This document shows positions 1-64,000 of a stretch of DNA of 64,000 nucleotides, piece by piece. A program made the translations under genes and the position numbers. The stretch comes from Deferribacteraceae bacterium. GTDB lineage: Bacteria; Chrysiogenota; Deferribacteres; Deferribacterales; Deferrivibrionaceae. A model generated the notes under the pieces. That model saw nothing but the letters and a program-made list of their open reading frames with translations. It was not told the DNA's origin and did no database searches. Positions within the stretch are counted from its first letter, which is position 1; the number at the start of each line of letters is the position of its first letter. The stretch lies in the NCBI GenBank assembly GCA_020054865.1, contig JAIHAR010000001.1:62001-126000 (forward strand), given 5' to 3'.

Positions 1-566
1 TAGCATGACCATGTAAGATTAAGTGGCGCATTTAGTTTTATGCCAAGCTGTACAATCTCTTTTTTTCTCATTTCAATGAGAGGTGTGACAATTTCTATGT
101 TATTTTGAGGATTTATCCCCACTTTTAAAAGATTGTTAAATGCCTCATAGAAAACTTTTCTGCAATCTGGATACCCGGAACTGTCTTCCTCTACTGCACC
201 AATAAAAATTTTTTCCGCTTTTATAACTTCAGCCCAGGAAGTAGCAATGGAAAGTATATTTGCATTGCGAAATGGGACATAAGTCTTGGGAATGCCGACT
301 CTGTCAAAAGCGCCATCTTCCACGTCAATATTTTTATCGGTAAGGGCGGAGCCACCTATCTGTTTTAAGTAAGATATATCAACCACAAGCCTTTTTTCCC
401 CGCCATAAAAGTCCGCAATATCATTAAATGCCTTTAACTCCCTTTTCTCAGTAAGTTGCCCATAATTAACATGTAAAAAACACGGCTCAAAGCCAAAATC
501 TTTAGCAACGGCAGCAGTGACACAACTGTCAAGACCACCGCTAACCAATACTATTGCTTTTTTCAT
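1..566 (-). CDS. queC: 7-cyano-7-deazaguanine synthase QueC (3' end outside window)
   Basis: Makes preQ0 from 7-carboxy-7-deazaguanine, ATP and ammonia in queuosine biosynthesis. The translation starts MKKAIVLVSGGLDSCVTAAV, with the PP-loop SGGLDS motif of the ATP-pyrophosphatase fold, and continues with QueC-typical sequence (HVNYGQ, YVPFRN, GAVEEDSSGYPDCR). The zinc-binding C-terminal cysteines lie beyond the window edge, so the gene is partial here only because of the cut. It follows the chemoreceptor gene with no gap: that gene's stop codon is immediately followed by this ATG, so they are probably co-transcribed. Confidence 0.95.
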   Translation of the reverse strand, partial: MKKAIVLVSGGLDSCVTAAVAKDFGFEPCFLHVNYGQLTEKRELKAFNDIADFYGGEKRLVVDISYLKQIGGSALTDKNIDVEDGAFDRVGIPKTYVPFRNANILSIATSWAEVIKAEKIFIGAVEEDSSGYPDCRKVFYEAFNNLLKVGINPQNNIEIVTPLIEMRKKEIVQLGIKLNAPLNLTWSC

Positions 567-2192
567 TTACTTCACTTTTCCTTTTAAAAATTTGCTATAT
601 TTCTTATCTTCAACTTTAATGTGATTTAATAACCAGCTTTTTAAAAACTCAAGAAGGTTAAATCCAATAGAAACTTTTCCGCTTTTCAAATCATTCAAAA
701 ACTTTCCTACCTGGGCTTTCAAAGCTTCATGTATTTTTTTATGCTCAGAATATTCAGGGTAATTAAATTTTTGAAATGCATTTTCTTCATTGTCAAAGTG
801 ATATACTGTATATTCTACAAGTTCATTTAAAATACTTTCAACTTCATTTTGAGCCCTGTTTTCTCTAACGGCAGAATAAATCCTGTTTACAAGCTCAGCG
901 AGCTTTTTATGTTGATTGTCAAATTCACTTATACCTGTTTCAAAACTGCTGTCCCATTCTATAAAATTTTTCATATTGCCTAAATTTATCCCCTGCATAA
1001 GCTCATTCAAATTGACTGCTATCTTAAAAAGGTTATCCCCTGCCATGGAGTTATCGGCGGCAAGTGATTTGATTTCCTCAATGGAAGATGCCACATCATT
1101 CATACTTGCAGCGATATCTGAAATAGCAATATTCTCTTCTTCTACTGCAGCTGTAATATTCCTCAGCGCTTCATTAATCTGGCTAAATTTCTCATTAACA
1201 ATATTAACAGAATCTTCGGTCATATTCGAATACTCTATCCCCTTTTCAACCTCTTTTATTTCATCTTTTACAGTATTTACAATCAGTTTTACTTCTTCAT
1301 TAAGATTTCTTATCACATCTTCAATTAGTTTTGTAGAATCAGTAGTCTTATTTGCCAGCTTCCTTACCTCATCGGCCACCACAGCAAACCCGCGTCCTGC
1401 TTCCCCAGCCCTTGCTGCCTCAATTGCCGCATTAAGCGCAAGCAAATTAGTCTGATCAGCAATATCATTAATAGTTGTGATTACTCCACCTATTTCCTTG
1501 GACAAAGATTCAAATTTTTTAACTGTACTTGATACTGCCTCAGAGGATTCATTTATTTTAAGCATTTGTCTTTTGTTTTCTCTGATACGTTCAACAGTCT
1601 TTAATAACTCATTTTGACATTCTTCAGACAAAGAAAAGGTATTATTTGTATTTTCAAGAATATTTACACTTGTAGCTGAAAGCTCTTCGGCTGCAGAAGA
1701 TACACTCTGTGTTTTGTCATTTATCATCATCACGCTGTTATTTATATTCTCACTTATTTCTATCAAATCGTTGGCAGCGCCTTTTAGCGAAACAGTGGAA
1801 TCGAGAAAGCCCCTTAAAATACCTGCAAATTTATCTACAAACGAATACGCCTGCCTTGATAAATCACCCAACTCATCGTTAGAAATACTGTCTGACTTTT
1901 TTATTGCAAAATTACTATTATAAAGATCTTTGCAAATGGCACTTATTGTATTGATATTTTTAAAAAGGTATTTAATGAAAAGGAAAATAATTACAAAATT
2001 TATCAATGTACCAATGACCATTACCGCTATAATAAGGTAGAAATATGTATTAACTACTTCGGCAATATGGTCATAATTAGTCAAATTCCCAATTTTATAC
2101 AGACAATATAAACCAAAAAGTCCTATAATCCCACCGATTGAACCAATAAAAAGAAATGAAACAAAAAGCTTTGTTTTTACCCCAAACTTCAT
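567..2192 (-). CDS. Methyl-accepting chemotaxis protein with C-terminal hemerythrin domain
   Basis: Chemoreceptor of 541 aa. Two membrane segments (about residues 9-32 and 52-76) enclose a loop of only about 20 residues, so there is no periplasmic sensor domain. A HAMP-like linker follows, then the MCP signalling hairpin with the near-invariant core ([20 protein letters not shown]) that contacts CheA/CheW. The last 130 residues are a bacteriohemerythrin with all ligand motifs: DNQH, HFDNEE, HKKIH and HIKVED. Sensing is therefore inferred to be cytoplasmic, of O2 or NO through the di-iron site, as in DcrH of Desulfovibrio. The start was set at the ATG preceded by AAGGAGG; an upstream ATG 14 codons earlier lacks a ribosome site. 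Confidence 0.93.
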
Positions 2193-2391
2193 AACTGCCT
2201 CCTTTTTAACTTCCAATTTATAAAGCTTATTCATAAAATCTTCAACTAAAATTTAAAACAACTTAAAATATCTGAAAATATTCTAATCTCATTATATATG
2301 AATAAATTATTTAACTTTTCTTTAAACTTTTTCTTGCAAAAACAATCTATATAAAATATCTTTCGCTAAAATATTTTTGGAGGGCAAATTT

Positions 2392-3219
2392 ATGAAAAAA
2401 ACTCTACTTGCGGTTTTAAGCGTAATATTACTTGTGTCAAATATTTTTGCTGCCCCGGTTGAAGATAACCTAAAGTCAGCGCTTATCGATAATTTTAAGA
2501 AAAGAGGCCTTAATGAAATTGAGCTAAAAATTACTTCTCTTAAGGCAATCGATGATTTGAAGGGGTTTTATTTTTTTAAGGTAGATATTTTTGACAGGGC
2601 AAGAAACAGATCTGCAAAACAGTATATAATTTCCGATGGAAAGTACATTTTACCTGATATTATCAACATAAAAGAAGGCAGCAGTATAATAAAAGATTAT
2701 GCTTTTGAATACGATATTGAGCAGCTTGATTTATCAAAACTCACCTTTGTTAAAGGAAACAAAAACTCAAATAATATTATTATAGATGCCAGCGATTTCC
2801 AATGTCCATTCTGCAGAAAGGCACACACTTACTTGGAAGAAAAATTGAAAAATGTTAAAGACTACGCATTTTATATGCTCCACGTACCACTTTCAATACA
2901 TGACAAGGCTGTGCTCTATGCAAAAATATTCGAAGCCGGCTTAAAGTTAAACAAAAATTTTGCCGATGAACTTTACTCTGGCAAATACGACAATATGCAG
3001 ACTGAAGAAATCATAGCAAAATTTGCGGAAATGTCTGGAAACCCGGATAAATTCAAAAAGTTAGTTGACGATAAATTTATTGAAGATAAAATAAAAAGCG
3101 AAGAAGCATACGCCCAGTCACTTGGCATTCAATCCACACCTGTCCTGTTTTTTAACGGAAGAAAAGTTGAGGGCTACAATACTCAGTTAATTGACAAAGG
3201 TCTTAACCTCTTTAAATAA
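2392..3219 (+). CDS. Periplasmic thiol:disulfide interchange protein, DsbA/DsbC-like
   Basis: A 275-aa exported thioredoxin-fold protein. It has a signal peptide (about 1-20, cleavage after a segment ending IFA), a roughly 100-residue N-terminal region, and a thioredoxin domain with the redox motif CPFC in DFQCPFCRKAH. The cis-proline loop is TPVLFFNG near the C-terminus. The arrangement, with an N-terminal extension and a helical insert, resembles DsbC/DsbG or the Thioredoxin_4 group, so it may be an isomerase or an oxidase. The start is the ATG preceded by GGAGGG; a TTG five codons upstream is less likely. It is transcribed alone and ends in a clear terminator. Confidence 0.85.
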   Translation: MKKTLLAVLSVILLVSNIFAAPVEDNLKSALIDNFKKRGLNEIELKITSLKAIDDLKGFYFFKVDIFDRARNRSAKQYIISDGKYILPDIINIKEGSSIIKDYAFEYDIEQLDLSKLTFVKGNKNSNNIIIDASDFQCPFCRKAHTYLEEKLKNVKDYAFYMLHVPLSIHDKAVLYAKIFEAGLKLNKNFADELYSGKYDNMQTEEIIAKFAEMSGNPDKFKKLVDDKFIEDKIKSEEAYAQSLGIQSTPVLFFNGRKVEGYNTQLIDKGLNLFK

Positions 3220-3225
3220 ATTTCA

Positions 3226-3254
3226 GGCGGCCTAAAACAGGGCCGCTTTTTTTT
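3226..3254 (+). terminator. Rho-independent terminator after the Dsb-like gene
   Basis: GCGGCC at 3227-3232 pairs with GGCCGC at 3241-3246 around an 8-nt loop, followed by eight T residues. It lies 7 bp after the stop codon. Confidence 0.9.
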
Positions 3255-3508
3255 ATTTTTAATCACCTCAAAAATATATGTCTTCAAATCAAAATAAACT
3301 TCGGTTTTTTATTTATTGCCTGCCATTATTGTTTTGCAGTTACCGCCGAACATTCTACCATTTTTGTCAAATATTACAATTTTGTAAAATATTTATTAGT
3401 AATTTCAGACTCAAAGTATAAAAACATCATCCTACCAGTCAGCTTAAGGTGCATAATATTTATATTATATCAATATGTTATTTTCTATTAATTTTTTTTC
3501 AATTTCTG

Positions 3509-3537
3509 TTGCAAACCACAAATCTATGGCATATAAT
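3509..3537 (+). promoter_or_regulatory. Sigma-70 promoter for the short pilin gene
   Basis: TTGCAA at 3509-3514 is followed, after exactly 17 bp, by TATAAT at 3532-3537. Transcription would start near 3544, giving a leader of about 34 nt with an AGGAGG ribosome site. The rest of the roughly 320-bp gap upstream (from 3255) is very AT-rich and I see no gene in it. A sigma-54 style match (TGGCAT, N5, TTTC) overlaps the -10 region but lacks the -12 GC, so I prefer sigma-70. Confidence 0.65.
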
Positions 3538-3577
3538 TTTCTATAAACTAAACAACAAAAAACCGTAGGAGGTAAAT

Positions 3578-3784
3578 ATGAAGAAAACTAAAAAAGGTTT
3601 TACATTGATCGAGCTGCTCGTCGTAGTAGCTATTATCGGTATCTTAGCAGCTATTGCTATACCACAGTTTGCGAAGTATAGGACTAAGGCTTATGATAGT
3701 GCTGCCCAAAGTGATTTACGAAATGTAAGAGGTGACTTAGAAGCCTATTACGCCGACAATCAACAATACCCATCAGGACTTTAG
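3578..3784 (+). CDS. pilA: Short type IV pilin (PilA-N type, 61-residue mature form)
   Basis: A 68-aa prepilin with a class III leader: the processing site is KKG|FTLIELL, with Glu at +5. The hydrophobic helix that follows ends near AIPQF. The mature chain is 61 residues and has no globular head. Aromatics lie at mature positions 1, 24, 27, 32, 50, 51 and 57. From memory, Geobacter sulfurreducens PilA is also 61 residues with aromatics at 1, 24, 27, 32, 51 and 57 and a near-identical first half. A well-placed AGGAGG precedes the ATG. The next gene begins 9 bp after the stop and encodes a small exported protein, as in the split PilA-N/PilA-C arrangement. Geobacter-type short pilins have been linked both to conductive pili and to secretion pseudopili; the sequence alone cannot decide. 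Confidence 0.9.
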   Translation: MKKTKKGFTLIELLVVVAIIGILAAIAIPQFAKYRTKAYDSAAQSDLRNVRGDLEAYYADNQQYPSGL

Positions 3785-3793
3785 GAGGCAAAT

Positions 3794-4138
3794 ATGAAAA
3801 AAATTACATTAATTGTGTTAATTTTTGCACTTCCAATTATAGGATTTTCAGCTGATACATGGTACGGCGACGATAACTCAACAAAAAATTTTAGCTCTAC
3901 CCCTGTAATTGATTTTAAACCTTCTAAAGGCGTTCAAATAGGTTATGAAAATTTGAACTCTCAGCAAGGATTTAGCTTAGGGGCTCAGCATAAAGCTGGT
4001 GAATATATATATGGAACATCTAGCGATACAACTAATGTTTATATTAATGACGCTGATAAAACAAAAGGCACTGTTAATAGCACCATCAATATACCAGACA
4101 ACGAATCATCTTTTAGTGGTAATTGGTCAGCCAATTAA
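3794..4138 (+). CDS. Small secreted protein, putative PilA-C / Spc-like pilin partner
   Basis: A 114-aa protein with a Sec signal peptide (hydrophobic core LIVLIFALPIIGF, cleavage after FSA). The mature part of about 95 residues is hydrophilic, rich in Ser/Thr/Asn/Gly, and contains no cysteine. It starts 9 bp after the pilin stop with its own AGGAGG, so the two genes form an operon. I do not recognise the sequence itself. Its size, export signal and position match the separate globular partner (PilA-C or Spc) that pairs with headless PilA-N pilins in Geobacter. That role is inferred from context, not from sequence similarity. Confidence 0.7.
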   Translation: MKKITLIVLIFALPIIGFSADTWYGDDNSTKNFSSTPVIDFKPSKGVQIGYENLNSQQGFSLGAQHKAGEYIYGTSSDTTNVYINDADKTKGTVNSTINIPDNESSFSGNWSAN

Positions 4139-4157
4139 TACTTTTAAGTTTAAGGTA

Positions 4158-4187
4158 AAGGTATCCCTGGAATCGTAGGGATACCTT
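4158..4187 (+). repeat. Perfect 11-bp inverted repeat behind the pilin operon
   Basis: AAGGTATCCCT (4158-4168) and AGGGATACCTT (4177-4187) are perfect inverted copies around an 8-nt loop. No run of T follows, only AAAATATT, so it is an imperfect intrinsic terminator. It may terminate the pilin operon or stabilise its mRNA. It also lies just upstream of a REP-type transposase, whose family acts on palindromic elements. Confidence 0.6.
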
Positions 4188-4209
4188 AAAATATTAGCGA
4201 TAGGGGAAA

Positions 4210-4328
4210 GGACAGGCATTTATTTATTGACATTTTTATCTGATTACCTCACTCTCTGACCCCCTTCAAGAAATAAAAGGACAGGCATTTATTTAGGGCA
4301 TTTATTTATTGGGCATTTATTTATTGAC
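4210..4328 (+). repeat. Short repeats GGCATTTATTTATT upstream of the Y1 transposase
   Basis: The unit GGACAGGCATTTATTTATTGAC occurs at 4210-4231. Then GGACAGGCATTTATTTA (from 4279) runs directly into two tandem GGGCATTTATTTATT units (4296-4310 and 4311-4325), the last followed by GAC. So there are four copies, three of them with a 15-bp period. They lie immediately upstream of the transposase gene and probably mark the left end of the element or its target sites. Confidence 0.7.
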
Positions 4329-4372
4329 TTTTTTGCCCGAATTTGCTACTTTTTATCTATCAGGAGGTAGCC

Positions 4373-5347
4373 ATGACAAAGCCAAGAAGCAGCTTTGTTT
4401 CCCTTGAAGATACAAGCTGGTATCATTGTGTATCAAGATGTGTCCGTAGAGCGTTTCTGTGTGGTGTTGATTCTGCTACCGGTAAAGACTTTGACCATCG
4501 CCGCCAGTGGATTGTGGATAGAATGAAGCAACTTACGGAAATTTATTCTATTCATATCGCAGGTTATGCTATCATGAGTAATCATTATCATATAGTTTTG
4601 AAAATCGATCAGAATTCTGTCAATGAATTGTCGGATGAAGAAGTTTTATTAAGATGGAAAAAACTTTATCAAATACCCTACTATGCTAATGAATATCTAA
4701 AAAATAAAAGTAAGTTACCTTCTTATGACAGAGAACTTGCAGAAAACTATATTAACAAAATAAGAGAAAGGTTATATAACATTTCCTGGTTTATGAAATC
4801 CTTAAACGAATACATTTCCCGCAGTGCCAATAAAGAAGATGGCACAAGAGGTCACTTTTGGGAAAGCAGATTTAAATGTCAGGCCTTGCTTGATGAAAAA
4901 GCAATATTGTCTGCTCTTGCCTATGTTGATTTAAATCCTATTCGTGCAGGAATCTCAGATTTACCCGAATCATCAGATTTCACTTCCATAAAAGAACGTA
5001 TAGAATGTGAAAAAGAATCAAAAGTTCCTGATAAATTAATGAAATTTGATACAGAAGAAAAAGAAAAAAACGCTATTCCTTTTGGATTTAAAGAATATTT
5101 AGAACTTGTTGATTGGCTTGGCAGAATCATTAGAGAAGATAAAAAAGGTAGCATAGACAAAAGTAAACCTAAAATCTTAGAAAGGCTTGGTATATCTGTC
5201 GACGGATTTGCCGAATATTCAGATAAGCTGCTGAAAGAATTTGGAAATGCTGTTGGGTCTCCGGAACTTATTCTTAATATTTGTACTTCGAGAAATCTTA
5301 AAGGTATTAAGGGAATTAAAGCAGCTAAAAAATTATTTGCGGCATAA
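4373..5347 (+). CDS. REP-associated tyrosine transposase (RAYT, IS200-like Y1 family)
   Basis: A 324-aa HUH endonuclease of the Y1_Tnp family. The metal-binding HUH motif is HYH in MSNHYHIVLKID (about residues 75-85). The N-terminus has the family-typical WYHCVSRCVRRAFLCG, and SALAYVDLNPIRAGI is the usual conserved segment after the catalytic tyrosine region. The C-terminal 120 residues form a helical extension seen in longer members. The ATG is preceded by AGGAGG; an in-frame ATG 10 codons upstream has no ribosome site. These enzymes nick and join single-stranded palindromic REP sequences and are often domesticated. Short repeats lie directly upstream, and the gene looks intact. Confidence 0.9.
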   Translation: MTKPRSSFVSLEDTSWYHCVSRCVRRAFLCGVDSATGKDFDHRRQWIVDRMKQLTEIYSIHIAGYAIMSNHYHIVLKIDQNSVNELSDEEVLLRWKKLYQIPYYANEYLKNKSKLPSYDRELAENYINKIRERLYNISWFMKSLNEYISRSANKEDGTRGHFWESRFKCQALLDEKAILSALAYVDLNPIRAGISDLPESSDFTSIKERIECEKESKVPDKLMKFDTEEKEKNAIPFGFKEYLELVDWLGRIIREDKKGSIDKSKPKILERLGISVDGFAEYSDKLLKEFGNAVGSPELILNICTSRNLKGIKGIKAAKKLFAA

Positions 5348-5450
5348 TACTTAATTGGATTTAAAGAATAAAAGGAAGTCAAAAAAAACATAAATTTTTT
5401 CTCCATTTATTTAACTCCCTCAATCCCTGCATACCTCAAAATAAAATCTG

Positions 5451-5479
5451 TTGACAACAATTACTCAAGCCAATATTAT
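5451..5479 (+). promoter_or_regulatory. Consensus promoter giving a leaderless mRNA (AAA/PD-(D/E)XK gene 1)
   Basis: TTGACA at 5451-5456, a 17-bp spacer, and TATTAT at 5474-5479. The ATG begins only 6 bp further on, at 5486, which is where transcription would be expected to start. There is no Shine-Dalgarno sequence. The upstream gap from 5348 contains no gene. Confidence 0.7.
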
Positions 5480-5485
5480 TTTAAT

Positions 5486-7027
5486 ATGAAAAAGTTACCT
5501 ATTGGGATACAGACATTTTCTGAGATAATAAAAGAAAATTATGTTTATGTAGATAAGACTGAAATTGCATATAATCTTATTAATGAATTTAAATATGTCT
5601 TCTTATCCCGCCCCAGAAGATTTGGTAAATCTCTGTTTCTTGATACCTTAAAGGAACTATTTAAAGGCAATAAAGAGCTTTTTAAAGGGCTTTACATTTA
5701 TGATAAATGGAATTGGGAAGAGAAATATCCAGTTATCAAAATAAGCTGGGACGGTAAGAATAGAACCATAAATGACCTGGAGCAAAAATTAAAAGAGATT
5801 TTGAAGGATAATCAGGAAAGGTTACAAGTTAAATGTGAAGATGAACTGGATTTGATAATCTGCTTTGAAAGACTTATTAAAGAAGCTTATAAAAAATACA
5901 ATCAAAAAGTAGTAATCTTAGTAGATGAATATGACAAGCCTATCCTTGATGTTATTGAAGATTTAGAGCAAGCTAAGCTACACAGAGAATTTATCAAAGG
6001 TTTATACTCTGTAATCAAAGGCAGTGATGCTTATATAAGGTTTACTTTTTTAACAGGAGTTAGCAAATTTTCTAAGGCCTCAATATTCAGCGGTCTTAAT
6101 ATGCTGACAGACATATCTTTAAATGAGAGATACGGGAATATCTGCGGCTATACTCAAGAAGATTTGGAGACAGTATTTGCTGATTATCTAAAAAATGCAG
6201 ATATGGAAAAAATCAAAGAATGGTATAACGGCTATAATTTTTTAAAAGATAATGTTTACAATCCTTTTGATATATTACAATTTATTGCAAATGGTTTTAA
6301 ATTTAAAAATTACTGGTTTTCAACAGGCACACCTACATTCTTGATTAAACTTATCGAAAAAAATAAATATTTTCTGCCAAAGTTGTCTGATTTGATAGTA
6401 GATGAAAAGTTGGTTGATAGCTTTGATATAGAAAATATCGACATAGAAGTGATTTTGTATCAGTCAGGATATCTGACGATTAGTGAAGTAAGAGAAACTC
6501 CATTTGAAACCATAGAGTATAAACTGTCAATCCCAAACAAGGAAGTTAAAATATCTTTAAATGATTTTATCATAAAATATTTATTGAATACATCTGACTC
6601 AAACAGAGAAAAGTCTTCCCTTTATTTATCCCTTTTGAACGCAAATCTAAAAGAGTTTGAAGATACATTAAAATCAATATTTTCATCAATCCCTTACAAT
6701 AATTACAGCAACAATTTCATTCAAAATTATGAAGGTTTTTATGCAAGTGTTGTTTATATTTATTTGCAGTCATTGGGACTTCAGATAATAGGTGAAGATG
6801 TAACTAATAAAGGCAGAATAGATTTGACCGTTTTTATAGGGGATAAGATTTATATAATTGAGTTTAAGGTGGATGCCAATAAAGGTGAAGCCTTGAATCA
6901 GATTAAAGAGAAAAACTACTCACAAAAATATTTAAATAAATCTTTAGAAATTTACCTTGTAGGTATTGAATTTGATTCAAAAGATAAGAATATAGTTAAT
7001 TTTGAATACGAGAAACTGAAATCGTGA
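5486..7027 (+). CDS. AAA-ATPase-like / PD-(D/E)XK nuclease-like protein, paralog 1
   Basis: A 513-aa protein of the widespread AAA-ATPase_like plus PDDEXK_9 (DUF1703) family. The N-terminal ATPase has a P-loop variant, SRPRRFGKSLFLDTL (about 39-53), and a Walker B-like VVILVDEYDKPILD (about 138-151). The C-terminal nuclease-like domain shows GRIDLT followed by IYIIEFKVD, giving the D and ExK residues of a PD-(D/E)XK active site. The cellular role is not established; these genes are often multicopy and linked to mobile DNA. Closest in the window is the copy at 23650; the copy at 7173 is more divergent. No Shine-Dalgarno, and a promoter placed for leaderless transcription. It lies 138 bp behind the transposase. 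Confidence 0.88.
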   Translation: MKKLPIGIQTFSEIIKENYVYVDKTEIAYNLINEFKYVFLSRPRRFGKSLFLDTLKELFKGNKELFKGLYIYDKWNWEEKYPVIKISWDGKNRTINDLEQKLKEILKDNQERLQVKCEDELDLIICFERLIKEAYKKYNQKVVILVDEYDKPILDVIEDLEQAKLHREFIKGLYSVIKGSDAYIRFTFLTGVSKFSKASIFSGLNMLTDISLNERYGNICGYTQEDLETVFADYLKNADMEKIKEWYNGYNFLKDNVYNPFDILQFIANGFKFKNYWFSTGTPTFLIKLIEKNKYFLPKLSDLIVDEKLVDSFDIENIDIEVILYQSGYLTISEVRETPFETIEYKLSIPNKEVKISLNDFIIKYLLNTSDSNREKSSLYLSLLNANLKEFEDTLKSIFSSIPYNNYSNNFIQNYEGFYASVVYIYLQSLGLQIIGEDVTNKGRIDLTVFIGDKIYIIEFKVDANKGEALNQIKEKNYSQKYLNKSLEIYLVGIEFDSKDKNIVNFEYEKLKS

Positions 7028-7044
7028 CCCGAAAATCGTGAATT

Positions 7045-7100
7045 AAAAAAGGATAAAAAAGGACAAGGATAAAAAAGGACAGACAATTTTTATTATTTAG
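7045..7100 (+). repeat. AAAAAAGGA(TA/CA) iterations between paralogs 1 and 2
   Basis: AAAAAAGGATAAAAAAGGAC is followed by AAGGATAAAAAAGGACAGAC and then AATTTTTATTATTT. The GGACAGACAATTTTTATTATTT part resembles the GGACAGGCATTTATTTATT units next to the transposase and may be a further, degenerate copy of the same element. The rest of the 145-bp gap holds the promoter of paralog 2. Confidence 0.45.
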
Positions 7101-7137
7101 ACACCCTGCTTATGAATCTCTACTTTCACTTTTTCAC

Positions 7138-7166
7138 TTGCATTCATTTAATTTCAAATTTAAAAT
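7138..7166 (+). promoter_or_regulatory. Promoter giving a leaderless mRNA (AAA/PD-(D/E)XK gene 2)
   Basis: TTGCAT at 7138-7143, a 17-bp spacer, and TAAAAT at 7161-7166. The ATG at 7173 follows after exactly 6 bp, the same geometry as for paralog 1, and again no Shine-Dalgarno is present. Confidence 0.65.
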
Positions 7167-7172
7167 AAATTT

Positions 7173-8714
7173 ATGAAAAAACTACCTATCGGTCTTCAAA
7201 CTTTTAGTGAAATCATTACTGAAAATTACTATTATGTGGACAAAACTGAATTTGCATTCAAACTTTTAAGTAAAGGGAAGTATTATTTTCTGTCCCGCCC
7301 AAGAAGGTTCGGTAAGTCACTTTTTATTGATACTTTAAATGAAATCTTTAATGGCAACAAAAAACTTTTCAAAGGCCTTTATGTTTACGATAAATACGAT
7401 TTTAAGTCCCACCCCGTTATCAGAATATCTTTTGGAAGTGGAGATTACTCAGAATCCAAAGAGCAGATTTTTAGCGAAATTGAAAGGATACTTAAAAGAA
7501 ATATAAAAAGGTTAGACTTAAATTGCGGTAACCCAGGTGACTACAAAAGTTGCTTTGAAGAATTAATCTTAAAAGCCTATGAAAAATATGGCGAAAAGGT
7601 AGTAATTTTAATAGATGAATATGACAAGCCTATTCTTGATAATATTACAAGCATTGATAAGGCAAAGATTGCAAGAGATATATTAAAAAATTTTTATTCA
7701 GTGATAAAAGACAACGATAGATATATAAGACTTGTTTTTATTACGGGGGTAACTAAATTTTCCAAACTAACCCTTTTTAGTGGGCTTAACAATCTTGAAG
7801 ATATCACATTAAACAAAGAATTTGCAGAAATCTGCGGTTATGCTCATGACGATCTTTTGACGGTTTTTGCCGACCGTGTAAAGGATGTAAACCTCGAAAT
7901 GGTAAAAATGTGGTATAACGGCTACAATTATTTTGGCAAACCTCTTTACAACCCTTTTGACATACTACTATTTTTTTCTGCCGGATGTGAATTTCGTAAC
8001 TATTGGTGGCAAACGGGTAACCCTTCTTTTCTGATAGAGATATTGAAAAAACAAAATCATTACATCCCTGAGCTTGAGCATGCTGAAATTACAGAAGAAG
8101 GGCTTAATGCTTTTGATGTGGACTACATAGACTTGAGAGCTCTTTTGTGGCAAACAGGATATTTGACATTTGATAAAAAAATTATGGACAATCTCGGTGG
8201 GTATACCTATAAGTTAAAGGTTCCAAATACCGAAATACGTATTTCACTGAATCAACTTTTTACAGACTACCTTACAAATCAAAGGGAATATAAGGCTAAA
8301 TACAGGCTTAATATGTTTGACTGCCTGAACAAGGCTGATATTGATGGTTTTGTTGATATATTTAAGGCAATATTTGCCACTATTCCATATGCTAATTATG
8401 CAAACAACATCATTTCAAAATATGAAGGATATTACAGCAGTGTGATATTCGTATATCTTACTGCATTAGGCTATGACGTTATACCTGAGGATATAACAAA
8501 TAAAGGCAGAATAGATTTAACTTTAAAGGCCGACGATAAGATATTGATAATAGAATTTAAAGTGGACTCTAAAGAGGAACCTATAAATCAAATAAAACAT
8601 CGAAAATATTATGAAAAGTATCTGAATGACAAAAAATCTATATATCTGCTGGGGATAAATTTTGACAGCCATAAGCGAAATATTGAAAATTACAAATGGG
8701 AAAAGTTTTGTTAG
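7173..8714 (+). CDS. AAA-ATPase-like / PD-(D/E)XK nuclease-like protein, paralog 2
   Basis: A 513-aa paralog of the preceding gene with the same architecture. The start is MKKLPIGLQTFSEI, the P-loop variant SRPRRFGKSLFIDTL, the Walker B-like VVILIDEYDKPILD, and the nuclease-like site GRIDLTLKADDKILIIEFKVD, with its D and ExK. It is clearly more divergent from copies 1 and 3 than those are from each other, so this is an older duplication or a separate acquisition. Function unknown. The 3' end meets the convergent cupin gene with a 23-bp gap. Confidence 0.87.
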   Translation: MKKLPIGLQTFSEIITENYYYVDKTEFAFKLLSKGKYYFLSRPRRFGKSLFIDTLNEIFNGNKKLFKGLYVYDKYDFKSHPVIRISFGSGDYSESKEQIFSEIERILKRNIKRLDLNCGNPGDYKSCFEELILKAYEKYGEKVVILIDEYDKPILDNITSIDKAKIARDILKNFYSVIKDNDRYIRLVFITGVTKFSKLTLFSGLNNLEDITLNKEFAEICGYAHDDLLTVFADRVKDVNLEMVKMWYNGYNYFGKPLYNPFDILLFFSAGCEFRNYWWQTGNPSFLIEILKKQNHYIPELEHAEITEEGLNAFDVDYIDLRALLWQTGYLTFDKKIMDNLGGYTYKLKVPNTEIRISLNQLFTDYLTNQREYKAKYRLNMFDCLNKADIDGFVDIFKAIFATIPYANYANNIISKYEGYYSSVIFVYLTALGYDVIPEDITNKGRIDLTLKADDKILIIEFKVDSKEEPINQIKHRKYYEKYLNDKKSIYLLGINFDSHKRNIENYKWEKFC

Positions 8715-8737
8715 CTATTTTCTTCAAAAAAATCTAT

Positions 8738-9070
8738 TCAGATATACTCTTCTCTCATAGGAGAAAAGATTTCAATTATTTTGGAATCCTCGATAACTTC
8801 CAAAGAATGCTCCACATCAGATGGGATTGTCCAGGCATCTCCTGGCTCAACATTGTAAGTTTCGCCGCCAATATTAAGCACTGCTTTGCCGTATATCATA
8901 TATCCTGTTTGTTCATAAATATGACTGTGGGGTGGGACTTTTGAGCCTTTATCGAGAAAGATTTCAATAGAAAGTGTTTTTTCTGCAAAAGTAAGTGTTT
9001 TTCTTTTTACCCCTGGAAGCATCTGTACAAATTCACCACTACCTGATTTGATAAATACTCTTCTTTTCAT
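8738..9070 (-). CDS. Small cupin-domain protein
   Basis: A 110-aa single-domain cupin. Metal-site motif 1 is VPPHSHIYEQTGYMIYG and motif 2 is PGDAWTIPSDVEHSLE, giving the usual His/His/Glu/His ligand set. Such proteins bind small ligands or act as isomerases or dioxygenases; no substrate can be read from the sequence. The start was set at the ATG preceded by GGGAGGC (MKRRVFIKSG). It is 13 bp downstream of the ABC ATPase gene and probably the last gene of that operon. Confidence 0.85.
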   Translation of the reverse strand: MKRRVFIKSGSGEFVQMLPGVKRKTLTFAEKTLSIEIFLDKGSKVPPHSHIYEQTGYMIYGKAVLNIGGETYNVEPGDAWTIPSDVEHSLEVIEDSKIIEIFSPMREEYI

Positions 9071-9083
9071 AAAGCCTCCCAAA

Positions 9084-9980
9084 CTATTTTTTGCCCGCTA
9101 TCTCCACAAAAATATCTTCCAAATCCTTTTTTACAGGCTCGATATCGACTATTTCAATTTTAGTCTCTTTAATTTTTTCCAAAAGTTCTATTAGCTGCTC
9201 TTTTTTACAGTAAGATTTAAAAAGGTCATTTGATATCTTTTCAAAATTTACACCTTGGAGATCAAGAGCACTTTTTGTAATAATATTAAATCCTGAAGTT
9301 GTGCTGTATTTTATCTCCTCCCTTGATAAATCAGCTACCACCCTCCCCTTATTCACTATCAAAACTCGACTGCAAATATCTTCTATATCAGGGATAATAT
9401 GAGAGCTGAAAAAGATTGTGGCACCATTTTCATTTAACTCCTTAAGTTTTTTCTTGAATAAAACTCTTCCCATTGGGTCGAGCCCGCTCATCGGCTCATC
9501 CAGAATAAGGATTTCGGGGTTGTGAATAATAGCAGAAGCAAATCCTATTCTTTGAATCATACCTTTACTGTAATTTCTTATAGGCCTTTTTGCAGCCTCT
9601 TTTAAATCAAATTCCTCCAAAAGCTCCCATGCCTTTTTTATTGCAAAGTTTTTATCCATACCAAAAACTGATGCTGTAAACATCAAAAGTGAATAACCCG
9701 TCAAAGTATCATAATACTGTGGATTTTCAGGCATAAAGCCGATTTTTATTCTTGCCTGAGGCATTCTTGAGTCCACATCATCAATCTCCACATTGCCACT
9801 GTCAGGTCTTATTAAATCCATTATTGTTTTAATTGTGGTGCTTTTCCCTGCCCCATTTGGACCTAAAAACCCGAGAATTTCCCCTTTCTCAACACTAAAA
9901 TTTATCCCGTCAAGGGCTTTGACAAATTTGCCTTTTGTCTTAAATGTCTTATGTAAATTATTTATTTTCAGCATTTCCAT
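9084..9980 (-). CDS. ABC-2 type transporter, ATP-binding subunit
   Basis: A 298-aa ATPase of the CcmA/NatA type. Walker A is GPNGAGKSTT (about 40-49), the Q-loop region is GFMPENPQYYD, the signature is NYSKGMIQRIG, Walker B is ILILDEPMSGLDP, and the H-loop is FSSHI. A C-terminal extension of about 80 residues follows, as in exporters of this class. It forms one transporter with the permease at 10848-11633. It overlaps the end of the preceding TPR-type gene by 23 bp, indicating translational coupling. Substrate unknown. Confidence 0.93.
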   Translation of the reverse strand: MEMLKINNLHKTFKTKGKFVKALDGINFSVEKGEILGFLGPNGAGKSTTIKTIMDLIRPDSGNVEIDDVDSRMPQARIKIGFMPENPQYYDTLTGYSLLMFTASVFGMDKNFAIKKAWELLEEFDLKEAAKRPIRNYSKGMIQRIGFASAIIHNPEILILDEPMSGLDPMGRVLFKKKLKELNENGATIFFSSHIIPDIEDICSRVLIVNKGRVVADLSREEIKYSTTSGFNIITKSALDLQGVNFEKISNDLFKSYCKKEQLIELLEKIKETKIEIVDIEPVKKDLEDIFVEIAGKK

Positions 9981-10851
9981 CTTTCTTTACCTCTTTTTCT
10001 TCCGTTAATTTACTTGTAGTCCTTACTTTTGCATCTTTGTCAAGGTAAAACTTACCTCCATATGGGTCATCCGGGATATTATCAATAAAACCACTTTTAA
10101 CCAAATCGTTAATATCTTCAGGCAGTTTGCCATATTTACCTTTATAAGCTTCAATAGCCTTTTCTATTTCATTGATTGCTTCCAGTGATTTAAGCCTTTT
10201 TTCATACACTTTTTTGATATTTTCTTTTCGGGTCATCTTTATCATTGCTTTCAAGTGTGCTATACCAAGCTCAGTTTGCCCGCCTTCATAAAAATATCTC
10301 GCTGCAAGATTGGTAAAAAGTGGCGAGCCTGAAAGCTCAGAAGCTTTTTGATAGTATTTAGCCGCTCTATTATAATCTTTCAAAAAATAAGCATAATTAA
10401 ATCCAAGAAAATAAGGAATTTTAAAATCCCAGGTACGATATTTAAATACATATTCCAGTAATGAATTAACTTCTTTTACACGGCCGATATCCCATGTAAA
10501 AGCTCCCTGAGCAAAATAATAGGCATCTTCGTTATACGGGTTAAGTAAAATAGAGGTCTCAAGCGTCCTGTACAGGTTATAATATTCTACTTCCTTGAAT
10601 CTTCTTTTGCTAATTTTGTCTATATTACCCCCGTAGTAAATTATTGATTTGAATGAAAGATAAGACCCCACAAACCATCTAAACTCTCCAAGAGCTGATT
10701 TATACAATTTCCCCTGAGGTGTATATCCCAACTTTTCAAAAAGCGGCCTCTGCATCATATCATTCTTAAAATGCGGATAAAATAAAGCTAAAATTAGCGC
10801 AAATAACACCAATAAAAATGTTATTTTTAAACTGTATCTATCTTTAATCAC
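9958..10851 (-). CDS. Membrane-anchored TPR-like protein with GspG-like C-terminal motif
   Basis: A 297-aa protein encoded between the ABC permease and ATPase genes. One N-terminal membrane anchor (about 8-24) is followed by roughly 180 residues of helical repeats of TPR character (for example NPYNEDAYYFAQGAF and DYNRAAKYYQKASELSG). The C-terminal part has YGKLPEDINDLVKSGFI and IPDDPYGG, which resembles the end of type II secretion major pseudopilins. It overlaps both neighbours (4 bp and 23 bp). Likely a periplasm-facing accessory subunit of the exporter, an inference from position. Confidence 0.7.
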   Translation of the reverse strand: MIKDRYSLKITFLLVLFALILALFYPHFKNDMMQRPLFEKLGYTPQGKLYKSALGEFRWFVGSYLSFKSIIYYGGNIDKISKRRFKEVEYYNLYRTLETSILLNPYNEDAYYFAQGAFTWDIGRVKEVNSLLEYVFKYRTWDFKIPYFLGFNYAYFLKDYNRAAKYYQKASELSGSPLFTNLAARYFYEGGQTELGIAHLKAMIKMTRKENIKKVYEKRLKSLEAINEIEKAIEAYKGKYGKLPEDINDLVKSGFIDNIPDDPYGGKFYLDKDAKVRTTSKLTEEKEVKKDGNAENK

Positions 10852-11633
10852 TTTAAATCCCGCCTGTTAAATATCAATACTGCAAACGTCATAACAATAC
10901 TTAAATAAAAAACAAAATAGATAATCGAAAACATCACGGATTTTATATTCATATTAATGGAATAAGCTGCATATGAAGTCATATCAAAAGCAGAAAGATT
11001 TGGCAGAATATAATAAAATATGCTTACTACCCACTTTAAAAAGGCTGATGAATTTTCACTTTCTTTCAAAACATATTCATAGATACCTTGAATTGAATTT
11101 CCTGCCAAAAATATTGCAATCGTAGAAAATACGGGGGTAAAGAAAGAAGTCGAAAAAGAAGCAAATAAAAATCCAAAGCCCAGCACAATACAGTATTTTA
11201 AAAGAGAAAAAAAGTAAGCAAGAGCTATGTTGCTCCACAAAATAGGTAGCTCCGATTTATAAAAACCGGCAGAAATTTTTATGGCAATAAGCCCCAATAT
11301 AAGATTAATAACGGTAATGAAAAATAACACAGAAACAAAACCTATATACCTTCCAATAAAATAATTTATTCTTGTTACAGGAAAACTTAACGTCGTAAAT
11401 GTGTATTTTCTTTCAATATCCCTCCAGATAGTATATATGCTTCCAAATAAAGACAATATTAGCAGTATGAAAGAATTAAGAGATATCGACATGGTAATTG
11501 AAATTTCCTGCAATTGGCGCATAGAAAAATAGCTAAAAAAAGGGATAGCGGCATATACAAAAACAAAAGACAAAATCATCAAAAATATCCTATCCCTAAA
11601 AACATTTTTTATGGTAAAAGCTACAAATTTCAT
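10848..11633 (-). CDS. ABC-2 type transporter, permease subunit
   Basis: A 261-aa integral membrane protein with about six hydrophobic spans, for example IFLMILSFVFVYAAIPFF and ISLNSFILLILSLFGSIYTI. DIERKYTFTTLSFPVTRINY is a typical ABC-2 permease cytoplasmic loop between spans 2 and 3. It is the first gene of the operon permease, TPR protein, ATPase, cupin, and overlaps the second by 4 bp (ATGA type). Substrate not determinable. Confidence 0.85.
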   Translation of the reverse strand: MKFVAFTIKNVFRDRIFLMILSFVFVYAAIPFFSYFSMRQLQEISITMSISLNSFILLILSLFGSIYTIWRDIERKYTFTTLSFPVTRINYFIGRYIGFVSVLFFITVINLILGLIAIKISAGFYKSELPILWSNIALAYFFSLLKYCIVLGFGFLFASFSTSFFTPVFSTIAIFLAGNSIQGIYEYVLKESENSSAFLKWVVSIFYYILPNLSAFDMTSYAAYSINMNIKSVMFSIIYFVFYLSIVMTFAVLIFNRRDLK

Positions 11634-11768
11634 CCTACTACCTCACAATAAATTCATAGAATAAATTAATATTATATTTGAGATTTTGCAATAACTTCTT
11701 AAAAAACAAAAGCAAGCACCCGTTTAACTTTAAATAAAATAATTTTATTTCATTTATCGGTGAAAAAT

Positions 11769-11787
11769 GTTGACTTTTGGATATAAT
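11769..11787 (+). promoter_or_regulatory. Possible asd promoter (-10 TATAAT)
   Basis: A perfect TATAAT lies at 11782-11787, 48 bp before the asd start, with a second promoter-like hexamer TTGACT at 11770-11775 that is too close to serve it. The -35 match at proper distance (GGTGAA) is poor, so this is a weak call. Confidence 0.35.
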
Positions 11788-11835
11788 AGTAATAACAGTT
11801 CAAATTTATAAAAACCTATACTCGTGAGGTGAAAT

Positions 11836-12855
11836 ATGGGAGAATTTGTTAAAAAAAGTGCTTATAATGTTGCGATAGCAGGTGCAACTGGAGCGGTTGG
11901 AGATACTTTCCTTCAAATCCTTGAAGAAAGAAATTTTCCGATAAAAAATCTCAGGCTCCTTGCTTCAAAGAGGTCTGCCGGAAAAACGTTAAAATTTAAA
12001 GGGAAAGAATATATTGTAGAAGAATTGACCCATGATTCTTTTAAAGATATAGATATAGCGCTTTTCTCTGCGGGTGGCTCAAGAAGCCTTGAATTTGCTC
12101 CTTCTGCTGCAAAAGCAGGAGCCCTTGTAATCGACAATAGCTCAGCATTCAGGATGGACAAAGATGTGCCGTTGGTTGTACCTGAAGTAAATCCTCAGGA
12201 TGCATTCAAACATAACGGAATTATTGCAAATCCAAACTGTACCACAATTATAATGGTTGTAGCCCTAAAACCACTGCATGATTATTCTAAAATAAAAAGA
12301 GTAGTAGTATCATCATACCAATCAGCCTCTGGAGCTGGTGCAAAGGCAATGGAAGAGCTTATGCAACAGACAAGGGACTGGGCAGCAGGAAAAGAGCTTA
12401 AAGTAGAAAATTTTGCACATCAATTGCTTTTCAACGTTATTCCTCATATAGATAAATTTACTGAAAATGGCTACACAAAAGAAGAGATGAAGATGTTTAA
12501 CGAAACAAGAAAGATTATGGGGGACAATAACATTAAAGTAAGTGCCACCTGTGTAAGAGTGCCTGTTTTGTCTGCGCATTCTGAGGCAGTAACTGTGGAA
12601 ACTGAAAAAGAGATTACTGTTGAAAAAGCAAAAGAGCTTTTCAAAAATGCAAAAGGCTTACAAGTAATAGATAATCCGAACAACAATGAGTATCCTATGC
12701 CCCTTTTCGTAGCAGGAAAGGATGACTGTTATGTTGGAAGAATCAGAAAAGATATTTCCACTGAAAACAGCCTGACTTTCTGGGTGGTGGGTGATCAGCT
12801 TAGAAAAGGTGCAGCCCTTAACGCAATTCAGATAGCTGAGCTTTTTATAAAATAG
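11836..12855 (+). CDS. asd: Aspartate-semialdehyde dehydrogenase
   Basis: Reduces aspartyl phosphate to aspartate semialdehyde, the branch point to lysine/diaminopimelate, threonine and methionine. The 339-aa protein has the NADP-binding start VAIAGATGAVG, the catalytic cysteine in NPNCTTI (about residue 135), and the substrate-binding segment SYQSASGAGAKAMEEL. Length and motifs fit the standard bacterial family. The ATG has GTGAGG upstream. It stands alone, with a terminator directly after. Confidence 0.97.
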   Translation: MGEFVKKSAYNVAIAGATGAVGDTFLQILEERNFPIKNLRLLASKRSAGKTLKFKGKEYIVEELTHDSFKDIDIALFSAGGSRSLEFAPSAAKAGALVIDNSSAFRMDKDVPLVVPEVNPQDAFKHNGIIANPNCTTIIMVVALKPLHDYSKIKRVVVSSYQSASGAGAKAMEELMQQTRDWAAGKELKVENFAHQLLFNVIPHIDKFTENGYTKEEMKMFNETRKIMGDNNIKVSATCVRVPVLSAHSEAVTVETEKEITVEKAKELFKNAKGLQVIDNPNNNEYPMPLFVAGKDDCYVGRIRKDISTENSLTFWVVGDQLRKGAALNAIQIAELFIK

Positions 12856-12858
12856 TTT

Positions 12859-12882
12859 AAGCACCCGAAAGGGTGCTTTTCT
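12859..12882 (+). terminator. Rho-independent terminator of asd
   Basis: AAGCACCC, a GAAA tetraloop and GGGTGCTT form an 8-bp hairpin at 12859-12878, followed by TTC TT. It begins 3 bp after the stop codon. Confidence 0.9.
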
Positions 12883-12993
12883 TATCTTAGCTAATTGGTT
12901 TAATTTCTTGCAAGTGCAGTGTGCAACAAAATACTTGATTTTAAACTCTTAAAAGTTTATTGCTTCTTTATACTATAAATATAGGAGTATGTT

Positions 12994-13959
12994 ATGATTG
13001 TAGTCACTGGTGCAGCAGGGTTTATCGGCAGTTACCTTGTCAGTTATCTTAACAAACTTGGTGAAGACAGAATTCTTCTAATAGATAAACTTGGCACTAA
13101 GGAAAAATGGAAAAATCTGCTCGGCAAAAAATTTATCGACTTTATCGACAGGGATTATTTTATTGGAAATATAGAAAATTTTAAAAATATTAAATTTATT
13201 TTTCATATAGGCGCTTGTGCTGACACAACTGAACTTAATCTTGACTATTTGATGAAGATAAATTTCGAATACAGCAAAAAGCTTTTTAAATTTGCTGAAG
13301 AGCAAAAAATACCTTTTATTTATGCAAGCAGCGCAGCCACTTATGGTGCAGGTGAATACGGATATTGTGATGATGTATCTTTTATTGAAAAACTTCGCCC
13401 GTTAAACCCTTATGGTTTTTCAAAGCAAATTTTTGATGAGTGGGTGTTGAGACAAACCGACAAACCACCATTCTGGGCAGGTTTTAAATTTTTTAATGTA
13501 TTTGGCCCAAACGAATATCACAAAGGTCGAATGGCAAGTGTGATTTTTCATGCTTTCAACCAGCTAAAAGAAACAAAAAAGATAAGACTTTTTAAATCCC
13601 ACAGGGAAGGATATTCACACGGAGAGCAAAAAAGGGATTTTGTCTATGTCCATGATGTGTGTAAAGTATTGAGCTTTTTCTATGAAAAGCAACCAAAGTC
13701 GGACATCTACAATCTCGGAACAGGAAAGGCAAGGACGTTTAATGACCTGGCAAATAATGTTATTAAATACAGCAAAATTGATGGCCAGATAGAATATTTT
13801 GACATGCCTGAAGATTTGAGAGGGAGATATCAGTACTTTACAGAGGCAGATATGTCCAAACTTCAGAGCATAGGATATGACAAAGATTTCCTGAGCCTTG
13901 AAGAAGCTATCAAAGATTATGTTACAAACTATTTAACGCAAGATTATAAAATATTTTGA
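12994..13959 (+). CDS. hldD: ADP-L-glycero-D-manno-heptose 6-epimerase
   Basis: Last step in making ADP-L-glycero-D-manno-heptose for the LPS inner core; evidence of a Gram-negative envelope. The 321-aa short-chain dehydrogenase/reductase starts IVVTGAAGFIGSYLVSYL (NADP-binding) and has the HldD-specific HIGACADTTE. The catalytic region is YASSAATYG with YGFSK, and FNVFGPNEYHKGRMASV and GEQKRDFVYVHD follow. All these are signatures of HldD. AGGAG precedes the ATG. The agmatinase gene follows after 7 bp, so the two are likely co-transcribed. Confidence 0.95.
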   Translation: MIVVTGAAGFIGSYLVSYLNKLGEDRILLIDKLGTKEKWKNLLGKKFIDFIDRDYFIGNIENFKNIKFIFHIGACADTTELNLDYLMKINFEYSKKLFKFAEEQKIPFIYASSAATYGAGEYGYCDDVSFIEKLRPLNPYGFSKQIFDEWVLRQTDKPPFWAGFKFFNVFGPNEYHKGRMASVIFHAFNQLKETKKIRLFKSHREGYSHGEQKRDFVYVHDVCKVLSFFYEKQPKSDIYNLGTGKARTFNDLANNVIKYSKIDGQIEYFDMPEDLRGRYQYFTEADMSKLQSIGYDKDFLSLEEAIKDYVTNYLTQDYKIF

Positions 13960-13966
13960 GGTTAAT

Positions 13967-14806
13967 ATGGCAATATCAAACTGTTTTATCGGATGCAATA
14001 AAGAATTTAAAAATGCAAATATTGCTGTATTGGGATTGCCTTTTGATGGCACCTGCAGCTATAGACCTGGTTCAAGATTTGCTCCAAATGCAATAAGGGA
14101 AGCATCTTACGGGCTTGAGACCTATTCCCCGGTTTTTGACATGGATATTGACGAAGATTTGTATATCTGTGATATAGGAGATGTTGAAGTCCCCTTTGGC
14201 GACACAAAAAAGGCTCTTGATATAATGTATAACAAGGCAAAATCACTTTTGCCCAAAAAGATTTTTAGTATTGGCGGTGAGCACCTCGTAACTCTGCCTG
14301 TTTTTCAGGCAGTCCATGAAAAATATCCGGATATTTTTTTAATACATTTTGATGCCCATGCAGATTTAAGGGATGACTATCTTGGCGACAAGCTTTCTCA
14401 TGCAACTGTAATAAGAAGAGTTTCTGAAATCATCAGACTTGATAAAATATTTCAATACGGGATAAGAAGCGGCACCAAAGAAGAATACAATTTGATAAAA
14501 TCTAACAATACATTAAACAGACCTTTGAGTGAAATTAAAAAAATAATTGGCAACAACCCGGTATACCTGACAATTGACCTGGATGTGCTTGACCCTTCTA
14601 TTTTTCCTGGCACAGGAACCCCAGAACCTGGCGGTTTTGCATACATGCAACTCATCGATTTTATAAAGGAACTTGGCAATATGAATATTGTAGGCTGCGA
14701 TGTGGTAGAATTATCACCACATTACGATACATCAGGTGTATCAACTATTGTAGCTGCAAAAGTCATCAGAGAACTTTTTTTTGTAATTTCCCAAAAAAGT
14801 ATTTGA
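13967..14806 (+). CDS. speB: Agmatinase (ureohydrolase family)
   Basis: Hydrolyses agmatine to putrescine and urea, the arginine route to polyamines. The 279-aa protein carries the arginase-fold di-manganese ligands: GGEH (about 104-107), DAHADLRDDYLGDKLSHA and DLDVLDPS. GSRFAPNAIREAS near the N-terminus is typical of bacterial SpeB. It follows hldD closely on the same strand. Another ureohydrolase specificity (for example guanidinobutyrase) cannot be excluded by motifs alone, but length and context fit agmatinase. Confidence 0.9.
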   Translation: MAISNCFIGCNKEFKNANIAVLGLPFDGTCSYRPGSRFAPNAIREASYGLETYSPVFDMDIDEDLYICDIGDVEVPFGDTKKALDIMYNKAKSLLPKKIFSIGGEHLVTLPVFQAVHEKYPDIFLIHFDAHADLRDDYLGDKLSHATVIRRVSEIIRLDKIFQYGIRSGTKEEYNLIKSNNTLNRPLSEIKKIIGNNPVYLTIDLDVLDPSIFPGTGTPEPGGFAYMQLIDFIKELGNMNIVGCDVVELSPHYDTSGVSTIVAAKVIRELFFVISQKSI

Positions 14807-14831
14807 AATGTCTTTAAACATAGGCTATACA
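14803..14831 (+). promoter_or_regulatory. Promoter of the HU gene
   Basis: TTGAAA at 14803-14808, a 17-bp spacer, and TATACA at 14826-14831. The -35 overlaps the speB stop codon. Transcription would start near 14838, and AGGAGG lies before the ATG at 14865. Confidence 0.7.
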
Positions 14832-14864
14832 TTGAAAGCAGTGATTTTAAATCAGGAGGTATAA

Positions 14865-15140
14865 ATGAACAAAAAAGAATTGATTGAAAAGGTAGCAGAA
14901 AAAGCTGGTAATGTAAAAAAATCTGAAATCGAAAGAGTATTGAAAGCTTTCGAAGAGTCAGTAGTTGAAGCTCTTAAAGGGGGAGACAAGGTTACTTTGG
15001 TTGGCTTTGGAACTTTCTCTGTTTCTGAAAGAAAAGCAAGAAAAGGTAGAAATCCTCAAACTGGTGAACCAATTGATATACCAGCAAAAAAATCACCAAA
15101 ATTCCTACCTGGAAAACTTTTTAAAGACTCTTTAAATTAA
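14865..15140 (+). CDS. hup: DNA-binding protein HU
   Basis: A 91-aa nucleoid protein of the HU/IHF family. It starts MNKKELIEKVAEKAG and ends GKLFKDSLN. The signature GFGTFSVSERKARKGRNPQTG (about 46-66) spans the start of the DNA-intercalating beta arm. NPQTGEPIDIPA follows the arm, as in HU rather than IHF-alpha or IHF-beta. It has its own promoter, a good ribosome site (AGGAGG) and a terminator. Confidence 0.96.
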   Translation: MNKKELIEKVAEKAGNVKKSEIERVLKAFEESVVEALKGGDKVTLVGFGTFSVSERKARKGRNPQTGEPIDIPAKKSPKFLPGKLFKDSLN

Positions 15141-15146
15141 TAAAAT

Positions 15147-15171
15147 GAGCCCTCAAAGGGCTCTTTTTTTT
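15147..15171 (+). terminator. Rho-independent terminator of HU
   Basis: GAGCCCT, loop CAA, AGGGCTC at 15147-15163 followed by eight T residues. The T run ends only 4 bp before the ATG of the next gene. Confidence 0.92.
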
Positions 15172-15175
15172 GAAA

Positions 15176-15727
15176 ATGATTCAAAAAAACTTCCATATAA
15201 AACTAAAAGCACTTAGAAAGTCTCAGGGTGTAAGTCTTTTACAGCTTGCAAATGCAATTGGAAAAACAAAAAGCTATATCTCTATGATTGAAAACAACAA
15301 AGCAGTGCCATCCATTTCTACCTTAAAAGAGATTGCTTCTTTCTTCGGACTTACACTGGCAGAGTTTTTTGAGGATGATGACAGCAAATTACATATAAAC
15401 AAGGAAACATTTAATATCAAAGACGATGCCCGTTTAATTTATTCCAAAAAAGATGAGTACAATCTTTATCTTTTGATAGACAACCCAAAATTAAAAATGA
15501 AAACTTATCTTGTGGAATTGATGCCATACGGTGGATACGAACAGGAGTTAAAACACGAAGGTGAGGAGCAGGGTTATATTCTGGAAGGGGAAGTAGAGCT
15601 ATGTCTTGACGGAACAACTCATAGACTAAAAAAAGATGAATATTTTTACTTTGACTCATCCAAAAGGCACATAATAAAAAATCTCAGTGCCCAGATATCA
15701 AAAATTTATTGGGTTTATCTCCCTTAA
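15176..15727 (+). CDS. XRE-family regulator with C-terminal cupin domain
   Basis: A 183-aa transcription factor. A helix-turn-helix (about 6-62) contains LRKSQGVSLLQLANAIGKTK and SYISMIENNKAVPSISTL. A cupin sensor domain (about 110-180) contains EGEEQGYILEGEVELCLDG and DSSKRHIIKN. Regulators of this design (PuuR, SutR-like) control polyamine, amino-acid or sulfur genes; the nearby agmatinase gene makes a polyamine link possible but unproven. The ATG has no Shine-Dalgarno and sits directly behind the HU terminator, so expression may depend on read-through or an unrecognised promoter. Confidence 0.88.
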   Translation: MIQKNFHIKLKALRKSQGVSLLQLANAIGKTKSYISMIENNKAVPSISTLKEIASFFGLTLAEFFEDDDSKLHINKETFNIKDDARLIYSKKDEYNLYLLIDNPKLKMKTYLVELMPYGGYEQELKHEGEEQGYILEGEVELCLDGTTHRLKKDEYFYFDSSKRHIIKNLSAQISKIYWVYLP

Positions 15728-15733
15728 AAATTG

Positions 15734-16387
15734 CTATTTCCTGGAAAATATTGAAAGCACTTTCCTTGCAAAGCCGCTATTTTTATCAAGCTCTTTCAGA
15801 TAGTTTTCAAGCTCATCCGAATTGAAGTTTAAGCTCACAGCCTTTTTAAAATTTGTAAGAGCAGCATTTTTGAGCTCTGCCTTATAATAAATCTTGCCAA
15901 GTATAAAGAAATTTTCTCCGTTGTAATCTTCAAGTTTTATAAGTTTTAGACAATAATCTTTTGCCTCATGCAATCTTCTTGGCTTTTCCATAAGACATTT
16001 TACTACCCCTCTCAGGTAATTAGGATTACTCTCATCTCTTCTGTAAGCATTTATATAACAGTCAAGGGCATTGTTGATATCCCTTTCTTTATAAAATGAT
16101 ACCGCTTTTAAATAATATGCTTTGGCTATTTCAGATGGTGAAATTTTTGATTTCTTTTCTTCCTTGTATAATGAGGTTGAACCAGTGTTAGTATAATTTT
16201 TGATAGCGTTAAAAGCAGCATTAATCTCTTTAAATCGCAGTTCATAATATTTTTTATCAGATTCGCTGATAAGGAAGTGACTATCAGGATGGTACTTTTT
16301 AGAAAGCTCAAGATAACGTTTATGAACTTCACTAAAAGGCGTATCAGGTTTTAAACCCAAAGTACTATAACATTCATTTATATCCAT
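15734..16387 (-). CDS. J-domain protein with C-terminal TPR-like repeats
   Basis: A 217-aa protein starting with a J domain (about 2-68). Its HPD motif lies in KKYHPDSH, followed by the expected helix (LRFKEINAAFNAIKNY). The second half contains TPR-like helices (EIAKAYYLKAVSFYKERD, NPNYLRGVVKCL, NAALTNFKKAVSLN). J proteins stimulate DnaK on chosen clients; here the TPR part would pick the client. The start is the ATG with TGGAGAG upstream, four codons inside the longest frame. It is convergent with the cupin regulator gene (6-bp gap). Confidence 0.85.
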   Translation of the reverse strand: MDINECYSTLGLKPDTPFSEVHKRYLELSKKYHPDSHFLISESDKKYYELRFKEINAAFNAIKNYTNTGSTSLYKEEKKSKISPSEIAKAYYLKAVSFYKERDINNALDCYINAYRRDESNPNYLRGVVKCLMEKPRRLHEAKDYCLKLIKLEDYNGENFFILGKIYYKAELKNAALTNFKKAVSLNFNSDELENYLKELDKNSGFARKVLSIFSRK

Positions 16388-16543
16388 AGCTCTCCACACA
16401 TATCCATTATTATAATCAATATAAATACTTTGGGTATAATCTTTACTTATTAAAAAAATTAAACTATGTCAAACTATTTTTTCATATAGTTACCTTATAC
16501 TCATTACCCCCTCACTCATTACTAATTACTGTTCACAACTTCC

Positions 16544-18076
16544 TTATTTCACTGCATCTCCAAGCACCTGCTCTTTTAATTTACGTTTTAAAACTTTGCC
16601 AGTAGCAGTCAGTGGCAATTCGTTAACGATATAGATATGTTTAGGAATTTTGTAGTTTGCCAGGTGTTCTTTTAGATATTCCTTAATCTTGCCAGCATCA
16701 AGCTTTGCACCTTCTTTTGGTAAAATATAGGCCACAGGCACTTCACCGCTTGCTTTATCAGGAATACCGATAACTGCAGCAGCCTCAACACCTTCATATG
16801 TATAAATAAGCTCCTCAATCTCTCTCGGATAGAGATTTATCCCTTTTACGATTATCAAATCTTTCTTTCTGTCAACTATATAAATAAAACCATCTTCATC
16901 AAGCTTTGCCATATCCCCGGTAAACAACCAGCCGTTTTTAACAGTCATATTTGTAGCCTCGGGCATATTCCAGTACCCTTTCATTACATTTGGACCTTTG
17001 ACAATCAACTCACCCACTTCACCTACAGGAAGCTCAACTTCGTTATCATCTACCACTTTTACCTCTACACCCGGTAAGGCAGGACCAACAGAATAAGGCC
17101 TTTGCTCCTCTTCTCTGTTGACTGAAACTACCGGTGATGCCTCTGACAAACCATAGCCTTCTAAAATAGGTCTTTTGAATTTTCCAACAAATTCTTTTAA
17201 AATTTCTTCAGGCAATGGCGCCCCGCCACTAACATGAATTCTTACAGGGTATAAAAACTTAATAAACCAATTTGGTAATTTTGCTTTACTAAGAGCAGTA
17301 TATACCTGAGGCACACCAAGAAAAAATGTTGGCCTTTTGAATAGCAATACCTTCTTAAAACTCTTCTTCTTTAATTCCATTACCGACTTTAAAATAATAA
17401 TTGAACATCCCGTAAATGTAGGCAACATAATACATGTGGTAAATGCATATGAATGAAACATCGGTAAAAATAGTAAAAACCTGTCATTTTTCTTTATCTT
17501 AAAAGCAACATTGCAAGCATCACAGTTTGACAAAAGGTTTTTATGAGTAAGCATAGCACCTTTTGGATTTCCGGTCGTGCCGGATGTGTAAATTAAAATC
17601 GCAATATCATCAAGATTCATTTCCGGTATTGTAAAATCAGCACTTTCCCCTTCAGCAAACTTTTTCAAATCCGGCAATTTTTGCGAGCCAAAAGAGAATT
17701 TGTTTTGTAAACTTTTCACGTTCAAGTCTTTAATCTCATCGTAAAACACATCTGAAGAGATTAAAAATTTAGCCTCACAGTTTGACAAAATATATGAAAT
17801 TTCATCTTTTTTAAGAAAAGTATTTATAGGTACAGCAACAGCCCCGTTAACAAAAATAGCAAAAATGGCAAAAATAAATTCAGGGGAGTTTTCAAGAAGC
17901 ACCCCTACCCTGTCCCCTTTTTTAAGTCCTTGTTTTTTAAGTGCGTTTGCATATTTTAAAATCAAATTTTTCGCTTCAGAATATGTATAAACATCATTTT
18001 CAAAAAATATATACTTCTTGGAGCCTTTTTTTGTAGCAACACTTAAAAACATTTCACCTAAGTTATTATAATTCAT
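16544..18076 (-). CDS. AMP-forming acyl-CoA synthetase / ligase
   Basis: A 510-aa member of the ANL superfamily. The P-loop-like motif is IYTSGTTGNPKGAMLTHKNL, the core motifs are EGYGLSEASPVVS and GWLFTGDMAKLDEDGFIYIVDRKKD, and the C-terminal catalytic lysine lies in PLTATGKVLKRKL. These adenylate a carboxylic acid and load it on CoA; the substrate, probably a medium or long chain fatty acid, is not determined. The ATG has GGAGGA upstream. It overlaps the end of maf by 11 bp and is the last gene of the ispB-to-ligase operon. The roughly 150 bp downstream contain no gene I can see. Confidence 0.88.
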   Translation of the reverse strand: MNYNNLGEMFLSVATKKGSKKYIFFENDVYTYSEAKNLILKYANALKKQGLKKGDRVGVLLENSPEFIFAIFAIFVNGAVAVPINTFLKKDEISYILSNCEAKFLISSDVFYDEIKDLNVKSLQNKFSFGSQKLPDLKKFAEGESADFTIPEMNLDDIAILIYTSGTTGNPKGAMLTHKNLLSNCDACNVAFKIKKNDRFLLFLPMFHSYAFTTCIMLPTFTGCSIIILKSVMELKKKSFKKVLLFKRPTFFLGVPQVYTALSKAKLPNWFIKFLYPVRIHVSGGAPLPEEILKEFVGKFKRPILEGYGLSEASPVVSVNREEEQRPYSVGPALPGVEVKVVDDNEVELPVGEVGELIVKGPNVMKGYWNMPEATNMTVKNGWLFTGDMAKLDEDGFIYIVDRKKDLIIVKGINLYPREIEELIYTYEGVEAAAVIGIPDKASGEVPVAYILPKEGAKLDAGKIKEYLKEHLANYKIPKHIYIVNELPLTATGKVLKRKLKEQVLGDAVK

Positions 18077-18662
18077 GAAATCCTCCATAAGGTCTTATTC
18101 CAAGTTTTGCAAAAGTTTCAAGAAGTTTACCTGCCGGTAGTCCCACAACATTATCATAGTCCCCATGTATCTTCTCAACCAGCAAACTCCCTTTCCCCTG
18201 AATACCGTAAGCTCCAGCTTTGTCAAGAGGCTCTTCTGAATCAATATACCAATTGATAATCTCATCATTTAATTTTTTAAAGTAAACATCAGTTTTTTGA
18301 AAAAATCTTTCACATATACCATTTTTTTTATTTACAACTGCCACGCCGGTTATTACTTCATGCATTTTACCGCTTAATAATCTTAAAATGCGCTGTGCGT
18401 CATAAGCATCTTTTGGCTTTCCTATTATCTGATTTTCAAGATAAACAACAGTATCAGCTCCGATAATAAATGCCTCATCATAAATGCTTGCAACCTTATA
18501 AGCCTTCATTGCGGCAATTTTCATCACCTGGTCTTCTACATTCTCATTTTCATCAAATTTTTCTTCAACTTCAGAGGTAACATATTGAAAATTAATACCA
18601 AGTTTAGTAAAAATCTCCCTTCTACGGGGGCTACCACTAGCCAGAATAATTTTTTGCAGCAT
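18066..18662 (-). CDS. maf: Maf-family nucleoside triphosphate pyrophosphatase
   Basis: A 198-aa house-cleaning enzyme hydrolysing dTTP, UTP and modified nucleotides. The motifs are LASGSPRRREIFTKLGI at the N-terminus, GADTVVYLENQIIGKP (about 69-84), and EPLDKAGAYGIQGKG (about 142-156). Both neighbours overlap it, which ties it to the operon. Confidence 0.95.
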   Translation of the reverse strand: MLQKIILASGSPRRREIFTKLGINFQYVTSEVEEKFDENENVEDQVMKIAAMKAYKVASIYDEAFIIGADTVVYLENQIIGKPKDAYDAQRILRLLSGKMHEVITGVAVVNKKNGICERFFQKTDVYFKKLNDEIINWYIDSEEPLDKAGAYGIQGKGSLLVEKIHGDYDNVVGLPAGKLLETFAKLGIRPYGGFHEL

Positions 18663-19164
18663 TATCCACCTTCAAAAAATTTTTTATTGTATATTCAGCA
18701 ATAAAGCCTGTTAAAATCCCACTAACAAGGCCAAGTAGCGAAAAATACGGTATTATTTTGTAAATATCAAGATATTTTATAAAAAATATTTTTATAACAA
18801 TAAGTTGAAAAATTATATGAAAGTACCCTCCCACTGCCGCTACAGAAATTGCAGTTAAATATTTTGACAAAAGTTTAAAAATAATTAACATAATAATTGT
18901 GGCAGCGATAGTAGCTGGCATCCCTATTATGAGTTTAACAAAAAAATTACCGGTAATAACAGGCACCAAAATCGACTTTAAAACAGCCACGTAAAAAACA
19001 TATTTTTTTTCTTCAAAGATAAATATTCCGACTACAATGGGGATATTTGCCAGGCCAAGTCTCAAAAAAGGGATCGGATTAGGTATAAACATTTCCATAA
19101 AACCAAGCACAATACAAAAAGCTGTCAAAATCCCTGTATAGGCAACTTTACCTTGAAATTGCAT
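18637..19164 (-). CDS. Gx transporter family membrane protein (Hpre_diP_synt_I)
   Basis: A 175-aa, very hydrophobic protein with five or six membrane spans. The conserved motif PNPIPFLRLGLANIPIVV and later GNFFVKLIIGMPATIAA are characteristic of the family once named heptaprenyl diphosphate synthase component I, now grouped as Gx transporters. In other bacteria it occurs next to NusG_II and ApbE genes, as here. The actual polyprenyl synthase is encoded at the start of the same operon. The ATG was preferred over an upstream GTG. It overlaps both neighbours. Confidence 0.8.
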   Translation of the reverse strand: MQFQGKVAYTGILTAFCIVLGFMEMFIPNPIPFLRLGLANIPIVVGIFIFEEKKYVFYVAVLKSILVPVITGNFFVKLIIGMPATIAATIIMLIIFKLLSKYLTAISVAAVGGYFHIIFQLIVIKIFFIKYLDIYKIIPYFSLLGLVSGILTGFIAEYTIKNFLKVDNAAKNYSG

Positions 19165-19507
19165 CAAATTCACTCACTTCACATTTAATCTCGAGTGCAA
19201 CCTTATTTGGAAGACAAACTGCGATATCGCCGCATTTATCTATAAAACCGGTCTTAATACAGATTTTGTCCTGGCAGTTTGATTCAACAAATCGCCCTTT
19301 TCCATCTATTAGCTCAATAACTACACTTTTATCGTATTTTTTTAAATCAATTACCCCTTCATTGCCATTCAGTTTTATTTTTTTATTATCAATATGCAAA
19401 TAATATTGTTTTTTCCCAGACTCAGTCTGCGAGAATATTATAAAACCAATGGAAACAAAAACCAGAATAAAAATTATCACAATGTCAAGCGGCCTAATTA
19501 ATTTCAA
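19148..19507 (-). CDS. NusG domain II-containing protein (NusG_II family)
   Basis: A 119-aa protein with one N-terminal membrane anchor (about 9-26) and a small beta domain of the NusG_II family exposed outside the membrane. The typical CQDKICIKTG motif and CLPNK are present, with four cysteines. The role is unknown; the family co-occurs with ApbE, Gx transporter and Rnf genes, suggesting a part in flavin- or membrane redox-related assembly. The frame opens with TTG inside the end of apbE (14-bp overlap). Confidence 0.8.
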   Translation of the reverse strand: MKLIRPLDIVIIFILVFVSIGFIIFSQTESGKKQYYLHIDNKKIKLNGNEGVIDLKKYDKSVVIELIDGKGRFVESNCQDKICIKTGFIDKCGDIAVCLPNKVALEIKCEVSEFDAISR

Positions 19508-20429
19508 AATCTTCCCAGCCGCAAAATTTTAACAGTTTGTTATCCAATGTATATACAAGCACCGGTGTACCCTCTTTTTTACAAATACGACTTATTTCAT
19601 CAACGCTCATCAAAAAATAAACGGTAGCAAATCCATCGGCTTTTTCCACATTATCGGCAATGACACTAATGCTTTGATAATTGTTTGCATTCTCACCTGT
19701 AAGTGCATCAAAAATATGTATATATCTTTTACCGTTTATTTCAAAATACCGCTCATAATTACCACTTGTAGCAACCGCCATATCGCTCAATTCAATAGCA
19801 CTTAAATATTTTTTTTCACTTTCCGAATTTTTTATCGCTATTTTCCATTTTTTGCCATTTTTATTTCCCGATGCGTATAAATCTCCACCTGCATTTAAAA
19901 TAAAATTTTTTAAGCCGTTTCTTCTAAAATACTCACTAACCTTATCCACAATATAACCCTTGGCATAAGCTCCCATATCAATTTTAACTTCTTCGCTCCG
20001 TTTTATATATCCATCAATTATTTCAAATCGGTTTTTATGTATTTTTTCAAGAGATTTGCTTATCTCATCAATATCAGGAATTTTATACGGGCCTTCAGGA
20101 AAACCATAAATATAGCCAATAGTCCCCACGGCCATATCAAATCTGCCATTTGATATTTTCTTATAATATTCATTCTTACTGATGAGATATTTTATATCTT
20201 CATCAACTTTTGCTTCACCTTTTATGTTTATATCATTTGTAAATAAAGCGATTTTATCTTCCAATGTCTTCAGGTATTTTAGACCTTCATCCACAATATT
20301 GCTTTTATCTACATCAAACGTAATTTCAACAATTGTCCCCATCCAAAAACCGGATTTTGACACAAATGTCTTATTGCAGCCTGTGACAGCAAAAATAATC
20401 AGAATTGAAAGTATAATTTTTTTAAACAT
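19494..20429 (-). CDS. apbE: FAD:protein FMN transferase (ApbE), lipoprotein
   Basis: Attaches FMN covalently to threonine residues of RnfG/RnfD or NqrB/NqrC type proteins. The 311-aa protein has a lipoprotein signal with lipobox AVTGC (Cys about 18). MGTIVEITFDV, KIDMGAYAKGYIVD and NAGGDLYASGN are the ApbE signatures for FAD and magnesium binding. It overlaps the 3' end of amrS by 31 bp. The modified partner is not encoded in the window. Confidence 0.95.
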   Translation of the reverse strand: MFKKIILSILIIFAVTGCNKTFVSKSGFWMGTIVEITFDVDKSNIVDEGLKYLKTLEDKIALFTNDINIKGEAKVDEDIKYLISKNEYYKKISNGRFDMAVGTIGYIYGFPEGPYKIPDIDEISKSLEKIHKNRFEIIDGYIKRSEEVKIDMGAYAKGYIVDKVSEYFRRNGLKNFILNAGGDLYASGNKNGKKWKIAIKNSESEKKYLSAIELSDMAVATSGNYERYFEINGKRYIHIFDALTGENANNYQSISVIADNVEKADGFATVYFLMSVDEISRICKKEGTPVLVYTLDNKLLKFCGWEDFEIN

Positions 20430-21382
20430 TTATTGCATTTATCTCCATAATTTAAAATTTCAGTCAAATATCCCGCTCTTTTCACAAGAATGCTTCCACA
20501 ATCAGGGCAAAATGTATCAAGTGCTCCTTCAATATTCACATTACCAAGATACACATAATTAAGATATTCTTTTGCCAATTCATAAAATTTCAACATCATC
20601 CCAATATCCGTTGCAGGCTCGCTGCATTTGTAGGTGGAAAAATATCTCGAAATATGAAGCGGCAAATCAACACTGATATTTTTCAAAAAATCGAGCATAA
20701 GTTTAAAATCATCGATATCGTCATTTTTATTTGGAACTAAGAGAAAAGTAACTTCCGTATGAATATTGTTATCAAAAAGAGTTTTTATCGTATGTTTTAC
20801 TGTTTCCAAATCCCCTTTTACCCAATCGTAAAACTCTTTGGTAAAACCTTTTAAATCAATATTTGCTGCATCAATATATTTTATCAGTTCAAGCAAAGGC
20901 TCTTTGTTAATATTACCATTGCTAACTATAACATTCTTTAACCCATTTTCCTTAAATATTTTTGCAGTATCTCTGACAAACTCATACCATATTGTCGGTT
21001 CATTATATGTATACGCAATCCCTATGCTGTTATGTTTTTTTGCAAGCATTACAAGGTCATCTATTTTCACTTTTTGCCTGTTTGTCTCTTTTGTGCTTAT
21101 TGAATAATTTTGACAAAAACTGCACCTCAAGTTGCAACCGTTTGTCCCTATTGATAATATTTCACTGCCCGGATAAAAGTGGTAAAGAGGCTTTTTTTCA
21201 ATCGGGTCAAGATTTACGGAAACAACTTCTCCGTAAGCTGTTTGATAAAGGGTGCCATCTATATTTTTTCTGATAAGGCAGATTCCGCTGCCCTTGTCTT
21301 TTATTATGCAAAGATGTGGGCACAGAAGGCATTGTACACTGTTATCAACAAGTTTTTTATAATAACTTGCCTCTTTTTTCAT
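20399..21382 (-). CDS. amrS: AmmeMemoRadiSam system radical SAM enzyme (AmrS)
   Basis: A 327-aa radical SAM protein with the [4Fe-4S] motif CNLRCSFCQNYSIS (CxxxCxxC, about 80-90). The AmrS-type N-terminus has CLLCPHLC, DGTLYQTAYGEVVS and IEKKPLYHFYPG. The C-terminus carries a zinc-ribbon pair, CPDCG and CNKC. AmrS accompanies AMMECR1 and Memo homologs in an uncharacterised modification system; those partners are not in this window. The start ATG overlaps the ispB stop by one base. Confidence 0.93.
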   Translation of the reverse strand: MKKEASYYKKLVDNSVQCLLCPHLCIIKDKGSGICLIRKNIDGTLYQTAYGEVVSVNLDPIEKKPLYHFYPGSEILSIGTNGCNLRCSFCQNYSISTKETNRQKVKIDDLVMLAKKHNSIGIAYTYNEPTIWYEFVRDTAKIFKENGLKNVIVSNGNINKEPLLELIKYIDAANIDLKGFTKEFYDWVKGDLETVKHTIKTLFDNNIHTEVTFLLVPNKNDDIDDFKLMLDFLKNISVDLPLHISRYFSTYKCSEPATDIGMMLKFYELAKEYLNYVYLGNVNIEGALDTFCPDCGSILVKRAGYLTEILNYGDKCNKCLKKLYFQF

Positions 21383-22356
21383 TATCTGTCCCTTTGAATT
21401 ACATATTCTGCCAAAAACTCAAGGGCGTCCCTGTATTCATTCTCCGGAAAAATTTTTAGTAACTCTTTTGATTTGTTGACATAGTCGTCTACAAAATTTT
21501 CTGCTTTTGCCTTTATATCGTATTTTTCCATCAATGAAATGATATAAGCCAAATCTTCATCCGTTGCACTCTCAGAGACAATTATGTCACGAAGTTTTTT
21601 CTTCTCGTCCCTATCAGCCAAATCTCTCAGCAATATTAGAGGTAAAGTCATTTTACCTTCATTAAGGTCAGTTCCGGGTTTTTTCCCTGTTTTTTCTGGC
21701 TCACCAAGATAATCTAAAATATCATCACTCATCTGAAACGCAAGACCAACTACTTTGCCAAACTCTGCCAGATTTTTTACTTTTTCTTCTTTAATCTTGC
21801 CCAATATTCCGCCGATTTCACAGCACGCAGAAAAAAGAACAGCAGTTTTACTGTATATAATTTTCAGATAATCTTCCAGTTTCAAGCTAAACTCGGCAGT
21901 TTTGACAAGCTGAAACACTTCCCCTTCGCTCATCGTTTTTGCGGCGTTTGCAAGAATCATCTGCACTTTTGGGTCACCGTCTTTTACAAGGTTCATAAAT
22001 GCCCTTGAATACAAAAAATCGCCACAAAGCACAGTAATATCGTTACCAAATACATTGTTTGCGCTTTTTCTGCCCCGCCTGAATTTAGCGCCGTCAATAA
22101 CATCGTCATGCAAAAGTGTAGCGGTGTGAATATACTCCACAACCCCGCTTAAAACAATTGCCCTATTGCCTGAATAGCCAGCAAGCTTTGATGCCAATAT
22201 CATAAAAACAGGCCTCAAACGTTTCCCGCCACTTTCAAATACGTAAGATGCCACTTCATTTACCATATCCACATCAGAGTCAAGATTGGACAACAACTCT
22301 TTTTCTACACTTTCTACTTCGGTTTTAATCATCTGATAAACGTAGTTAATATCCAT
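21382..22356 (-). CDS. ispB: Polyprenyl diphosphate synthase (octaprenyl/heptaprenyl type)
   Basis: A trans-isoprenyl diphosphate synthase, 324 aa, making the side chain of menaquinone or ubiquinone. The first aspartate-rich motif is LLHDDVIDGAKFRRG and the second is GLAFQMSDDILDYLG; GGKRLRP binds isopentenyl diphosphate. Small residues precede the first motif, which fits long-chain products, but length specificity is inferred. It is first in the seven-gene overlapping operon. The ATG has GAGGTG 10 nt upstream; a longer in-frame start exists 6 codons earlier. Confidence 0.93.
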   Translation of the reverse strand: MDINYVYQMIKTEVESVEKELLSNLDSDVDMVNEVASYVFESGGKRLRPVFMILASKLAGYSGNRAIVLSGVVEYIHTATLLHDDVIDGAKFRRGRKSANNVFGNDITVLCGDFLYSRAFMNLVKDGDPKVQMILANAAKTMSEGEVFQLVKTAEFSLKLEDYLKIIYSKTAVLFSACCEIGGILGKIKEEKVKNLAEFGKVVGLAFQMSDDILDYLGEPEKTGKKPGTDLNEGKMTLPLILLRDLADRDEKKKLRDIIVSESATDEDLAYIISLMEKYDIKAKAENFVDDYVNKSKELLKIFPENEYRDALEFLAEYVIQRDR

Positions 22357-22466
22357 TTTATCCGCACACCTCATAAATTTAAAATTTGGGTATTGATAAA
22401 TATTTAATTATGCATATAATTTTTAGGCAAATATACATTATGTTTTTTTTTAAGTAAAGGATGTTT

Positions 22467-23150
22467 ATGAATTTTACAAAAGCAGAAGAGAAATTTCTCA
22501 CTTATCTTAAAATTTTTGACGGATTAAATATTCAGGGGAGCAAAAACCTTACTGTGTGTGACCTCTCTTTTAACGACTATTTGACGGCAAAATACCTCAA
22601 AGATAAAAGGGTTTTTAACACAATTTATAACGTGGCATTTTCCCAGATAAAAACAATTGATGGTATATTTTCAGTCCCTGTTCAGAGCAATCTTGCATTT
22701 ACGCTTAACAAACTTAAATGCGACCTGATTATTTCCATGGGCGGTACATATAAATTTCAGCCCCTTTATGATTGCGTATATTCGCTTCATAGGGCTTTAA
22801 ATCTTGCTGGAAGGCTTATCCTTGTAGTTTATCCGGATGTCTATGATGAATATGGCAAAGATATTTTAAATGGTCTGAGTCAGATTTCACAAAATGCGGT
22901 AAAAGAAAAACTAAACAGATGGTTTGTAACTCTAAAAAATTCATTGAGCAATATTTTTGTGGATGTCAAAGAGGAAACAATCATGCAGGAAACAAGCCTT
23001 GAAGAGATAAAATCAATTTTCGGCAATGAAAATTTCTTTAATACATTGTTTAAAGAGCAGGAAATATTTGATACATTTTTCAAGCCAATCGAAACCACAA
23101 ACAAAAAATACACTCTCTCATGGAGAGTGATAAGAGCTTTAAAAATTTAG
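22467..23150 (+). CDS. Possible SAM-dependent methyltransferase-like protein
   Basis: A 227-aa protein. The order of elements recalls a class I methyltransferase fold: a beta strand LTVCDLS where motif I should be, then DLIISMGGTYKFQPLYDCV and LHRALNLAGRLILVVYPD (post-motif strands). The glycine-rich motif I (GxGxG) is missing, so it may not bind SAM or may be a degenerate relative such as a BioC-type protein. The ATG at 22467 has AAAGG at good distance; an upstream ATG at 22461 is too close. It is followed by ridA after 9 bp. Confidence 0.55.
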   Translation: MNFTKAEEKFLTYLKIFDGLNIQGSKNLTVCDLSFNDYLTAKYLKDKRVFNTIYNVAFSQIKTIDGIFSVPVQSNLAFTLNKLKCDLIISMGGTYKFQPLYDCVYSLHRALNLAGRLILVVYPDVYDEYGKDILNGLSQISQNAVKEKLNRWFVTLKNSLSNIFVDVKEETIMQETSLEEIKSIFGNENFFNTLFKEQEIFDTFFKPIETTNKKYTLSWRVIRALKI

Positions 23151-23159
23151 GGGGAAATG

Positions 23160-23537
23160 ATGGAATTTGTAAACACAAAAAACGCTCCGGCAGCAATAGG
23201 GCCTTATTCTCAGGCAGTAAAAGTTAACAATATGTTATTTGTATCCGGGCAAATCCCTATAAATCCAAATACTGGTGAGCTTGTATTAACAAATATTGAA
23301 GATGAAACAAAACTTGTCCTTAACAATCTCAAAAATATTGTAGAGCATGCAGGATTTAAGCTGACAGATATTGCTAAAGTAACTGTTTTTATAAAAGATA
23401 TGAATAATTTTGGAAAAATTAATGAAATTTATGAATCATTTTTTGGCAGCCACAAACCAGCCAGAGCAGTTGTAGAAGTAGCAAGATTGCCAAAAGATGT
23501 AGATATTGAAATAGAAGCTATCTGCGTAAAAATTTAA
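23160..23537 (+). CDS. ridA: RidA family enamine/imine deaminase
   Basis: A 125-aa protein that hydrolyses reactive 2-aminoacrylate and related imines. It has [16 protein letters not shown] at the start, [26 protein letters not shown], and the signature [21 protein letters not shown] with the conserved Arg and a family-typical C-terminal region. Two adjacent ATG codons exist; the second lies at better distance from AGGGGG. Confidence 0.95.
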
Positions 23538-23592
23538 AATTATTAAACAATAAACAAATTTGCCTATCATTATTCAAAATCTCCACTCCCCC

Positions 23593-23621
23593 TTGCCTAA
23601 TCTTGAATCTTGGCTTATATT
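23593..23621 (+). promoter_or_regulatory. Promoter of AAA/PD-(D/E)XK paralog 3
   Basis: TTGCCT at 23593-23598, a 17-bp spacer, and TATATT at 23616-23621. Unlike paralogs 1 and 2, a leader of about 22 nt with GCGGAG precedes the ATG at 23650. Confidence 0.5.
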
Positions 23622-23649
23622 TACTAAACAAAAATTTGCGGAGATAATT

Positions 23650-25191
23650 ATGCAAAAACTAAAAAAGCTCCCCATCGGCATACAGACATTTAAGGAAATA
23701 ATTGAAGACGGTTATGTCTATATTGATAAGACTGAAGAGGCCTTAAAGCTAACTGAAGAATATAAGTATGTTTTTTTATCCCGTCCCCGCAGATTTGGTA
23801 AGTCGCTATTTCTTGACACATTAAAAGAGCTATTTGAAGGCAATAAAAAGCTTTTTGAAGGGCTTTATATTTACGATAAATGGAATTGGGAAGAAAAGTA
23901 CCCTGTAATAAAAATAAGTTGGGATGGCAAAAATAGGTCAATTAAAGATTTGGAATCAACACTTAGAGAGACTTTATTGGAAAATCAAAGAAGACTCAAT
24001 ATAAATTGCGAAGACGATTTGGATTTGGTTATTTGTTTTAGAAGACTTATCACAATGGCGTCAGAAAAATATGGTCAAAAAGTGGTAGTTTTGATAGATG
24101 AATACGATAAACCAATCCTTGATGTCATAGAAGATACAGAGCAGGCAAAAGAACACAGGGAATATATAAAAGGGCTGTACTCCGTTTTAAAAGGTGTAGA
24201 TGCCTATATCAAGTTTGCATTTTTAACTGGTGTAAGCAAATTTTCTAAAGCCTCAATCTTCAGCGGGCTTAATATGCTTACAGATATATCCCTTAATCCG
24301 GAATATGGTAACATTTGCGGTTATACCCAAAATGACATTGAGACTTCATTTTTACCATATTTTAAAGATGTAGATCTCGATAAGGTAAAAATGTGGTATA
24401 ACGGTTACAACTTTCTGAAAGACAATGTTTATAACCCTTTTGATATTTTACAGTTTATAAGCAGCAAATTTATGTTCAGAAATTATTGGTTTGAGAGCGG
24501 CACACCATCATTTTTGATTAAACTTATAAAGGAAAAAAATTATTTTTTACCCAAGCTGACCAATCTGATAGTTGATGAAAAATTGCTATCAAGTTTTGAT
24601 ATTGAAAATATAGACCTGGAAGTGCTTTTATACCAGACAGGATATTTGACTATTGAAAAAATGATAAAAGACGAGCTTCTTTCTTCAATAGAATATAAAT
24701 TGAAAATCCCTAACCTCGAAGTTCAAATATCTTTAAATGATTATATAATAAACTATCTGTTTAATGGAGACAGCAGTGTAAAAAAATCCCTTATCAAATC
24801 ACTACATTATGAAAAATTAGAAGATTTTAAGATTGCTTTAACCTCTTTGTTTGATTCAATCCCTTATACCAATTTTACAAAGAATAAACTCACTCAATAT
24901 GAAGGATTTTATGCAAGCATAATTTATTCGTATCTTGCTTCCCTTGGCATTAAAATAATCGGTGAAGATGTAACAAATAAAGGGAGGATTGATTTGACAC
25001 TTTTTGTAAATGACAAGATTTATATCCTTGAATTTAAGGTAGACGGCAGCAAAGGTGAAGCCTTACAGCAGATTAAAGAAAAACATTATGCTGATAAATA
25101 TCTAAATGAATCAAGTCAAATCTATATTGTAGGAATAGAATTCAGCTCAGAGGAAAAAAATATCGTTAATTTTCAGTGGGAGAAAGTTTAG
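23650..25191 (+). CDS. AAA-ATPase-like / PD-(D/E)XK nuclease-like protein, paralog 3
   Basis: A 513-aa protein closely related to the gene at 5486. Long stretches are nearly identical, for example KWNWEEKYPVIKISWDGKNR and SRPRRFGKSLFLDTLKELF. Walker B-like VVVLIDEYDKPILD and the nuclease-like GRIDLT...ILEFKVD (D, ExK) are intact. It lies alone between ridA and a DUF342 gene, so it was duplicated or inserted away from the other two. The start was fixed at MQKLKKLPIG by GGAG and by alignment with the other copies; a longer frame upstream is not supported. Confidence 0.87.
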   Translation: MQKLKKLPIGIQTFKEIIEDGYVYIDKTEEALKLTEEYKYVFLSRPRRFGKSLFLDTLKELFEGNKKLFEGLYIYDKWNWEEKYPVIKISWDGKNRSIKDLESTLRETLLENQRRLNINCEDDLDLVICFRRLITMASEKYGQKVVVLIDEYDKPILDVIEDTEQAKEHREYIKGLYSVLKGVDAYIKFAFLTGVSKFSKASIFSGLNMLTDISLNPEYGNICGYTQNDIETSFLPYFKDVDLDKVKMWYNGYNFLKDNVYNPFDILQFISSKFMFRNYWFESGTPSFLIKLIKEKNYFLPKLTNLIVDEKLLSSFDIENIDLEVLLYQTGYLTIEKMIKDELLSSIEYKLKIPNLEVQISLNDYIINYLFNGDSSVKKSLIKSLHYEKLEDFKIALTSLFDSIPYTNFTKNKLTQYEGFYASIIYSYLASLGIKIIGEDVTNKGRIDLTLFVNDKIYILEFKVDGSKGEALQQIKEKHYADKYLNESSQIYIVGIEFSSEEKNIVNFQWEKV

Positions 25192-25257
25192 CGAGAAAAA
25201 CTGCCATAAAAAAAGTGTAGTTTTAGAGTAGTTTTTACCATGTTTGATTTTTCCATT

Positions 25258-26865
25258 TTACTTGATTTTTTCTATTACGACCTCTTTTTTTTCAGGGTCA
25301 AAGACAAATTTACCGTTTTTTTCAAGTTTATTTAATTCAAAAAAGTATTCTCCGATTACGGCAACCACACCCGGCATTGCTTCTTTGTGGAACAAAATTT
25401 CCGTATCAGTCCCTTCCTTAAGCTTCAACTTAATTTCGTCAATACTTGCATATATGTGATAAAGATTTCTCCTTACTTTCCTTTTTTCATCTACCAATTT
25501 TGCAATCCTTCTTTTCTTCTCTTCATCAAGAGTGTCCATTCTCTTTTCAATGCTGCCTAAAAAATTCAATATCTGCTGCAAAGTCCTTTCAAGATGCTCT
25601 TTATCCTGCATTAGTTTTGACAGCCTTGACACATATTTTGCCGAAGCTCCCACAACAATCTTGGTTTTGACAAAAGATGCAGAGCCCAAAATATTTGCCT
25701 CCACCCCTTTTGTAGCATAAAAAACACCACCATAGATATTCCCAGGCTTTCCAAAACATGTTATTTTACCATCAGTAATTATCATTGAGTCTCTTATAAG
25801 GTTTTTTACCACGACACCTTCGTTTGTTGACACATCGGCAAACTGTATAAATGTAGCTTCTATCATCCCTCCAGCCCTGATTTTACATCTTTTGGCGTGG
25901 CTACTTCCTATTATCCCCTCTTTGACAATAATATTACCCTTTGCATGTGCCTCTCCTGAAATTGCTTTTGCAATAATATTTTCACCCGATTTAACTGAAA
26001 AACCGGCCTGAAGCTCACCTGAAATTATAACAGAGCCTGGAAACTCAATATTTCCTGTCTTATAATCAACATTCCCCTTTACAATGTATACATTTGTAAT
26101 TTTCATCTCAACAATATTTCCGAAAAAGTTATACTCAAGAAGGCCATCAATTAGTGAATAGTATACATTATCCCTTTTCACAACATTTTCATTTAGCTTT
26201 ACAATTAAATCCACACCATCATTTGCCTCAAGAATCTCACCGGTAACAGTAAAGCCTGGCTGCCCCTTTGTAGGCGGATTGTAATAAGCAACAGCAGAAT
26301 CTTTATATACAACCCCCAAACGGTTTTTTTTTATATTTTTATAATCAACTCTGTCCAAAGATTCTTCTACCAAAAACTCATCTTCTTTTTTTTCATCTGA
26401 TTTGATAAGCACTTCAGCATTATATCCATCAACTGCCTTTTTACCTTCAGCAACCAAAAATGTCGGCTCAATTTTGCTACTTTTTGAATCAAGCAGATGA
26501 ATAAGCAAATCAACCCTGTCCTCCATAATCCCTTTTACCACACCATTTTCCTTCAAAAGTTCAAAGATATAATCACGGTCAACCTGTTTTGGATGAGGAG
26601 GAATTAAAATATAAGCTTTCATTTTATCTTTAGAAATCAATACATCAAAATCATCAAGAAAGACATCGTCAAAAAGTCTTCCTTTTCTGCCATCCTGAGA
26701 AGATTTCAGTGAAAATTCAAGCAAGTATTTCTTGTCCCCCTCGCCATTAGAAGAGATAAGTTTATATTCAAGCTCGTGCATCTCTTTTTTGAAATATTTT
26801 TTGGCCTTTTCAAACCCTTCGTTGATGCTGCCGGCATAAATCCTAGTCCTGGTTAACTCTGCCAA
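25258..26865 (-). CDS. FapA/DUF342 family protein (polymer-forming beta-helix)
   Basis: A protein of about 535 aa of the flagellar assembly protein A (DUF342) family. The central PPTKGQPGFTVTGEILEANDG is typical. It is followed by a long glycine-spaced beta-helical region (VKGNVDYKTGNIEFPGSVII, GEAHAKGNIIVKEGI) and a coiled coil (about 415-480), then a short C-terminal beta segment. The family has been linked to flagellar placement and surface localisation, but the biochemical role is unclear. No ATG fits; TTG codons at 26869-26871 and 26863-26865 are possible, and GGGGG is better spaced for the second. Confidence 0.85.
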   Translation of the reverse strand: MAELTRTRIYAGSINEGFEKAKKYFKKEMHELEYKLISSNGEGDKKYLLEFSLKSSQDGRKGRLFDDVFLDDFDVLISKDKMKAYILIPPHPKQVDRDYIFELLKENGVVKGIMEDRVDLLIHLLDSKSSKIEPTFLVAEGKKAVDGYNAEVLIKSDEKKEDEFLVEESLDRVDYKNIKKNRLGVVYKDSAVAYYNPPTKGQPGFTVTGEILEANDGVDLIVKLNENVVKRDNVYYSLIDGLLEYNFFGNIVEMKITNVYIVKGNVDYKTGNIEFPGSVIISGELQAGFSVKSGENIIAKAISGEAHAKGNIIVKEGIIGSSHAKRCKIRAGGMIEATFIQFADVSTNEGVVVKNLIRDSMIITDGKITCFGKPGNIYGGVFYATKGVEANILGSASFVKTKIVVGASAKYVSRLSKLMQDKEHLERTLQQILNFLGSIEKRMDTLDEEKKRRIAKLVDEKRKVRRNLYHIYASIDEIKLKLKEGTDTEILFHKEAMPGVVAVIGEYFFELNKLEKNGKFVFDPEKKEVVIEKIK

Positions 26866-26983
26866 AATCAATCCCCCAAAGTTTATTTATTATTGTAACA
26901 TAATAAATATTATATTTCTATTGAAGTTTACCATATTATATTTTACTATTAGAAAAACAAGAATTTTTCAAGAGGTAGTTTAT

Positions 26984-28495
26984 ATGTGCAGTAATGAAGC
27001 GTTAAAAAAGTATAAAATTATTTTTGAAACATCAGGGATTCCCATTTATACCGTATCAAAAGATGAGAGACTTTTGGAAGCAAATCAAGCTTTGGCAGAA
27101 ATTATGCAAACTGACCTTGAAAATCTCATCGGAAAACCTGTCGAAAATTTTTACCTCAATAAAGATGACAGAAAAAAATTTTTGGAAGATTTGCAAAAAT
27201 ATAAAAAGCTTAGAAACTACAGGCTAAAATTTAAAACATTAAAAAATAAAATCATTACTGTCCTTGCAAATGTGCAGCTATGGGATGATGAAAATAGCGA
27301 AATCATGCATCACGGTGTGTTGATAGATATTACTGATGTTTTAAACCTGCATGAAAAAGTTAGCGCCATTGAAAACCTTGAAACCAATAACAAACTGTTA
27401 AAAAACTTTATAAAAGATTTAAAAGATGGTTTTACGGAAAGACTTGGGCTTGTTGATTTGCTTTTAATAGATTATCCGGATAATGAAAAATTATACCGAC
27501 TTGAAAGCGGTATTGAAAAAAGTCTCAATCAGATAAACAGATTTGAATCGCTTTTCCCCGATGAAAATGTTCTGGTATCCGATATTGAACTAAACAGCTT
27601 TATAATTGAGCACAAAAAGCTTTTTGATGAATTAATCCCTGATAATATTACCATTTCTGTCACTACCACATCATCTGACTTAAATATAAAGGGGGATTAT
27701 ACAAGGGTTTTGCAGATTTTTACAGGTATTATTCAAAATGCGGCTGAGGCCATTGAGAAAAAAGGAATTGAAAAGGGGAAAATCAATATTACTTTATCAA
27801 AAATAGATTTAACAAATCATCCATACCTGCCTGATGGCAAATACGCTGAAATTGTGATATCTGATAACGGTATAGGAATAAAAGAGGAGAATATTAACAA
27901 AATTTTTTCGCCAGACTTCTCAACAAAGAGTAATAAAGGATTAGGACTTGGACTGACAGCAATATTTTCTACTCTTAAAGAATACAAAGGTGATATCACT
28001 GTCAATAGCAAAGAGGGTGAAGGGGCAGAATTTACAATATATTTACCATTATCCGACAAATCTGCAGAAAATACCGACATAAACGAGTCTGAATTTTTAA
28101 ATGAAATAAGCAATTCAATAACAATATTTTTCGTGGATGATGATGACTTTATCAGAAGCGGTGTATCAGCAAATCTTGAAAGGGAGGGATTTAACGTTAT
28201 CCAATCTGACAGCCCCAGAGATGCCTTGAGTAAGCTCGAAGAATATTTCCCTTTGATAGATATAATGATTCTTGATGTAAAAATGGCTGGAATGAGTGGC
28301 GGCAAACTCTATGAAACAATCAAAGAAAAATTTGGCCAAATACCGGCAATATTTATTTCCGGTTACAGTGATGATGAGGAAATTTTAAGACTGAAGCAAA
28401 ATTTCACTTTTCTAAAAAAACCTTTTACCACGAAAGATTTGGTCAGAGAAATACACAAGGTAATAAATGCAGGTGATGAATGGATGAAATTGTAA
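26984..28495 (+). CDS. PAS / histidine-kinase-like / receiver protein lacking the H-box histidine
   Basis: A 503-aa protein with a PAS domain (about 10-115), a DHp-like helical region, an HATPase domain (N-box IIQNAAEAIEKKG, G1 SDNGIGI, G2 GLGLGLTAIF) and a C-terminal receiver (DDDD near 383, acceptor Asp in IMILDVKMAG, Lys in FLKKPF). In the DHp, AIENLETNNKLLKNF aligns with the usual AIGQLAGGIAHDFNN, but Leu stands where the phospho-accepting His should be. It may therefore not autophosphorylate and could act as a phosphatase, scaffold or heterodimer partner of the next kinase, whose gene overlaps it by 16 bp. The start has AGAGGT upstream. Confidence 0.85.
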   Translation: MCSNEALKKYKIIFETSGIPIYTVSKDERLLEANQALAEIMQTDLENLIGKPVENFYLNKDDRKKFLEDLQKYKKLRNYRLKFKTLKNKIITVLANVQLWDDENSEIMHHGVLIDITDVLNLHEKVSAIENLETNNKLLKNFIKDLKDGFTERLGLVDLLLIDYPDNEKLYRLESGIEKSLNQINRFESLFPDENVLVSDIELNSFIIEHKKLFDELIPDNITISVTTTSSDLNIKGDYTRVLQIFTGIIQNAAEAIEKKGIEKGKINITLSKIDLTNHPYLPDGKYAEIVISDNGIGIKEENINKIFSPDFSTKSNKGLGLGLTAIFSTLKEYKGDITVNSKEGEGAEFTIYLPLSDKSAENTDINESEFLNEISNSITIFFVDDDDFIRSGVSANLEREGFNVIQSDSPRDALSKLEEYFPLIDIMILDVKMAGMSGGKLYETIKEKFGQIPAIFISGYSDDEEILRLKQNFTFLKKPFTTKDLVREIHKVINAGDEWMKL

Positions 28496-30390
28496 AAAGT
28501 AAAATACTTGAAACAGTTTTAAACTCAAGTACCAGGGGAATCTGTATTATTGATAGTAATGGGGTGTCTGTTCTTATCAACAATGCAGGTCTTGCAATCT
28601 TAGGCTATGAAAGAAATGACATTTTAGGCAAAAATTTTCACGATATTGTTCATAAAACAAAAAATTTTAAGATAAGTAATAAAGAATGTATTGTATGTCA
28701 ATCCCAAATAGACGGCTTAGCTTATAATAATGTATGTACCAGATACAAAAAAAGTAACGGAGAAATTATACTGTTACAGATAAGTGTTTACCCTTTCAAA
28801 ATCGAAAGCAATGATTCATGGTGGATTTTGCTTTTATTTGAGGAAATTACAGATAAAAATCTTGCAATATTAAACCTTGAAAATATTATCGAAATGGTTG
28901 AGCAATCTGAAGCAGGCTTTGTAATTACTGATATTGAAGGAAATATTGTATATGTAAATAATGGTTACACAAAAATTACAGGCTATGAAAAAAAAGAATT
29001 ACTTGGAAAAAATCCAAGGATATTAAAATCAGGCAAACATAATAAAGAGTTTTATAAAAGACTGTGGTCTACAATATTATCGGGAAATACTTTTAACGAT
29101 ATTTTTATAAACAGAAAAAAAACCGGAGAAATTTATTATGAGGAAGATATAATATTCCCGATAAAAGACTCATCCGGTAAAATAAACAAGTTTGCAGCAT
29201 TAAAAAGAGATATTACAAAAGAAAAATTGCTGGAAGAAAAATTATTTCTTGTACAAAAACTTGAATCAATTGGTCAGCTCGCCAGCGGCATAGCCCATGA
29301 TTTTAACAATATTCTGACAGGTATCAATGCATATCTTGAAATGTTTGGCTACCTTGAGTTGCCTCAAAAAGCAACCGAAGTAGTGGAAAAGATAAAGGAG
29401 CTTGCAAAGAGGGCTGAAAATCTGGTCAGTCATCTTTTGGGATTTAGCAGAAAACAGATGTTTTCCCCTGCGACTACAACATTTAGCGCGCTTATCAACG
29501 ATTCGCTAAAAATGCTCAGAAGATTAATTCCTGAAAATATTGAGCTTGTTTTTGAGAAAAACATTGATGACGAATGCCCTATCGATATTGACAAAACGCA
29601 GTTTAGTCAGATAATTATGAACCTCGTTATAAACAGCAGAGATGCTCTGCTCGGGTCAGATAAGGATAAAAAGTTAATCAAAATCATTCTTGACAAGCCT
29701 GTTTTAAGTGATTTTGACCTTGTAGAGGAAAAAAACTATCAAAAATTTATAAAATTTTCAGTCTATGACAATGGGACTGGAATAAAAGAGGAATTTATAA
29801 ATAAAATATTTGAACCTTTTTTTACCACCAAACAGGTTGGAAAAGGCACAGGGCTCGGTCTTGCTAGTGTGTACGGCATAGTAAAACAAAATAAAGGTTA
29901 TATCTTTGTAGATACCAAAGAAAGTGAATATACGAGATTTGATATTCTATGGCCCTGCTTTGACAGTAATAATAACAAAAAAACCGATGCCAATAAGATG
30001 TCCATATTTGAAGATATTCACGGTAGCGAAAATATATTGATTGCCGAAGACGAGCCTGGACTTTTAAATATAGTATCTGAGCTTTTTGAAAAATCAGGCT
30101 ATAATGTATATAAAGCCAAAAACGGGTCTGAAGCTCTTGAAATATTAAAAAATACCCCCATCGATTTTATAATTACTGACCTCGTAATGCCGGAACTTAA
30201 TGGAGATAAACTTCTTGCTGAAGCCTGTAAAATTGGCATAAAAGTTCCTGCAATTATAACCACAGGCTATGAAAAAGATATAAGAAAAGATATCATTGAC
30301 AACTGCTTTAATTATCAAGTAGTTACAAAGCCTTATAGACCTTTGAATATACTGAAGCTTGTAAGGGGAATACTTGACAATAAAAAATAA
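28480..30390 (+). CDS. Cytoplasmic hybrid histidine kinase (PAS-PAS-HisKA-HATPase-REC)
   Basis: A 636-aa protein without membrane segments. Two PAS domains (about 8-125 and 135-255), the second with the motif ITGYEKKELLGKNPRILKSG, precede an intact H-box (LASGIAHDFNNILTGI, His about 274). The HATPase has N-box IIMNLVINSRDALL, DNGTGI and GKGTGLGLASVYG. The C-terminal receiver has acceptor Asp in IITDLVMPELNG and Lys in VVTKPYRP. A CxxC-like pair in the first PAS (ECIVCQ) could bind a cofactor or be redox-active. It overlaps the genes on both sides, giving a three-kinase operon. Confidence 0.92.
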   Translation: MDEIVKSKILETVLNSSTRGICIIDSNGVSVLINNAGLAILGYERNDILGKNFHDIVHKTKNFKISNKECIVCQSQIDGLAYNNVCTRYKKSNGEIILLQISVYPFKIESNDSWWILLLFEEITDKNLAILNLENIIEMVEQSEAGFVITDIEGNIVYVNNGYTKITGYEKKELLGKNPRILKSGKHNKEFYKRLWSTILSGNTFNDIFINRKKTGEIYYEEDIIFPIKDSSGKINKFAALKRDITKEKLLEEKLFLVQKLESIGQLASGIAHDFNNILTGINAYLEMFGYLELPQKATEVVEKIKELAKRAENLVSHLLGFSRKQMFSPATTTFSALINDSLKMLRRLIPENIELVFEKNIDDECPIDIDKTQFSQIIMNLVINSRDALLGSDKDKKLIKIILDKPVLSDFDLVEEKNYQKFIKFSVYDNGTGIKEEFINKIFEPFFTTKQVGKGTGLGLASVYGIVKQNKGYIFVDTKESEYTRFDILWPCFDSNNNKKTDANKMSIFEDIHGSENILIAEDEPGLLNIVSELFEKSGYNVYKAKNGSEALEILKNTPIDFIITDLVMPELNGDKLLAEACKIGIKVPAIITTGYEKDIRKDIIDNCFNYQVVTKPYRPLNILKLVRGILDNKK

Positions 30391-32731
30391 AGTAATAATC
30401 ACTTTTTTAATCTTCCTGACGTTGGTTACTTCTTCGTTTGCTCAAAAAATCAAGGTAGGTTTCTGGGAAAATAAACCACTATCCTATGACGAAAATGATG
30501 GTTATAAAGGGTTTATTGTAGATATTTTCAAATATATTGCAAAGAAGGAAAATATCGACTATGAAATGAAAAAAGGCAGCTGGAGTCAGCTTTACTCTGA
30601 TATTTCAAACGGAAATATCGATGTCTTTTTCCCAATTGGATTTGCAGAATACAGACTTCAATATATGAACTTTTCCAGATACCCTCTTTTTGAAAATTGG
30701 GGTCAGATTATCACGACAAGAGACAAGAAAATAAAATCATTTTACGATTTGCAAGGAAAAACGATTGCCGTGCAATTTAACGATATCTTTTTGATGGCCA
30801 CAAATGGCCTTGGGCTTGTATTGGACAGACTCAATATTGATGTCAAATACTATTTTGTGGATAATTATGAGGAGGCAGTAGACGCCGTTATTAACAAAGG
30901 TGTTGATTGCGCTCTTGTGGCAAGAAACTATACATTTGCAATTGTCTCGGAAAATATTACAACCACTCCGATTATCGTAAAACCGATAAAAACTCACTTT
31001 GCTTACAGTAAAAATCTCAATGAAGATATAATCAATAAAATTGACAATGCGATAAAAAGCCTTCTCGAAGATGAAAATTCTTATTATTACAAGAGGTTAA
31101 AATATTTTTCAGAAGGTATGTATCTGCACAACCCCATTCTGCACTTCATCGAGGAAAATTATATTTTTGTATCATTGACAATTTTGCTTATTTTCACACT
31201 TACGGTTATAATAATCCATACTTTCAAAAAAAAGCTTTATCTTGCTACAATTGAAGTTAAAAATGAGCGAAAAAAAATTGTAAAAATATTAAACAATCTC
31301 TCTGATCCGGTAATTCTGTTTAATCACAAAGGGATTGTTGAGTTTTTAAACATTGCAGCAAAAAATACTTTTGATATTTTAGATTTTGGCAAGTCAGTAG
31401 CCGATTGCCAGTATCAAATTGAAGATAGAAATAAAAATATAATAAAATTTGAAGAATTTTTTTCTTCAGAAAGTCTTGAAAACTACTATACCATAAAAAA
31501 TACACGAAAAGGGGATATTATTGCTGAAATCTCCATTACAAAAGTAAAAAATGAAAATACAAATGATAATGACTATATAGTAATGATAAATAACATTACC
31601 AAAGCAATACAAAATATCGAAATCCAGACAAAAATTGACAAACTTGAAACAGTGGGAAAAATAGCTGCAGGCATTGCCCACGATTTCAATAACTATCTTG
31701 GAGCAATGTCAAACTATATTATAGCAGTAAAATCAAAAGGAATTATAACTGAAGAAATACAAAAGGTTGAAAATCTCATATTCAAAAGCAAACATTTAAC
31801 AAGGCAGCTGCTTACATTTGCAAAAGGGAGCAGCCTTGAAATAAAAAATACAGATATTAACAAACTTGTAAAAGAAGCGGCAGAATTTGCACTGAAAGGG
31901 AGCAGCACATCTTTGAATTTTGATATAAATCAGCCAGAAACACAAGGTAGTTTATGCGCTGATGTAGACGAAAATTATATCACGCAGGTTATTACAAATA
32001 TTGTGCTAAATGCCAGCCAGGCAATGAATAACAAAGGGGAAATAGATATTTCAACTTCAATTGAATTTTTTGCAGAAAAAAACGAATACAATCTCTCAAA
32101 AGGGGAATATATAAAAATTGCAATAAGGGATTACGGCAGTGGAATACCGGAAGATATCAAGAATGAAATATTTGAGCCATTTTTTACCACAAAAGAAACC
32201 GGCAGCGGGCTTGGCCTTGCAATTTCGCATTCAATTATCAAGAAGCACAGTGGTTATATAACATTTAAAAATCTTGACAAAGGGTGTGTTTTTGAAATCT
32301 TTTTACCAAAAACCGAATGCAAGCTAAATAAAATTTCTGAAACAAAAGATGAAATCGATATTAAAAAACTGAAAATTTTGTATATGGATGATGAAGCCGA
32401 CTTAAGAGATTCTTTTAAAATGATACTTGAAATTCTTGATTGCAATGTAACTGTTACTAAAAATGGAGAAGAAACGCTAAAAGAGGTTGAAAACAAAAAA
32501 TTTGATATAATTGTCCTTGACCTGACGATAAAGGGCGGAATGAATGGTGAGGAAACAATTAAAATGCTTAAAGAAAAAGGTATTGACTCATATTTTGTAG
32601 TTTCATCGGGCTATTCTGATAGTGATATAATTACCGAATACAAAAAACATGGATTTGATTTTTACCTGCCAAAGCCTTTTGCGGTAGAAGACTTGAAAAT
32701 GATGCTCGCTCAGGCATCAATAAGAGTTTAA
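30374..32731 (+). CDS. Hybrid histidine kinase with periplasmic solute-binding sensor domain
   Basis: A 785-aa membrane kinase. A signal peptide (1-24) is followed by an SBP_bac_3 domain (about 25-250; KIKVGFWENKPLSYDEND, GKTIAVQFND), a membrane span (about 258-280), PAS, HisKA with an intact H-box (AAGIAHDFNNYLGAM), HATPase (VITNIVLNASQAM, DYGSGI, GSGLGLAIS) and a receiver (acceptor Asp in IIVLDLTIKGG, Lys in YLPKPF). BvgS/EvgS-like sensors bind small solutes this way; the ligand is unknown. The start is TTG with AAGGGG at proper spacing, and the signal peptide begins right there. No DNA-binding response regulator is encoded nearby. Confidence 0.92.
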   Translation: MTIKNKVIITFLIFLTLVTSSFAQKIKVGFWENKPLSYDENDGYKGFIVDIFKYIAKKENIDYEMKKGSWSQLYSDISNGNIDVFFPIGFAEYRLQYMNFSRYPLFENWGQIITTRDKKIKSFYDLQGKTIAVQFNDIFLMATNGLGLVLDRLNIDVKYYFVDNYEEAVDAVINKGVDCALVARNYTFAIVSENITTTPIIVKPIKTHFAYSKNLNEDIINKIDNAIKSLLEDENSYYYKRLKYFSEGMYLHNPILHFIEENYIFVSLTILLIFTLTVIIIHTFKKKLYLATIEVKNERKKIVKILNNLSDPVILFNHKGIVEFLNIAAKNTFDILDFGKSVADCQYQIEDRNKNIIKFEEFFSSESLENYYTIKNTRKGDIIAEISITKVKNENTNDNDYIVMINNITKAIQNIEIQTKIDKLETVGKIAAGIAHDFNNYLGAMSNYIIAVKSKGIITEEIQKVENLIFKSKHLTRQLLTFAKGSSLEIKNTDINKLVKEAAEFALKGSSTSLNFDINQPETQGSLCADVDENYITQVITNIVLNASQAMNNKGEIDISTSIEFFAEKNEYNLSKGEYIKIAIRDYGSGIPEDIKNEIFEPFFTTKETGSGLGLAISHSIIKKHSGYITFKNLDKGCVFEIFLPKTECKLNKISETKDEIDIKKLKILYMDDEADLRDSFKMILEILDCNVTVTKNGEETLKEVENKKFDIIVLDLTIKGGMNGEETIKMLKEKGIDSYFVVSSGYSDSDIITEYKKHGFDFYLPKPFAVEDLKMMLAQASIRV

Positions 32732-33060
32732 TATCTCTTACTCTTGAATATAAGATACATCGTAAAAGCTGTGAAAATTATCACGGCTGATAAAATAATG
32801 CCAAATTTTGAATAACTTATTGAATTTGCAACCCTGTAATTTATAACCCTTATGGATGTAAGTATCCACTCTACTATACTGAAAAAAAGTGCCCCTTGAA
32901 TAATATAAAATGCAACCTTTTTTCTTATAAAAAACAAAACAGGCAAAAATAAAAAAATTACCACAAAGATAAGTTGCTGAGCTCTCAAAAAGTGTGCTGC
33001 GGTAAGAAGTGAGCAAAGTAGTAAAAAAATAAAAGGCAAAACTTCATCAAACTTTTTCAT
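32728..33060 (-). CDS. Small four-span membrane protein of unknown function
   Basis: A 110-aa protein that is mostly hydrophobic: spans near 9-25, 29-45, 51-67 and 84-104, with KSKRY at the C-terminus. I do not recognise a family. It is convergent with the kinase gene, overlapping its end by 4 bp. Ribosome site weak (GGACAG). Confidence 0.65.
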   Translation of the reverse strand: MKKFDEVLPFIFLLLCSLLTAAHFLRAQQLIFVVIFLFLPVLFFIRKKVAFYIIQGALFFSIVEWILTSIRVINYRVANSISYSKFGIILSAVIIFTAFTMYLIFKSKRY

Positions 33061-33182
33061 TGTTAGCTGTCCATTTTTTTCAAAGCTTTTAGCATAAATA
33101 TAACTTCCATTGCAATAAGTTTTATCGACGATTTAAAATAATCAGAACGACTTCCAGTTTACTTTTAAAATAATAAACTAAA

Positions 33183-33208
33183 AAATGAGAGTAGCCTATA
33201 TCGGCTAC
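33183..33208 (-). terminator. Rho-independent terminator of the alanine symporter gene
   Basis: On the minus strand GTAGCC (33208-33203), loop GATATA, GGCTAC (33196-33191) is followed by TCTCATTTTTT. It lies about 40 bp after the symporter stop. The remaining 120 bp to the next gene contain nothing I can identify. Confidence 0.75.
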
Positions 33209-33248
33209 CCCCATTTATATATTTATATAATTTGTATACAATAAATTA

Positions 33249-34583
33249 CTAAAATTTATCCATATTCTCCTTAGTAAGTTTTCTCAAAAGCAATGACAAC
33301 CCTAAAAGCCCTATAAGGTTTGGGATAGCCATCATTCCATTGAAAAGATCAGAAATATCCCATACAAATGCTGTTTTCCTGTATGAGCCAAAAAACACTG
33401 TAAAAAGAAAAATAAGCTTGTAAAAATAAGAAAACTTTCCTCCAGTTAAAAATTTCATACACTGTTCGCCATAGTAAGACCAACCCAAAATAGTAGAGTA
33501 TGCAAAAAATATCAATGCAATAGCCAAAAACCAATCCCCAAGGTTTCCATAAAAGCTGTTAAATGCAAGTGCAGTAAGCTCTGTACTACTTTTGCCTGAC
33601 TCCCATGCACCGGTAGAAATAATTACAAGAGCAGTCATCGAACAGATGATTATTGTATCAAAGAAAACACCTGTCATTGCAATTAGCCCTTGCTTTACCG
33701 CATTGTCAGTTTTGGCTGCAGCATGTGCAATTGGAGCACTACCAAGACCTGCTTCATTTGAAAACACACCTCTTGCAACGCCATACCTAATTGCATCTCT
33801 TACCATCGAACCTGCAAATCCCCCTACCGCAGCAGCAGGTGAAAAAGCATGACTAAGAATAATTTTAAATGCCGCCAAAACTGCTGAAAAATTTGAAATT
33901 ATCAAAATCAAAGAAATAACAATATAAAAAACTGCCATAAAAGGAACTAATTTTTCAGTTACCTTACCTATTCTCTTGATTCCTCCAATTATTACCAATG
34001 CTGTTATTACAACAAGGAAAATTCCAACTGCAATTTTTGGCACACCAAATGCATTATTTACTGCCAGAGCAACAGAATGACTTTGAGCCATGCTGCCTAT
34101 TCCAAAAGATGCAAAAACTCCAAATATTGCAAACAATACTCCAAGCCACTTTTGCTTTAATCCTTCTGAAATATAATACATCGGGCCACCGATAGTAGAG
34201 CCGTCACTTAACTGTTTTCTGAAGTGAACAGCCAGCACAGCTTCGGCGTATTTAGTAGCCATACCAAAGAATGCTGTTACCCACATCCAAAAAATAGCAC
34301 CAGGCCCCCCTGAAGCAATAGCAGTAGCCACCCCTGCGATATTACCTGTGCCAACAGTTGCAGAAAGAGCTGTGGTTAGTGCCTGAAAAGGTGTAATTTC
34401 ACCTTTTTCACCAGAGCTTTTGTTGGACTTTAAAATAAGACTTAGTGCTTTTGGAAGTTTAAATATCTGAATAAAGCCAAGCGTAACCGAAAGCCACACA
34501 CCTGTACCAAGAAGAAGTACAAGCATAACCGGCCCCCAAACATACCCATCAAGAGTCAAAATAATATTGTGAAGTTGCTCCAT
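33249..34583 (-). CDS. Sodium:alanine symporter family protein (AgcS/AlsT)
   Basis: A 444-aa membrane transporter with about 10-11 spans. Family signatures are ALTTALSATVGTGNIAGVAT (about 67-86), GGPGAIFWMWVTAFFGMATK, GGPMYYISEGL and RGVFSNEAGLGSAPIAHAAA. It imports alanine or glycine with sodium. It lies downstream of an ornithine-cyclodeaminase/alanine-dehydrogenase family gene on the same strand, which suggests a shared role in amino-acid use. Confidence 0.95.
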   Translation of the reverse strand: MEQLHNIILTLDGYVWGPVMLVLLLGTGVWLSVTLGFIQIFKLPKALSLILKSNKSSGEKGEITPFQALTTALSATVGTGNIAGVATAIASGGPGAIFWMWVTAFFGMATKYAEAVLAVHFRKQLSDGSTIGGPMYYISEGLKQKWLGVLFAIFGVFASFGIGSMAQSHSVALAVNNAFGVPKIAVGIFLVVITALVIIGGIKRIGKVTEKLVPFMAVFYIVISLILIISNFSAVLAAFKIILSHAFSPAAAVGGFAGSMVRDAIRYGVARGVFSNEAGLGSAPIAHAAAKTDNAVKQGLIAMTGVFFDTIIICSMTALVIISTGAWESGKSSTELTALAFNSFYGNLGDWFLAIALIFFAYSTILGWSYYGEQCMKFLTGGKFSYFYKLIFLFTVFFGSYRKTAFVWDISDLFNGMMAIPNLIGLLGLSLLLRKLTKENMDKF

Positions 34584-34669
34584 TTTTCACCTCATATTTT
34601 TTAAAAGAACGAGAAATATAGCATAATTAAAAAATTATTCAAGTTAAAATACAGATTATTTAAATTTGT

Positions 34670-35599
34670 TTAAAGCTTATTTATAAAATAGTTAGCAGTA
34701 TATAAATCAAAAGCTGCACTGCCCACCGATTTAAAAATAGTTTTAGTATTGTTAAATTTTTTTACACTATTAACGACAATACCTAATTCTTTAATATCTT
34801 CTTTGTTAATTATACCCTTTTGTATAGGAATTATCAAATCGCCGCTCTCTTTCAAAGCAGACTTGCTATCTACAAACACGTTAAACGATTCATAAATGTT
34901 TTCTGAAATTTCTTGCATGTAAGGCCTGAATGAGCCGATAGCATTTATATGGACATCGGCTTTAAATTTACCTGAATCAGCAGCAAAAAGCGGTTTTTGA
35001 CTGTTAGTTGCAGCAATAATTATATCGCTTTCATATAGATTTTCTTCTGATTTATAGCAATTTATATCTGCATCGGTAAATTTGTTGATTTTTTCAATAA
35101 AATTTTCAGTTTTTGATTCATCTCTGCCACAAATATATATTTTTTTGATATCCCTTACAGAAAGTGCAGCTAAAATTTGTGTTTCGGCCTGTGGCCCGGT
35201 GCCAAAAACAGTCAAAATTTTCGCTTTTTCAGAGGAAAGTATGTCTATGGCTGCTCCCCCTATTGCACCAGTCCTTATAGCGGTAAGTGTGGCTCCATCA
35301 AAAAATGCCTCAGAAATGCCGGTAACAGAATCGGCAAGCATTACAAAACCATTTATGCTCGGCAAATTGATTTTCAAATTCTCAGGACATACGCCTACAT
35401 ATTTAAATGCAACCTTTTTCAACTTTTCACTTAAAACCGGCATAAATAAAAATACATTTTTCTGAGATTCAATATGTTCACGAAGCGGGACGATAATTTC
35501 GTTATTTGCCAAATCTGACATTGCATTTTTCATTTCTTGAATTATTTCTTTAAAATCAGCCTTTAATATCATATCATCAGGAGAAATATACTTATACAT
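34670..35599 (-). CDS. Ornithine cyclodeaminase / mu-crystallin family protein
   Basis: A 309-aa NAD-dependent enzyme. The Rossmann segment is AKILTVFGTGPQAETQILAA (about 125-144), and LTAIRTGAIGGAAIDIL with DSVTGISEA are family signatures. HINAIGSFRPYMQEI carries the conserved region near the cofactor. The family includes ornithine cyclodeaminase, alanine dehydrogenase and imine reductases. The following gene encodes an alanine/glycine symporter, so alanine dehydrogenase is an attractive possibility but is inferred. The ATG is four codons inside the longest frame and has TGGAG upstream. Confidence 0.88.
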   Translation of the reverse strand: MYKYISPDDMILKADFKEIIQEMKNAMSDLANNEIIVPLREHIESQKNVFLFMPVLSEKLKKVAFKYVGVCPENLKINLPSINGFVMLADSVTGISEAFFDGATLTAIRTGAIGGAAIDILSSEKAKILTVFGTGPQAETQILAALSVRDIKKIYICGRDESKTENFIEKINKFTDADINCYKSEENLYESDIIIAATNSQKPLFAADSGKFKADVHINAIGSFRPYMQEISENIYESFNVFVDSKSALKESGDLIIPIQKGIINKEDIKELGIVVNSVKKFNNTKTIFKSVGSAAFDLYTANYFINKL

Positions 35600-35776
35600 A
35601 ATAATCTCCATTTAAGTTTTTGTTAAAATACATAAATTTTCTTTAGCTGTAAAATATTTTCTAAAATATATAACCTATTTGTTCGAAATTTTTACAACAT
35701 AACACTTAAAACATAAAATCATTGACTTTTAATTATATACATTCTAAATTAAATTCCAGCACAAAAATAAAAATTA

Positions 35777-35785
35777 TGCTATAAT
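35777..35785 (+). promoter_or_regulatory. Extended -10 promoter of superoxide reductase gene
   Basis: TGCTATAAT at 35777-35785 is an extended -10 element (TGnTATAAT). Transcription would start near 35792, leaving a 20-nt leader that holds AGGAGG. A second candidate, TTGACT (35722), 17 bp, TAAATT (35745), lies upstream. No gene is seen in the 212-bp gap. Confidence 0.55.
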
Positions 35786-35811
35786 AAAGTATACTAAATC
35801 AGGAGGTTAAT

Positions 35812-36198
35812 ATGGCAATTAGTGAATTTGTAAAAAGCGCAGACTTTAAGAATGAGAAACATGTACCGGTAATTGAATGTCCAAGCGGACTTAAAAAGGG
35901 TGAATTTTGTGACGTGGTTGTTACTGTAGGCAAAGATATTCCCCACCCTAACACTACCGAACACTTTATAAACTGGATTGCCCTGTATTTCAAACCTGCA
36001 GAAGGAAATATTTACAATCTTGGCAGAGCTGAATTTTTAGCTCATGGCGAATCTACAAAGGGGGCAAATCAGGGTCCAGCTTACACCAACCCGGTAGCAT
36101 GTTTTAAAGTAAAACTTGATGAGCCAGGAAAACTTATTGCCGTAAGCTACTGCAATATCCACGGATTATGGGAAAGTGAAACAGAGGTAAAATTTTAA
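35812..36198 (+). CDS. sor: Superoxide reductase (neelaredoxin type, class II)
   Basis: Reduces superoxide to hydrogen peroxide without making O2, an anaerobe's defence. The 128-aa protein has only the catalytic iron site: the Glu-Lys-His in NEKHVPVIE, HPNTTEH, and the Cys-His pair in YCNIHGLWESE. The N-terminal rubredoxin-like centre of desulfoferrodoxin is absent. It has a strong ribosome site, its own promoter and a terminator, so it is a single-gene unit. Confidence 0.95.
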   Translation: MAISEFVKSADFKNEKHVPVIECPSGLKKGEFCDVVVTVGKDIPHPNTTEHFINWIALYFKPAEGNIYNLGRAEFLAHGESTKGANQGPAYTNPVACFKVKLDEPGKLIAVSYCNIHGLWESETEVKF

Positions 36199-36204
36199 TA
36201 AAAT

Positions 36205-36226
36205 GCCGGCTTATGCCGGCTTTTTT
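36205..36226. terminator. Bidirectional terminator between sor and the dehydratase activator gene
   Basis: GCCGGC, loop TTAT, GCCGGC (36205-36220) followed by six T on the plus strand. On the minus strand the same hairpin is followed by ATTTTATT. It serves the two convergent genes, sor and the activator gene that ends at 36225. Confidence 0.85.
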
Positions 36227-36968
36227 AATAACCAAGACAACCAATGCAGCCGTTAAATTGAGAATTTTTCAAAGGTAAAATTTCAGTATTTATCTCTTTC
36301 TCAAGAAAATATCTTACAGCAAATATTGAAGCAACACCGCCTGACATAAAATATTTTTCAGATTTCATCCTTTTTACAAGTGGTGCAATTCTTTTTGCAA
36401 TTGATTCATTAACACCTGCAGCAATTTCTCTGAAATCAACCCCTTCTGCAATTTTGCCGATTATCTCACTTTCACTGAAAATAGCACAGGTTGAATTTAA
36501 TTTTACCGGATTTTCTGTGCATTCACCCAATTCTTTCAAATCCATTTTCAGAATATTTGCAGCCGTTTCCAGAAATCTTCCTGTGCTTGCTGCACATTTG
36601 TCATTCATTATGAAATCTTCGATAAAACCTTCGTCAACCTTTATTACTTTACTATCCTGTCCCCCAAGGTCAATTAGTGTAAAATTTTTAAGCCCCGTCT
36701 GCTCTTTTGCCCCCCTGAAATGAGCTTTAATCTCAGAAATTATTTCAGCATTGGCAAACGATAAAATATTCCTCCCGTAACCTGTTGCCACAACACGTTC
36801 AGGTTTATCTTCCAAAAAATCAAAATTTATCTCAATCTTATCATTTTTCCTTTTTACAAAATCTTTATAGAAAGTTACAGTGTCAATAATCTTAAAATTT
36901 ATATCATTATTTTCCCTTATCGCTACCTTCACAAATCTGCTGCCTAAATCTATCCCCACATCAGCCAT
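36225..36968 (-). CDS. 2-hydroxyacyl-CoA dehydratase activator (HgdC/BcrA-type ATPase)
   Basis: A 247-aa ASKHA-fold ATPase that delivers low-potential electrons. The N-terminus is VGIDLGSRFVKVAI, and the second nucleotide-binding element is FTLIDLGGQDSKVI. The cluster cysteines lie in NDKCAASTGRF and NSTCAIFSESE, the two positions that hold the [4Fe-4S] bridging an HgdC homodimer. GGVA near the C-terminus is also typical. It lies 17 bp behind the dehydratase-like gene, which is presumably its electron acceptor. Confidence 0.92.
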   Translation of the reverse strand: MADVGIDLGSRFVKVAIRENNDINFKIIDTVTFYKDFVKRKNDKIEINFDFLEDKPERVVATGYGRNILSFANAEIISEIKAHFRGAKEQTGLKNFTLIDLGGQDSKVIKVDEGFIEDFIMNDKCAASTGRFLETAANILKMDLKELGECTENPVKLNSTCAIFSESEIIGKIAEGVDFREIAAGVNESIAKRIAPLVKRMKSEKYFMSGGVASIFAVRYFLEKEINTEILPLKNSQFNGCIGCLGY

Positions 36969-36985
36969 TTTTACCTCTAAAAAAA

Positions 36986-37975
36986 TTAATTTTTCCTTTC
37001 ATTAAGCATTTCTATAAATGACTCAAGCCTGATTTTTGTCCTTGCGTCAATATTTCCGGGGTCATTCCCTTCAATTGTGATTATCGGAACATCCAGACTC
37101 TTTTTTATTATGACATCCTGTATCTGTCTGTAACAAAAAGACTGGACATAGTGGATAATACCGTCAATTTTTCTATCTCTTACCTGTATTTTTATATCCT
37201 CTATCCTCTTGAAGATGTCATACGGATAAGTATAATCAAGATATCTTTGCACGTAGTCTTCTGAATTTGAAGGGATTGAAAACTGTCTTTGCACCTCATT
37301 AAAAACAACTGAAGCCCCCTTTTCTTCAATAAACTGATAAATATTGTCAAAAATTGGAGGCACTCCAATAAAGCCAAGTCTTATATTATTGTCCGCCACA
37401 TTTCTTGATGTAGCCTTCTCAATAAAACTATCCAGCTCTTTTTCATACGTTTCAAAATCACCATTAAAATCAGTTGAAGTTACAAGCCACAGATGATTTT
37501 CAAATCCGCTAACCTTGCCATCAATAGTCATTTTATCCAAAATTTTCAACTTTCTTCTTATTTTATCTATTCTATCTTTTACTTTAATTACTTTATCAAA
37601 TGAAACATTTAATCTCTTGCAGATTGTCAGAATTTCATTCTTGAGAAATTGATACGGATTTTCGTTGCCAAATGGATAGCCAAAAGGGTGCACCTTTATC
37701 CCTTCACTTTCAAAAAGCTCAATTAAAGCATGAGTATTGCTGCAATCCCCTTGAGTAACGGCTATCACTTCATCCACAGACCTTTTCATAACCGCTGTGT
37801 AAATACCTTTTATCCAATTGCAACTGTTTCTTGGTATTCCATTGTCTTCGGCATACTCCAAAAATTTATACGGAGATTTTGAAGTAATGAAAATATTGTT
37901 TAAATCCACAGGAATATTATTTGATGCAAAAACAATCTCCACAGGTATAGTTGTGGTAAATCCGATTTTTTTCAT
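36986..37975 (-). CDS. 2-hydroxyacyl-CoA dehydratase / benzoyl-CoA reductase D-type subunit
   Basis: A 329-aa protein of the HgdB/FldC/BcrC family. Three cysteines in the expected places (SCNWIKG, QGDCSNTH, SFCYRQIQD) could ligate an iron-sulfur cluster. The motif IITIEGNDPGN near the C-terminus fits the family (usually EGD). There is only one dehydratase subunit gene plus the activator, so the enzyme would be homomeric, more like orphan or double-cubane-type reductases than the two-subunit fermentation enzymes. It is shorter than the usual 370-430 aa. The substrate is unknown. Confidence 0.85.
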   Translation of the reverse strand: MKKIGFTTTIPVEIVFASNNIPVDLNNIFITSKSPYKFLEYAEDNGIPRNSCNWIKGIYTAVMKRSVDEVIAVTQGDCSNTHALIELFESEGIKVHPFGYPFGNENPYQFLKNEILTICKRLNVSFDKVIKVKDRIDKIRRKLKILDKMTIDGKVSGFENHLWLVTSTDFNGDFETYEKELDSFIEKATSRNVADNNIRLGFIGVPPIFDNIYQFIEEKGASVVFNEVQRQFSIPSNSEDYVQRYLDYTYPYDIFKRIEDIKIQVRDRKIDGIIHYVQSFCYRQIQDVIIKKSLDVPIITIEGNDPGNIDARTKIRLESFIEMLNERKN

Positions 37976-37979
37976 AAAG

Positions 37980-38276
37980 TTAATTCAGGCTAAACTCAAT
38001 GTATCTTTTTATTTCGTTATGAAGACCTTTTCTATTTTTAAATATTATCGTATTGTTTTCAAAGTGTTTGTCTATTTCATTCATATCAACAATATGCACT
38101 ACTCTTGCATCCTGAAGCTCTACTTCATACACTTTTGAAAACTCATTATATTTCTTGATTTTACCTTTTAGATTAAAATTTTGCTTTATAATATCAATAT
38201 CGATATTGCTACCTGTGACATTAAATTTAACATCATCCCAACGCATATTGCTGAAAATTATCATCCATCTTTCCAT
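37980..38276 (-). CDS. Small conserved-looking protein between rtcB and the dehydratase gene
   Basis: A 98-aa soluble protein (MERWMIIFSNMRWDDVKF start) of mixed charge with no cysteine, membrane segment or motif that I recognise. It is separated from rtcB by 2 bp and from the dehydratase-like gene by 4 bp, so it is a real operon member. The ATG follows AAGGGG at 5 nt. Function unknown. Confidence 0.75.
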   Translation of the reverse strand: MERWMIIFSNMRWDDVKFNVTGSNIDIDIIKQNFNLKGKIKKYNEFSKVYEVELQDARVVHIVDMNEIDKHFENNTIIFKNRKGLHNEIKRYIEFSLN

Positions 38277-38278
38277 AA

Positions 38279-39712
38279 TTACCCCTTTATCACACAAACA
38301 GGCCTTAGCCTTGCAACTTTATTGGCTATATTAAGTCTATCAACCACTTCCACCACTTCCAGGACATCTTTATAAGCCTCTGGCATCTCTTCCATGAGAG
38401 ATTTTTTCCCGCGACCTATTGCGTAAACTCCAGACTGAAGAAGCTCTTTTGCAATATTTCTGTTTTGCGAAGCCTTTATGGCAGCATTTCTGCTTAAAAC
38501 CCTTCCAGCACCATGGCAGGCAGAATTGAAACTCAAAACTTCAGCATTTTTTCCACCGCACAAAACATATGAATATCTTCCCATATCACCCGGAATAATT
38601 ACAGGCTGTCCGGTATTTTTATATTTGTCAGGCAATTCATAATGATTTTTATAAAGTGCCCTTGTAGCTCCTTTTCGGTGAACAAGCAAAGTTTTTTCTT
38701 TTCCATCAATCCTGTATTTTTCAAACTTTACAATATTGTGAGCCACATCATACACAAGTCTTGGCTTTAACCTTTCTACACCAACACCAAGAAATTCACT
38801 TATCGATTTTATGGCCAAATTCTGCAAAACCTGTCTGTTTGCCCAAGCATAATTTGCAGCACATTTCAGAGCAGAAATATAACTTTCCCCTTCCCCACTT
38901 TTTACCGGAGCACAAGCAAGCTGAATATCCTTTACCTCTATTTTGTATTTTTTTATAGCTTTTTCAAAAAGTTTTAGATAATCGCTGCAAACCTGATGAC
39001 CAAGCCCTCTTGAGCCTGAATGAACCATAAGGGTTAGTTTACCCTTTGTAATCCCCCACGTGTAACTTTTATCCTCGTCATAAATTTCCTCGACAACACC
39101 TATTTCAAGAAAATGGTTGCCGCTGCCAAGTGTCCCCACCTGGTCATAACCTCTTTCAAAAGCTCTACTGCTTACCATTTCAGGATTTGCTCCTTTAAGA
39201 CAGCCGCCAGATTCTGTCGATGCCAAATCATCAAAAGACGCAAAACCTTTTTTGAAAGCCCAGTTTGAACCTGTTGTCATAATCTCTTTTATTTCATTTT
39301 TGCTCAGTTTAAATTTTCCACCCTCTCCCACTCCACAAGGGATATCTGAAAAAAGCTTATTTACAAGCCTTTCATAATTTTTAATCTCATCAGCAATAAT
39401 ATCAAAGACAATCAACCTGACTCCACAGTTTATATCAAAGCCAACACCGCCAGGAGTAACCACCCCATTGTCCACATCTGTTGCAACTACACCGCCAATA
39501 GGCAGACCATACCCGTAATGTATATCAGGCATCGCAATAGAAGCCTTTACTATTCCAGGCAAGTATGCGGCATTCTTTACTTGCTTTAAGGATTCATCCC
39601 TTAAAATATCTTCTATCATACTGTCTGAGGCAAAGATGCGTCCAGGTACGAGCATCTTGTCCTCTTGTGGAATTTCGTAAATATAATCAGATACTTTTCT
39701 TAACTTCGTCAT
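38279..39712 (-). CDS. rtcB: RNA-splicing ligase RtcB
   Basis: Joins RNA 2',3'-cyclic phosphate or 3'-phosphate ends to 5'-OH ends, using GTP and manganese. The 477-aa protein has the usual metal-site motifs: MPDIHYGYGLPIGGV, GVGFDINCGVRLI, GTLGSGNHFLEIG and HSGSRGLGHQV. The GMP-accepting histidine lies in NSACHGAGRVLSRNAA. It overlaps the EVE-domain gene by 26 bp. Archease, its usual helper, is not adjacent. Confidence 0.97.
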   Translation of the reverse strand: MTKLRKVSDYIYEIPQEDKMLVPGRIFASDSMIEDILRDESLKQVKNAAYLPGIVKASIAMPDIHYGYGLPIGGVVATDVDNGVVTPGGVGFDINCGVRLIVFDIIADEIKNYERLVNKLFSDIPCGVGEGGKFKLSKNEIKEIMTTGSNWAFKKGFASFDDLASTESGGCLKGANPEMVSSRAFERGYDQVGTLGSGNHFLEIGVVEEIYDEDKSYTWGITKGKLTLMVHSGSRGLGHQVCSDYLKLFEKAIKKYKIEVKDIQLACAPVKSGEGESYISALKCAANYAWANRQVLQNLAIKSISEFLGVGVERLKPRLVYDVAHNIVKFEKYRIDGKEKTLLVHRKGATRALYKNHYELPDKYKNTGQPVIIPGDMGRYSYVLCGGKNAEVLSFNSACHGAGRVLSRNAAIKASQNRNIAKELLQSGVYAIGRGKKSLMEEMPEAYKDVLEVVEVVDRLNIANKVARLRPVCVIKG

Positions 39713-40199
39713 ACCTTTTCATAACCTGATTTAAATTAAGCCCTGCCATCCTTATAATCTCCTCAAATTCTTCCCTGTTTACAGGCTGAATCGATAGTCT
39801 CATCCCTTTCTTTACAAGAAGCATACCATTTAAATTTTCATTGGTTTTAATAGAAGATAAACTAACTATTTCAGGAAAATCCATCAAATATTTTACATCC
39901 ACCAAATACCATCTCGGATTATCTTTATCACTTTTTGGGTCAAAATATTTTGAAATTTTATCAAACTGTGTAAAGTCAGGATATGGCTTGCTTGCCACCA
40001 ACGCAAGACCAATGCCACCAGGCACTTTGCAATTTGAATGATAAAAAAGCACCATATCCCCAATTTGCATATCATTTTTCATAAAATTTCTTGCCTGATA
40101 ATTTCTTACACCATCCCAGGGTGTGGTTTGATTCTGTGCTTTTTTCAAGTCATCAAACGAAAAAGATTCAGGCTCAGACTTCATTAACCAAAATTTCAT
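39687..40199 (-). CDS. EVE domain-containing protein
   Basis: A 170-aa single EVE (PUA-like) domain. MKFWLMKSEPESFSFDDL, WDGVRNYQARNFM, GDMVLFYHSNC and GIGLALV are the classic motifs of the THYN1-like family. EVE domains bind modified bases in DNA or RNA. Its overlap with rtcB links it to RNA repair here, but this is positional inference. Confidence 0.93.
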   Translation of the reverse strand: MKFWLMKSEPESFSFDDLKKAQNQTTPWDGVRNYQARNFMKNDMQIGDMVLFYHSNCKVPGGIGLALVASKPYPDFTQFDKISKYFDPKSDKDNPRWYLVDVKYLMDFPEIVSLSSIKTNENLNGMLLVKKGMRLSIQPVNREEFEEIIRMAGLNLNQVMKRYDEVKKSI

Positions 40200-40243
40200 A
40201 AGATTTGAATATAACGATTGGAATAATTAAATCAATTGAAAAA

Positions 40244-40933
40244 TCATAAATTGCACTTAAATGTCCTGACCTCTTCTACAAAGTCGGTTATCATTTTAAT
40301 ATCACTATTTTTTGCAATAATAAACTGGACACCGCATTTATAGTGCATTCGCCACATTACTTCACCTATTATTGGAGAAACCTGGGAAAGTTTATAAATA
40401 TAAACACTTTGAGTATCATCTGGCATCCGCATATAGATATCGTTTTTAAACCTTATTTCAACATTGTCCTGAATATCGGGAATTATATCTTCCAAAGTTT
40501 CATCAAATTCCAAACAGCAGCCCTTAGAGCTTATATTTGTTATCCTGGCAGGGTAGTATTTTTCCCAGTCATTATTAAAATCAAGGTCAGATAGCGGCAA
40601 CACATTTGCATTAAGTATAATGTTTATCCTTGGCTGCATTCTCTTTTCAAAGGCACTTTCCTTAATTATGACAGGTTGAAATTTATATTTGGCATTTTTG
40701 CTATATTTTGGGTTGTGCCTGCATTTGTAATTATCACACTTTACACACTGAAGTATAAAATTAATCTCTTTCAACACATCAATGTGTGTAACCCTGTAAA
40801 ACCTTTCAGGTGTTACACACAAAAGCTCAGAGTTGCCGGTACTCACCTCTTCAAGCCAAAACCCGTAGAGTTTTTTTCCACCCGGCAAAATATAGGCACT
40901 GCAGCCAAATGTTTTATAATTTTGCGACGCCAT
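40244..40933 (-). CDS. PilZ-domain protein (putative c-di-GMP effector)
   Basis: A 229-aa protein. The C-terminal half is a PilZ domain with the two c-di-GMP motifs: RMQPR (RxxxR, about 98-102) and NISSKGCCLEF ((D/N)xSxxG). The N-terminal 90 residues contain a cluster of cysteines and histidines (CVKCDNYKCRHNP) that could bind metal, an unusual addition. It overlaps the DsrE-like gene by one base. Confidence 0.82.
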   Translation of the reverse strand: MASQNYKTFGCSAYILPGGKKLYGFWLEEVSTGNSELLCVTPERFYRVTHIDVLKEINFILQCVKCDNYKCRHNPKYSKNAKYKFQPVIIKESAFEKRMQPRINIILNANVLPLSDLDFNNDWEKYYPARITNISSKGCCLEFDETLEDIIPDIQDNVEIRFKNDIYMRMPDDTQSVYIYKLSQVSPIIGEVMWRMHYKCGVQFIIAKNSDIKMITDFVEEVRTFKCNL

Positions 40934-41253
40934 TAAAAGGTTATAACCTGATAGCCTTCTTTGATTAGGTTTGACACGTAATCGCCGACGTATATAACAT
41001 TTGCACCTTTTTTCTCAAGGCGGTCGGTTATTCCAAATTCATTGGAAACAAATTTACAATAGGCCGTATTCTCCTTATCGTTGATAAGATTAAATAACTC
41101 ATCATCTTCAAGAAGCAATTTTTCACTCTCACCAAATACCACAAACTTTACATCTTCAAGCCATCCATGTTTTTTTGCATTTAAACCGTACAAAATCCCT
41201 GGCTTTAGCTTTTCTTTTTCCCCTGAAGCAAGCCAAATCAATACTTTAGACAT
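40933..41253 (-). CDS. DsrE-like small protein
   Basis: A 106-aa alpha/beta protein starting KVLIWLASGEKEKLKPG, with the strand pattern and the helix-strand end (GANVIYVGDYVSNLIKEGYQVITF) of the DsrE/DsrF-like fold. The single cysteine (AYCKFVSNEFG) might serve sulfur relay, but the match is by pattern only. It is followed directly by the PilZ gene (one-base overlap) and has GGAGG upstream. Confidence 0.65.
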   Translation of the reverse strand: MSKVLIWLASGEKEKLKPGILYGLNAKKHGWLEDVKFVVFGESEKLLLEDDELFNLINDKENTAYCKFVSNEFGITDRLEKKGANVIYVGDYVSNLIKEGYQVITF

Positions 41254-41262
41254 AATTTCCTC

Positions 41263-41358
41263 CTACTTAAAGCAATTGTCAGTTATAATCTTTAAACAAT
41301 CAAGTAATTGAGCTCTCACAAACTCAGAATCGTCAACAATCAATATTCTTTTTAACAT
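41263..41358 (-). pseudogene. N-terminal fragment of a response regulator
   Basis: A 31-codon frame, MLKRILIVDDSEFVRAQLLD..., matches the first strand and acidic pair of a receiver domain and then stops after a divergent tail. The phosphoacceptor region is missing. It ends 9 bp before the DsrE-like gene, and its stop codon overlaps that gene's GGAGG. It is a remnant, or a tiny leader peptide for the DsrE-PilZ pair. Confidence 0.55.
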
Positions 41359-41795
41359 GTTAGAATCTCTTTTGATTTTTTTTGTATTACTGTTATTATT
41401 TTATATGGATTATATATTTTTGACAACAGAAATTCATACTTTTTGTATCGATTTTTTAAAAGTTGATACTGTTGCTGAAACTGAAAACATCAAGAAAATC
41501 CCGCTGCTGTAAAACCCTCTTATCACTTTTTACTATTTTGACAATAAGATATGTCCAGTATTTGACCTTGGCACACTTTTAATGAAAGTTTGGATAAAAT
41601 AAATTTTTTAGTTGTTTTGGCAAAAGAAAAGAAAAAAATAACTCTTGCAGCAAAAGAAGTAGATATCATCAAGGAAAAAGATATAAGCTTTGCAAATGCG
41701 AAAAATTATCAGGAAAAAAATTAAAGTACTCACATATTCTTGAGGAGTCCTTAAATGGATAAAAATATTTCAAGTTGTAAGACTGACGCAATTAA
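41359..41795. other. Gene-free stretch with decayed coding remnants
   Basis: About 440 bp with no intact gene. Short plus-strand frames broken by stops can be read, for example around 41460-41510 (VDTVAETENIKKIPLL, stop) and 41584-41724 (INFLVVLAKEKKKITLAAKE, and onwards to a stop). They look like worn coding sequence, but I cannot assign a family. Confidence 0.4.
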
Positions 41796-41909
41796 ATTGA
41801 CCTTACCGTTAAAATTTATATATCATTAGGTGATATATTTGATGAGCAGATAATCACGAAATCTGCTGTTAGGTTTAGAAACAGCCTTATCCACGGAGAC
41901 AATTTATGA
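41796..41909 (+). pseudogene. Possible HEPN (HepT/DUF86-like) C-terminal remnant
   Basis: A 37-codon open stretch ending ISLGDIFDEQ...RFRNSLIHGDNL, stop. The RNSLIH segment fits the RX4H ribonuclease motif of HEPN toxins, and the preceding LGDIFDEQIITKSAV resembles the helix before it in COG2445/DUF86 proteins. There is no start codon or N-terminal domain, and its stop overlaps the start of the next gene. Confidence 0.35.
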
Positions 41910-42592
41910 GATATAAGTACAAAATAGTGGCAATTGATGATGACAAAACCGTCCTTGAGGCTTTAAAGGCCAATATTTCCAAGCAGACTGTATTTGACTT
42001 TAAAGGGTTTGATAATTTTGACGATGCTCTAAAATATCTAAAAGATAACAAGGCTGACCTGATACTCCTTGATATAATTATGCCTGGTAAAAACGGATTT
42101 GAATGCTTTACCATCCTGAGAAAAGACAAAGATTTGATGGAGATACCTGTAATATTTCTCACTGTCAGCGCCGATGAAGAGACAGTCAATACCGCTTTTG
42201 AATTGGGTGCGGAAGACTATGTAGTCAAGTCAAAGTATGAGGCAGAGCTTCTTGCAAGGATAAAGAGAATTTTGGCGGAAAAAGATGCAAGAGAAAAACT
42301 TATGCAGTATGAAAAGGATAAGGTAGTGTTGCAGTTTGCAGGCTCGGTAGCACACCATTTCAATCAGCCTCTTACGGCACTTACGATGATTAATCCGATT
42401 TTGCAGGAGCTTATGTCAACAAAATACCCAGAAGCCTACGAATCTATAAAAAAATATCTTAACTTTATCGATGAAGCTACAGAGAGGCTAACAGAGCTGG
42501 TAGCCAACAAACTCAGAAAATATTCTACCATAGAATATATTCAAAATATTGATATTTTGGATATTGACCAGCTTGACAAAAAACAGCAGTAA
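41906..42592 (+). CDS. Receiver domain fused to a DHp (HisKA) domain, no ATPase domain
   Basis: A 228-aa protein. Residues 1-125 are a receiver: DDDK near 12-15, acceptor Asp in LILLDIIMPG, Lys in YVVKSKY. A coiled linker leads to a DHp hairpin with an intact H-box (FAGSVAHHFNQPLTALTM, His about 150), ending about residue 210. No HATPase domain follows; the reading frame stops and a convergent gene begins at the next base. It could be a phosphorelay intermediate that moves phosphate between its own Asp and His, or a shortened kinase. GGAGA precedes the ATG. Confidence 0.85.
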   Translation: MRYKYKIVAIDDDKTVLEALKANISKQTVFDFKGFDNFDDALKYLKDNKADLILLDIIMPGKNGFECFTILRKDKDLMEIPVIFLTVSADEETVNTAFELGAEDYVVKSKYEAELLARIKRILAEKDAREKLMQYEKDKVVLQFAGSVAHHFNQPLTALTMINPILQELMSTKYPEAYESIKKYLNFIDEATERLTELVANKLRKYSTIEYIQNIDILDIDQLDKKQQ

Positions 42593-43228
42593 TTACGTAT
42601 AAAAATAAACCGATACAAAATGGGCTGTTGTCCCCAATATAACAAAAATATGCCAAATTTCATGAAAGCCAAATACCCCAGGAATGGGATTTGGCTTTTT
42701 AATTGCGTAAATTACGGCGCCAACTGTATAAAAAATTCCGCCTGCAACAAGCCATAACAATCCAGAAGCGCTTAAGTTTTTATAAATTGGATATATGGCT
42801 ACAATTACAATCCACCCCATTATCAGATAAATTGACGTGTAAAGTATCCGGGGAGCATTTATAAAAAAAAGTTTGAAGATAAGTCCAGAAAGTGCAAGCC
42901 CCCAAATCGTGCCAAATATTGACCACCCCCATCCGCCATTTAACGTTATAAGGCAAAACGGAGTGTAAGTGCCTGCAATCATAAAGAAAATCATAATATG
43001 GTCAACTTTTTTCAAGATTAATTTTGCTTTTGTATTTTTAGGAATCAGGTGATAAAATCCACTTGCAAGATAAAGCAAAATCATAGAAGCGCCAAATATG
43101 GAGTAAGAAACAATGTGATAAGGGCTACTAAGCCTCACACCTTTAAAAATGGCAACAACCGTCAAAAAAACGGCAACGGCAGCATACAACAAATGCGTTA
43201 GGGAGCTTACCAATTCTTCTCTTTCCAT
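42593..43228 (-). CDS. Hemolysin III family membrane protein
   Basis: A 211-aa protein with seven predicted spans, of the YqfA/hemolysin III (PAQR-like) family. Conserved pieces are SSLTHLLYAAVAVFLTVV at the start, SGFYHLIPKN, KVDHIMIFFMIAGTYTPF, GGIFYTVGAVIYA and HEIWHIFVILGTTAHFVSV, the last with the metal-site histidines. Physiological role not settled; possibly lipid related. Convergent with the REC-DHp gene, no gap. Confidence 0.93.
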   Translation of the reverse strand: MEREELVSSLTHLLYAAVAVFLTVVAIFKGVRLSSPYHIVSYSIFGASMILLYLASGFYHLIPKNTKAKLILKKVDHIMIFFMIAGTYTPFCLITLNGGWGWSIFGTIWGLALSGLIFKLFFINAPRILYTSIYLIMGWIVIVAIYPIYKNLSASGLLWLVAGGIFYTVGAVIYAIKKPNPIPGVFGFHEIWHIFVILGTTAHFVSVYFYT

Positions 43229-43394
43229 ACTTAGATATTAAATAATATTGACATAATGTCAAGAGCAGATGAATAGCCATTCAAACTATATTGGACGATT
43301 AAATAAATTTTATTTAAGAGATTAACAAGATTTACATTTGAAAATTACATAAAAGATGTAGTATAATTTTAAAGAAAAAGTAAGAGGATGGAGT

Positions 43395-44231
43395 ATGAAT
43401 GATAATTTGCAAAAAAAGATACTTGATAAAGTAAAGACATTGCCGCCTATGCCACAGATTGCCGCAAAAGTCATACAAATATGCGAAAAACCTAATTTTA
43501 ATTTTTCCGAAGTTATAATGCTGGTATCAAAAGATATAAGCCTTACAAGCTCAATATTAAAATTTGCAAATTCTGCCGCATTCTCTCCTGTTTCAGAAGT
43601 TACAGATTTAAGGCAAGCTACCACCTATATCGGTGTAAACAACTTGAAAAACCTTGTTATATCTATATCATTAAAATCTGTTTACAATAAAACTTTTGAC
43701 TTTATATCTCAAAAAATATGGGAGCATTCAATAGCTGTATCCATATTCTCAAGACTTCTTGCCCTTTTGAAAAAGCCTGAAATTGCCACTGAAGTGTTTA
43801 CCCTTGGAATGATGCACGATATCGGGCAGATAATATTTAAAACTTCCGTGCCAGAGTACAGTGAATTTGTTGAAACGGCTTTCAACAACAATATCCCTCT
43901 ATCAGAAATCGAAAAAAATTTTATAGGATTTGACCATGCCGAGCTTGGCGGATACACAATGAAAACATGGAAAATGCCTCATCTTTTTATTGACGTGGTC
44001 TATTTTCACCATCAATATTTACAATCAAAATTCAAAGACCACAGTGTCATACTTACTTACGCCAATAATATTGTAAAGTCTCTTTCTGACTGCATAGACA
44101 AAGTAATAAACGAGGCTGATATTGAATATTGTGAAGAGGTTTTGAAAATATCAAAAGCTGAAAAAGACGAGCTTATCAATAATTTTATGGAAATTTACAA
44201 AAAAGAAAAAGAAATTTTTGAATTAAAGTGA
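43395..44231 (+). CDS. HDOD domain signalling protein
   Basis: A 278-aa protein with an HDOD domain (about 10-210). LPPMPQIAAKVIQICEKPNF, DISLTSSILKFANSAAF and the degenerate HD segment LGMMHDIGQIIF are typical. HDOD proteins have lost most HD catalytic residues and act in regulation of motility and stress. It is followed after 7 bp by a bacteriohemerythrin gene, so the two may report or respond to oxygen together. Confidence 0.92.
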   Translation: MNDNLQKKILDKVKTLPPMPQIAAKVIQICEKPNFNFSEVIMLVSKDISLTSSILKFANSAAFSPVSEVTDLRQATTYIGVNNLKNLVISISLKSVYNKTFDFISQKIWEHSIAVSIFSRLLALLKKPEIATEVFTLGMMHDIGQIIFKTSVPEYSEFVETAFNNNIPLSEIEKNFIGFDHAELGGYTMKTWKMPHLFIDVVYFHHQYLQSKFKDHSVILTYANNIVKSLSDCIDKVINEADIEYCEEVLKISKAEKDELINNFMEIYKKEKEIFELK

Positions 44232-44238
44232 GGAAATT

Positions 44239-44688
44239 ATGAAAATTTTCTGGACAGATGACTTAAGTGTAGGCTTTAAAGCTATTGATGACCAGCATAA
44301 GACACTGATTAATATTATCAATAAATTTGCCAACGCACTCCTTGAAGGTGAAGGTGCCGAATCTATAGAAAGTGTTGTAAATTTCCTTGATTTATATACA
44401 AAAGTACATTTTGCCACTGAAGAAAAATATATGGATGCTTTTAATTACCCTGATATTGCAATACATAAGTCAGAACACAAAAAGCTCATAGACTATATTG
44501 ATGAACTTCAATCAAAGGTCTATACGAATATAAACAATCATAAACTTGCACTTGATTTGTGTAATGAGCTAAAAGATTGGTATGTCAATCACATTGGTAA
44601 AATAGACAAGACACTTGGAAGTTTCTTGAAAATCAAAAAAGCCGAGAGAAATGAAATTATAGAAAAGAAAATGAAGGGCAGCTTATAA
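44239..44688 (+). CDS. Bacteriohemerythrin
   Basis: A 149-aa single-domain di-iron O2-binding protein. All ligands are visible: DDQHK (His), VHFATEEKY (HxxxE), IHKSEHKK (HxxxH) and NHIGKIDK (HxxxxD). The start FWTDDLSVGFKAIDDQH is the family hallmark. Likely O2 storage, delivery or sensing under low oxygen. It overlaps nothing and shares its transcript with the HDOD gene. Confidence 0.96.
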   Translation: MKIFWTDDLSVGFKAIDDQHKTLINIINKFANALLEGEGAESIESVVNFLDLYTKVHFATEEKYMDAFNYPDIAIHKSEHKKLIDYIDELQSKVYTNINNHKLALDLCNELKDWYVNHIGKIDKTLGSFLKIKKAERNEIIEKKMKGSL

Positions 44689-44697
44689 GTGCTGCCC
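44676..44697. terminator. Hairpin between convergent hemerythrin and degP genes
   Basis: GGGCAGC (44676-44682), loop of 8 nt, GCTGCCC (44691-44697). It overlaps the hemerythrin stop codon. On the minus strand it is followed by TTCATTTTCTTTTC, so it fits degP better; no T run on the plus side. Confidence 0.55.
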
Positions 44698-44707
44698 CAC
44701 TTGTTTG

Positions 44708-46075
44708 CTACTTATCTTTATTGTATGCGATAAATCTGCTGCCTTGAGACGAAACTACTTTCAAACCCACCACTTCATCCACTTTTATTGAATCATAAAT
44801 TTTATAAAAATCATCAGCATCTTTTACCTCTTTCCTGTTAATCCACACAATAATATCCCCTTTTCTAAGACCTGCCTCATAAGCATTTGAAGTCTCTTTT
44901 ACATCAACAACTTTAACGCCATAGTTTAAATTCAGGCTTCTTTTTTCATTTTCTGATAAATCCTGAACACTAACAGGCACATCATCTCTTATTTCAGGAT
45001 TACCAGCAGTCACTGTGCTTTTTCTCTCCCCAAGCTTTACTTTAACATCAATCTTCTTACCATCTCTTAAGATTTTTAATGTAACCGTGTCACCAGGTGA
45101 TTTTGAGCCAATTATGTTTATAAGCTCTTTATGATCTTCGAGTTTTTTATCATCAACAGCCAATATTATATCCCCAGCCTTTACGCCAGCCCTGTCTGCA
45201 GGGTCACCTTTAATTACATCCGCTACCAAAGCACCTTGTGGTTTATCAAGACCAAATGTTTTGGCCAGCTTGTCATCCATTTCCTGAAGACTTACTCCAA
45301 GCCACCCTCTTTTTACTTCCCCTTTCTTCAACTTTGGCAAAAGCTCTTTTAACATATTGACAGGTATAGCAAATCCAAGCCCTTGTCCTGAGGGGATAAT
45401 CGCAGTGTTGATACCTATAACTTCGCCTTCAAGGTTTACCAGAGGGCCGCCGCTGTTTCCTGGATTAATTGATGCGTCGGTCTGCATAAAATTATCATAT
45501 GGTCCCTCGCCAAGCTCTCTTCCTTTTGCGCTTATTATCCCAGCAGTAACAGTCCATGAAAGACCAAATGGATTACCGATAGCCACTACCCAATCACCCA
45601 CTTCTATTTTGTCAGAATCTCCAAGCTTGATTTCATGAAGCTCCTCTTTTGACGGGTCGATTTTCAACAGTGCAAGGTCTGTCAGGGGATCACGACCAAC
45701 TACTTTAGCAGGTATCTCATTGTCGTCAGTAAATTTTATAAGTATCTCATCAGCGCCATCAATAACATGGTTATTTGTTACTATATAACCTTCTTTAGCA
45801 TCAATGACAAAACCTGAACCAAGCGATTTGGATTTATATTCCCTCGGGATATTATTATGAAACTCCTTAAACTGGTCACCAAAAAATTTTCTGAAAATAT
45901 CATCATTGAAAAAATCGGGAATCGCCTTACGCTTTACAATTTTCGTGGTACTAATGTTTACCACACTGTTTTTGGTCTTTTTCACAACATCTGAAAAAGA
46001 ATCAGGCGTAAAAGCATGGCTTTGGGTCACAACAAACATCACCATCAACAGCAATACACCAACTAATTTTCTCAT
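44708..46075 (-). CDS. degP: Periplasmic serine protease DegP/HtrA (Do family)
   Basis: A 455-aa quality-control protease. The signal peptide is residues 1-21. The trypsin-like domain has the catalytic His in TNNHVIDGAD, Asp in DPLTDLALLKI, and Ser in NPGNSGGPL. Two PDZ domains follow (about 245-335 and 355-450). It starts one base after the RseB-like gene and is the last gene of the sigma-E operon, fitting its known role in envelope stress. Confidence 0.96.
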   Translation of the reverse strand: MRKLVGVLLLMVMFVVTQSHAFTPDSFSDVVKKTKNSVVNISTTKIVKRKAIPDFFNDDIFRKFFGDQFKEFHNNIPREYKSKSLGSGFVIDAKEGYIVTNNHVIDGADEILIKFTDDNEIPAKVVGRDPLTDLALLKIDPSKEELHEIKLGDSDKIEVGDWVVAIGNPFGLSWTVTAGIISAKGRELGEGPYDNFMQTDASINPGNSGGPLVNLEGEVIGINTAIIPSGQGLGFAIPVNMLKELLPKLKKGEVKRGWLGVSLQEMDDKLAKTFGLDKPQGALVADVIKGDPADRAGVKAGDIILAVDDKKLEDHKELINIIGSKSPGDTVTLKILRDGKKIDVKVKLGERKSTVTAGNPEIRDDVPVSVQDLSENEKRSLNLNYGVKVVDVKETSNAYEAGLRKGDIIVWINRKEVKDADDFYKIYDSIKVDEVVGLKVVSSQGSRFIAYNKDK

Positions 46076-46076
46076 A

Positions 46077-46805
46077 CTAATTTCCTCCTTTTATATCCAA
46101 CTTCTTATTATTTATAAATTTAATTACATTGTCCATTTCATTGTAAGGAATTGTCCCAACTACTGTATATGTAGCATTATCATAATTTACAGAGTAAACA
46201 TAATTTCCCAAAATGATTCTTTTCACCTGCTCTTTCATAACTGCCGGAACAGTTATAAAAACGCTGAAAGTATTTACTCCATCATCATAAAGGATATGAA
46301 CCGCTCCATTTTTTAACCTCTTTATGTATTTTACATCAAACCCCTTGTATGTAAGCTCGCTATAGTCTGACCGGCTCACATTTGTTTCATCCGAAAATTC
46401 AAAATTATGCTTATCCGGCACATCTGCAGCATGTCCATAGGCATACATAAGTTTTCCTTTCAAGTCGTAAACCTCTTTTCTTACAACGAAATTTTCAGAA
46501 AGCCATAATGTCTGACTAAAACGATCCTTCAAAACAGAAAAAAGTTCATAAACATTTACCGATTTACCGTTAAATTTAATGTCAGGTTTTTTACGGATGT
46601 TATAAAATTCTTTTTTTGCATTGTTTATATCGAAAATTAGATCCTGATACCTGCTGAATATAAAATGCAGGTTTTTGTTTATGTTTTCTATTTCTGAAAA
46701 TTCAAAAGTTGAATAGTGAGAATCATCTACGGCAATTTTAAAAAAGATTCTGTCAGCAAATAAAAATTGCGGCAGAAACAGAAAAAGCAATAATAAGTAT
46801 CTCAT
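46077..46805 (-). CDS. RseB/MucB-like periplasmic sigma-E regulator
   Basis: A 242-aa exported protein (signal peptide 1-17, ending LFA). The N-terminal region corresponds to the LolA-like lipid-binding part. The C-terminal 75 residues (HILYDDGVNTFSVFITV, YSVNYDNATYTVVGTIP) match the MucB_RseB_C pattern. RseB protects the anti-sigma factor from proteolysis and senses mislocalised LPS or lipoproteins. The assignment rests on this partial match plus the operon order sigma, anti-sigma, this gene, degP. Confidence 0.78.
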   Translation of the reverse strand: MRYLLLLFLFLPQFLFADRIFFKIAVDDSHYSTFEFSEIENINKNLHFIFSRYQDLIFDINNAKKEFYNIRKKPDIKFNGKSVNVYELFSVLKDRFSQTLWLSENFVVRKEVYDLKGKLMYAYGHAADVPDKHNFEFSDETNVSRSDYSELTYKGFDVKYIKRLKNGAVHILYDDGVNTFSVFITVPAVMKEQVKRIILGNYVYSVNYDNATYTVVGTIPYNEMDNVIKFINNKKLDIKGGN

Positions 46806-47269
46806 TTTTCATAAACAACACTTGAAACATTAATTGTATTCACATTATTAAAATTACTTCTGTCAAGATGCTCGAGGACAAGCTCCTTCAACTTTTCTTC
46901 AGAAGCGGTCTCAATATTTTTATTTGTATTGTCAGCCATATAACTACCTTTAAAATTACTCTCATAAAGTAAAGCCGAAATACCTAAAATTGCAAAAACA
47001 ATTGATGCGGCTACAAAATAAGGTAATCTTCTTTTTTTGGTTTTTGCAGTGACACTTATCTTTGACATAACTGAAGAGGTCACATCAATTTTATAGGCGT
47101 TAACGGGATAAGAAGATTTTACAAAATCTTTCAGTTTAAGCTCGTTAAGGTAAAATTTTTTACAATCAGGACAATCAGCTATATGTTCAAGGACTTCACT
47201 GACAAGTGATTCGGCAAGAACATTGTCTGCATAATCTGCAATTAATTTACGATACTTTAGACACTTCAT
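46802..47269 (-). CDS. Membrane anti-sigma factor with zinc-finger domain
   Basis: A 155-aa protein. The cytoplasmic N-terminus carries a zf-HC2 anti-sigma motif (HIADCPDCKKFY: HxxxCxxC, about 30-41). One membrane span (about 84-101, YFVAASIVFAILGISALL) and a periplasmic tail of about 50 residues follow. It binds and holds the ECF sigma factor encoded upstream, overlapping it by 23 bp. Release would need regulated proteolysis controlled by the RseB-like protein. Confidence 0.9.
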   Translation of the reverse strand: MKCLKYRKLIADYADNVLAESLVSEVLEHIADCPDCKKFYLNELKLKDFVKSSYPVNAYKIDVTSSVMSKISVTAKTKKRRLPYFVAASIVFAILGISALLYESNFKGSYMADNTNKNIETASEEKLKELVLEHLDRSNFNNVNTINVSSVVYEK

Positions 47270-47828
47270 CAGCCAACCCCTGCCTTATTAGTCTTTGTTT
47301 TATAAATTGTCTTGCGTTAAACAGCCTCGAACGTACAGTCCCAATAGGAATATTGAGCATTTCAGCTATCTCTTCATATGAATAATCTTCAACTTCACGA
47401 AGTAAAATAACTGTCCTGAGTTTATCGGGCAGTGCATCTACAAACTTTCTTACATACCTTTTCATCTCCTCTGTAAGAAGCTCCTCTTCGGGATTTGAAT
47501 AATCTGAAAGCCTTTCAAAAAATGAGTCGGAACTTTCATCATCCTCTTTTTCCATATCCACAACCCGCTTATTTCTATCAAAATACATAAGGGCATTATT
47601 TATGGCTATCCTCTTTATCCATGCATAAAAATGTTCTTTGTTTTTAAGCATATCCAATTTTTCAAAAGCCTTTACAAAGGCCTCCTGGACAAACTCTTCC
47701 GCCAGGTTGTAATCTTTAGTTATATTTATCAGAGTAGAAAATAACTGCTGTTGATATTTAACCACAAGAAGCTCAAAAAGCTCTGTCTTGCCTGAAAGAA
47801 TCTTCTCAATTATCTGTACGTCAGTCAA
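47247..47828 (-). CDS. rpoE: ECF RNA polymerase sigma factor, RpoE type
   Basis: A 193-aa sigma-70 family protein. Region 2 contains DYNLAEEFVQEAFVKAFEKL and the -10 recognition helix around NKEHFYAWIKRIAINNAL. Region 4 contains LRTVILLREVEDYSYEEIAE and IPIGTVRSRLFNARQFIKQ. The start is TTG with a perfect AGGAGG 5 nt upstream; no ATG fits. It leads the operon with anti-sigma, RseB-like and DegP genes. A GAACTT/TCAAAA promoter just upstream points to autoregulation. Confidence 0.95.
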   Translation of the reverse strand: MTDVQIIEKILSGKTELFELLVVKYQQQLFSTLINITKDYNLAEEFVQEAFVKAFEKLDMLKNKEHFYAWIKRIAINNALMYFDRNKRVVDMEKEDDESSDSFFERLSDYSNPEEELLTEEMKRYVRKFVDALPDKLRTVILLREVEDYSYEEIAEMLNIPIGTVRSRLFNARQFIKQRLIRQGLADEVSKVS

Positions 47829-47851
47829 TTTGTCCTCCTAAGTAACTGATA

Positions 47852-47879
47852 TTTTGATTCAGAGTTTTAATAAAAGTTC
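47852..47879 (-). promoter_or_regulatory. Sigma-E type autoregulatory promoter of the rpoE operon
   Basis: On the minus strand GAACTT (47879-47874), 16 bp, TCAAAA (47857-47852). This matches the known group-4 sigma-E consensus (GGAACTT, about 16, GTCAAA/TCTGA). Transcription would start about 47845, leaving a 17-nt leader with AGGAGG before the TTG start. Confidence 0.75.
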
Positions 47880-47894
47880 AAACATTTTTCTTCA

Positions 47895-49778
47895 TCAATG
47901 AAAAAGTTTGTCTATTATTTCTCTGTATTTCTTTTCAATATAGTGCCTTTTTTTCTTTAATGTGTTGGTAAGCTCTTCGCCCAATTTAAATTCTTTATCC
48001 AGAAAGAAAATATTATGAATTTTTTCATATGGCTTAAACCCCTTTTTAGAATGAAGAAGTTTGTTGAATTCACTTTTAATCTTCTCTATTATCTCTTTAT
48101 CATTCAAGCTTTTTATTGATTCACTCATTTTATTATATTTCTTCTCAAGAAACTCCTTCATACTTTCAACATCCGGGACAATTAACGCCCCAAGCCCTTT
48201 TTTGTCCTGACCAACAAGCACGGCATCCTTTACAAATGGCAATTGGGAAATCTCCGACTCAATCCTCGAAGGGTCGATATTTTCACCGCTTGAAAGTACA
48301 ATTATCTCCTTAGAACGTCCTGTAATTATAAGCTCACCCGTTATAGTAAGCATCCCCAGATCACCTGTTTTGAAAAAACCATCTTCTGTAAAAGATTTTT
48401 TATTCTCCTCTTCGTTTTTATAATAGCCTGGCATTACCTGCGGACCTTTTACAAGGATTTCACCCTGGACACCAGGTGGCAACTCATTACCATTTTCATC
48501 TACAATCTTTACAATAGTGTTTGGCAAAGGTTTGCCAAGTGTACCAAAAATATCACAATCCAAACCTCTGCCCGCAATCCCCGGAGCACTTTCCGTCATT
48601 CCGTAAGCGTTTACTATCCTTATACCGAGTGCATCAATCCATTCGTCAAGGTAAGCTGGCAAACTCCCGCCGCCGCTTACAGCAAGTCTCAGCCTGCCAC
48701 CAAATTTTTCCTGAACAGCCTTAAACTTTTTTCTTGCAAGAAGGTTTGGCACAAAGAGAAATGCCAATTTTATCATTGCAATAGACTTTTTAAATACATT
48801 TCCGGGAAAAAATTCTTTTTTTAATTTAGGCAGTTTATCTTTTAGTATCCTCATATTTTTATTGTATTGGGCAGCAACTTTTATCAGTATGTTAAAAATT
48901 TTATGTTTTAATTTGGATTGTTTTGCAAGAACAGAGTTTATCCTTGTATAAAGGGATTCCCATACCCTCGGTACTGTGGCCACAACCGTCGGTCTGAATT
49001 CTTCCAGATCAGAAGCAAATGTTTTAACTGAGCTATAAAGGGTCGAACACCCATTTGCAACTGCAACATGCTCCACAACCCTTTCAAAAATATGCCATGC
49101 AGGAAGTATTGACACAAAACTGTCATCTTCTCTAAGCCCTACAATACCCGGGATAACTTTAAGATTGGCAAGAAAATTCTTATTGGTAAGAATTACCCCT
49201 TTAGGCACTCCGGTGGTACCTGAAGTATATATCAAAGTAAATGGATCTTCCATATTCGTAATATTTCTTCTTGATAAAAACTCATTTAGATCGTCATCAG
49301 TGTACTCTCTCTTTTTAAGAATCTCATTGTAAGAATAAATATTGCTGAAGGTTTTGTGAAGGCTTTGGCCTTCTATAACAAAAATATTTTTTAATTTTAT
49401 ACGTTCAAAAATCTCACTATGCTGGCTAAATAAATTTTCAGTTTCTATTATTGCATATCTTACTTCAGAGTGTTTTACAATAAAATCAAGTTCTTTAGTC
49501 GGGGTATCACTGCCTCTGGGCACACTAATAGCACCAAGACTTATTAAAGCAAAATCACTTACAATCCATGCATATCTGTTGTCAGATAGCAATAACACCT
49601 TAGTTCCCTTTTTCACCCCTTTTTCCATAAAAGCTTTTGACAAAATCAATACATCTTCAAAAAGCTTCTGATAGGTTATTTCTACTTTTTTCTCCCCTAT
49701 CCTGTAAATAAAAGCTGTCTTACTTTTATTTTTTTCATAAGAATATAGAAATACCTGAAAAATATTTGAATAATTCAT
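47895..49778 (-). CDS. Long-chain acyl-CoA synthetase (AMP-forming)
   Basis: A 627-aa ANL enzyme of the FadD15/long-chain group. The P-loop is LIYTSGTTGVPKGVILTNKN; NAYGMTESAPGIAG, GFFKTGDLGMLTITGELIITGRSKE and the long insertion around 295-345 fit the larger acyl-CoA synthetases. It activates fatty acids for lipid synthesis or beta-oxidation. It is separated from the sigma-E operon by 66 bp holding that operon's promoter. The 170-bp gap upstream contains no gene that I see. Confidence 0.92.
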   Translation of the reverse strand: MNYSNIFQVFLYSYEKNKSKTAFIYRIGEKKVEITYQKLFEDVLILSKAFMEKGVKKGTKVLLLSDNRYAWIVSDFALISLGAISVPRGSDTPTKELDFIVKHSEVRYAIIETENLFSQHSEIFERIKLKNIFVIEGQSLHKTFSNIYSYNEILKKREYTDDDLNEFLSRRNITNMEDPFTLIYTSGTTGVPKGVILTNKNFLANLKVIPGIVGLREDDSFVSILPAWHIFERVVEHVAVANGCSTLYSSVKTFASDLEEFRPTVVATVPRVWESLYTRINSVLAKQSKLKHKIFNILIKVAAQYNKNMRILKDKLPKLKKEFFPGNVFKKSIAMIKLAFLFVPNLLARKKFKAVQEKFGGRLRLAVSGGGSLPAYLDEWIDALGIRIVNAYGMTESAPGIAGRGLDCDIFGTLGKPLPNTIVKIVDENGNELPPGVQGEILVKGPQVMPGYYKNEEENKKSFTEDGFFKTGDLGMLTITGELIITGRSKEIIVLSSGENIDPSRIESEISQLPFVKDAVLVGQDKKGLGALIVPDVESMKEFLEKKYNKMSESIKSLNDKEIIEKIKSEFNKLLHSKKGFKPYEKIHNIFFLDKEFKLGEELTNTLKKKRHYIEKKYREIIDKLFH

Positions 49779-49950
49779 AAACTACACCATTTGTTTTTTT
49801 CTATTAGTTAACTTATCAAAACAAAATAATCAACAAAAATCATATAACTTGCTTAAGATTATTAAAAAAAAACATTTGTAATAAAATTCAAACAGTAATA
49901 TAAGAAGTTATGAGCAAAAAAAATGCTTGAACTTGTTCTTGACTTTCGTA

Positions 49951-50389
49951 AGAGATGCCATAATCTGCATTGACAATATTGGCAAAATCTCAATATGGAA
50001 TAAGGCAGTCGAAAGATAGAATTTATACCTGGTAGTAATATTGAAAACATCTTTGCCAACCCTGTACAGATTGATCAGATTTTGCTCAATTTTTGCACAA
50101 ATGCAAGAGATGCGATAGAATGTGATGGAAAGATAATCATTTCTACCGAATGCTTGGCTTCAAAGACAATGGAAAAGGGATTGAAAAAAAAACATAAAAA
50201 AGATTTTTGAACCATTTTTTACTACCAAAAAGGGAGGCAAAGGTTACAGGCTTTGGCGTTGCATCCGGGCATGCAAAAGATGTTGCTTATCAATATGGAA
50301 ATCTCAATGAAAGCACAAATTTTATTCAAAAGCCATTTAATTTAAAAATTCTAAAAGATAAAATAGCTGAAATACTTATAAATAAATAA
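49951..50389 (+). pseudogene. Decayed hybrid sensor histidine kinase
   Basis: Pieces of a PAS-kinase-receiver protein can be read in shifting frames: RDAIICIDNIGKISIWNKAV (PAS start), then a stop; VQIDQILLNFCTNARDAI (HATPase N-box); FKDNGKGIEKK (G1); IKKIFEPFFTTKKGGKG (F-box); TGFGVAS (G2); and, in place of a full receiver, FIQKPFNLKILKDKIAEIL (receiver end), then the stop. Most of the PAS, the whole DHp and most of the receiver are deleted, with at least three frame changes. It is a relative of the intact kinases at 28-33 kb. Confidence 0.85.
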
Positions 50390-50410
50390 AAAAAGCGACC
50401 AGAGGCCGCT
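50386..50410 (-). terminator. Rho-independent terminator of the purine/selenoprotein operon
   Basis: On the minus strand AGCGGCC (50410-50404), loop TCT, GGTCGCT (50400-50394; one G-T pair), followed by seven or more T. It begins at the stop codon of the YuzD-like gene. Confidence 0.85.
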
Positions 50411-50763
50411 CATGGTGTCACATTTAGTTTATCTATAATTTTACTGTATATCTTTTCTGCTTCCTCATCCCCCCAGCAAAGAGGTTTGCCATTAAGTGTG
50501 ACATAAGGCAGGGGGAGTCTATTTTCAACAATAGTATTAACATCATCGATATAATCCAACACTTCCGGTGAAGAGATATCCACATAGTGAATATCAAAAT
50601 TATTCACACCAAGCTTTTTGGATAAAAGTGCATCCAATTCATTTGCAAGTTCAAAGTATGGGTCGGTCTTAATCCCGCAACCTGCAGGAAAATATGAAGG
50701 GCTTCAACCTGATACAAAGTCCATACTCGTACCGAAAAGTCTTATCTTGTTTTTTTCTTCCAT
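50410..50763 (-). CDS. Probable selenoprotein: thioredoxin-fold, YuzD-like, in-frame TGA at codon 20
   Basis: Read through the TGA (50706-50704), the frame encodes 117 aa: MEEKNKIRLFGTSMDFVSG, then U (Sec 20), then SPSYFPAGCGIKTDPYF and on. AAGGAGGG precedes the ATG with proper spacing, 15 bp after purF. The part after the TGA alone has no such signal. The strand-turn-redox-helix start, the FDIHYVDISSPE strand, a cis-Pro loop (LPLPYVTLNGKPL) and a C-terminal helix fit a thioredoxin fold. They resemble YuzD (DUF1462), in which CxxC stands where VSGU is here. Cys 29 could pair with Sec 20. A SECIS-like hairpin lies 14 nt downstream of the TGA. The alternative is a nonsense mutation, but there is no other damage, and the ribosome site, hairpin and terminator are all intact. 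Confidence 0.8.
50673..50689 (-). promoter_or_regulatory. SECIS-like hairpin downstream of the in-frame TGA
   Basis: On the minus strand TCCTGC, loop AGGTT, GCGGGA: six pairs (one G-U) and a loop beginning AGGU. Fourteen bases separate it from the TGA. The known E. coli fdhF element has the apex UGC-AGGUCU-GCA at a similar distance (15 nt between UGA and its upper stem is my recollection). The conserved loop G and U needed for SelB binding are present. Confidence 0.75.
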
Positions 50764-50778
50764 TTTGTCCCTCCTTGC

Positions 50779-52167
50779 TTATTTTTCCTTGGGATTATAC
50801 TCATCGGTTTCAAGATGCATAGTAGGATAATCGCCGCTGAAACAAGCATCGCAATAACTCATCCCCTCAACGCAACTGCAAAGCCCCTGCAGACTGAGAT
50901 AACCAAGACTGTCTGCAGTTATATATTTTCTAATTTCGTCCAGGTCGTGTGTTGAGGCAATTAGCTCTTTTCTTGTAGGTGTGTCTATACCATAAAAACA
51001 AGGGAATTTTGTCGGCGGAGAAGACACTCTAAAATGCACCTCTTTTGCTCCGGCCTCTCTTAACATTTTTACAATCTTTCTGCTGGTTGTCCCTCTAACT
51101 ATTGAATCATCAACAACCACTACCCTTTTTCCGTTTATAACTGACTTTACCGGATTTAATTTAATTTTTACCCCAAAATGTCTGATAGACTGAGCAGGCT
51201 CTATAAATGTCCTGCCTACATAATGATTTCTAATAAGGCCAAGCTCAAAAGGAATTCCGCTTTTTTCAGAATAACCTAAAGTGGCAACAATCCCTGAGTC
51301 CGGGACAGGGACAACAATATCTGCGTCAATAGGATTTTCCTCCGCAAGCTTTGCACCCATTTTTTTTCTGATATCATAAACATACTGACTGAATATCATA
51401 GAATCAGGTCTGGCAAAATAAATAAATTCAAAAATACATGGTTTTGGAACAATTTCCTCAAAAGGTTTAAGACTCTTGATTCCATCTTCACCTATTATTA
51501 TCATTTCCCCTGGCTCTATCTCACGGATAAACTCTGCCTCTATCAAATCAAGTGCACAGGTTTCACTTACCAAAACATAGCCAGTTCTTTTTTTGCCAAG
51601 AATTAGAGGCCTTATTCCAAGAGGGTCTCTTATGCCAATCATATGGTTTTTGGTCATAAAAATTATCGAATAGGCACCTTTTAGCTGTTTAAGAGAATCA
51701 ATTATGGCATCTTCAAGGGTCTTCATTTCACTTTTTGCAATCAGGTGAATTATTATTTCACTGTCTGAGGTAGAAGTAAAAATAGCACCATTCTTTACAA
51801 GCCTTTCTCTTATCTTATAAGCATTTACAATATTTCCATTATGTGCAAGTGCCACCTGCCCTTTATTAATCTCAGCTACAATGGGCTGGGTGTTTTTAAG
51901 AAGATTGGCACCGGAAGTGGAATATCTGTTATGCCCTATTGCCACATCACCCTGAAGTTTCATCAACTTATCTTCAGAAAAAATATCATTTACAAGGCCA
52001 AGCCCTTTTTCGGCATGAATTTGCCCATGTTTTAGGGCAGCAATACCTGCTCCTTCCTGACCTCTATGCTGAAGAGCGTATAGGCAAAGATAAACAAGGT
52101 TTGCCGCCTCGCTATCTCCGTAGACGCCGGCCACACCACATTCTTCTTTAAATTTATCAAAAATCAT
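50779..52167 (-). CDS. purF: Amidophosphoribosyltransferase (PurF)
   Basis: First committed step of purine synthesis: PRPP plus glutamine to phosphoribosylamine. The 462-aa protein has a short propeptide before the N-terminal nucleophile Cys ([10 protein letters not shown]). The glutaminase motifs are GHNRYSTSG and HNGNIVN, and the PRPP loop is [19 protein letters not shown]. Cysteines in [19 protein letters not shown] and two earlier positions match the iron-sulfur type of Bacillus PurF. It overlaps purL by 4 bp. Confidence 0.97.
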
Positions 52168-54395
52168 TGCATCTTACCTTTTATAGCATTTTCATAAATA
52201 TACTTGGCAGCAAGAATATTTACATCTATTATCTTTCGGCCTTTATTCCTAATGGAAATAAAATTACCAACCGTTTTTCCTGCAATCATGTAAAAAAGCC
52301 CATATTTCTTAAGAAGTTCTTCTACTTTCTCAAGATTAAGAGAGCTTACCTCAATGATTGCCCTTGCCTGACTTTCAGAAAATAGCAAAAAGTCATCTCT
52401 CACATCCTCATTGAAACTAACCTCACAACCTATTTCATTCTCAAAAGTCATCTCAGCCAGTGCGACGGCAAAGCCACCTTCGGAGATATCGTGAGCAGAA
52501 TTTAGCAATTTCCTTCCGGAAGCATCAACCATAAAATCTATAAGTTTTTTCTCAGCATCGAGTTCTACTTCCGGAGCATCACCTGCTACCAAATTATGAC
52601 AAACTTTCAGGTATTCGCTTGCGCCAATTTCATATTTATCCTTGCCAACCACAATAATGTGGCTATTGAAACTTTTAAAAGAAGATTTCAGCGTATTTTT
52701 CACATCATCAATAGCACCTACCATTACAATTGTTGGGGTAGGATATACACCTTTACCTTCTGTTTCATTGTAAAAACTTACGTTTCCGCTTACCACAGGT
52801 GTATCAAGGGCAAGACAGGCTTCCTTCATACCTTCAAGAGCTTCTACAAATTGCCACATTATCTCAGGCTTTTCAGGATTACCAAAATTAAGACAATTTG
52901 TAATGGCAAGCGGTTTTGCACCGCTCATTGCAACATTTCTTGCAGCCTCTACAACTGCAAGGCTTCCACCTTTCTTAGGATTTACATAACAATATCTTGG
53001 ATTGCAATCGCTTGAAAGCGCTATCCCTTTTCTTGATTCCTTGATTCTGATTACTGCTGCATCCGAGCCTGGTATCACAACAGTATTTGTTCTGACCATA
53101 TAATCGTATTGTTCAAAAACCCACCTTTTGGAAGCAATGTTTTGACTATTTAGAAGGTTGAAAAGGCAGGTGTTAAGATCATCAATCTTTTTCAGCTTTA
53201 ACGGAGAAAAGCTTCTTAAATCTTCAATATATTCAGGTTTTTTATATGGTCTGTCGTAAACAGGGGCATTGTTTGAAAGAGGATCAGCAGGTAAAAAGGC
53301 CACTTCCTCGCCATTCCAGAATAATCTTACAAAGCCATCGTCTGTAACCTCACCAATTATTGCAACATCAAGATCCCACTTTTTAAAAATTTCGATTACT
53401 TTTTCTTCAAACCCTTTTTTGGCAACCATCAGCATTCTTTCTTGAGACTCAGAAAGCATTATTTCGTAAGGTGTCATCCCCTTTTCCCTTACAGGGACTT
53501 TGTCAAGGTAAAGCTTTACCCCTGAGCCCGATTTGGATGCCATTTCAAAAGATGAGCTTGTAAGCCCTGCTGCACCCATATCTTGAATGCCGATTATATA
53601 CTCGTTTTTCATAAGCTCAAGACACGCTTCAAGAAGGAGCTTTTCTTTAAATGGGTCGCCAATCTGTACGTTTGGCCTTTTGCTTTCAGAATCGGCACTA
53701 AATTCTTCACTTGCCATCGTGGCACCGTGGATACCATCTCGTCCCGTCTTAGCACCCACATAAATTATCGGATTGCCCACCCCTTCAGCCTTTGCCAGAA
53801 ATATTTTATCTTTCTTCACAATACCCAATGCAAAGGCATTTACCAGAGGATTTTTTTGATAACATTCGTCAAAGAAAACTTCTCCACCTACCGTAGGCAC
53901 CCCAAAACAGTTTCCATAACCAGCAATACCGGCAACAACGCCATCCATGATTTTTATTGTTTCGTCATTATCCAGTGTCCCAAACCTGAGAGAGTTCATT
54001 GCTGCAACAGGCCTTGCGCCCATGGTAAACACATCTCTTAAGATTCCTCCAACACCCGTAGCGGCACCCTGATACGGCTCTATGTAAGAAGGGTGGTTGT
54101 GGCTTTCTACCTTGAAGCAGGCACAGATATCACCATCAATTTCAATAATCCCTGCATTCTCTCCCGGCCCCTGAACAACACATTTTCCTTGGGTAGGAAG
54201 CTTTTTGAGGTGAATTTTACTGCTTTTATAACTACAATGCTCGCTCCACATCGAAGAAATAATTCCGATTTCTATATAATTTGGATTCCTGCCAAGAATT
54301 TTTTTGGCAAGTTCATATTCCTCAGTTTTCAGTCCCATCTCTTTTGCAATTTTTTCATCAACATCTGGGTAATTAAAAGAATTATATACGCTCAT
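52164..54395 (-). CDS. purL: Phosphoribosylformylglycinamidine synthase subunit PurL
   Basis: ATP-dependent FGAM synthase, small-type PurL of 743 aa that works with PurQ and PurS. Motifs include [13 protein letters not shown] (catalytic His), [54 protein letters not shown] and the C-terminal [15 protein letters not shown]. It overlaps purQ and purF by 4 bp each. Confidence 0.98.
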
Positions 54396-55090
54396 ATTCC
54401 ACCTTTAAGATACTTCTTGACGGAGTTGAATATATGAAATCCATCCATATTGCCCAAAATCTCCTCTGCACACCTTTCAGGATGGGGCATCATTCCAAGT
54501 ACATTCCCTTTTTTATTGACAATTCCGGCAATATTATCCACAGAGCCGTTTGGATTTGCATCATCGAAAGTCTCCCCGGTTTCGCTGCAATATCTGAAAA
54601 CTACCTGTTCGTTTTCAATCAGTTCATTAAGACCTTTCTCATCTATAAAATAATTACCGTCCATATGGGCAATGGGTATTTTAATAATCTCTCCCGGCGT
54701 ATAAAATCTTGTAAAAGGTGTGTTTACATTGCTCACAACAAGATTTACGTTTTTACATATAAATTTAAGATCCCTGTTTCTTAAAAGTGCTCCCGGCAAT
54801 AACCTGGTTTCAGTAAGCACCTGGAAACCGTTGCAAATACCAAGCACAAGGCCACCTTTCTCTGCAAACTCAACCACAGAATCAATAATCTCTGAATGAC
54901 TTGCAATAGCCCCGCATCTTAAATAATCTCCATAAGAAAATCCACCCGGCAATACTATAAAATCAACCCCTTTTAAATCTCTCTCTTTGTGCCACAAAAA
55001 TACAGTGTCCACTTCCAAAACATGCTTCAAAACGTGATAGCAGTCATGGTCACAATTTGAACCGGGAAAAACAACTACCCCTGCTTTCAT
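54392..55090 (-). CDS. purQ: Phosphoribosylformylglycinamidine synthase subunit PurQ
   Basis: Glutaminase component of the FGAM synthase complex, 232 aa, class I amidotransferase. [14 protein letters not shown] is at the start, the nucleophile Cys is in GICNGFQVL (about 87), and the His/Glu of the triad are in [13 protein letters not shown]. It lies 2 bp after purS. Confidence 0.97.
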
Positions 55091-55092
55091 AA

Positions 55093-55329
55093 TTATTCAC
55101 CTACTTCAATGCTGTATTCTTCAATAATTGGGTTTGCAAGCATCTTTTTTGAGATTTCATCAATCTTTTCATTAAGGTTTTCTGTCTTGGAAACCTCAAG
55201 CTCAAAGATTTTTCCAACCCTAACGCTATCAATAAAATCATAGCCGTTTCTCTTTGCTGACTGCAATATAGCTTCACCCTGAGGGTCCAATACCGTCTCT
55301 TTAAGTTTAACATAAACCTTTATTTTCAT
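55093..55329 (-). CDS. purS: Phosphoribosylformylglycinamidine synthase subunit PurS
   Basis: A 78-aa structural subunit that links PurL and Pur[21 protein letters not shown] and [13 protein letters not shown] are family-typical, as is the end [13 protein letters not shown]. The second of two close ATG codons was chosen because GAGGT is 6 nt from it. First gene of purS-purQ-purL-purF. The 110-bp gap upstream lacks a clear promoter. Confidence 0.95.
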
Positions 55330-55439
55330 CTGCATACCTCGAGTTTTTCTTAAAACTTAGCACAAAATAAGGAAAGTGTCATTGATTTTTTGCTCCAAAT
55401 TCAATCAATAAGGTTTAGGAACAAAATTATTAAAAATTA

Positions 55440-56105
55440 CTAAACGACCTTGCCTGAAACTTTGTTTAGAATAAAGTTCCAACCATTTTTAATATGTTTT
55501 TCGACCAATTTTTCTACTCTGTCTGCATCCCTCTCTTCAAAGGCCTCAATAATCTCTTTATGTTCTTCAATAACTTTAGAAATCCTCCCTGTCTCAGTAA
55601 AAGAATATGCGGTAGCTCGTTTAAACTGTCTGAGCAGGCTCTCAAGAAACCTTACCAGTCTTGAATTATTGCATTTGCTTATAAATAGATTGTGAAACTC
55701 TGAATTAAGCTTGATAAGATTGGCAACATTTCGTGTCAATGAATATTTTTCCATTTTGTCATTAATATCTTTCAATTTGGCAATATCTTCAAAACTAAGA
55801 TTTTTTATTGCAAGCTTTGCAGCAAGAGACTCAAGCTTCATCTTCAAAACAAATATGTCATCCACATCCTTGTCCGTTACTACCGAAACTACTGCCCCGC
55901 GCCTTGGAAAAATTTCCACAAAGCCTTCCATTTCAAGCAGTCTCAGTGCCTCTCTTATGGGAGTCCTGCTTATGCCAAGCATTTCTGAAAGCTTTGGCTC
56001 TGTGAGCCTGTCACCTGCTTTCAAAGTACCATTTAGAATATATCCTCTAATTGTTTCAGCAATCTTTTCACTCAATGTTGTATTGTCGATAGATATGTCT
56101 TTCAT
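55440..56105 (-). CDS. GntR-family regulator, FadR/FCD subgroup (second of tandem pair)
   Basis: A 221-aa repressor. A winged helix (about 10-75) contains LTEPKLSEMLGISRTPIREA and MEGFVEIFPRRGAVV, and an all-helical FCD ligand domain (about 85-212) follows, with the metal-site residues in NSEFHNLF and HIKNGW. It overlaps the upstream paralog by 4 bp and shares its promoter. The two share the same DNA-reading helix (ISRTPIREALR) and may recognise the same site. Ligand unknown. Confidence 0.92.
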   Translation of the reverse strand: MKDISIDNTTLSEKIAETIRGYILNGTLKAGDRLTEPKLSEMLGISRTPIREALRLLEMEGFVEIFPRRGAVVSVVTDKDVDDIFVLKMKLESLAAKLAIKNLSFEDIAKLKDINDKMEKYSLTRNVANLIKLNSEFHNLFISKCNNSRLVRFLESLLRQFKRATAYSFTETGRISKVIEEHKEIIEAFEERDADRVEKLVEKHIKNGWNFILNKVSGKVV

Positions 56106-56785
56106 AAGCCATTATCCTCTTTATTTATGAATTTTCTTAAATATCTCCAGCTGCTGTTGATGTGCTCTCTGACAGTGTTTTCAGCCAGTACTGAATCTTT
56201 TTTCTCAAAAGCTTCAATAATTTTTAAATGTTCGACATAGGCATCTCTTGACCTGTCCGCCTTAGCCACAAGAATACCTTTAAATCTTTGAAAATTCTTT
56301 GATAAACCTTCGAGTATTTCAATCAACTTATTATTTTTACTGGCAAGAATAAAAACATTATGAAAATCAACATTATATGACAAATACTCTTCCACTATAT
56401 TTTTACTGCTATTTGACAAACTGAAAAATTTTTCATTTATTTTTTTTAGCTTTTCAATCTCCTCCGTCCCCATATTCAATGTTGCCTGACTTGCCGCAAG
56501 TCCCTCAAGATTAGCTTTGATTGCATAAAGATCGTCCAAATCTTTCAAGGTTATTCTTTTGACAACAGCTCCACGTCGTGGAACAATCTCAATAAAACCT
56601 TCACTTTCAAGCTGCCTTAACGCTTCCCTGATTGGAGTCCTGCTTATTCCAAGAGTCTCAGCGAGTTTAGGCTCTACAAGTCTCTCTCCATCAGTATAAA
56701 CACCTTTAATTATATCTGACCTGATTCTGTCAGCTATTATTTCCCTTAAAGGCTTTGCATCATAATAGTAAATTTCCTGTGCCAC
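56102..56785 (-). CDS. GntR-family regulator, FadR/FCD subgroup (first of tandem pair)
   Basis: A 227-aa paralog of the next gene. The winged helix contains LVEPKLAETLGISRTPIREA and SEGFIEIVPRRGAVV; the FCD domain contains NVDFHNVFILASKN and HINSSWRYL. The start is GTG with AAGGA 8 nt upstream. A promoter and a perfect palindrome lie just before the gene, which fits autoregulation. The pair precedes the purine operon, but no link to purines is shown. Confidence 0.92.
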   Translation of the reverse strand: MAQEIYYYDAKPLREIIADRIRSDIIKGVYTDGERLVEPKLAETLGISRTPIREALRQLESEGFIEIVPRRGAVVKRITLKDLDDLYAIKANLEGLAASQATLNMGTEEIEKLKKINEKFFSLSNSSKNIVEEYLSYNVDFHNVFILASKNNKLIEILEGLSKNFQRFKGILVAKADRSRDAYVEHLKIIEAFEKKDSVLAENTVREHINSSWRYLRKFINKEDNGL

Positions 56786-56820
56786 ATCAAAATCCTTGTC
56801 ATGTTTAGTAAAATTGTATT

Positions 56821-56865
56821 CTGTATACAGTATGCAAATATACTATAACATTATTTTATCGTCAA
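56821..56865 (-). promoter_or_regulatory. Promoter and palindromic operator of the GntR pair
   Basis: On the minus strand TTGACG (56865-56860), 17 bp, TATATT (56842-56837). The perfect palindrome CTGTATACAG (56830-56821) starts about where transcription should. The GTATAC core fits the T-GT-N-AC-A operators of FadR-type GntR proteins. The gap beyond it, 56866-56973, is AT-rich and shows nothing else. Confidence 0.75.
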
Positions 56866-56973
56866 TAGATTTTTTTCTTTTAAATTAGGAATTTAAATTA
56901 AACACAATCTATACAACAACAAATAAGTTACATAAAAATAACTGTTATTGTTTTTTTTAATTTCACTTGAAGT

Positions 56974-57141
56974 TTAATTTTCACCATTTTTTAAGAAACT
57001 GTAAAGGTGATAAGCACAGTCAGGACCAACAAGTTTTTTTACCATCGAAGTCTTTAATTTAACTTTCTTTTTGAGAATCAATTCTTTGTATTTGTATTTT
57101 TTGGCAATAAGTTGCGCTTTGTCAGACAATTCTTTTTCCAT
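56974..57141 (-). CDS. Small basic protein downstream of rlmB
   Basis: A 55-aa frame beginning MEKELSDKAQLIAKKYKY and ending YSFLKNGEN. It is lysine-rich (14 Lys), with the segment KKLVGPDCAYHLY near the end. It starts 2 bp after the rlmB stop, so it would be translated from the same mRNA; the ribosome site is weak (GAGT). No family recognised. Confidence 0.5.
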   Translation of the reverse strand: MEKELSDKAQLIAKKYKYKELILKKKVKLKTSMVKKLVGPDCAYHLYSFLKNGEN

Positions 57142-57143
57142 AT

Positions 57144-57827
57144 TTATTTACTCAGCTCATAAAAAATAATAGCAGCACTTTGAGAAGCGTTTAGAGAATC
57201 GATTTCAGATTTCATTGGTATCTTGAATATCACATCAGCTCTCTTTAGCACATTTGGACGCACCCCTTTGCCTTCAGAGCCGATAACAATTGCTTTTTTA
57301 CCATCATTTTTTATTTGATAAATATCTACATTCGTGTTCACATCGGCAGCATACACAAAAAAACCTATTTTTTTCAGTTCATCAAGAGTTTTGGCTATAT
57401 TTGTAACCTCAATAATCTTTGAATATATCAAGCTGCCGGCACTTGTCTTAAAAACAGTGGGTGTAATTTTGCACTGGTTATCCTTTGCAATTATAAAATA
57501 TCTTACGCCAAAACAGTGGCCTGCTCTTAAAATTGCTCCGAAATTATGGGGATCCTGTATATGATCCAAGACTCCGATGCAAGATTCATTCCTCAAACTT
57601 TCCAAAACATCATAAAAGTCATATACCAAAAAATCGATATCAGCAACAACACCTTGATTTTTTTCGGGAAACTTAACATCAAACTCATCCTTTTTCATTA
57701 CATTGACTTTAACTTTTCCAAGATTTATTTCTCGTATATTTGATGTACCTTCCCTGATTATTATTTCATTTATTTTTATTTTTGCCTTTAACGCTTCAAT
57801 TAAAGCATTTTTTCCATATATCAGCAT
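57144..57827 (-). CDS. rlmB: 23S rRNA (guanosine-2'-O)-methyltransferase RlmB / TrmH family
   Basis: A 227-aa SPOUT methyltransferase. A short substrate-binding domain (LIYGKNALIEALKAKIKINE) is followed by the knotted SAM domain: LDHIQDPHNFGAILRAGHCF (motif 1), VIGSEGKGVRPNVLKRAD (motif 2) and IPMKSEIDSLNASQSAAIIF (motif 3, with the NASQ/NVS-type sequence). RlmB methylates G2251 in E. coli; a tRNA or other rRNA target cannot be excluded. Confidence 0.92.
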   Translation of the reverse strand: MLIYGKNALIEALKAKIKINEIIIREGTSNIREINLGKVKVNVMKKDEFDVKFPEKNQGVVADIDFLVYDFYDVLESLRNESCIGVLDHIQDPHNFGAILRAGHCFGVRYFIIAKDNQCKITPTVFKTSAGSLIYSKIIEVTNIAKTLDELKKIGFFVYAADVNTNVDIYQIKNDGKKAIVIGSEGKGVRPNVLKRADVIFKIPMKSEIDSLNASQSAAIIFYELSK

Positions 57828-57904
57828 ATTATCCTCTTTAATTTAACAATAATTTACAATATTAATCTTTACAAAAAAATATTTTTAACTATAAGCTTTT
57901 TTCC

Positions 57905-58327
57905 ATGTTAATATTAGAGCATATATCAAAAGGTTTCAACAACGGAATTAAAATCAGCAAAAAAATTGTGATATTTACATTCCCTTTTTACATAGCCGTT
58001 GATCTTCTTAAGCAACTTGAAATACTTGATAAAATAGGTTCTTTTTTTTCACCGGTGATGAAACTAATCGGACTTCCGGGCGAAGCATCCATTGCAATTA
58101 TCTCCGGTATGACGCTTAATCTATATGCTGCCATTGCGGCAATAGGCCCGCTTGATTTAAATGCAAAGCAGATTACAATTATGGGATTATTTTTAGGGAT
58201 TGCTCACAATCTCATCATTGAAACCGTAATACTTACAAGAACAGGGATAAAGGCTTTACCTGTATTGTCAGTTAGATTCTTGATGGCCTTTTTTGCTGCA
58301 TTTATAGTAAACGTGTTATGGATATAA
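57905..58327 (+). CDS. Nucleoside-recognition (Gate) domain membrane protein, SpmA-like
   Basis: A 140-aa protein with three or four spans. The signature GLPGEASIAIISGMTLNLYAA, then KQITIMGLFLGIAHNLIIET, are typical of the Gate/nucleoside-recognition family related to SpmA/SpmB and FeoB. Two such half-size genes overlap here (10 bp) and probably form one heteromeric transporter. No Shine-Dalgarno; TTTACA, 16 bp, TATAAG (57868-57895) would give an almost leaderless mRNA. Substrate unknown. Confidence 0.8.
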   Translation: MLILEHISKGFNNGIKISKKIVIFTFPFYIAVDLLKQLEILDKIGSFFSPVMKLIGLPGEASIAIISGMTLNLYAAIAAIGPLDLNAKQITIMGLFLGIAHNLIIETVILTRTGIKALPVLSVRFLMAFFAAFIVNVLWI

Positions 58328-58755
58328 ATTTAATTGAGCCGTTAAAAAATGCTTTTATGTTGTGTCTGAAACTTACACTTATAATTGTAACATTAATGGT
58401 GATTTACGAATTCTACGAAAACTCAAGGCTATATAAATTATCTCAAAAAGTACTGAACAAACCGTTTTACAAACTTGGAATAGACTCAAATGCTTCGATA
58501 ACAATGGTTGTGGGATTAGTATTGGGGATAGCATACGGAGCTGGCATTTTGATAAAAAACGCCATATCCGGAAATATGACTCAAAAAGAGATAGTCCTGA
58601 CTTCATTATTTTTAAGTGTATGTCATGCAGTATTTGAAGACACACTACTTTTCGTAGCTGTTGGTGCAAACGGTTTCATAATTATTGGTATGCGGATTAT
58701 ATTGGCATTTTTAATGATTATTGTACTTAATTACTATTATTTAAAGAACAGATAG
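58318..58755 (+). CDS. Nucleoside-recognition (Gate) domain membrane protein, SpmB-like
   Basis: A 145-aa partner of the preceding protein. LGIDSNASITMVVGLVLGIAYG and LTSLFLSVCHAVFEDTLLF are the matching Gate motifs; about four spans. Its start overlaps the first gene's end by 10 bp, so translation is coupled. Confidence 0.8.
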   Translation: MDINLIEPLKNAFMLCLKLTLIIVTLMVIYEFYENSRLYKLSQKVLNKPFYKLGIDSNASITMVVGLVLGIAYGAGILIKNAISGNMTQKEIVLTSLFLSVCHAVFEDTLLFVAVGANGFIIIGMRIILAFLMIIVLNYYYLKNR

Positions 58756-58796
58756 TAAACATAACCTGTATTTTTAAAAAATAATCCTCATTTCTC

Positions 58797-58825
58797 TTGA
58801 TAAATTAAGGTTTTAGTGCTAAAAA
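58797..58825 (+). promoter_or_regulatory. Possible ileS promoter
   Basis: TTGATA (58797-58802), 17 bp, TAAAAA (58820-58825), about 30 bp before the ATG, which has AAGAGGG. The -10 is a weak match. Confidence 0.4.
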
Positions 58826-58856
58826 TCACCCTCAAATAAAATTTTAAGAGGGTAAA

Positions 58857-61658
58857 ATGGAGTATAAAGACACCTTAAATCTGCCTAAGACCGATTTTCC
58901 TATGAAAGCAAACCTTAGCAACAGTGAGCCCGAAAGGATTAAAAAGTGGGAAAACGATAAACTTTACCAAAAAATCGTCGAATCAAGAGATAAAAATAAA
59001 AAATACATACTTCACGACGGCCCCCCTTACGCAAACGGCCACATACATATTGGTCACGCACTGAATAAAATTTTGAAAGATTTTATTATTAAAGTAAAAA
59101 CACTCCAAGGTTACTACACCCCTTATGTGCCTGGCTGGGATTGTCATGGTTTACCGATTGAGCATCAGGTAGATAAAATGCTCGGCAAAAAGAAATATGA
59201 AATGGAAAAATCCCAGATAAGGAAAGAGTGCAGAAAATACGCTGAAAAATTTATTGATATACAAAGGGACGAATTCAAAAGGCTCGGAGTCCTTGGTGAC
59301 TGGGAAAATCCTTATATCACAATGGATTATGTATATGAAGCTGTTACACTAAAAGAATTATATAAGTTTTTTAAGAATAAAGGGGTCTATAAAGGACTAA
59401 AGCCTGTTTATTGGTGTACAAGTTGCGTGACTGCGTTGGCTGAAGCTGAAGTAGAGTACGACAATCATACATCAAACTCAATCTACGTAAAATTTCCTGT
59501 AAGAACAAATACTGCAAAAGAGTTAGGTATACCCGAAAACACAAGTGTAGTAATATGGACAACTACACCATGGACATTGCCTGCAAACCTGGGGCTTGCA
59601 TTTAATCCGGAGTACAAATACTCGCTTATAAAGATTAACGATACAGAAAATAAAAATCTCTCAAAAGGAGAACATATAATAGTTGCAAACGAACTGCTTG
59701 AAAAATTAACAGAAATTTTCAGCATCAGCTCTTACGAAAAAGTTAAAAGCTTTAGCGGCTCTGATTTCGAAAGAAAAACCGCCAAACACCCGTTTTATGA
59801 CAGAGATTCATTAATGATACTTGGTGACCATGTAACTCTTGAACAGGGTACAGGAATTGTTCACACTGCACCTGGTCATGGTCAGGAAGACTACGAAGTA
59901 GGCTTGAAATATGGTTTGGAAATCTTAAACCCTGTTGATGACAATGGTTTTTTCAAAAAAGATACAGAGATATTTGCCGGAGAACATATAGTAAAAGCAA
60001 ATGATAAAATAATTGCTTATATGGATGAAAATGGTACCCTTTTAAACTCTGGAAAAGTTGACCACTCTTACCCTCACTGTTGGAGATGTAAAAATCCAGT
60101 TGTTTTCAGAGCTACGCCACAATGGTTTATTTCGATGGAACAAAATAATTTAAGAGACAAGACTTTGGAAGAGATTAAAAAGATTAAATGGATTCCAGCC
60201 TGGGGTGAAAACAGAATTACGGCTATGATTGAAAATAGACCTGACTGGTGTATTTCAAGACAAAGAACATGGGGTGTACCGATAGCGGTATTTTTGTGTC
60301 AGGAGTGTGGCGAAATTATTATCAATGATGAAATAATGGATAAAGTTTACAATGCATTTCTAAAGCAAGGTGCAGACGCATGGTTTGACCATGACAATGA
60401 ATACTTCTTGGGTAAAGACTTTAAATGCCCACACTGTGACTCAGAAAAAATAAGAAAAGAAACTGATATTTTGGATGTTTGGTTTGACTCTGGCGTCAGT
60501 CACGCTGCGGTATGTGAAACAAGAGAAGAGTTGGGCTGGCCTGCCAATATGTATCTTGAAGGAAGTGATCAGCACAGAGGATGGTTTCACAGCACCATTT
60601 TAGAAAGTGTCGGGACACGAGGAAAAGCACCATATTCAGAAGTACTAACCCATGGTTTTGTGGTTGATGGTAGCGGTAAAAAAATGTCAAAATCGCTTGG
60701 AAACGTTGTCACACCTGAGGAAATAATCAAGAAATATGGTGCGGAAATTTTGAGACTTTGGGTAGCTGCAGAAGATTATACTGAAGACGTCAGGATATCT
60801 CAAAACATTATCACAAGACTTGTAGAATCATATAGAAAAATTAGAAACTCTTCAAAGTATATCCTTGGCAATATTTCTGACTTTAATCCTGATACCGATA
60901 TGGTAGATTTTGAAAACTTGCTTGATATAGACAAATATATGTTAATGAAATGGCAAAAAGTTAAGAGTAAAGTATATGAAGCCTTTGATAAATACCAGTT
61001 CCATATTTTTTATCATACGCTTAACAACTTTTGCATTAATGACTTATCTGCGTTTTATCACGATATAATTAAAGACAGACTATACTGTTATAAAAAAGAT
61101 TCAAATTTTAGAAGGTCTGCTCAAACAGTAAACTTTGTCATACTGAAAGAGCTTTGCGTGCTAATGTCACCTATTCTTTCTTTTACTGCCGATGAAGTCT
61201 GGGAATATTTGCCGGAATTTAAAGGTAAATCAAGGTATGTTTTTACTGAACATTTTGCTCCCGTAGATGAATCAATATTTGATGATAAACTTTATAAAAA
61301 ATGGGAAACAATTTACGAAATAAAAAAAGATGTAAATAAAGCTCTCGAACTAAAAAGAGTTGAAAAGGTTATTGGCCATCCACTTGATGCCAAAGTAACA
61401 ATTGGAGCAAGTGATGATATACTCTCTATTCTTAAAGCTGATGAGGGGATAGAAAAGATATTCATTGTTTCAGAAGTTGTGTTGAAGAAATTTGAAGAGG
61501 TTGAAGAGGGATTTATCCCTGAAAACAGAAAACTTAAAATTGCTGTAGAGGCATCAAATAATGAAAAATGCGAAAGATGCTGGATAAAATCTGAAACTGT
61601 TGGTAAGTTTGAAGACCACAAGACTATCTGTGAGAGATGCTATAACGAAATTTCTTAA
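58857..61658 (+). CDS. ileS: Isoleucyl-tRNA synthetase
   Basis: A 933-aa class I synthetase. HIGH is in NGHIHIGHALNK (about 60-71), and KMSKS in GKKMSKSLGN (about 603-612). The editing (CP1) domain is present (WTTTPWTLPANLGLAFNP, GTGIVHTAPGHGQEDYE). The C-terminal zinc site is CERCW...CERCY. It is the type with a C-terminal zinc finger found in most bacteria. Its own terminator follows. Confidence 0.98.
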   Translation: MEYKDTLNLPKTDFPMKANLSNSEPERIKKWENDKLYQKIVESRDKNKKYILHDGPPYANGHIHIGHALNKILKDFIIKVKTLQGYYTPYVPGWDCHGLPIEHQVDKMLGKKKYEMEKSQIRKECRKYAEKFIDIQRDEFKRLGVLGDWENPYITMDYVYEAVTLKELYKFFKNKGVYKGLKPVYWCTSCVTALAEAEVEYDNHTSNSIYVKFPVRTNTAKELGIPENTSVVIWTTTPWTLPANLGLAFNPEYKYSLIKINDTENKNLSKGEHIIVANELLEKLTEIFSISSYEKVKSFSGSDFERKTAKHPFYDRDSLMILGDHVTLEQGTGIVHTAPGHGQEDYEVGLKYGLEILNPVDDNGFFKKDTEIFAGEHIVKANDKIIAYMDENGTLLNSGKVDHSYPHCWRCKNPVVFRATPQWFISMEQNNLRDKTLEEIKKIKWIPAWGENRITAMIENRPDWCISRQRTWGVPIAVFLCQECGEIIINDEIMDKVYNAFLKQGADAWFDHDNEYFLGKDFKCPHCDSEKIRKETDILDVWFDSGVSHAAVCETREELGWPANMYLEGSDQHRGWFHSTILESVGTRGKAPYSEVLTHGFVVDGSGKKMSKSLGNVVTPEEIIKKYGAEILRLWVAAEDYTEDVRISQNIITRLVESYRKIRNSSKYILGNISDFNPDTDMVDFENLLDIDKYMLMKWQKVKSKVYEAFDKYQFHIFYHTLNNFCINDLSAFYHDIIKDRLYCYKKDSNFRRSAQTVNFVILKELCVLMSPILSFTADEVWEYLPEFKGKSRYVFTEHFAPVDESIFDDKLYKKWETIYEIKKDVNKALELKRVEKVIGHPLDAKVTIGASDDILSILKADEGIEKIFIVSEVVLKKFEEVEEGFIPENRKLKIAVEASNNEKCERCWIKSETVGKFEDHKTICERCYNEIS

Positions 61659-61665
61659 ATTTTTT

Positions 61666-61689
61666 AGGGGCTTTGCGCCCCTTTTTTTA
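61666..61689 (+). terminator. Rho-independent terminator of ileS
   Basis: AGGGGC, loop TTTGC, GCCCCT (61666-61682) followed by seven T. Confidence 0.9.
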
Positions 61690-61707
61690 TAATCTGAAGG
61701 AGTAATT

Positions 61708-62193
61708 ATGAAAAAATATCTTCCTATAATTTTTATCTTGGTGTTAATTGATCAAGTAACAAAATTTTACATAAAACACGTTTTTGATCTATATGAAACA
61801 AAAGAGATAATACCGGGTTTTTTCAATCTTACTTTTGTGCTAAACCCCGGGGCTGCATTCGGTTTTCTTGCAAAATTAAATGAGTCGTTCAGGCAGATAT
61901 TTTTCATTATAGTAACAACTATTGCTATAATTATAGTTATCTACCTTATGTATAAAGAAATGCAACATAAACTCAGGGCATTTTCATATGCTTTAATCCT
62001 CTCAGGTGCTATTGGCAACTTTATTGACAGGATTTATCTTGGAAGTGTTGTTGACTTTCTGGACTTTTATATAAAAAATTATCACTGGCCTGCTTTTAAC
62101 ATAGCTGATTCCTGCATCACCGTCGGGATAATTTTGTTAATATTAGATATGATAATAAATAAAAAGGGGGCACAAGATGCTAATCAAACCTAA
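61708..62193 (+). CDS. lspA: Lipoprotein signal peptidase (signal peptidase II)
   Basis: Cleaves prolipoprotein signal peptides in the inner membrane. The 161-aa protein has four spans. LIDQVTKFYIK and FVLNPGAAFGFL are followed by the catalytic aspartates in GNFIDRIYLGSVVDFLDF and FNIADSCITVG. It overlaps purH by 17 bp, so the two are translationally coupled. Confidence 0.96.
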   Translation: MKKYLPIIFILVLIDQVTKFYIKHVFDLYETKEIIPGFFNLTFVLNPGAAFGFLAKLNESFRQIFFIIVTTIAIIIVIYLMYKEMQHKLRAFSYALILSGAIGNFIDRIYLGSVVDFLDFYIKNYHWPAFNIADSCITVGIILLILDMIINKKGAQDANQT

Positions 62194-63730
62194 AAGAGCT
62201 CTAATAAGCCTGTCGGACAAAACGGGTATTGTAGAGTTTGCAAGCAAGCTTAATAAGTTAGGAGTTGAAATTATTTCGACAGGAGGAACAGCCAAGCTGT
62301 TAAAGGAGTATAAAATCAACATAGTGGAAATTTCTGAATTCACCGGATTTCCGGAAATCCTTGACGGCAGAGTTAAAACTTTAAACCCTAAAGTACATGC
62401 CGGAATTTTGAACATAAGAGATAATGAAGCCCATCAAAAGACTATGAAAGAACTCGGGCTTGTTGATATTGATATGGTGGTTGTAAACCTTTACCCTTTT
62501 GAAAAAACCATTTCCAATAAAGATGTAAAGCTTGATGAAGCAATTGAGAATATAGACATTGGCGGCCCTACAATGATAAGAAGTGCTGCCAAAAATTTTA
62601 AATTTGTTTCTGTTATAGTTGATAATAATGATTTTGGAAAAATAGAAAAAGAGCTTGAGGAAAAAGGTGGCATAACTTATGAAACAAGAATAGACCTTGC
62701 AAGGAAGGCTTTTACTCATACTGCAGTTTATGACAGTATTATCTCAAACTATTTCAATCAAATACTCAACATCAAATTTCCGGAAGAAATAGCAATAGCT
62801 GCCAGAAAAAAACAGGGTATGAGATATGGAGAAAATCCTCATCAGGAAGCAGCATTTTATACTCAGCCAAATATCAAAGAACCAAGTGTTTCCACAGGCA
62901 AACAGTTGCAAGGGAAAGAACTGTCATTTAATAACATCATAGATATAAACGCTGCGGTAGAAATTGTTAAAGAATTTAAAGAACCCGTGGTAACAATAAT
63001 AAAGCACACAAATCCTTGTGGGACAGCCATTGGGGAAAACAATCTGGATGCATACTTAAAGGCGCTTGAATGCGACCCCGTAAGTGCATTTGGGGGTATA
63101 GTTGGAACAAACAGGGAAATTGGAAAAGAATTGGCTGAAAAACTGGCAGAAATTTTCCTGGAAGTGGTAATTGCGCCAAAATTCGATAATGAAGCACTTG
63201 AAATATTGTCTGCCAAAAAAAATCTAAGACTCATTGAGATAGAAAATCTTGACAATTTTATCAGAGATGAAGAGCTTGATATTAAAAAAGTTACTGGCGG
63301 AATGCTTCTTGCTGACCGCGACCTGCATGTATTTGAAGACGTCAGAACACTTGAAGTACCTACAAAAAGAAAACCCACTGAAGATGAATATAAGGCTCTA
63401 AATTTTGCATGGAAAGTTGCAAAACACGTAAAATCAAATGCAATAGTTTATGCTAAAAATGACAGAACAATTGGTGTTGGTGCTGGCCAGATGAGTCGTG
63501 TGGATTCATCAAAAATTGCCGCAGACAAAGCAAGAAGCCCTCTTAAGGGGTGTGTAATGGCAAGTGATGCATTCTTCCCTTTCAGAGACAGTGTTGATGA
63601 GGCAGCTTCAAGAGGCATAACTGCTATTATTCAGCCTGGTGGTTCAATCAGAGATAAAGAGGTGATTCAGGCCTGTGACGAGCACAACATAGCAATGGTT
63701 TTTACAGGCATAAGGCATTTTAAACATTAA
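62177..63730 (+). CDS. purH: Bifunctional AICAR transformylase / IMP cyclohydrolase
   Basis: Last two steps of IMP synthesis. The 517-aa protein has an MGS-like cyclohydrolase domain (KRALISLSDKTGIVEFA, STGGTAKLL, NLYPFEKTI, IDIGGPTMIRSAAKNF). The transformylase domain follows (RYGENPHQEAAFYTQ, IIKHTNPCGTAIG, SAFGGIVGTNR, IGVGAGQMSRVDS). purD follows after 14 bp. Confidence 0.98.
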   Translation: MLIKPKRALISLSDKTGIVEFASKLNKLGVEIISTGGTAKLLKEYKINIVEISEFTGFPEILDGRVKTLNPKVHAGILNIRDNEAHQKTMKELGLVDIDMVVVNLYPFEKTISNKDVKLDEAIENIDIGGPTMIRSAAKNFKFVSVIVDNNDFGKIEKELEEKGGITYETRIDLARKAFTHTAVYDSIISNYFNQILNIKFPEEIAIAARKKQGMRYGENPHQEAAFYTQPNIKEPSVSTGKQLQGKELSFNNIIDINAAVEIVKEFKEPVVTIIKHTNPCGTAIGENNLDAYLKALECDPVSAFGGIVGTNREIGKELAEKLAEIFLEVVIAPKFDNEALEILSAKKNLRLIEIENLDNFIRDEELDIKKVTGGMLLADRDLHVFEDVRTLEVPTKRKPTEDEYKALNFAWKVAKHVKSNAIVYAKNDRTIGVGAGQMSRVDSSKIAADKARSPLKGCVMASDAFFPFRDSVDEAASRGITAIIQPGGSIRDKEVIQACDEHNIAMVFTGIRHFKH

Positions 63731-63744
63731 TAAAGGGGAAATAT

Positions 63745-64000
63745 ATGAATATATTACTCATAGGCTCAGGCGGAAGGGAACATGCAATAGCATGGAAGCT
63801 TGCTCAAAACGAGAGTATCCAGACAATTTTCTGTGCTCCTGGAAATGGCGGGACCAAACACGAAATAAAGTGCAAAAATACTGAAATTAAACCTGATGAC
63901 TTTGATGCACTCATCAAATTTGCAAAAGAAAACAATATCTACATGACTGTTGTTGGCCCAGAAGACCCTCTTGCACTTGGAATTGTTGACAGATTTGAAA
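63745..64000 (+). CDS. purD: Phosphoribosylamine-glycine ligase PurD (5' part)
   Basis: The first 85 codons are present; the gene runs off the window. NILLIGSGGREHAIAWKLAQ and CAPGNGG, then VVGPEDPLALGIVD, are the N-terminal domain signatures of PurD, which joins phosphoribosylamine and glycine. AAAGGGG precedes the ATG. Operon with lspA and purH. Confidence 0.96.
   Translation, partial: MNILLIGSGGREHAIAWKLAQNESIQTIFCAPGNGGTKHEIKCKNTEIKPDDFDALIKFAKENNIYMTVVGPEDPLALGIVDRFE

Follow-up and report, generated by a model that had tools for sequence, protein, structure and literature searches.

A gene directly behind purF in the window (the whole 64,000-nt stretch of DNA analysed here) very probably encodes a genuine selenoprotein, in which the UGA at codon 20 would be read as selenocysteine (Sec). 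The gene, referred to here as yuzD-U, stands for a new family of selenoproteins with a distant kinship to YuzD (DUF1462) and adds to the known selenoproteins a family that current catalogues and annotation models miss. Insertion of selenocysteine at this codon had been suggested by a sequence-only reading of the same DNA. The suggestion was supported by the conservation of the UGA, the conservation of the reading frame, a covarying hairpin, co-occurrence with the Sec machinery and a constant gene order with purSQLF, and the three grounds named beforehand on which it could have fallen (the machinery, the homologs and the hairpin) all left it standing. In the proposed mechanism, SelB and Sec-tRNA(Sec), positioned by a hairpin downstream of the UGA, would decode codon 20 as selenocysteine, giving a 117-residue protein with a thioredoxin fold and a presumed selenol redox function.

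The coordinates of the features are given in Table 1. The yuzD-U frame opens with an ATG at 50763-50761 and is interrupted by a single in-frame TGA, codon 20, at 50706-50704; 97 more codons follow before the TGA stop at 50412-50410. The strong Shine-Dalgarno sequence, the ATG, the single TGA, the 97 codons, the stop and a terminator-like hairpin were all found where the sequence-only reading had placed them. That reading had also predicted that a standard annotation would keep only a 75-aa fragment, and this was borne out by the table-11 ORF list, in which the region is represented only by a TTG-started fragment of that length (50410-50637). It is expected that yuzD-U is truncated by annotation in every genome carrying the gene.

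Table 1. Features of the yuzD-U locus in the window and of related loci elsewhere (positions outside the window are given with locus or contig).
Feature	Position	Strand	Basis or remark
yuzD-U, putative selenoprotein gene	50410..50763	-	117 codons + TGA stop; frame conserved on both sides of TGA
In-frame TGA, proposed Sec codon (G-U-S-P-S)	50704..50706	-	20/20 homologous copies
Shine-Dalgarno AAGGAGGG upstream of yuzD-U ATG	50768..50775	-	sequence
Intrinsic-terminator-like hairpin, then T run	50393..50411	-	sequence
SECIS-like hairpin TCCTGC-AGGTT-GCGGGA	50673..50689	-	compensatory changes; bSECIS model
purF, amidophosphoribosyltransferase	50779..52167	-	keeps Cys ligands of the Fe-S type; 15 nt before yuzD-U
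purL, FGAM synthase large subunit	52164..54395	-	named from sequence
purQ	54392..55090	-	named from sequence
purS	55093..55335	-	named from sequence
UGA-containing selD of source genome	L107:538-1449 (G000:C63:26337-27248)
Remote Cys-rich relatives FPCGPQSSCCGPIGQ, other phyla	L111:43-369, L113:1501-1821, L112:1480-1827

Homologs of yuzD-U were searched for in 51 genomes of the phylum Deferribacterota. Twenty close copies were identified in 19 of the genomes, distributed over seven genera and five families, and one relative was found in a Calditerrivibrio MAG, by which the window is assigned to this phylum. When the copies were read codon by codon, codon 20 was TGA in every one of them, preceded by S-G and followed by x-P-S; no Cys, other sense codon, TAA or TAG was found at this position among the 20 copies, a constancy far above what chance would give. 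The homolog check proposed in the sequence-only reading thus revealed neither another residue at codon 20 nor a displaced stop. For codons -16 to -1 relative to the TGA, dN was 0.245 and dS 2.4, and for codons +1 to +14 the values were 0.207 and 1.0, which indicates strong purifying selection on the flanks at both sides of the TGA. One genome (G025) has two purSQLF-yuzD-U blocks on contigs C7 (L074) and C16 (L076), both with the UGA; this is either a true duplication or an assembly mixture.

In the window a TTG start is located 23 codons past the UGA, and the reading frame before the UGA has a strong Shine-Dalgarno sequence of its own. The locus could on these grounds make two products, a 19-residue leader ending at the UGA and an internally started protein, with the hairpin acting in translational control. 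We consider such an arrangement very improbable. Two homologs (L017 and L021) are without any in-frame ATG, GTG or TTG after the TGA, so that their downstream part must be translated through it and internal initiation cannot account for the selection observed there; in three further homologs there is no start codon for 59-89 codons past the UGA. Moreover, the invariant residues P22, S23, G28, C29, G30, D34, P35 and Y36 precede any possible start in the window, the UGA is never swapped for UAA or UAG, and yuzD-U co-occurs with the Sec machinery.

The hairpin claimed in the sequence-only reading is present as described, starting 14 nt past the TGA and comprising six pairs and a possible loop-closing A-U pair. 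In the published model of bacterial SECIS elements (bSECIS), a stem of 4-16 bp carries a loop of 3-9 nt with a G within its first two nucleotides, the distance from UGA to loop is 16-37 nt, the MFE is <= -7.5 kcal/mol, and the loop follows the pattern N1-G[G/U]N-N2, with N1 and N2 paired. The hairpin in the window agrees with this model in full: its energy is -9.1 kcal/mol (hairpin alone), its UGA-to-loop spacing is 20 nt, and its loop A-GGU-U corresponds to N1-G-G-N-N2 with N1 and N2 paired. Like the bacterial SECIS model, and apparently like the fdhF SECIS of E. coli, it is a small stem-loop just past the UGA, but it has a single short upper stem. Some relatives depart from the model by one mismatch or by an energy above -7.5 kcal/mol, the latter being the case in L014, L015, L016 and L028. 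A scan of Rfam gave no match.

Evidence for the hairpin came from comparison of 19 aligned copies. In the six-pair stem 93% of the cells were paired, compared with 44-61% when the partner was slid, and the covariation score of the stem was 0.337 versus 0.07-0.19 for the slid partners; 14 stem cells had changed on both sides. The same stem was recovered unprompted by RNAalifold. The outer pair was kept in 19/19 copies as C-G, U-A, U-G or G-U, with at least five changes of state on the tree. The third base of Phe25 covaries with the first base past GGG (Fisher 0.001), and the third base of Cys29 covaries with base 1 of the Ala/Thr codon (Fisher 0.0008), both values being uncorrected for kinship; the six copies with Ser at the Ala/Thr codon have one mismatch there. 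As judged from the alignment, pairing is maintained by compensating, partly synonymous changes, and the hairpin, whose loss in relatives had been named as evidence against selenocysteine, persists in them. The folding check proposed in the same reading gave a divided result: the fit to the bSECIS model was complete, but the single-sequence folding energy was unexceptional relative to shuffled sequences (z about -1), and the MFE of a longer stretch around the hairpin corresponded to a different structure. Single-sequence folding was for these reasons not taken as support, and the case for the hairpin rests on comparison, not on folding energy.

The source genome has tRNA-Sec (selC), and its SelD is a selenoprotein itself, with an in-frame TGA in the motif A-A-G-U-A-A-K-I-G-P. 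Neither selA nor selB was found in the source assembly, which is 87.8% complete, and an intact EF-Tu-like match was likewise not seen there. Both congeners of the source genome carry selA and selB. In one of them (G012) the two genes adjoin a membrane-protein gene whose source counterpart abuts the edge of contig C31; the match reaches L083 position 5133 at base 88 of C31, and the congener selB ends at 5289. Because the neighbouring gene of the congener corresponds to the end of C31, selA and selB are presumed to be in an assembly gap, and a gap next to C31 is the likely cause of their absence. That absence was rejected as a refutation, as C31 breaks off just short of where selB is expected. 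The expectation of Sec machinery in the genome was therefore borne out for tRNA-Sec and UGA-containing selD, and for selA and selB in the congeners but not in the assembly itself. Across the phylum, yuzD-U was present in 19 of the 23 genomes whose selD contains a UGA and in 0 of the 28 others (Fisher 1.8e-10; related genomes are non-independent). Two genomes from other families of the order (G038 and G050) have SelB and UGA-containing SelD without yuzD-U.

The distribution of the gene bears on what is inserted at codon 20. Any readthrough preserves the frame, and UGA could in principle be read with another residue, by a near-cognate Trp or in a reassigned code. The chance of this is slight, given that yuzD-U tracks the Sec machinery, that the hairpin fits the bSECIS model and that no homolog has Trp at codon 20; TGA is also the normal stop of yuzD-U, so the code is not reassigned. 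Least probable of all is a pseudogene or sequencing error, in which an otherwise normal YuzD-like gene would have acquired the TGA as a nonsense mutation: a single in-frame stop, a draft assembly and a truncated table-11 ORF would agree with it, but it is refuted by the conservation of the TGA, since all 20 copies, from seven genera, carry this very stop between flanks that are under strong purifying selection.

The yuzD-U product is a true, though distant, relative of YuzD. The Pfam profile PF07315 (DUF1462) matched it with 25.9 bits against a gathering cut-off of 25, over profile positions 20-92 only, and left the N-terminal CxxC region unmatched; none of the matches of the relatives was above the cut-off, and a DUF1462 match at E <= 0.1 was obtained for 15/19 members. 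An AlphaFold model of the product had a pLDDT of 73.5, with the Sec loop (residues 16-31) poorly predicted (pLDDT about 41). The best PDB match of the model in Foldseek was 1xg8 (E 2e-4, prob 1.00, TM 0.56-0.60), the YuzD protein SA0798 of S. aureus, followed by ArsD, glutaredoxins and thioredoxins. The same entry was the best match in a profile search of the PDB (hmmsearch, E 0.006), and hhalign to YuzD gave 92%; a PDB search with a single yuzD-U protein sequence yielded only a chance lectin match.

Both proteins have a thioredoxin-like fold, a length of about 110 residues, a Y-[IV]-D-[IV] strand and a cis-Pro region, at 22-27% identity. The active loop of YuzD is Cys-Ala-Ser-Cys, whereas that of yuzD-U is V-S-G-U, without the first Cys, and the yuzD-U loop is longer, with a conserved later Cys29. 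The description of the gene as YuzD-like in the sequence-only reading was correct as to kinship, but the relationship is distant, the PF07315 score barely passes and the CASC motif is lacking. Its placement of the TGA at the redox position of the fold fared similarly: Sec sits in the loop that follows strand 1, the site of the CxxC in YuzD, but the correspondence of Sec to one or the other YuzD Cys is ambiguous. In the unmasked alignment Sec lies over the second YuzD Cys, and in Sec-masked alignments this Cys is placed either at the residue that precedes Sec or close to Cys29. We did not retain Sec as a replacement of the second YuzD Cys, which is seen in one alignment only and shifts when Sec is masked. 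No homolog with Cys at the UGA position was found in the 51 Deferribacterota genomes. Sec20 may be the redox-active residue of this loop, and Cys29 is a candidate for its redox partner.

No selenocysteine-containing member of the YuzD family was known to the sequence-only reading, and our searches agree. None of the 19 yuzD-U members was matched by a model of NCBIfam 20.0, and neither PF07315 nor YuzD is listed among the 119 prokaryotic selenoprotein families catalogued in 2026 (PMC13188914). Searches of openly accessible journal papers returned nothing relevant linking DUF1462/YuzD with selenium, or on selenoproteins of Deferribacteres or Denitrovibrio. Selenoproteins with a thioredoxin fold are already known (Trx, Grx, SaoT, VPGUxxT, Sec.1/Sec.2, DsbG-like); they too have a UGA in the active loop, but none is DUF1462-like. 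The omission of yuzD-U from catalogues could be explained by the workings of a published selenoprotein predictor, which retains only candidates with known Sec homologs or Cys homologs; its authors note that selenoproteins without Cys homologs may be filtered out.

The order purS-purQ-purL-purF-yuzD-U on one strand was observed at 19/19 loci in 18 genomes including the source, a count that leaves out the nineteenth carrier (G016), near-identical to G014 at yuzD-U. Linkage to the purine genes, described as unexplained in the sequence-only reading, is thus no local curiosity but is kept in every carrier examined. Nearly the whole of the source PurF can be aligned to its counterparts in B. subtilis and plants, the N-terminal catalytic Cys behind a short propeptide included, and it retains the Cys residues by which the B. 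subtilis enzyme holds its Fe-S cluster. These positions are presumably the cluster ligands, and the PurF encoded here probably has a [4Fe-4S] cluster.

The purF linkage, together with the Fe-S neighbours of YuzD, suggests a role in protecting or repairing Fe-S or thiol groups. The yuzD-U product might act in thiol/selenol redox or in Fe-S maintenance for oxygen-sensitive enzymes, with PurF as the first candidate client; we put forward the protection or repair of PurF and its Fe-S cluster tentatively. Similarly speculative is an unrecorded Sec-only YuzD-like branch, lacking Cys forms in its phylum, that has co-evolved with purSQLF and whose dedicated task is to protect or repair the Fe-S enzyme PurF in a selenium-dependent way, which, if true, would link selenium directly to purine biosynthesis. 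An even chance is given to a selenoprotein with a role unrelated to PurF or Fe-S, its purF linkage being operon hitch-hiking, a reading that rivals the proposed role only and not the selenoprotein claim. It agrees with three Bacillales records in which yuzD is located away from purF. Against it, the purF-yuzD-U order is kept although the genes behind it vary from genus to genus, PurF carries the Cys residues of the Fe-S type, and yuzD in Priestia and Staphylococcus, which does not follow purF as yuzD-U does, adjoins genes for NifU-like protein, FAD oxidoreductase and YuzB and further genes of Fe-S assembly. The conserved linkage to purF suggests that selenium and purine synthesis are connected, and it provides a handle on DUF1462 function.

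Outside the phylum, a wider genome search detected only remote Cys-rich relatives of ars type (L111-L113). Their genes adjoin permease, ArsM-like or ArsC-like genes (names judged from sequence) and so lie in arsenic-type clusters. ArsD and proteins of this kind were the second and later Foldseek matches and gave weak profile matches from other phyla; unlike the yuzD-U product they have several Cys and no Sec, and their neighbourhoods are of the arsenic type. Within Deferribacterota, a second, divergent UGA-containing subfamily, paralogous to yuzD-U, was observed in two genera (L030, G023:C2:132625-132987, and L093, G019:C5:152571-152867). The two proteins have the motif C-x-x-G-U-M-P and 33% identity to each other, and both genes have as neighbours one gene for a methyltransferase and one for a cytochrome-b5-like membrane protein. 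This subfamily is probably another new selenoprotein.
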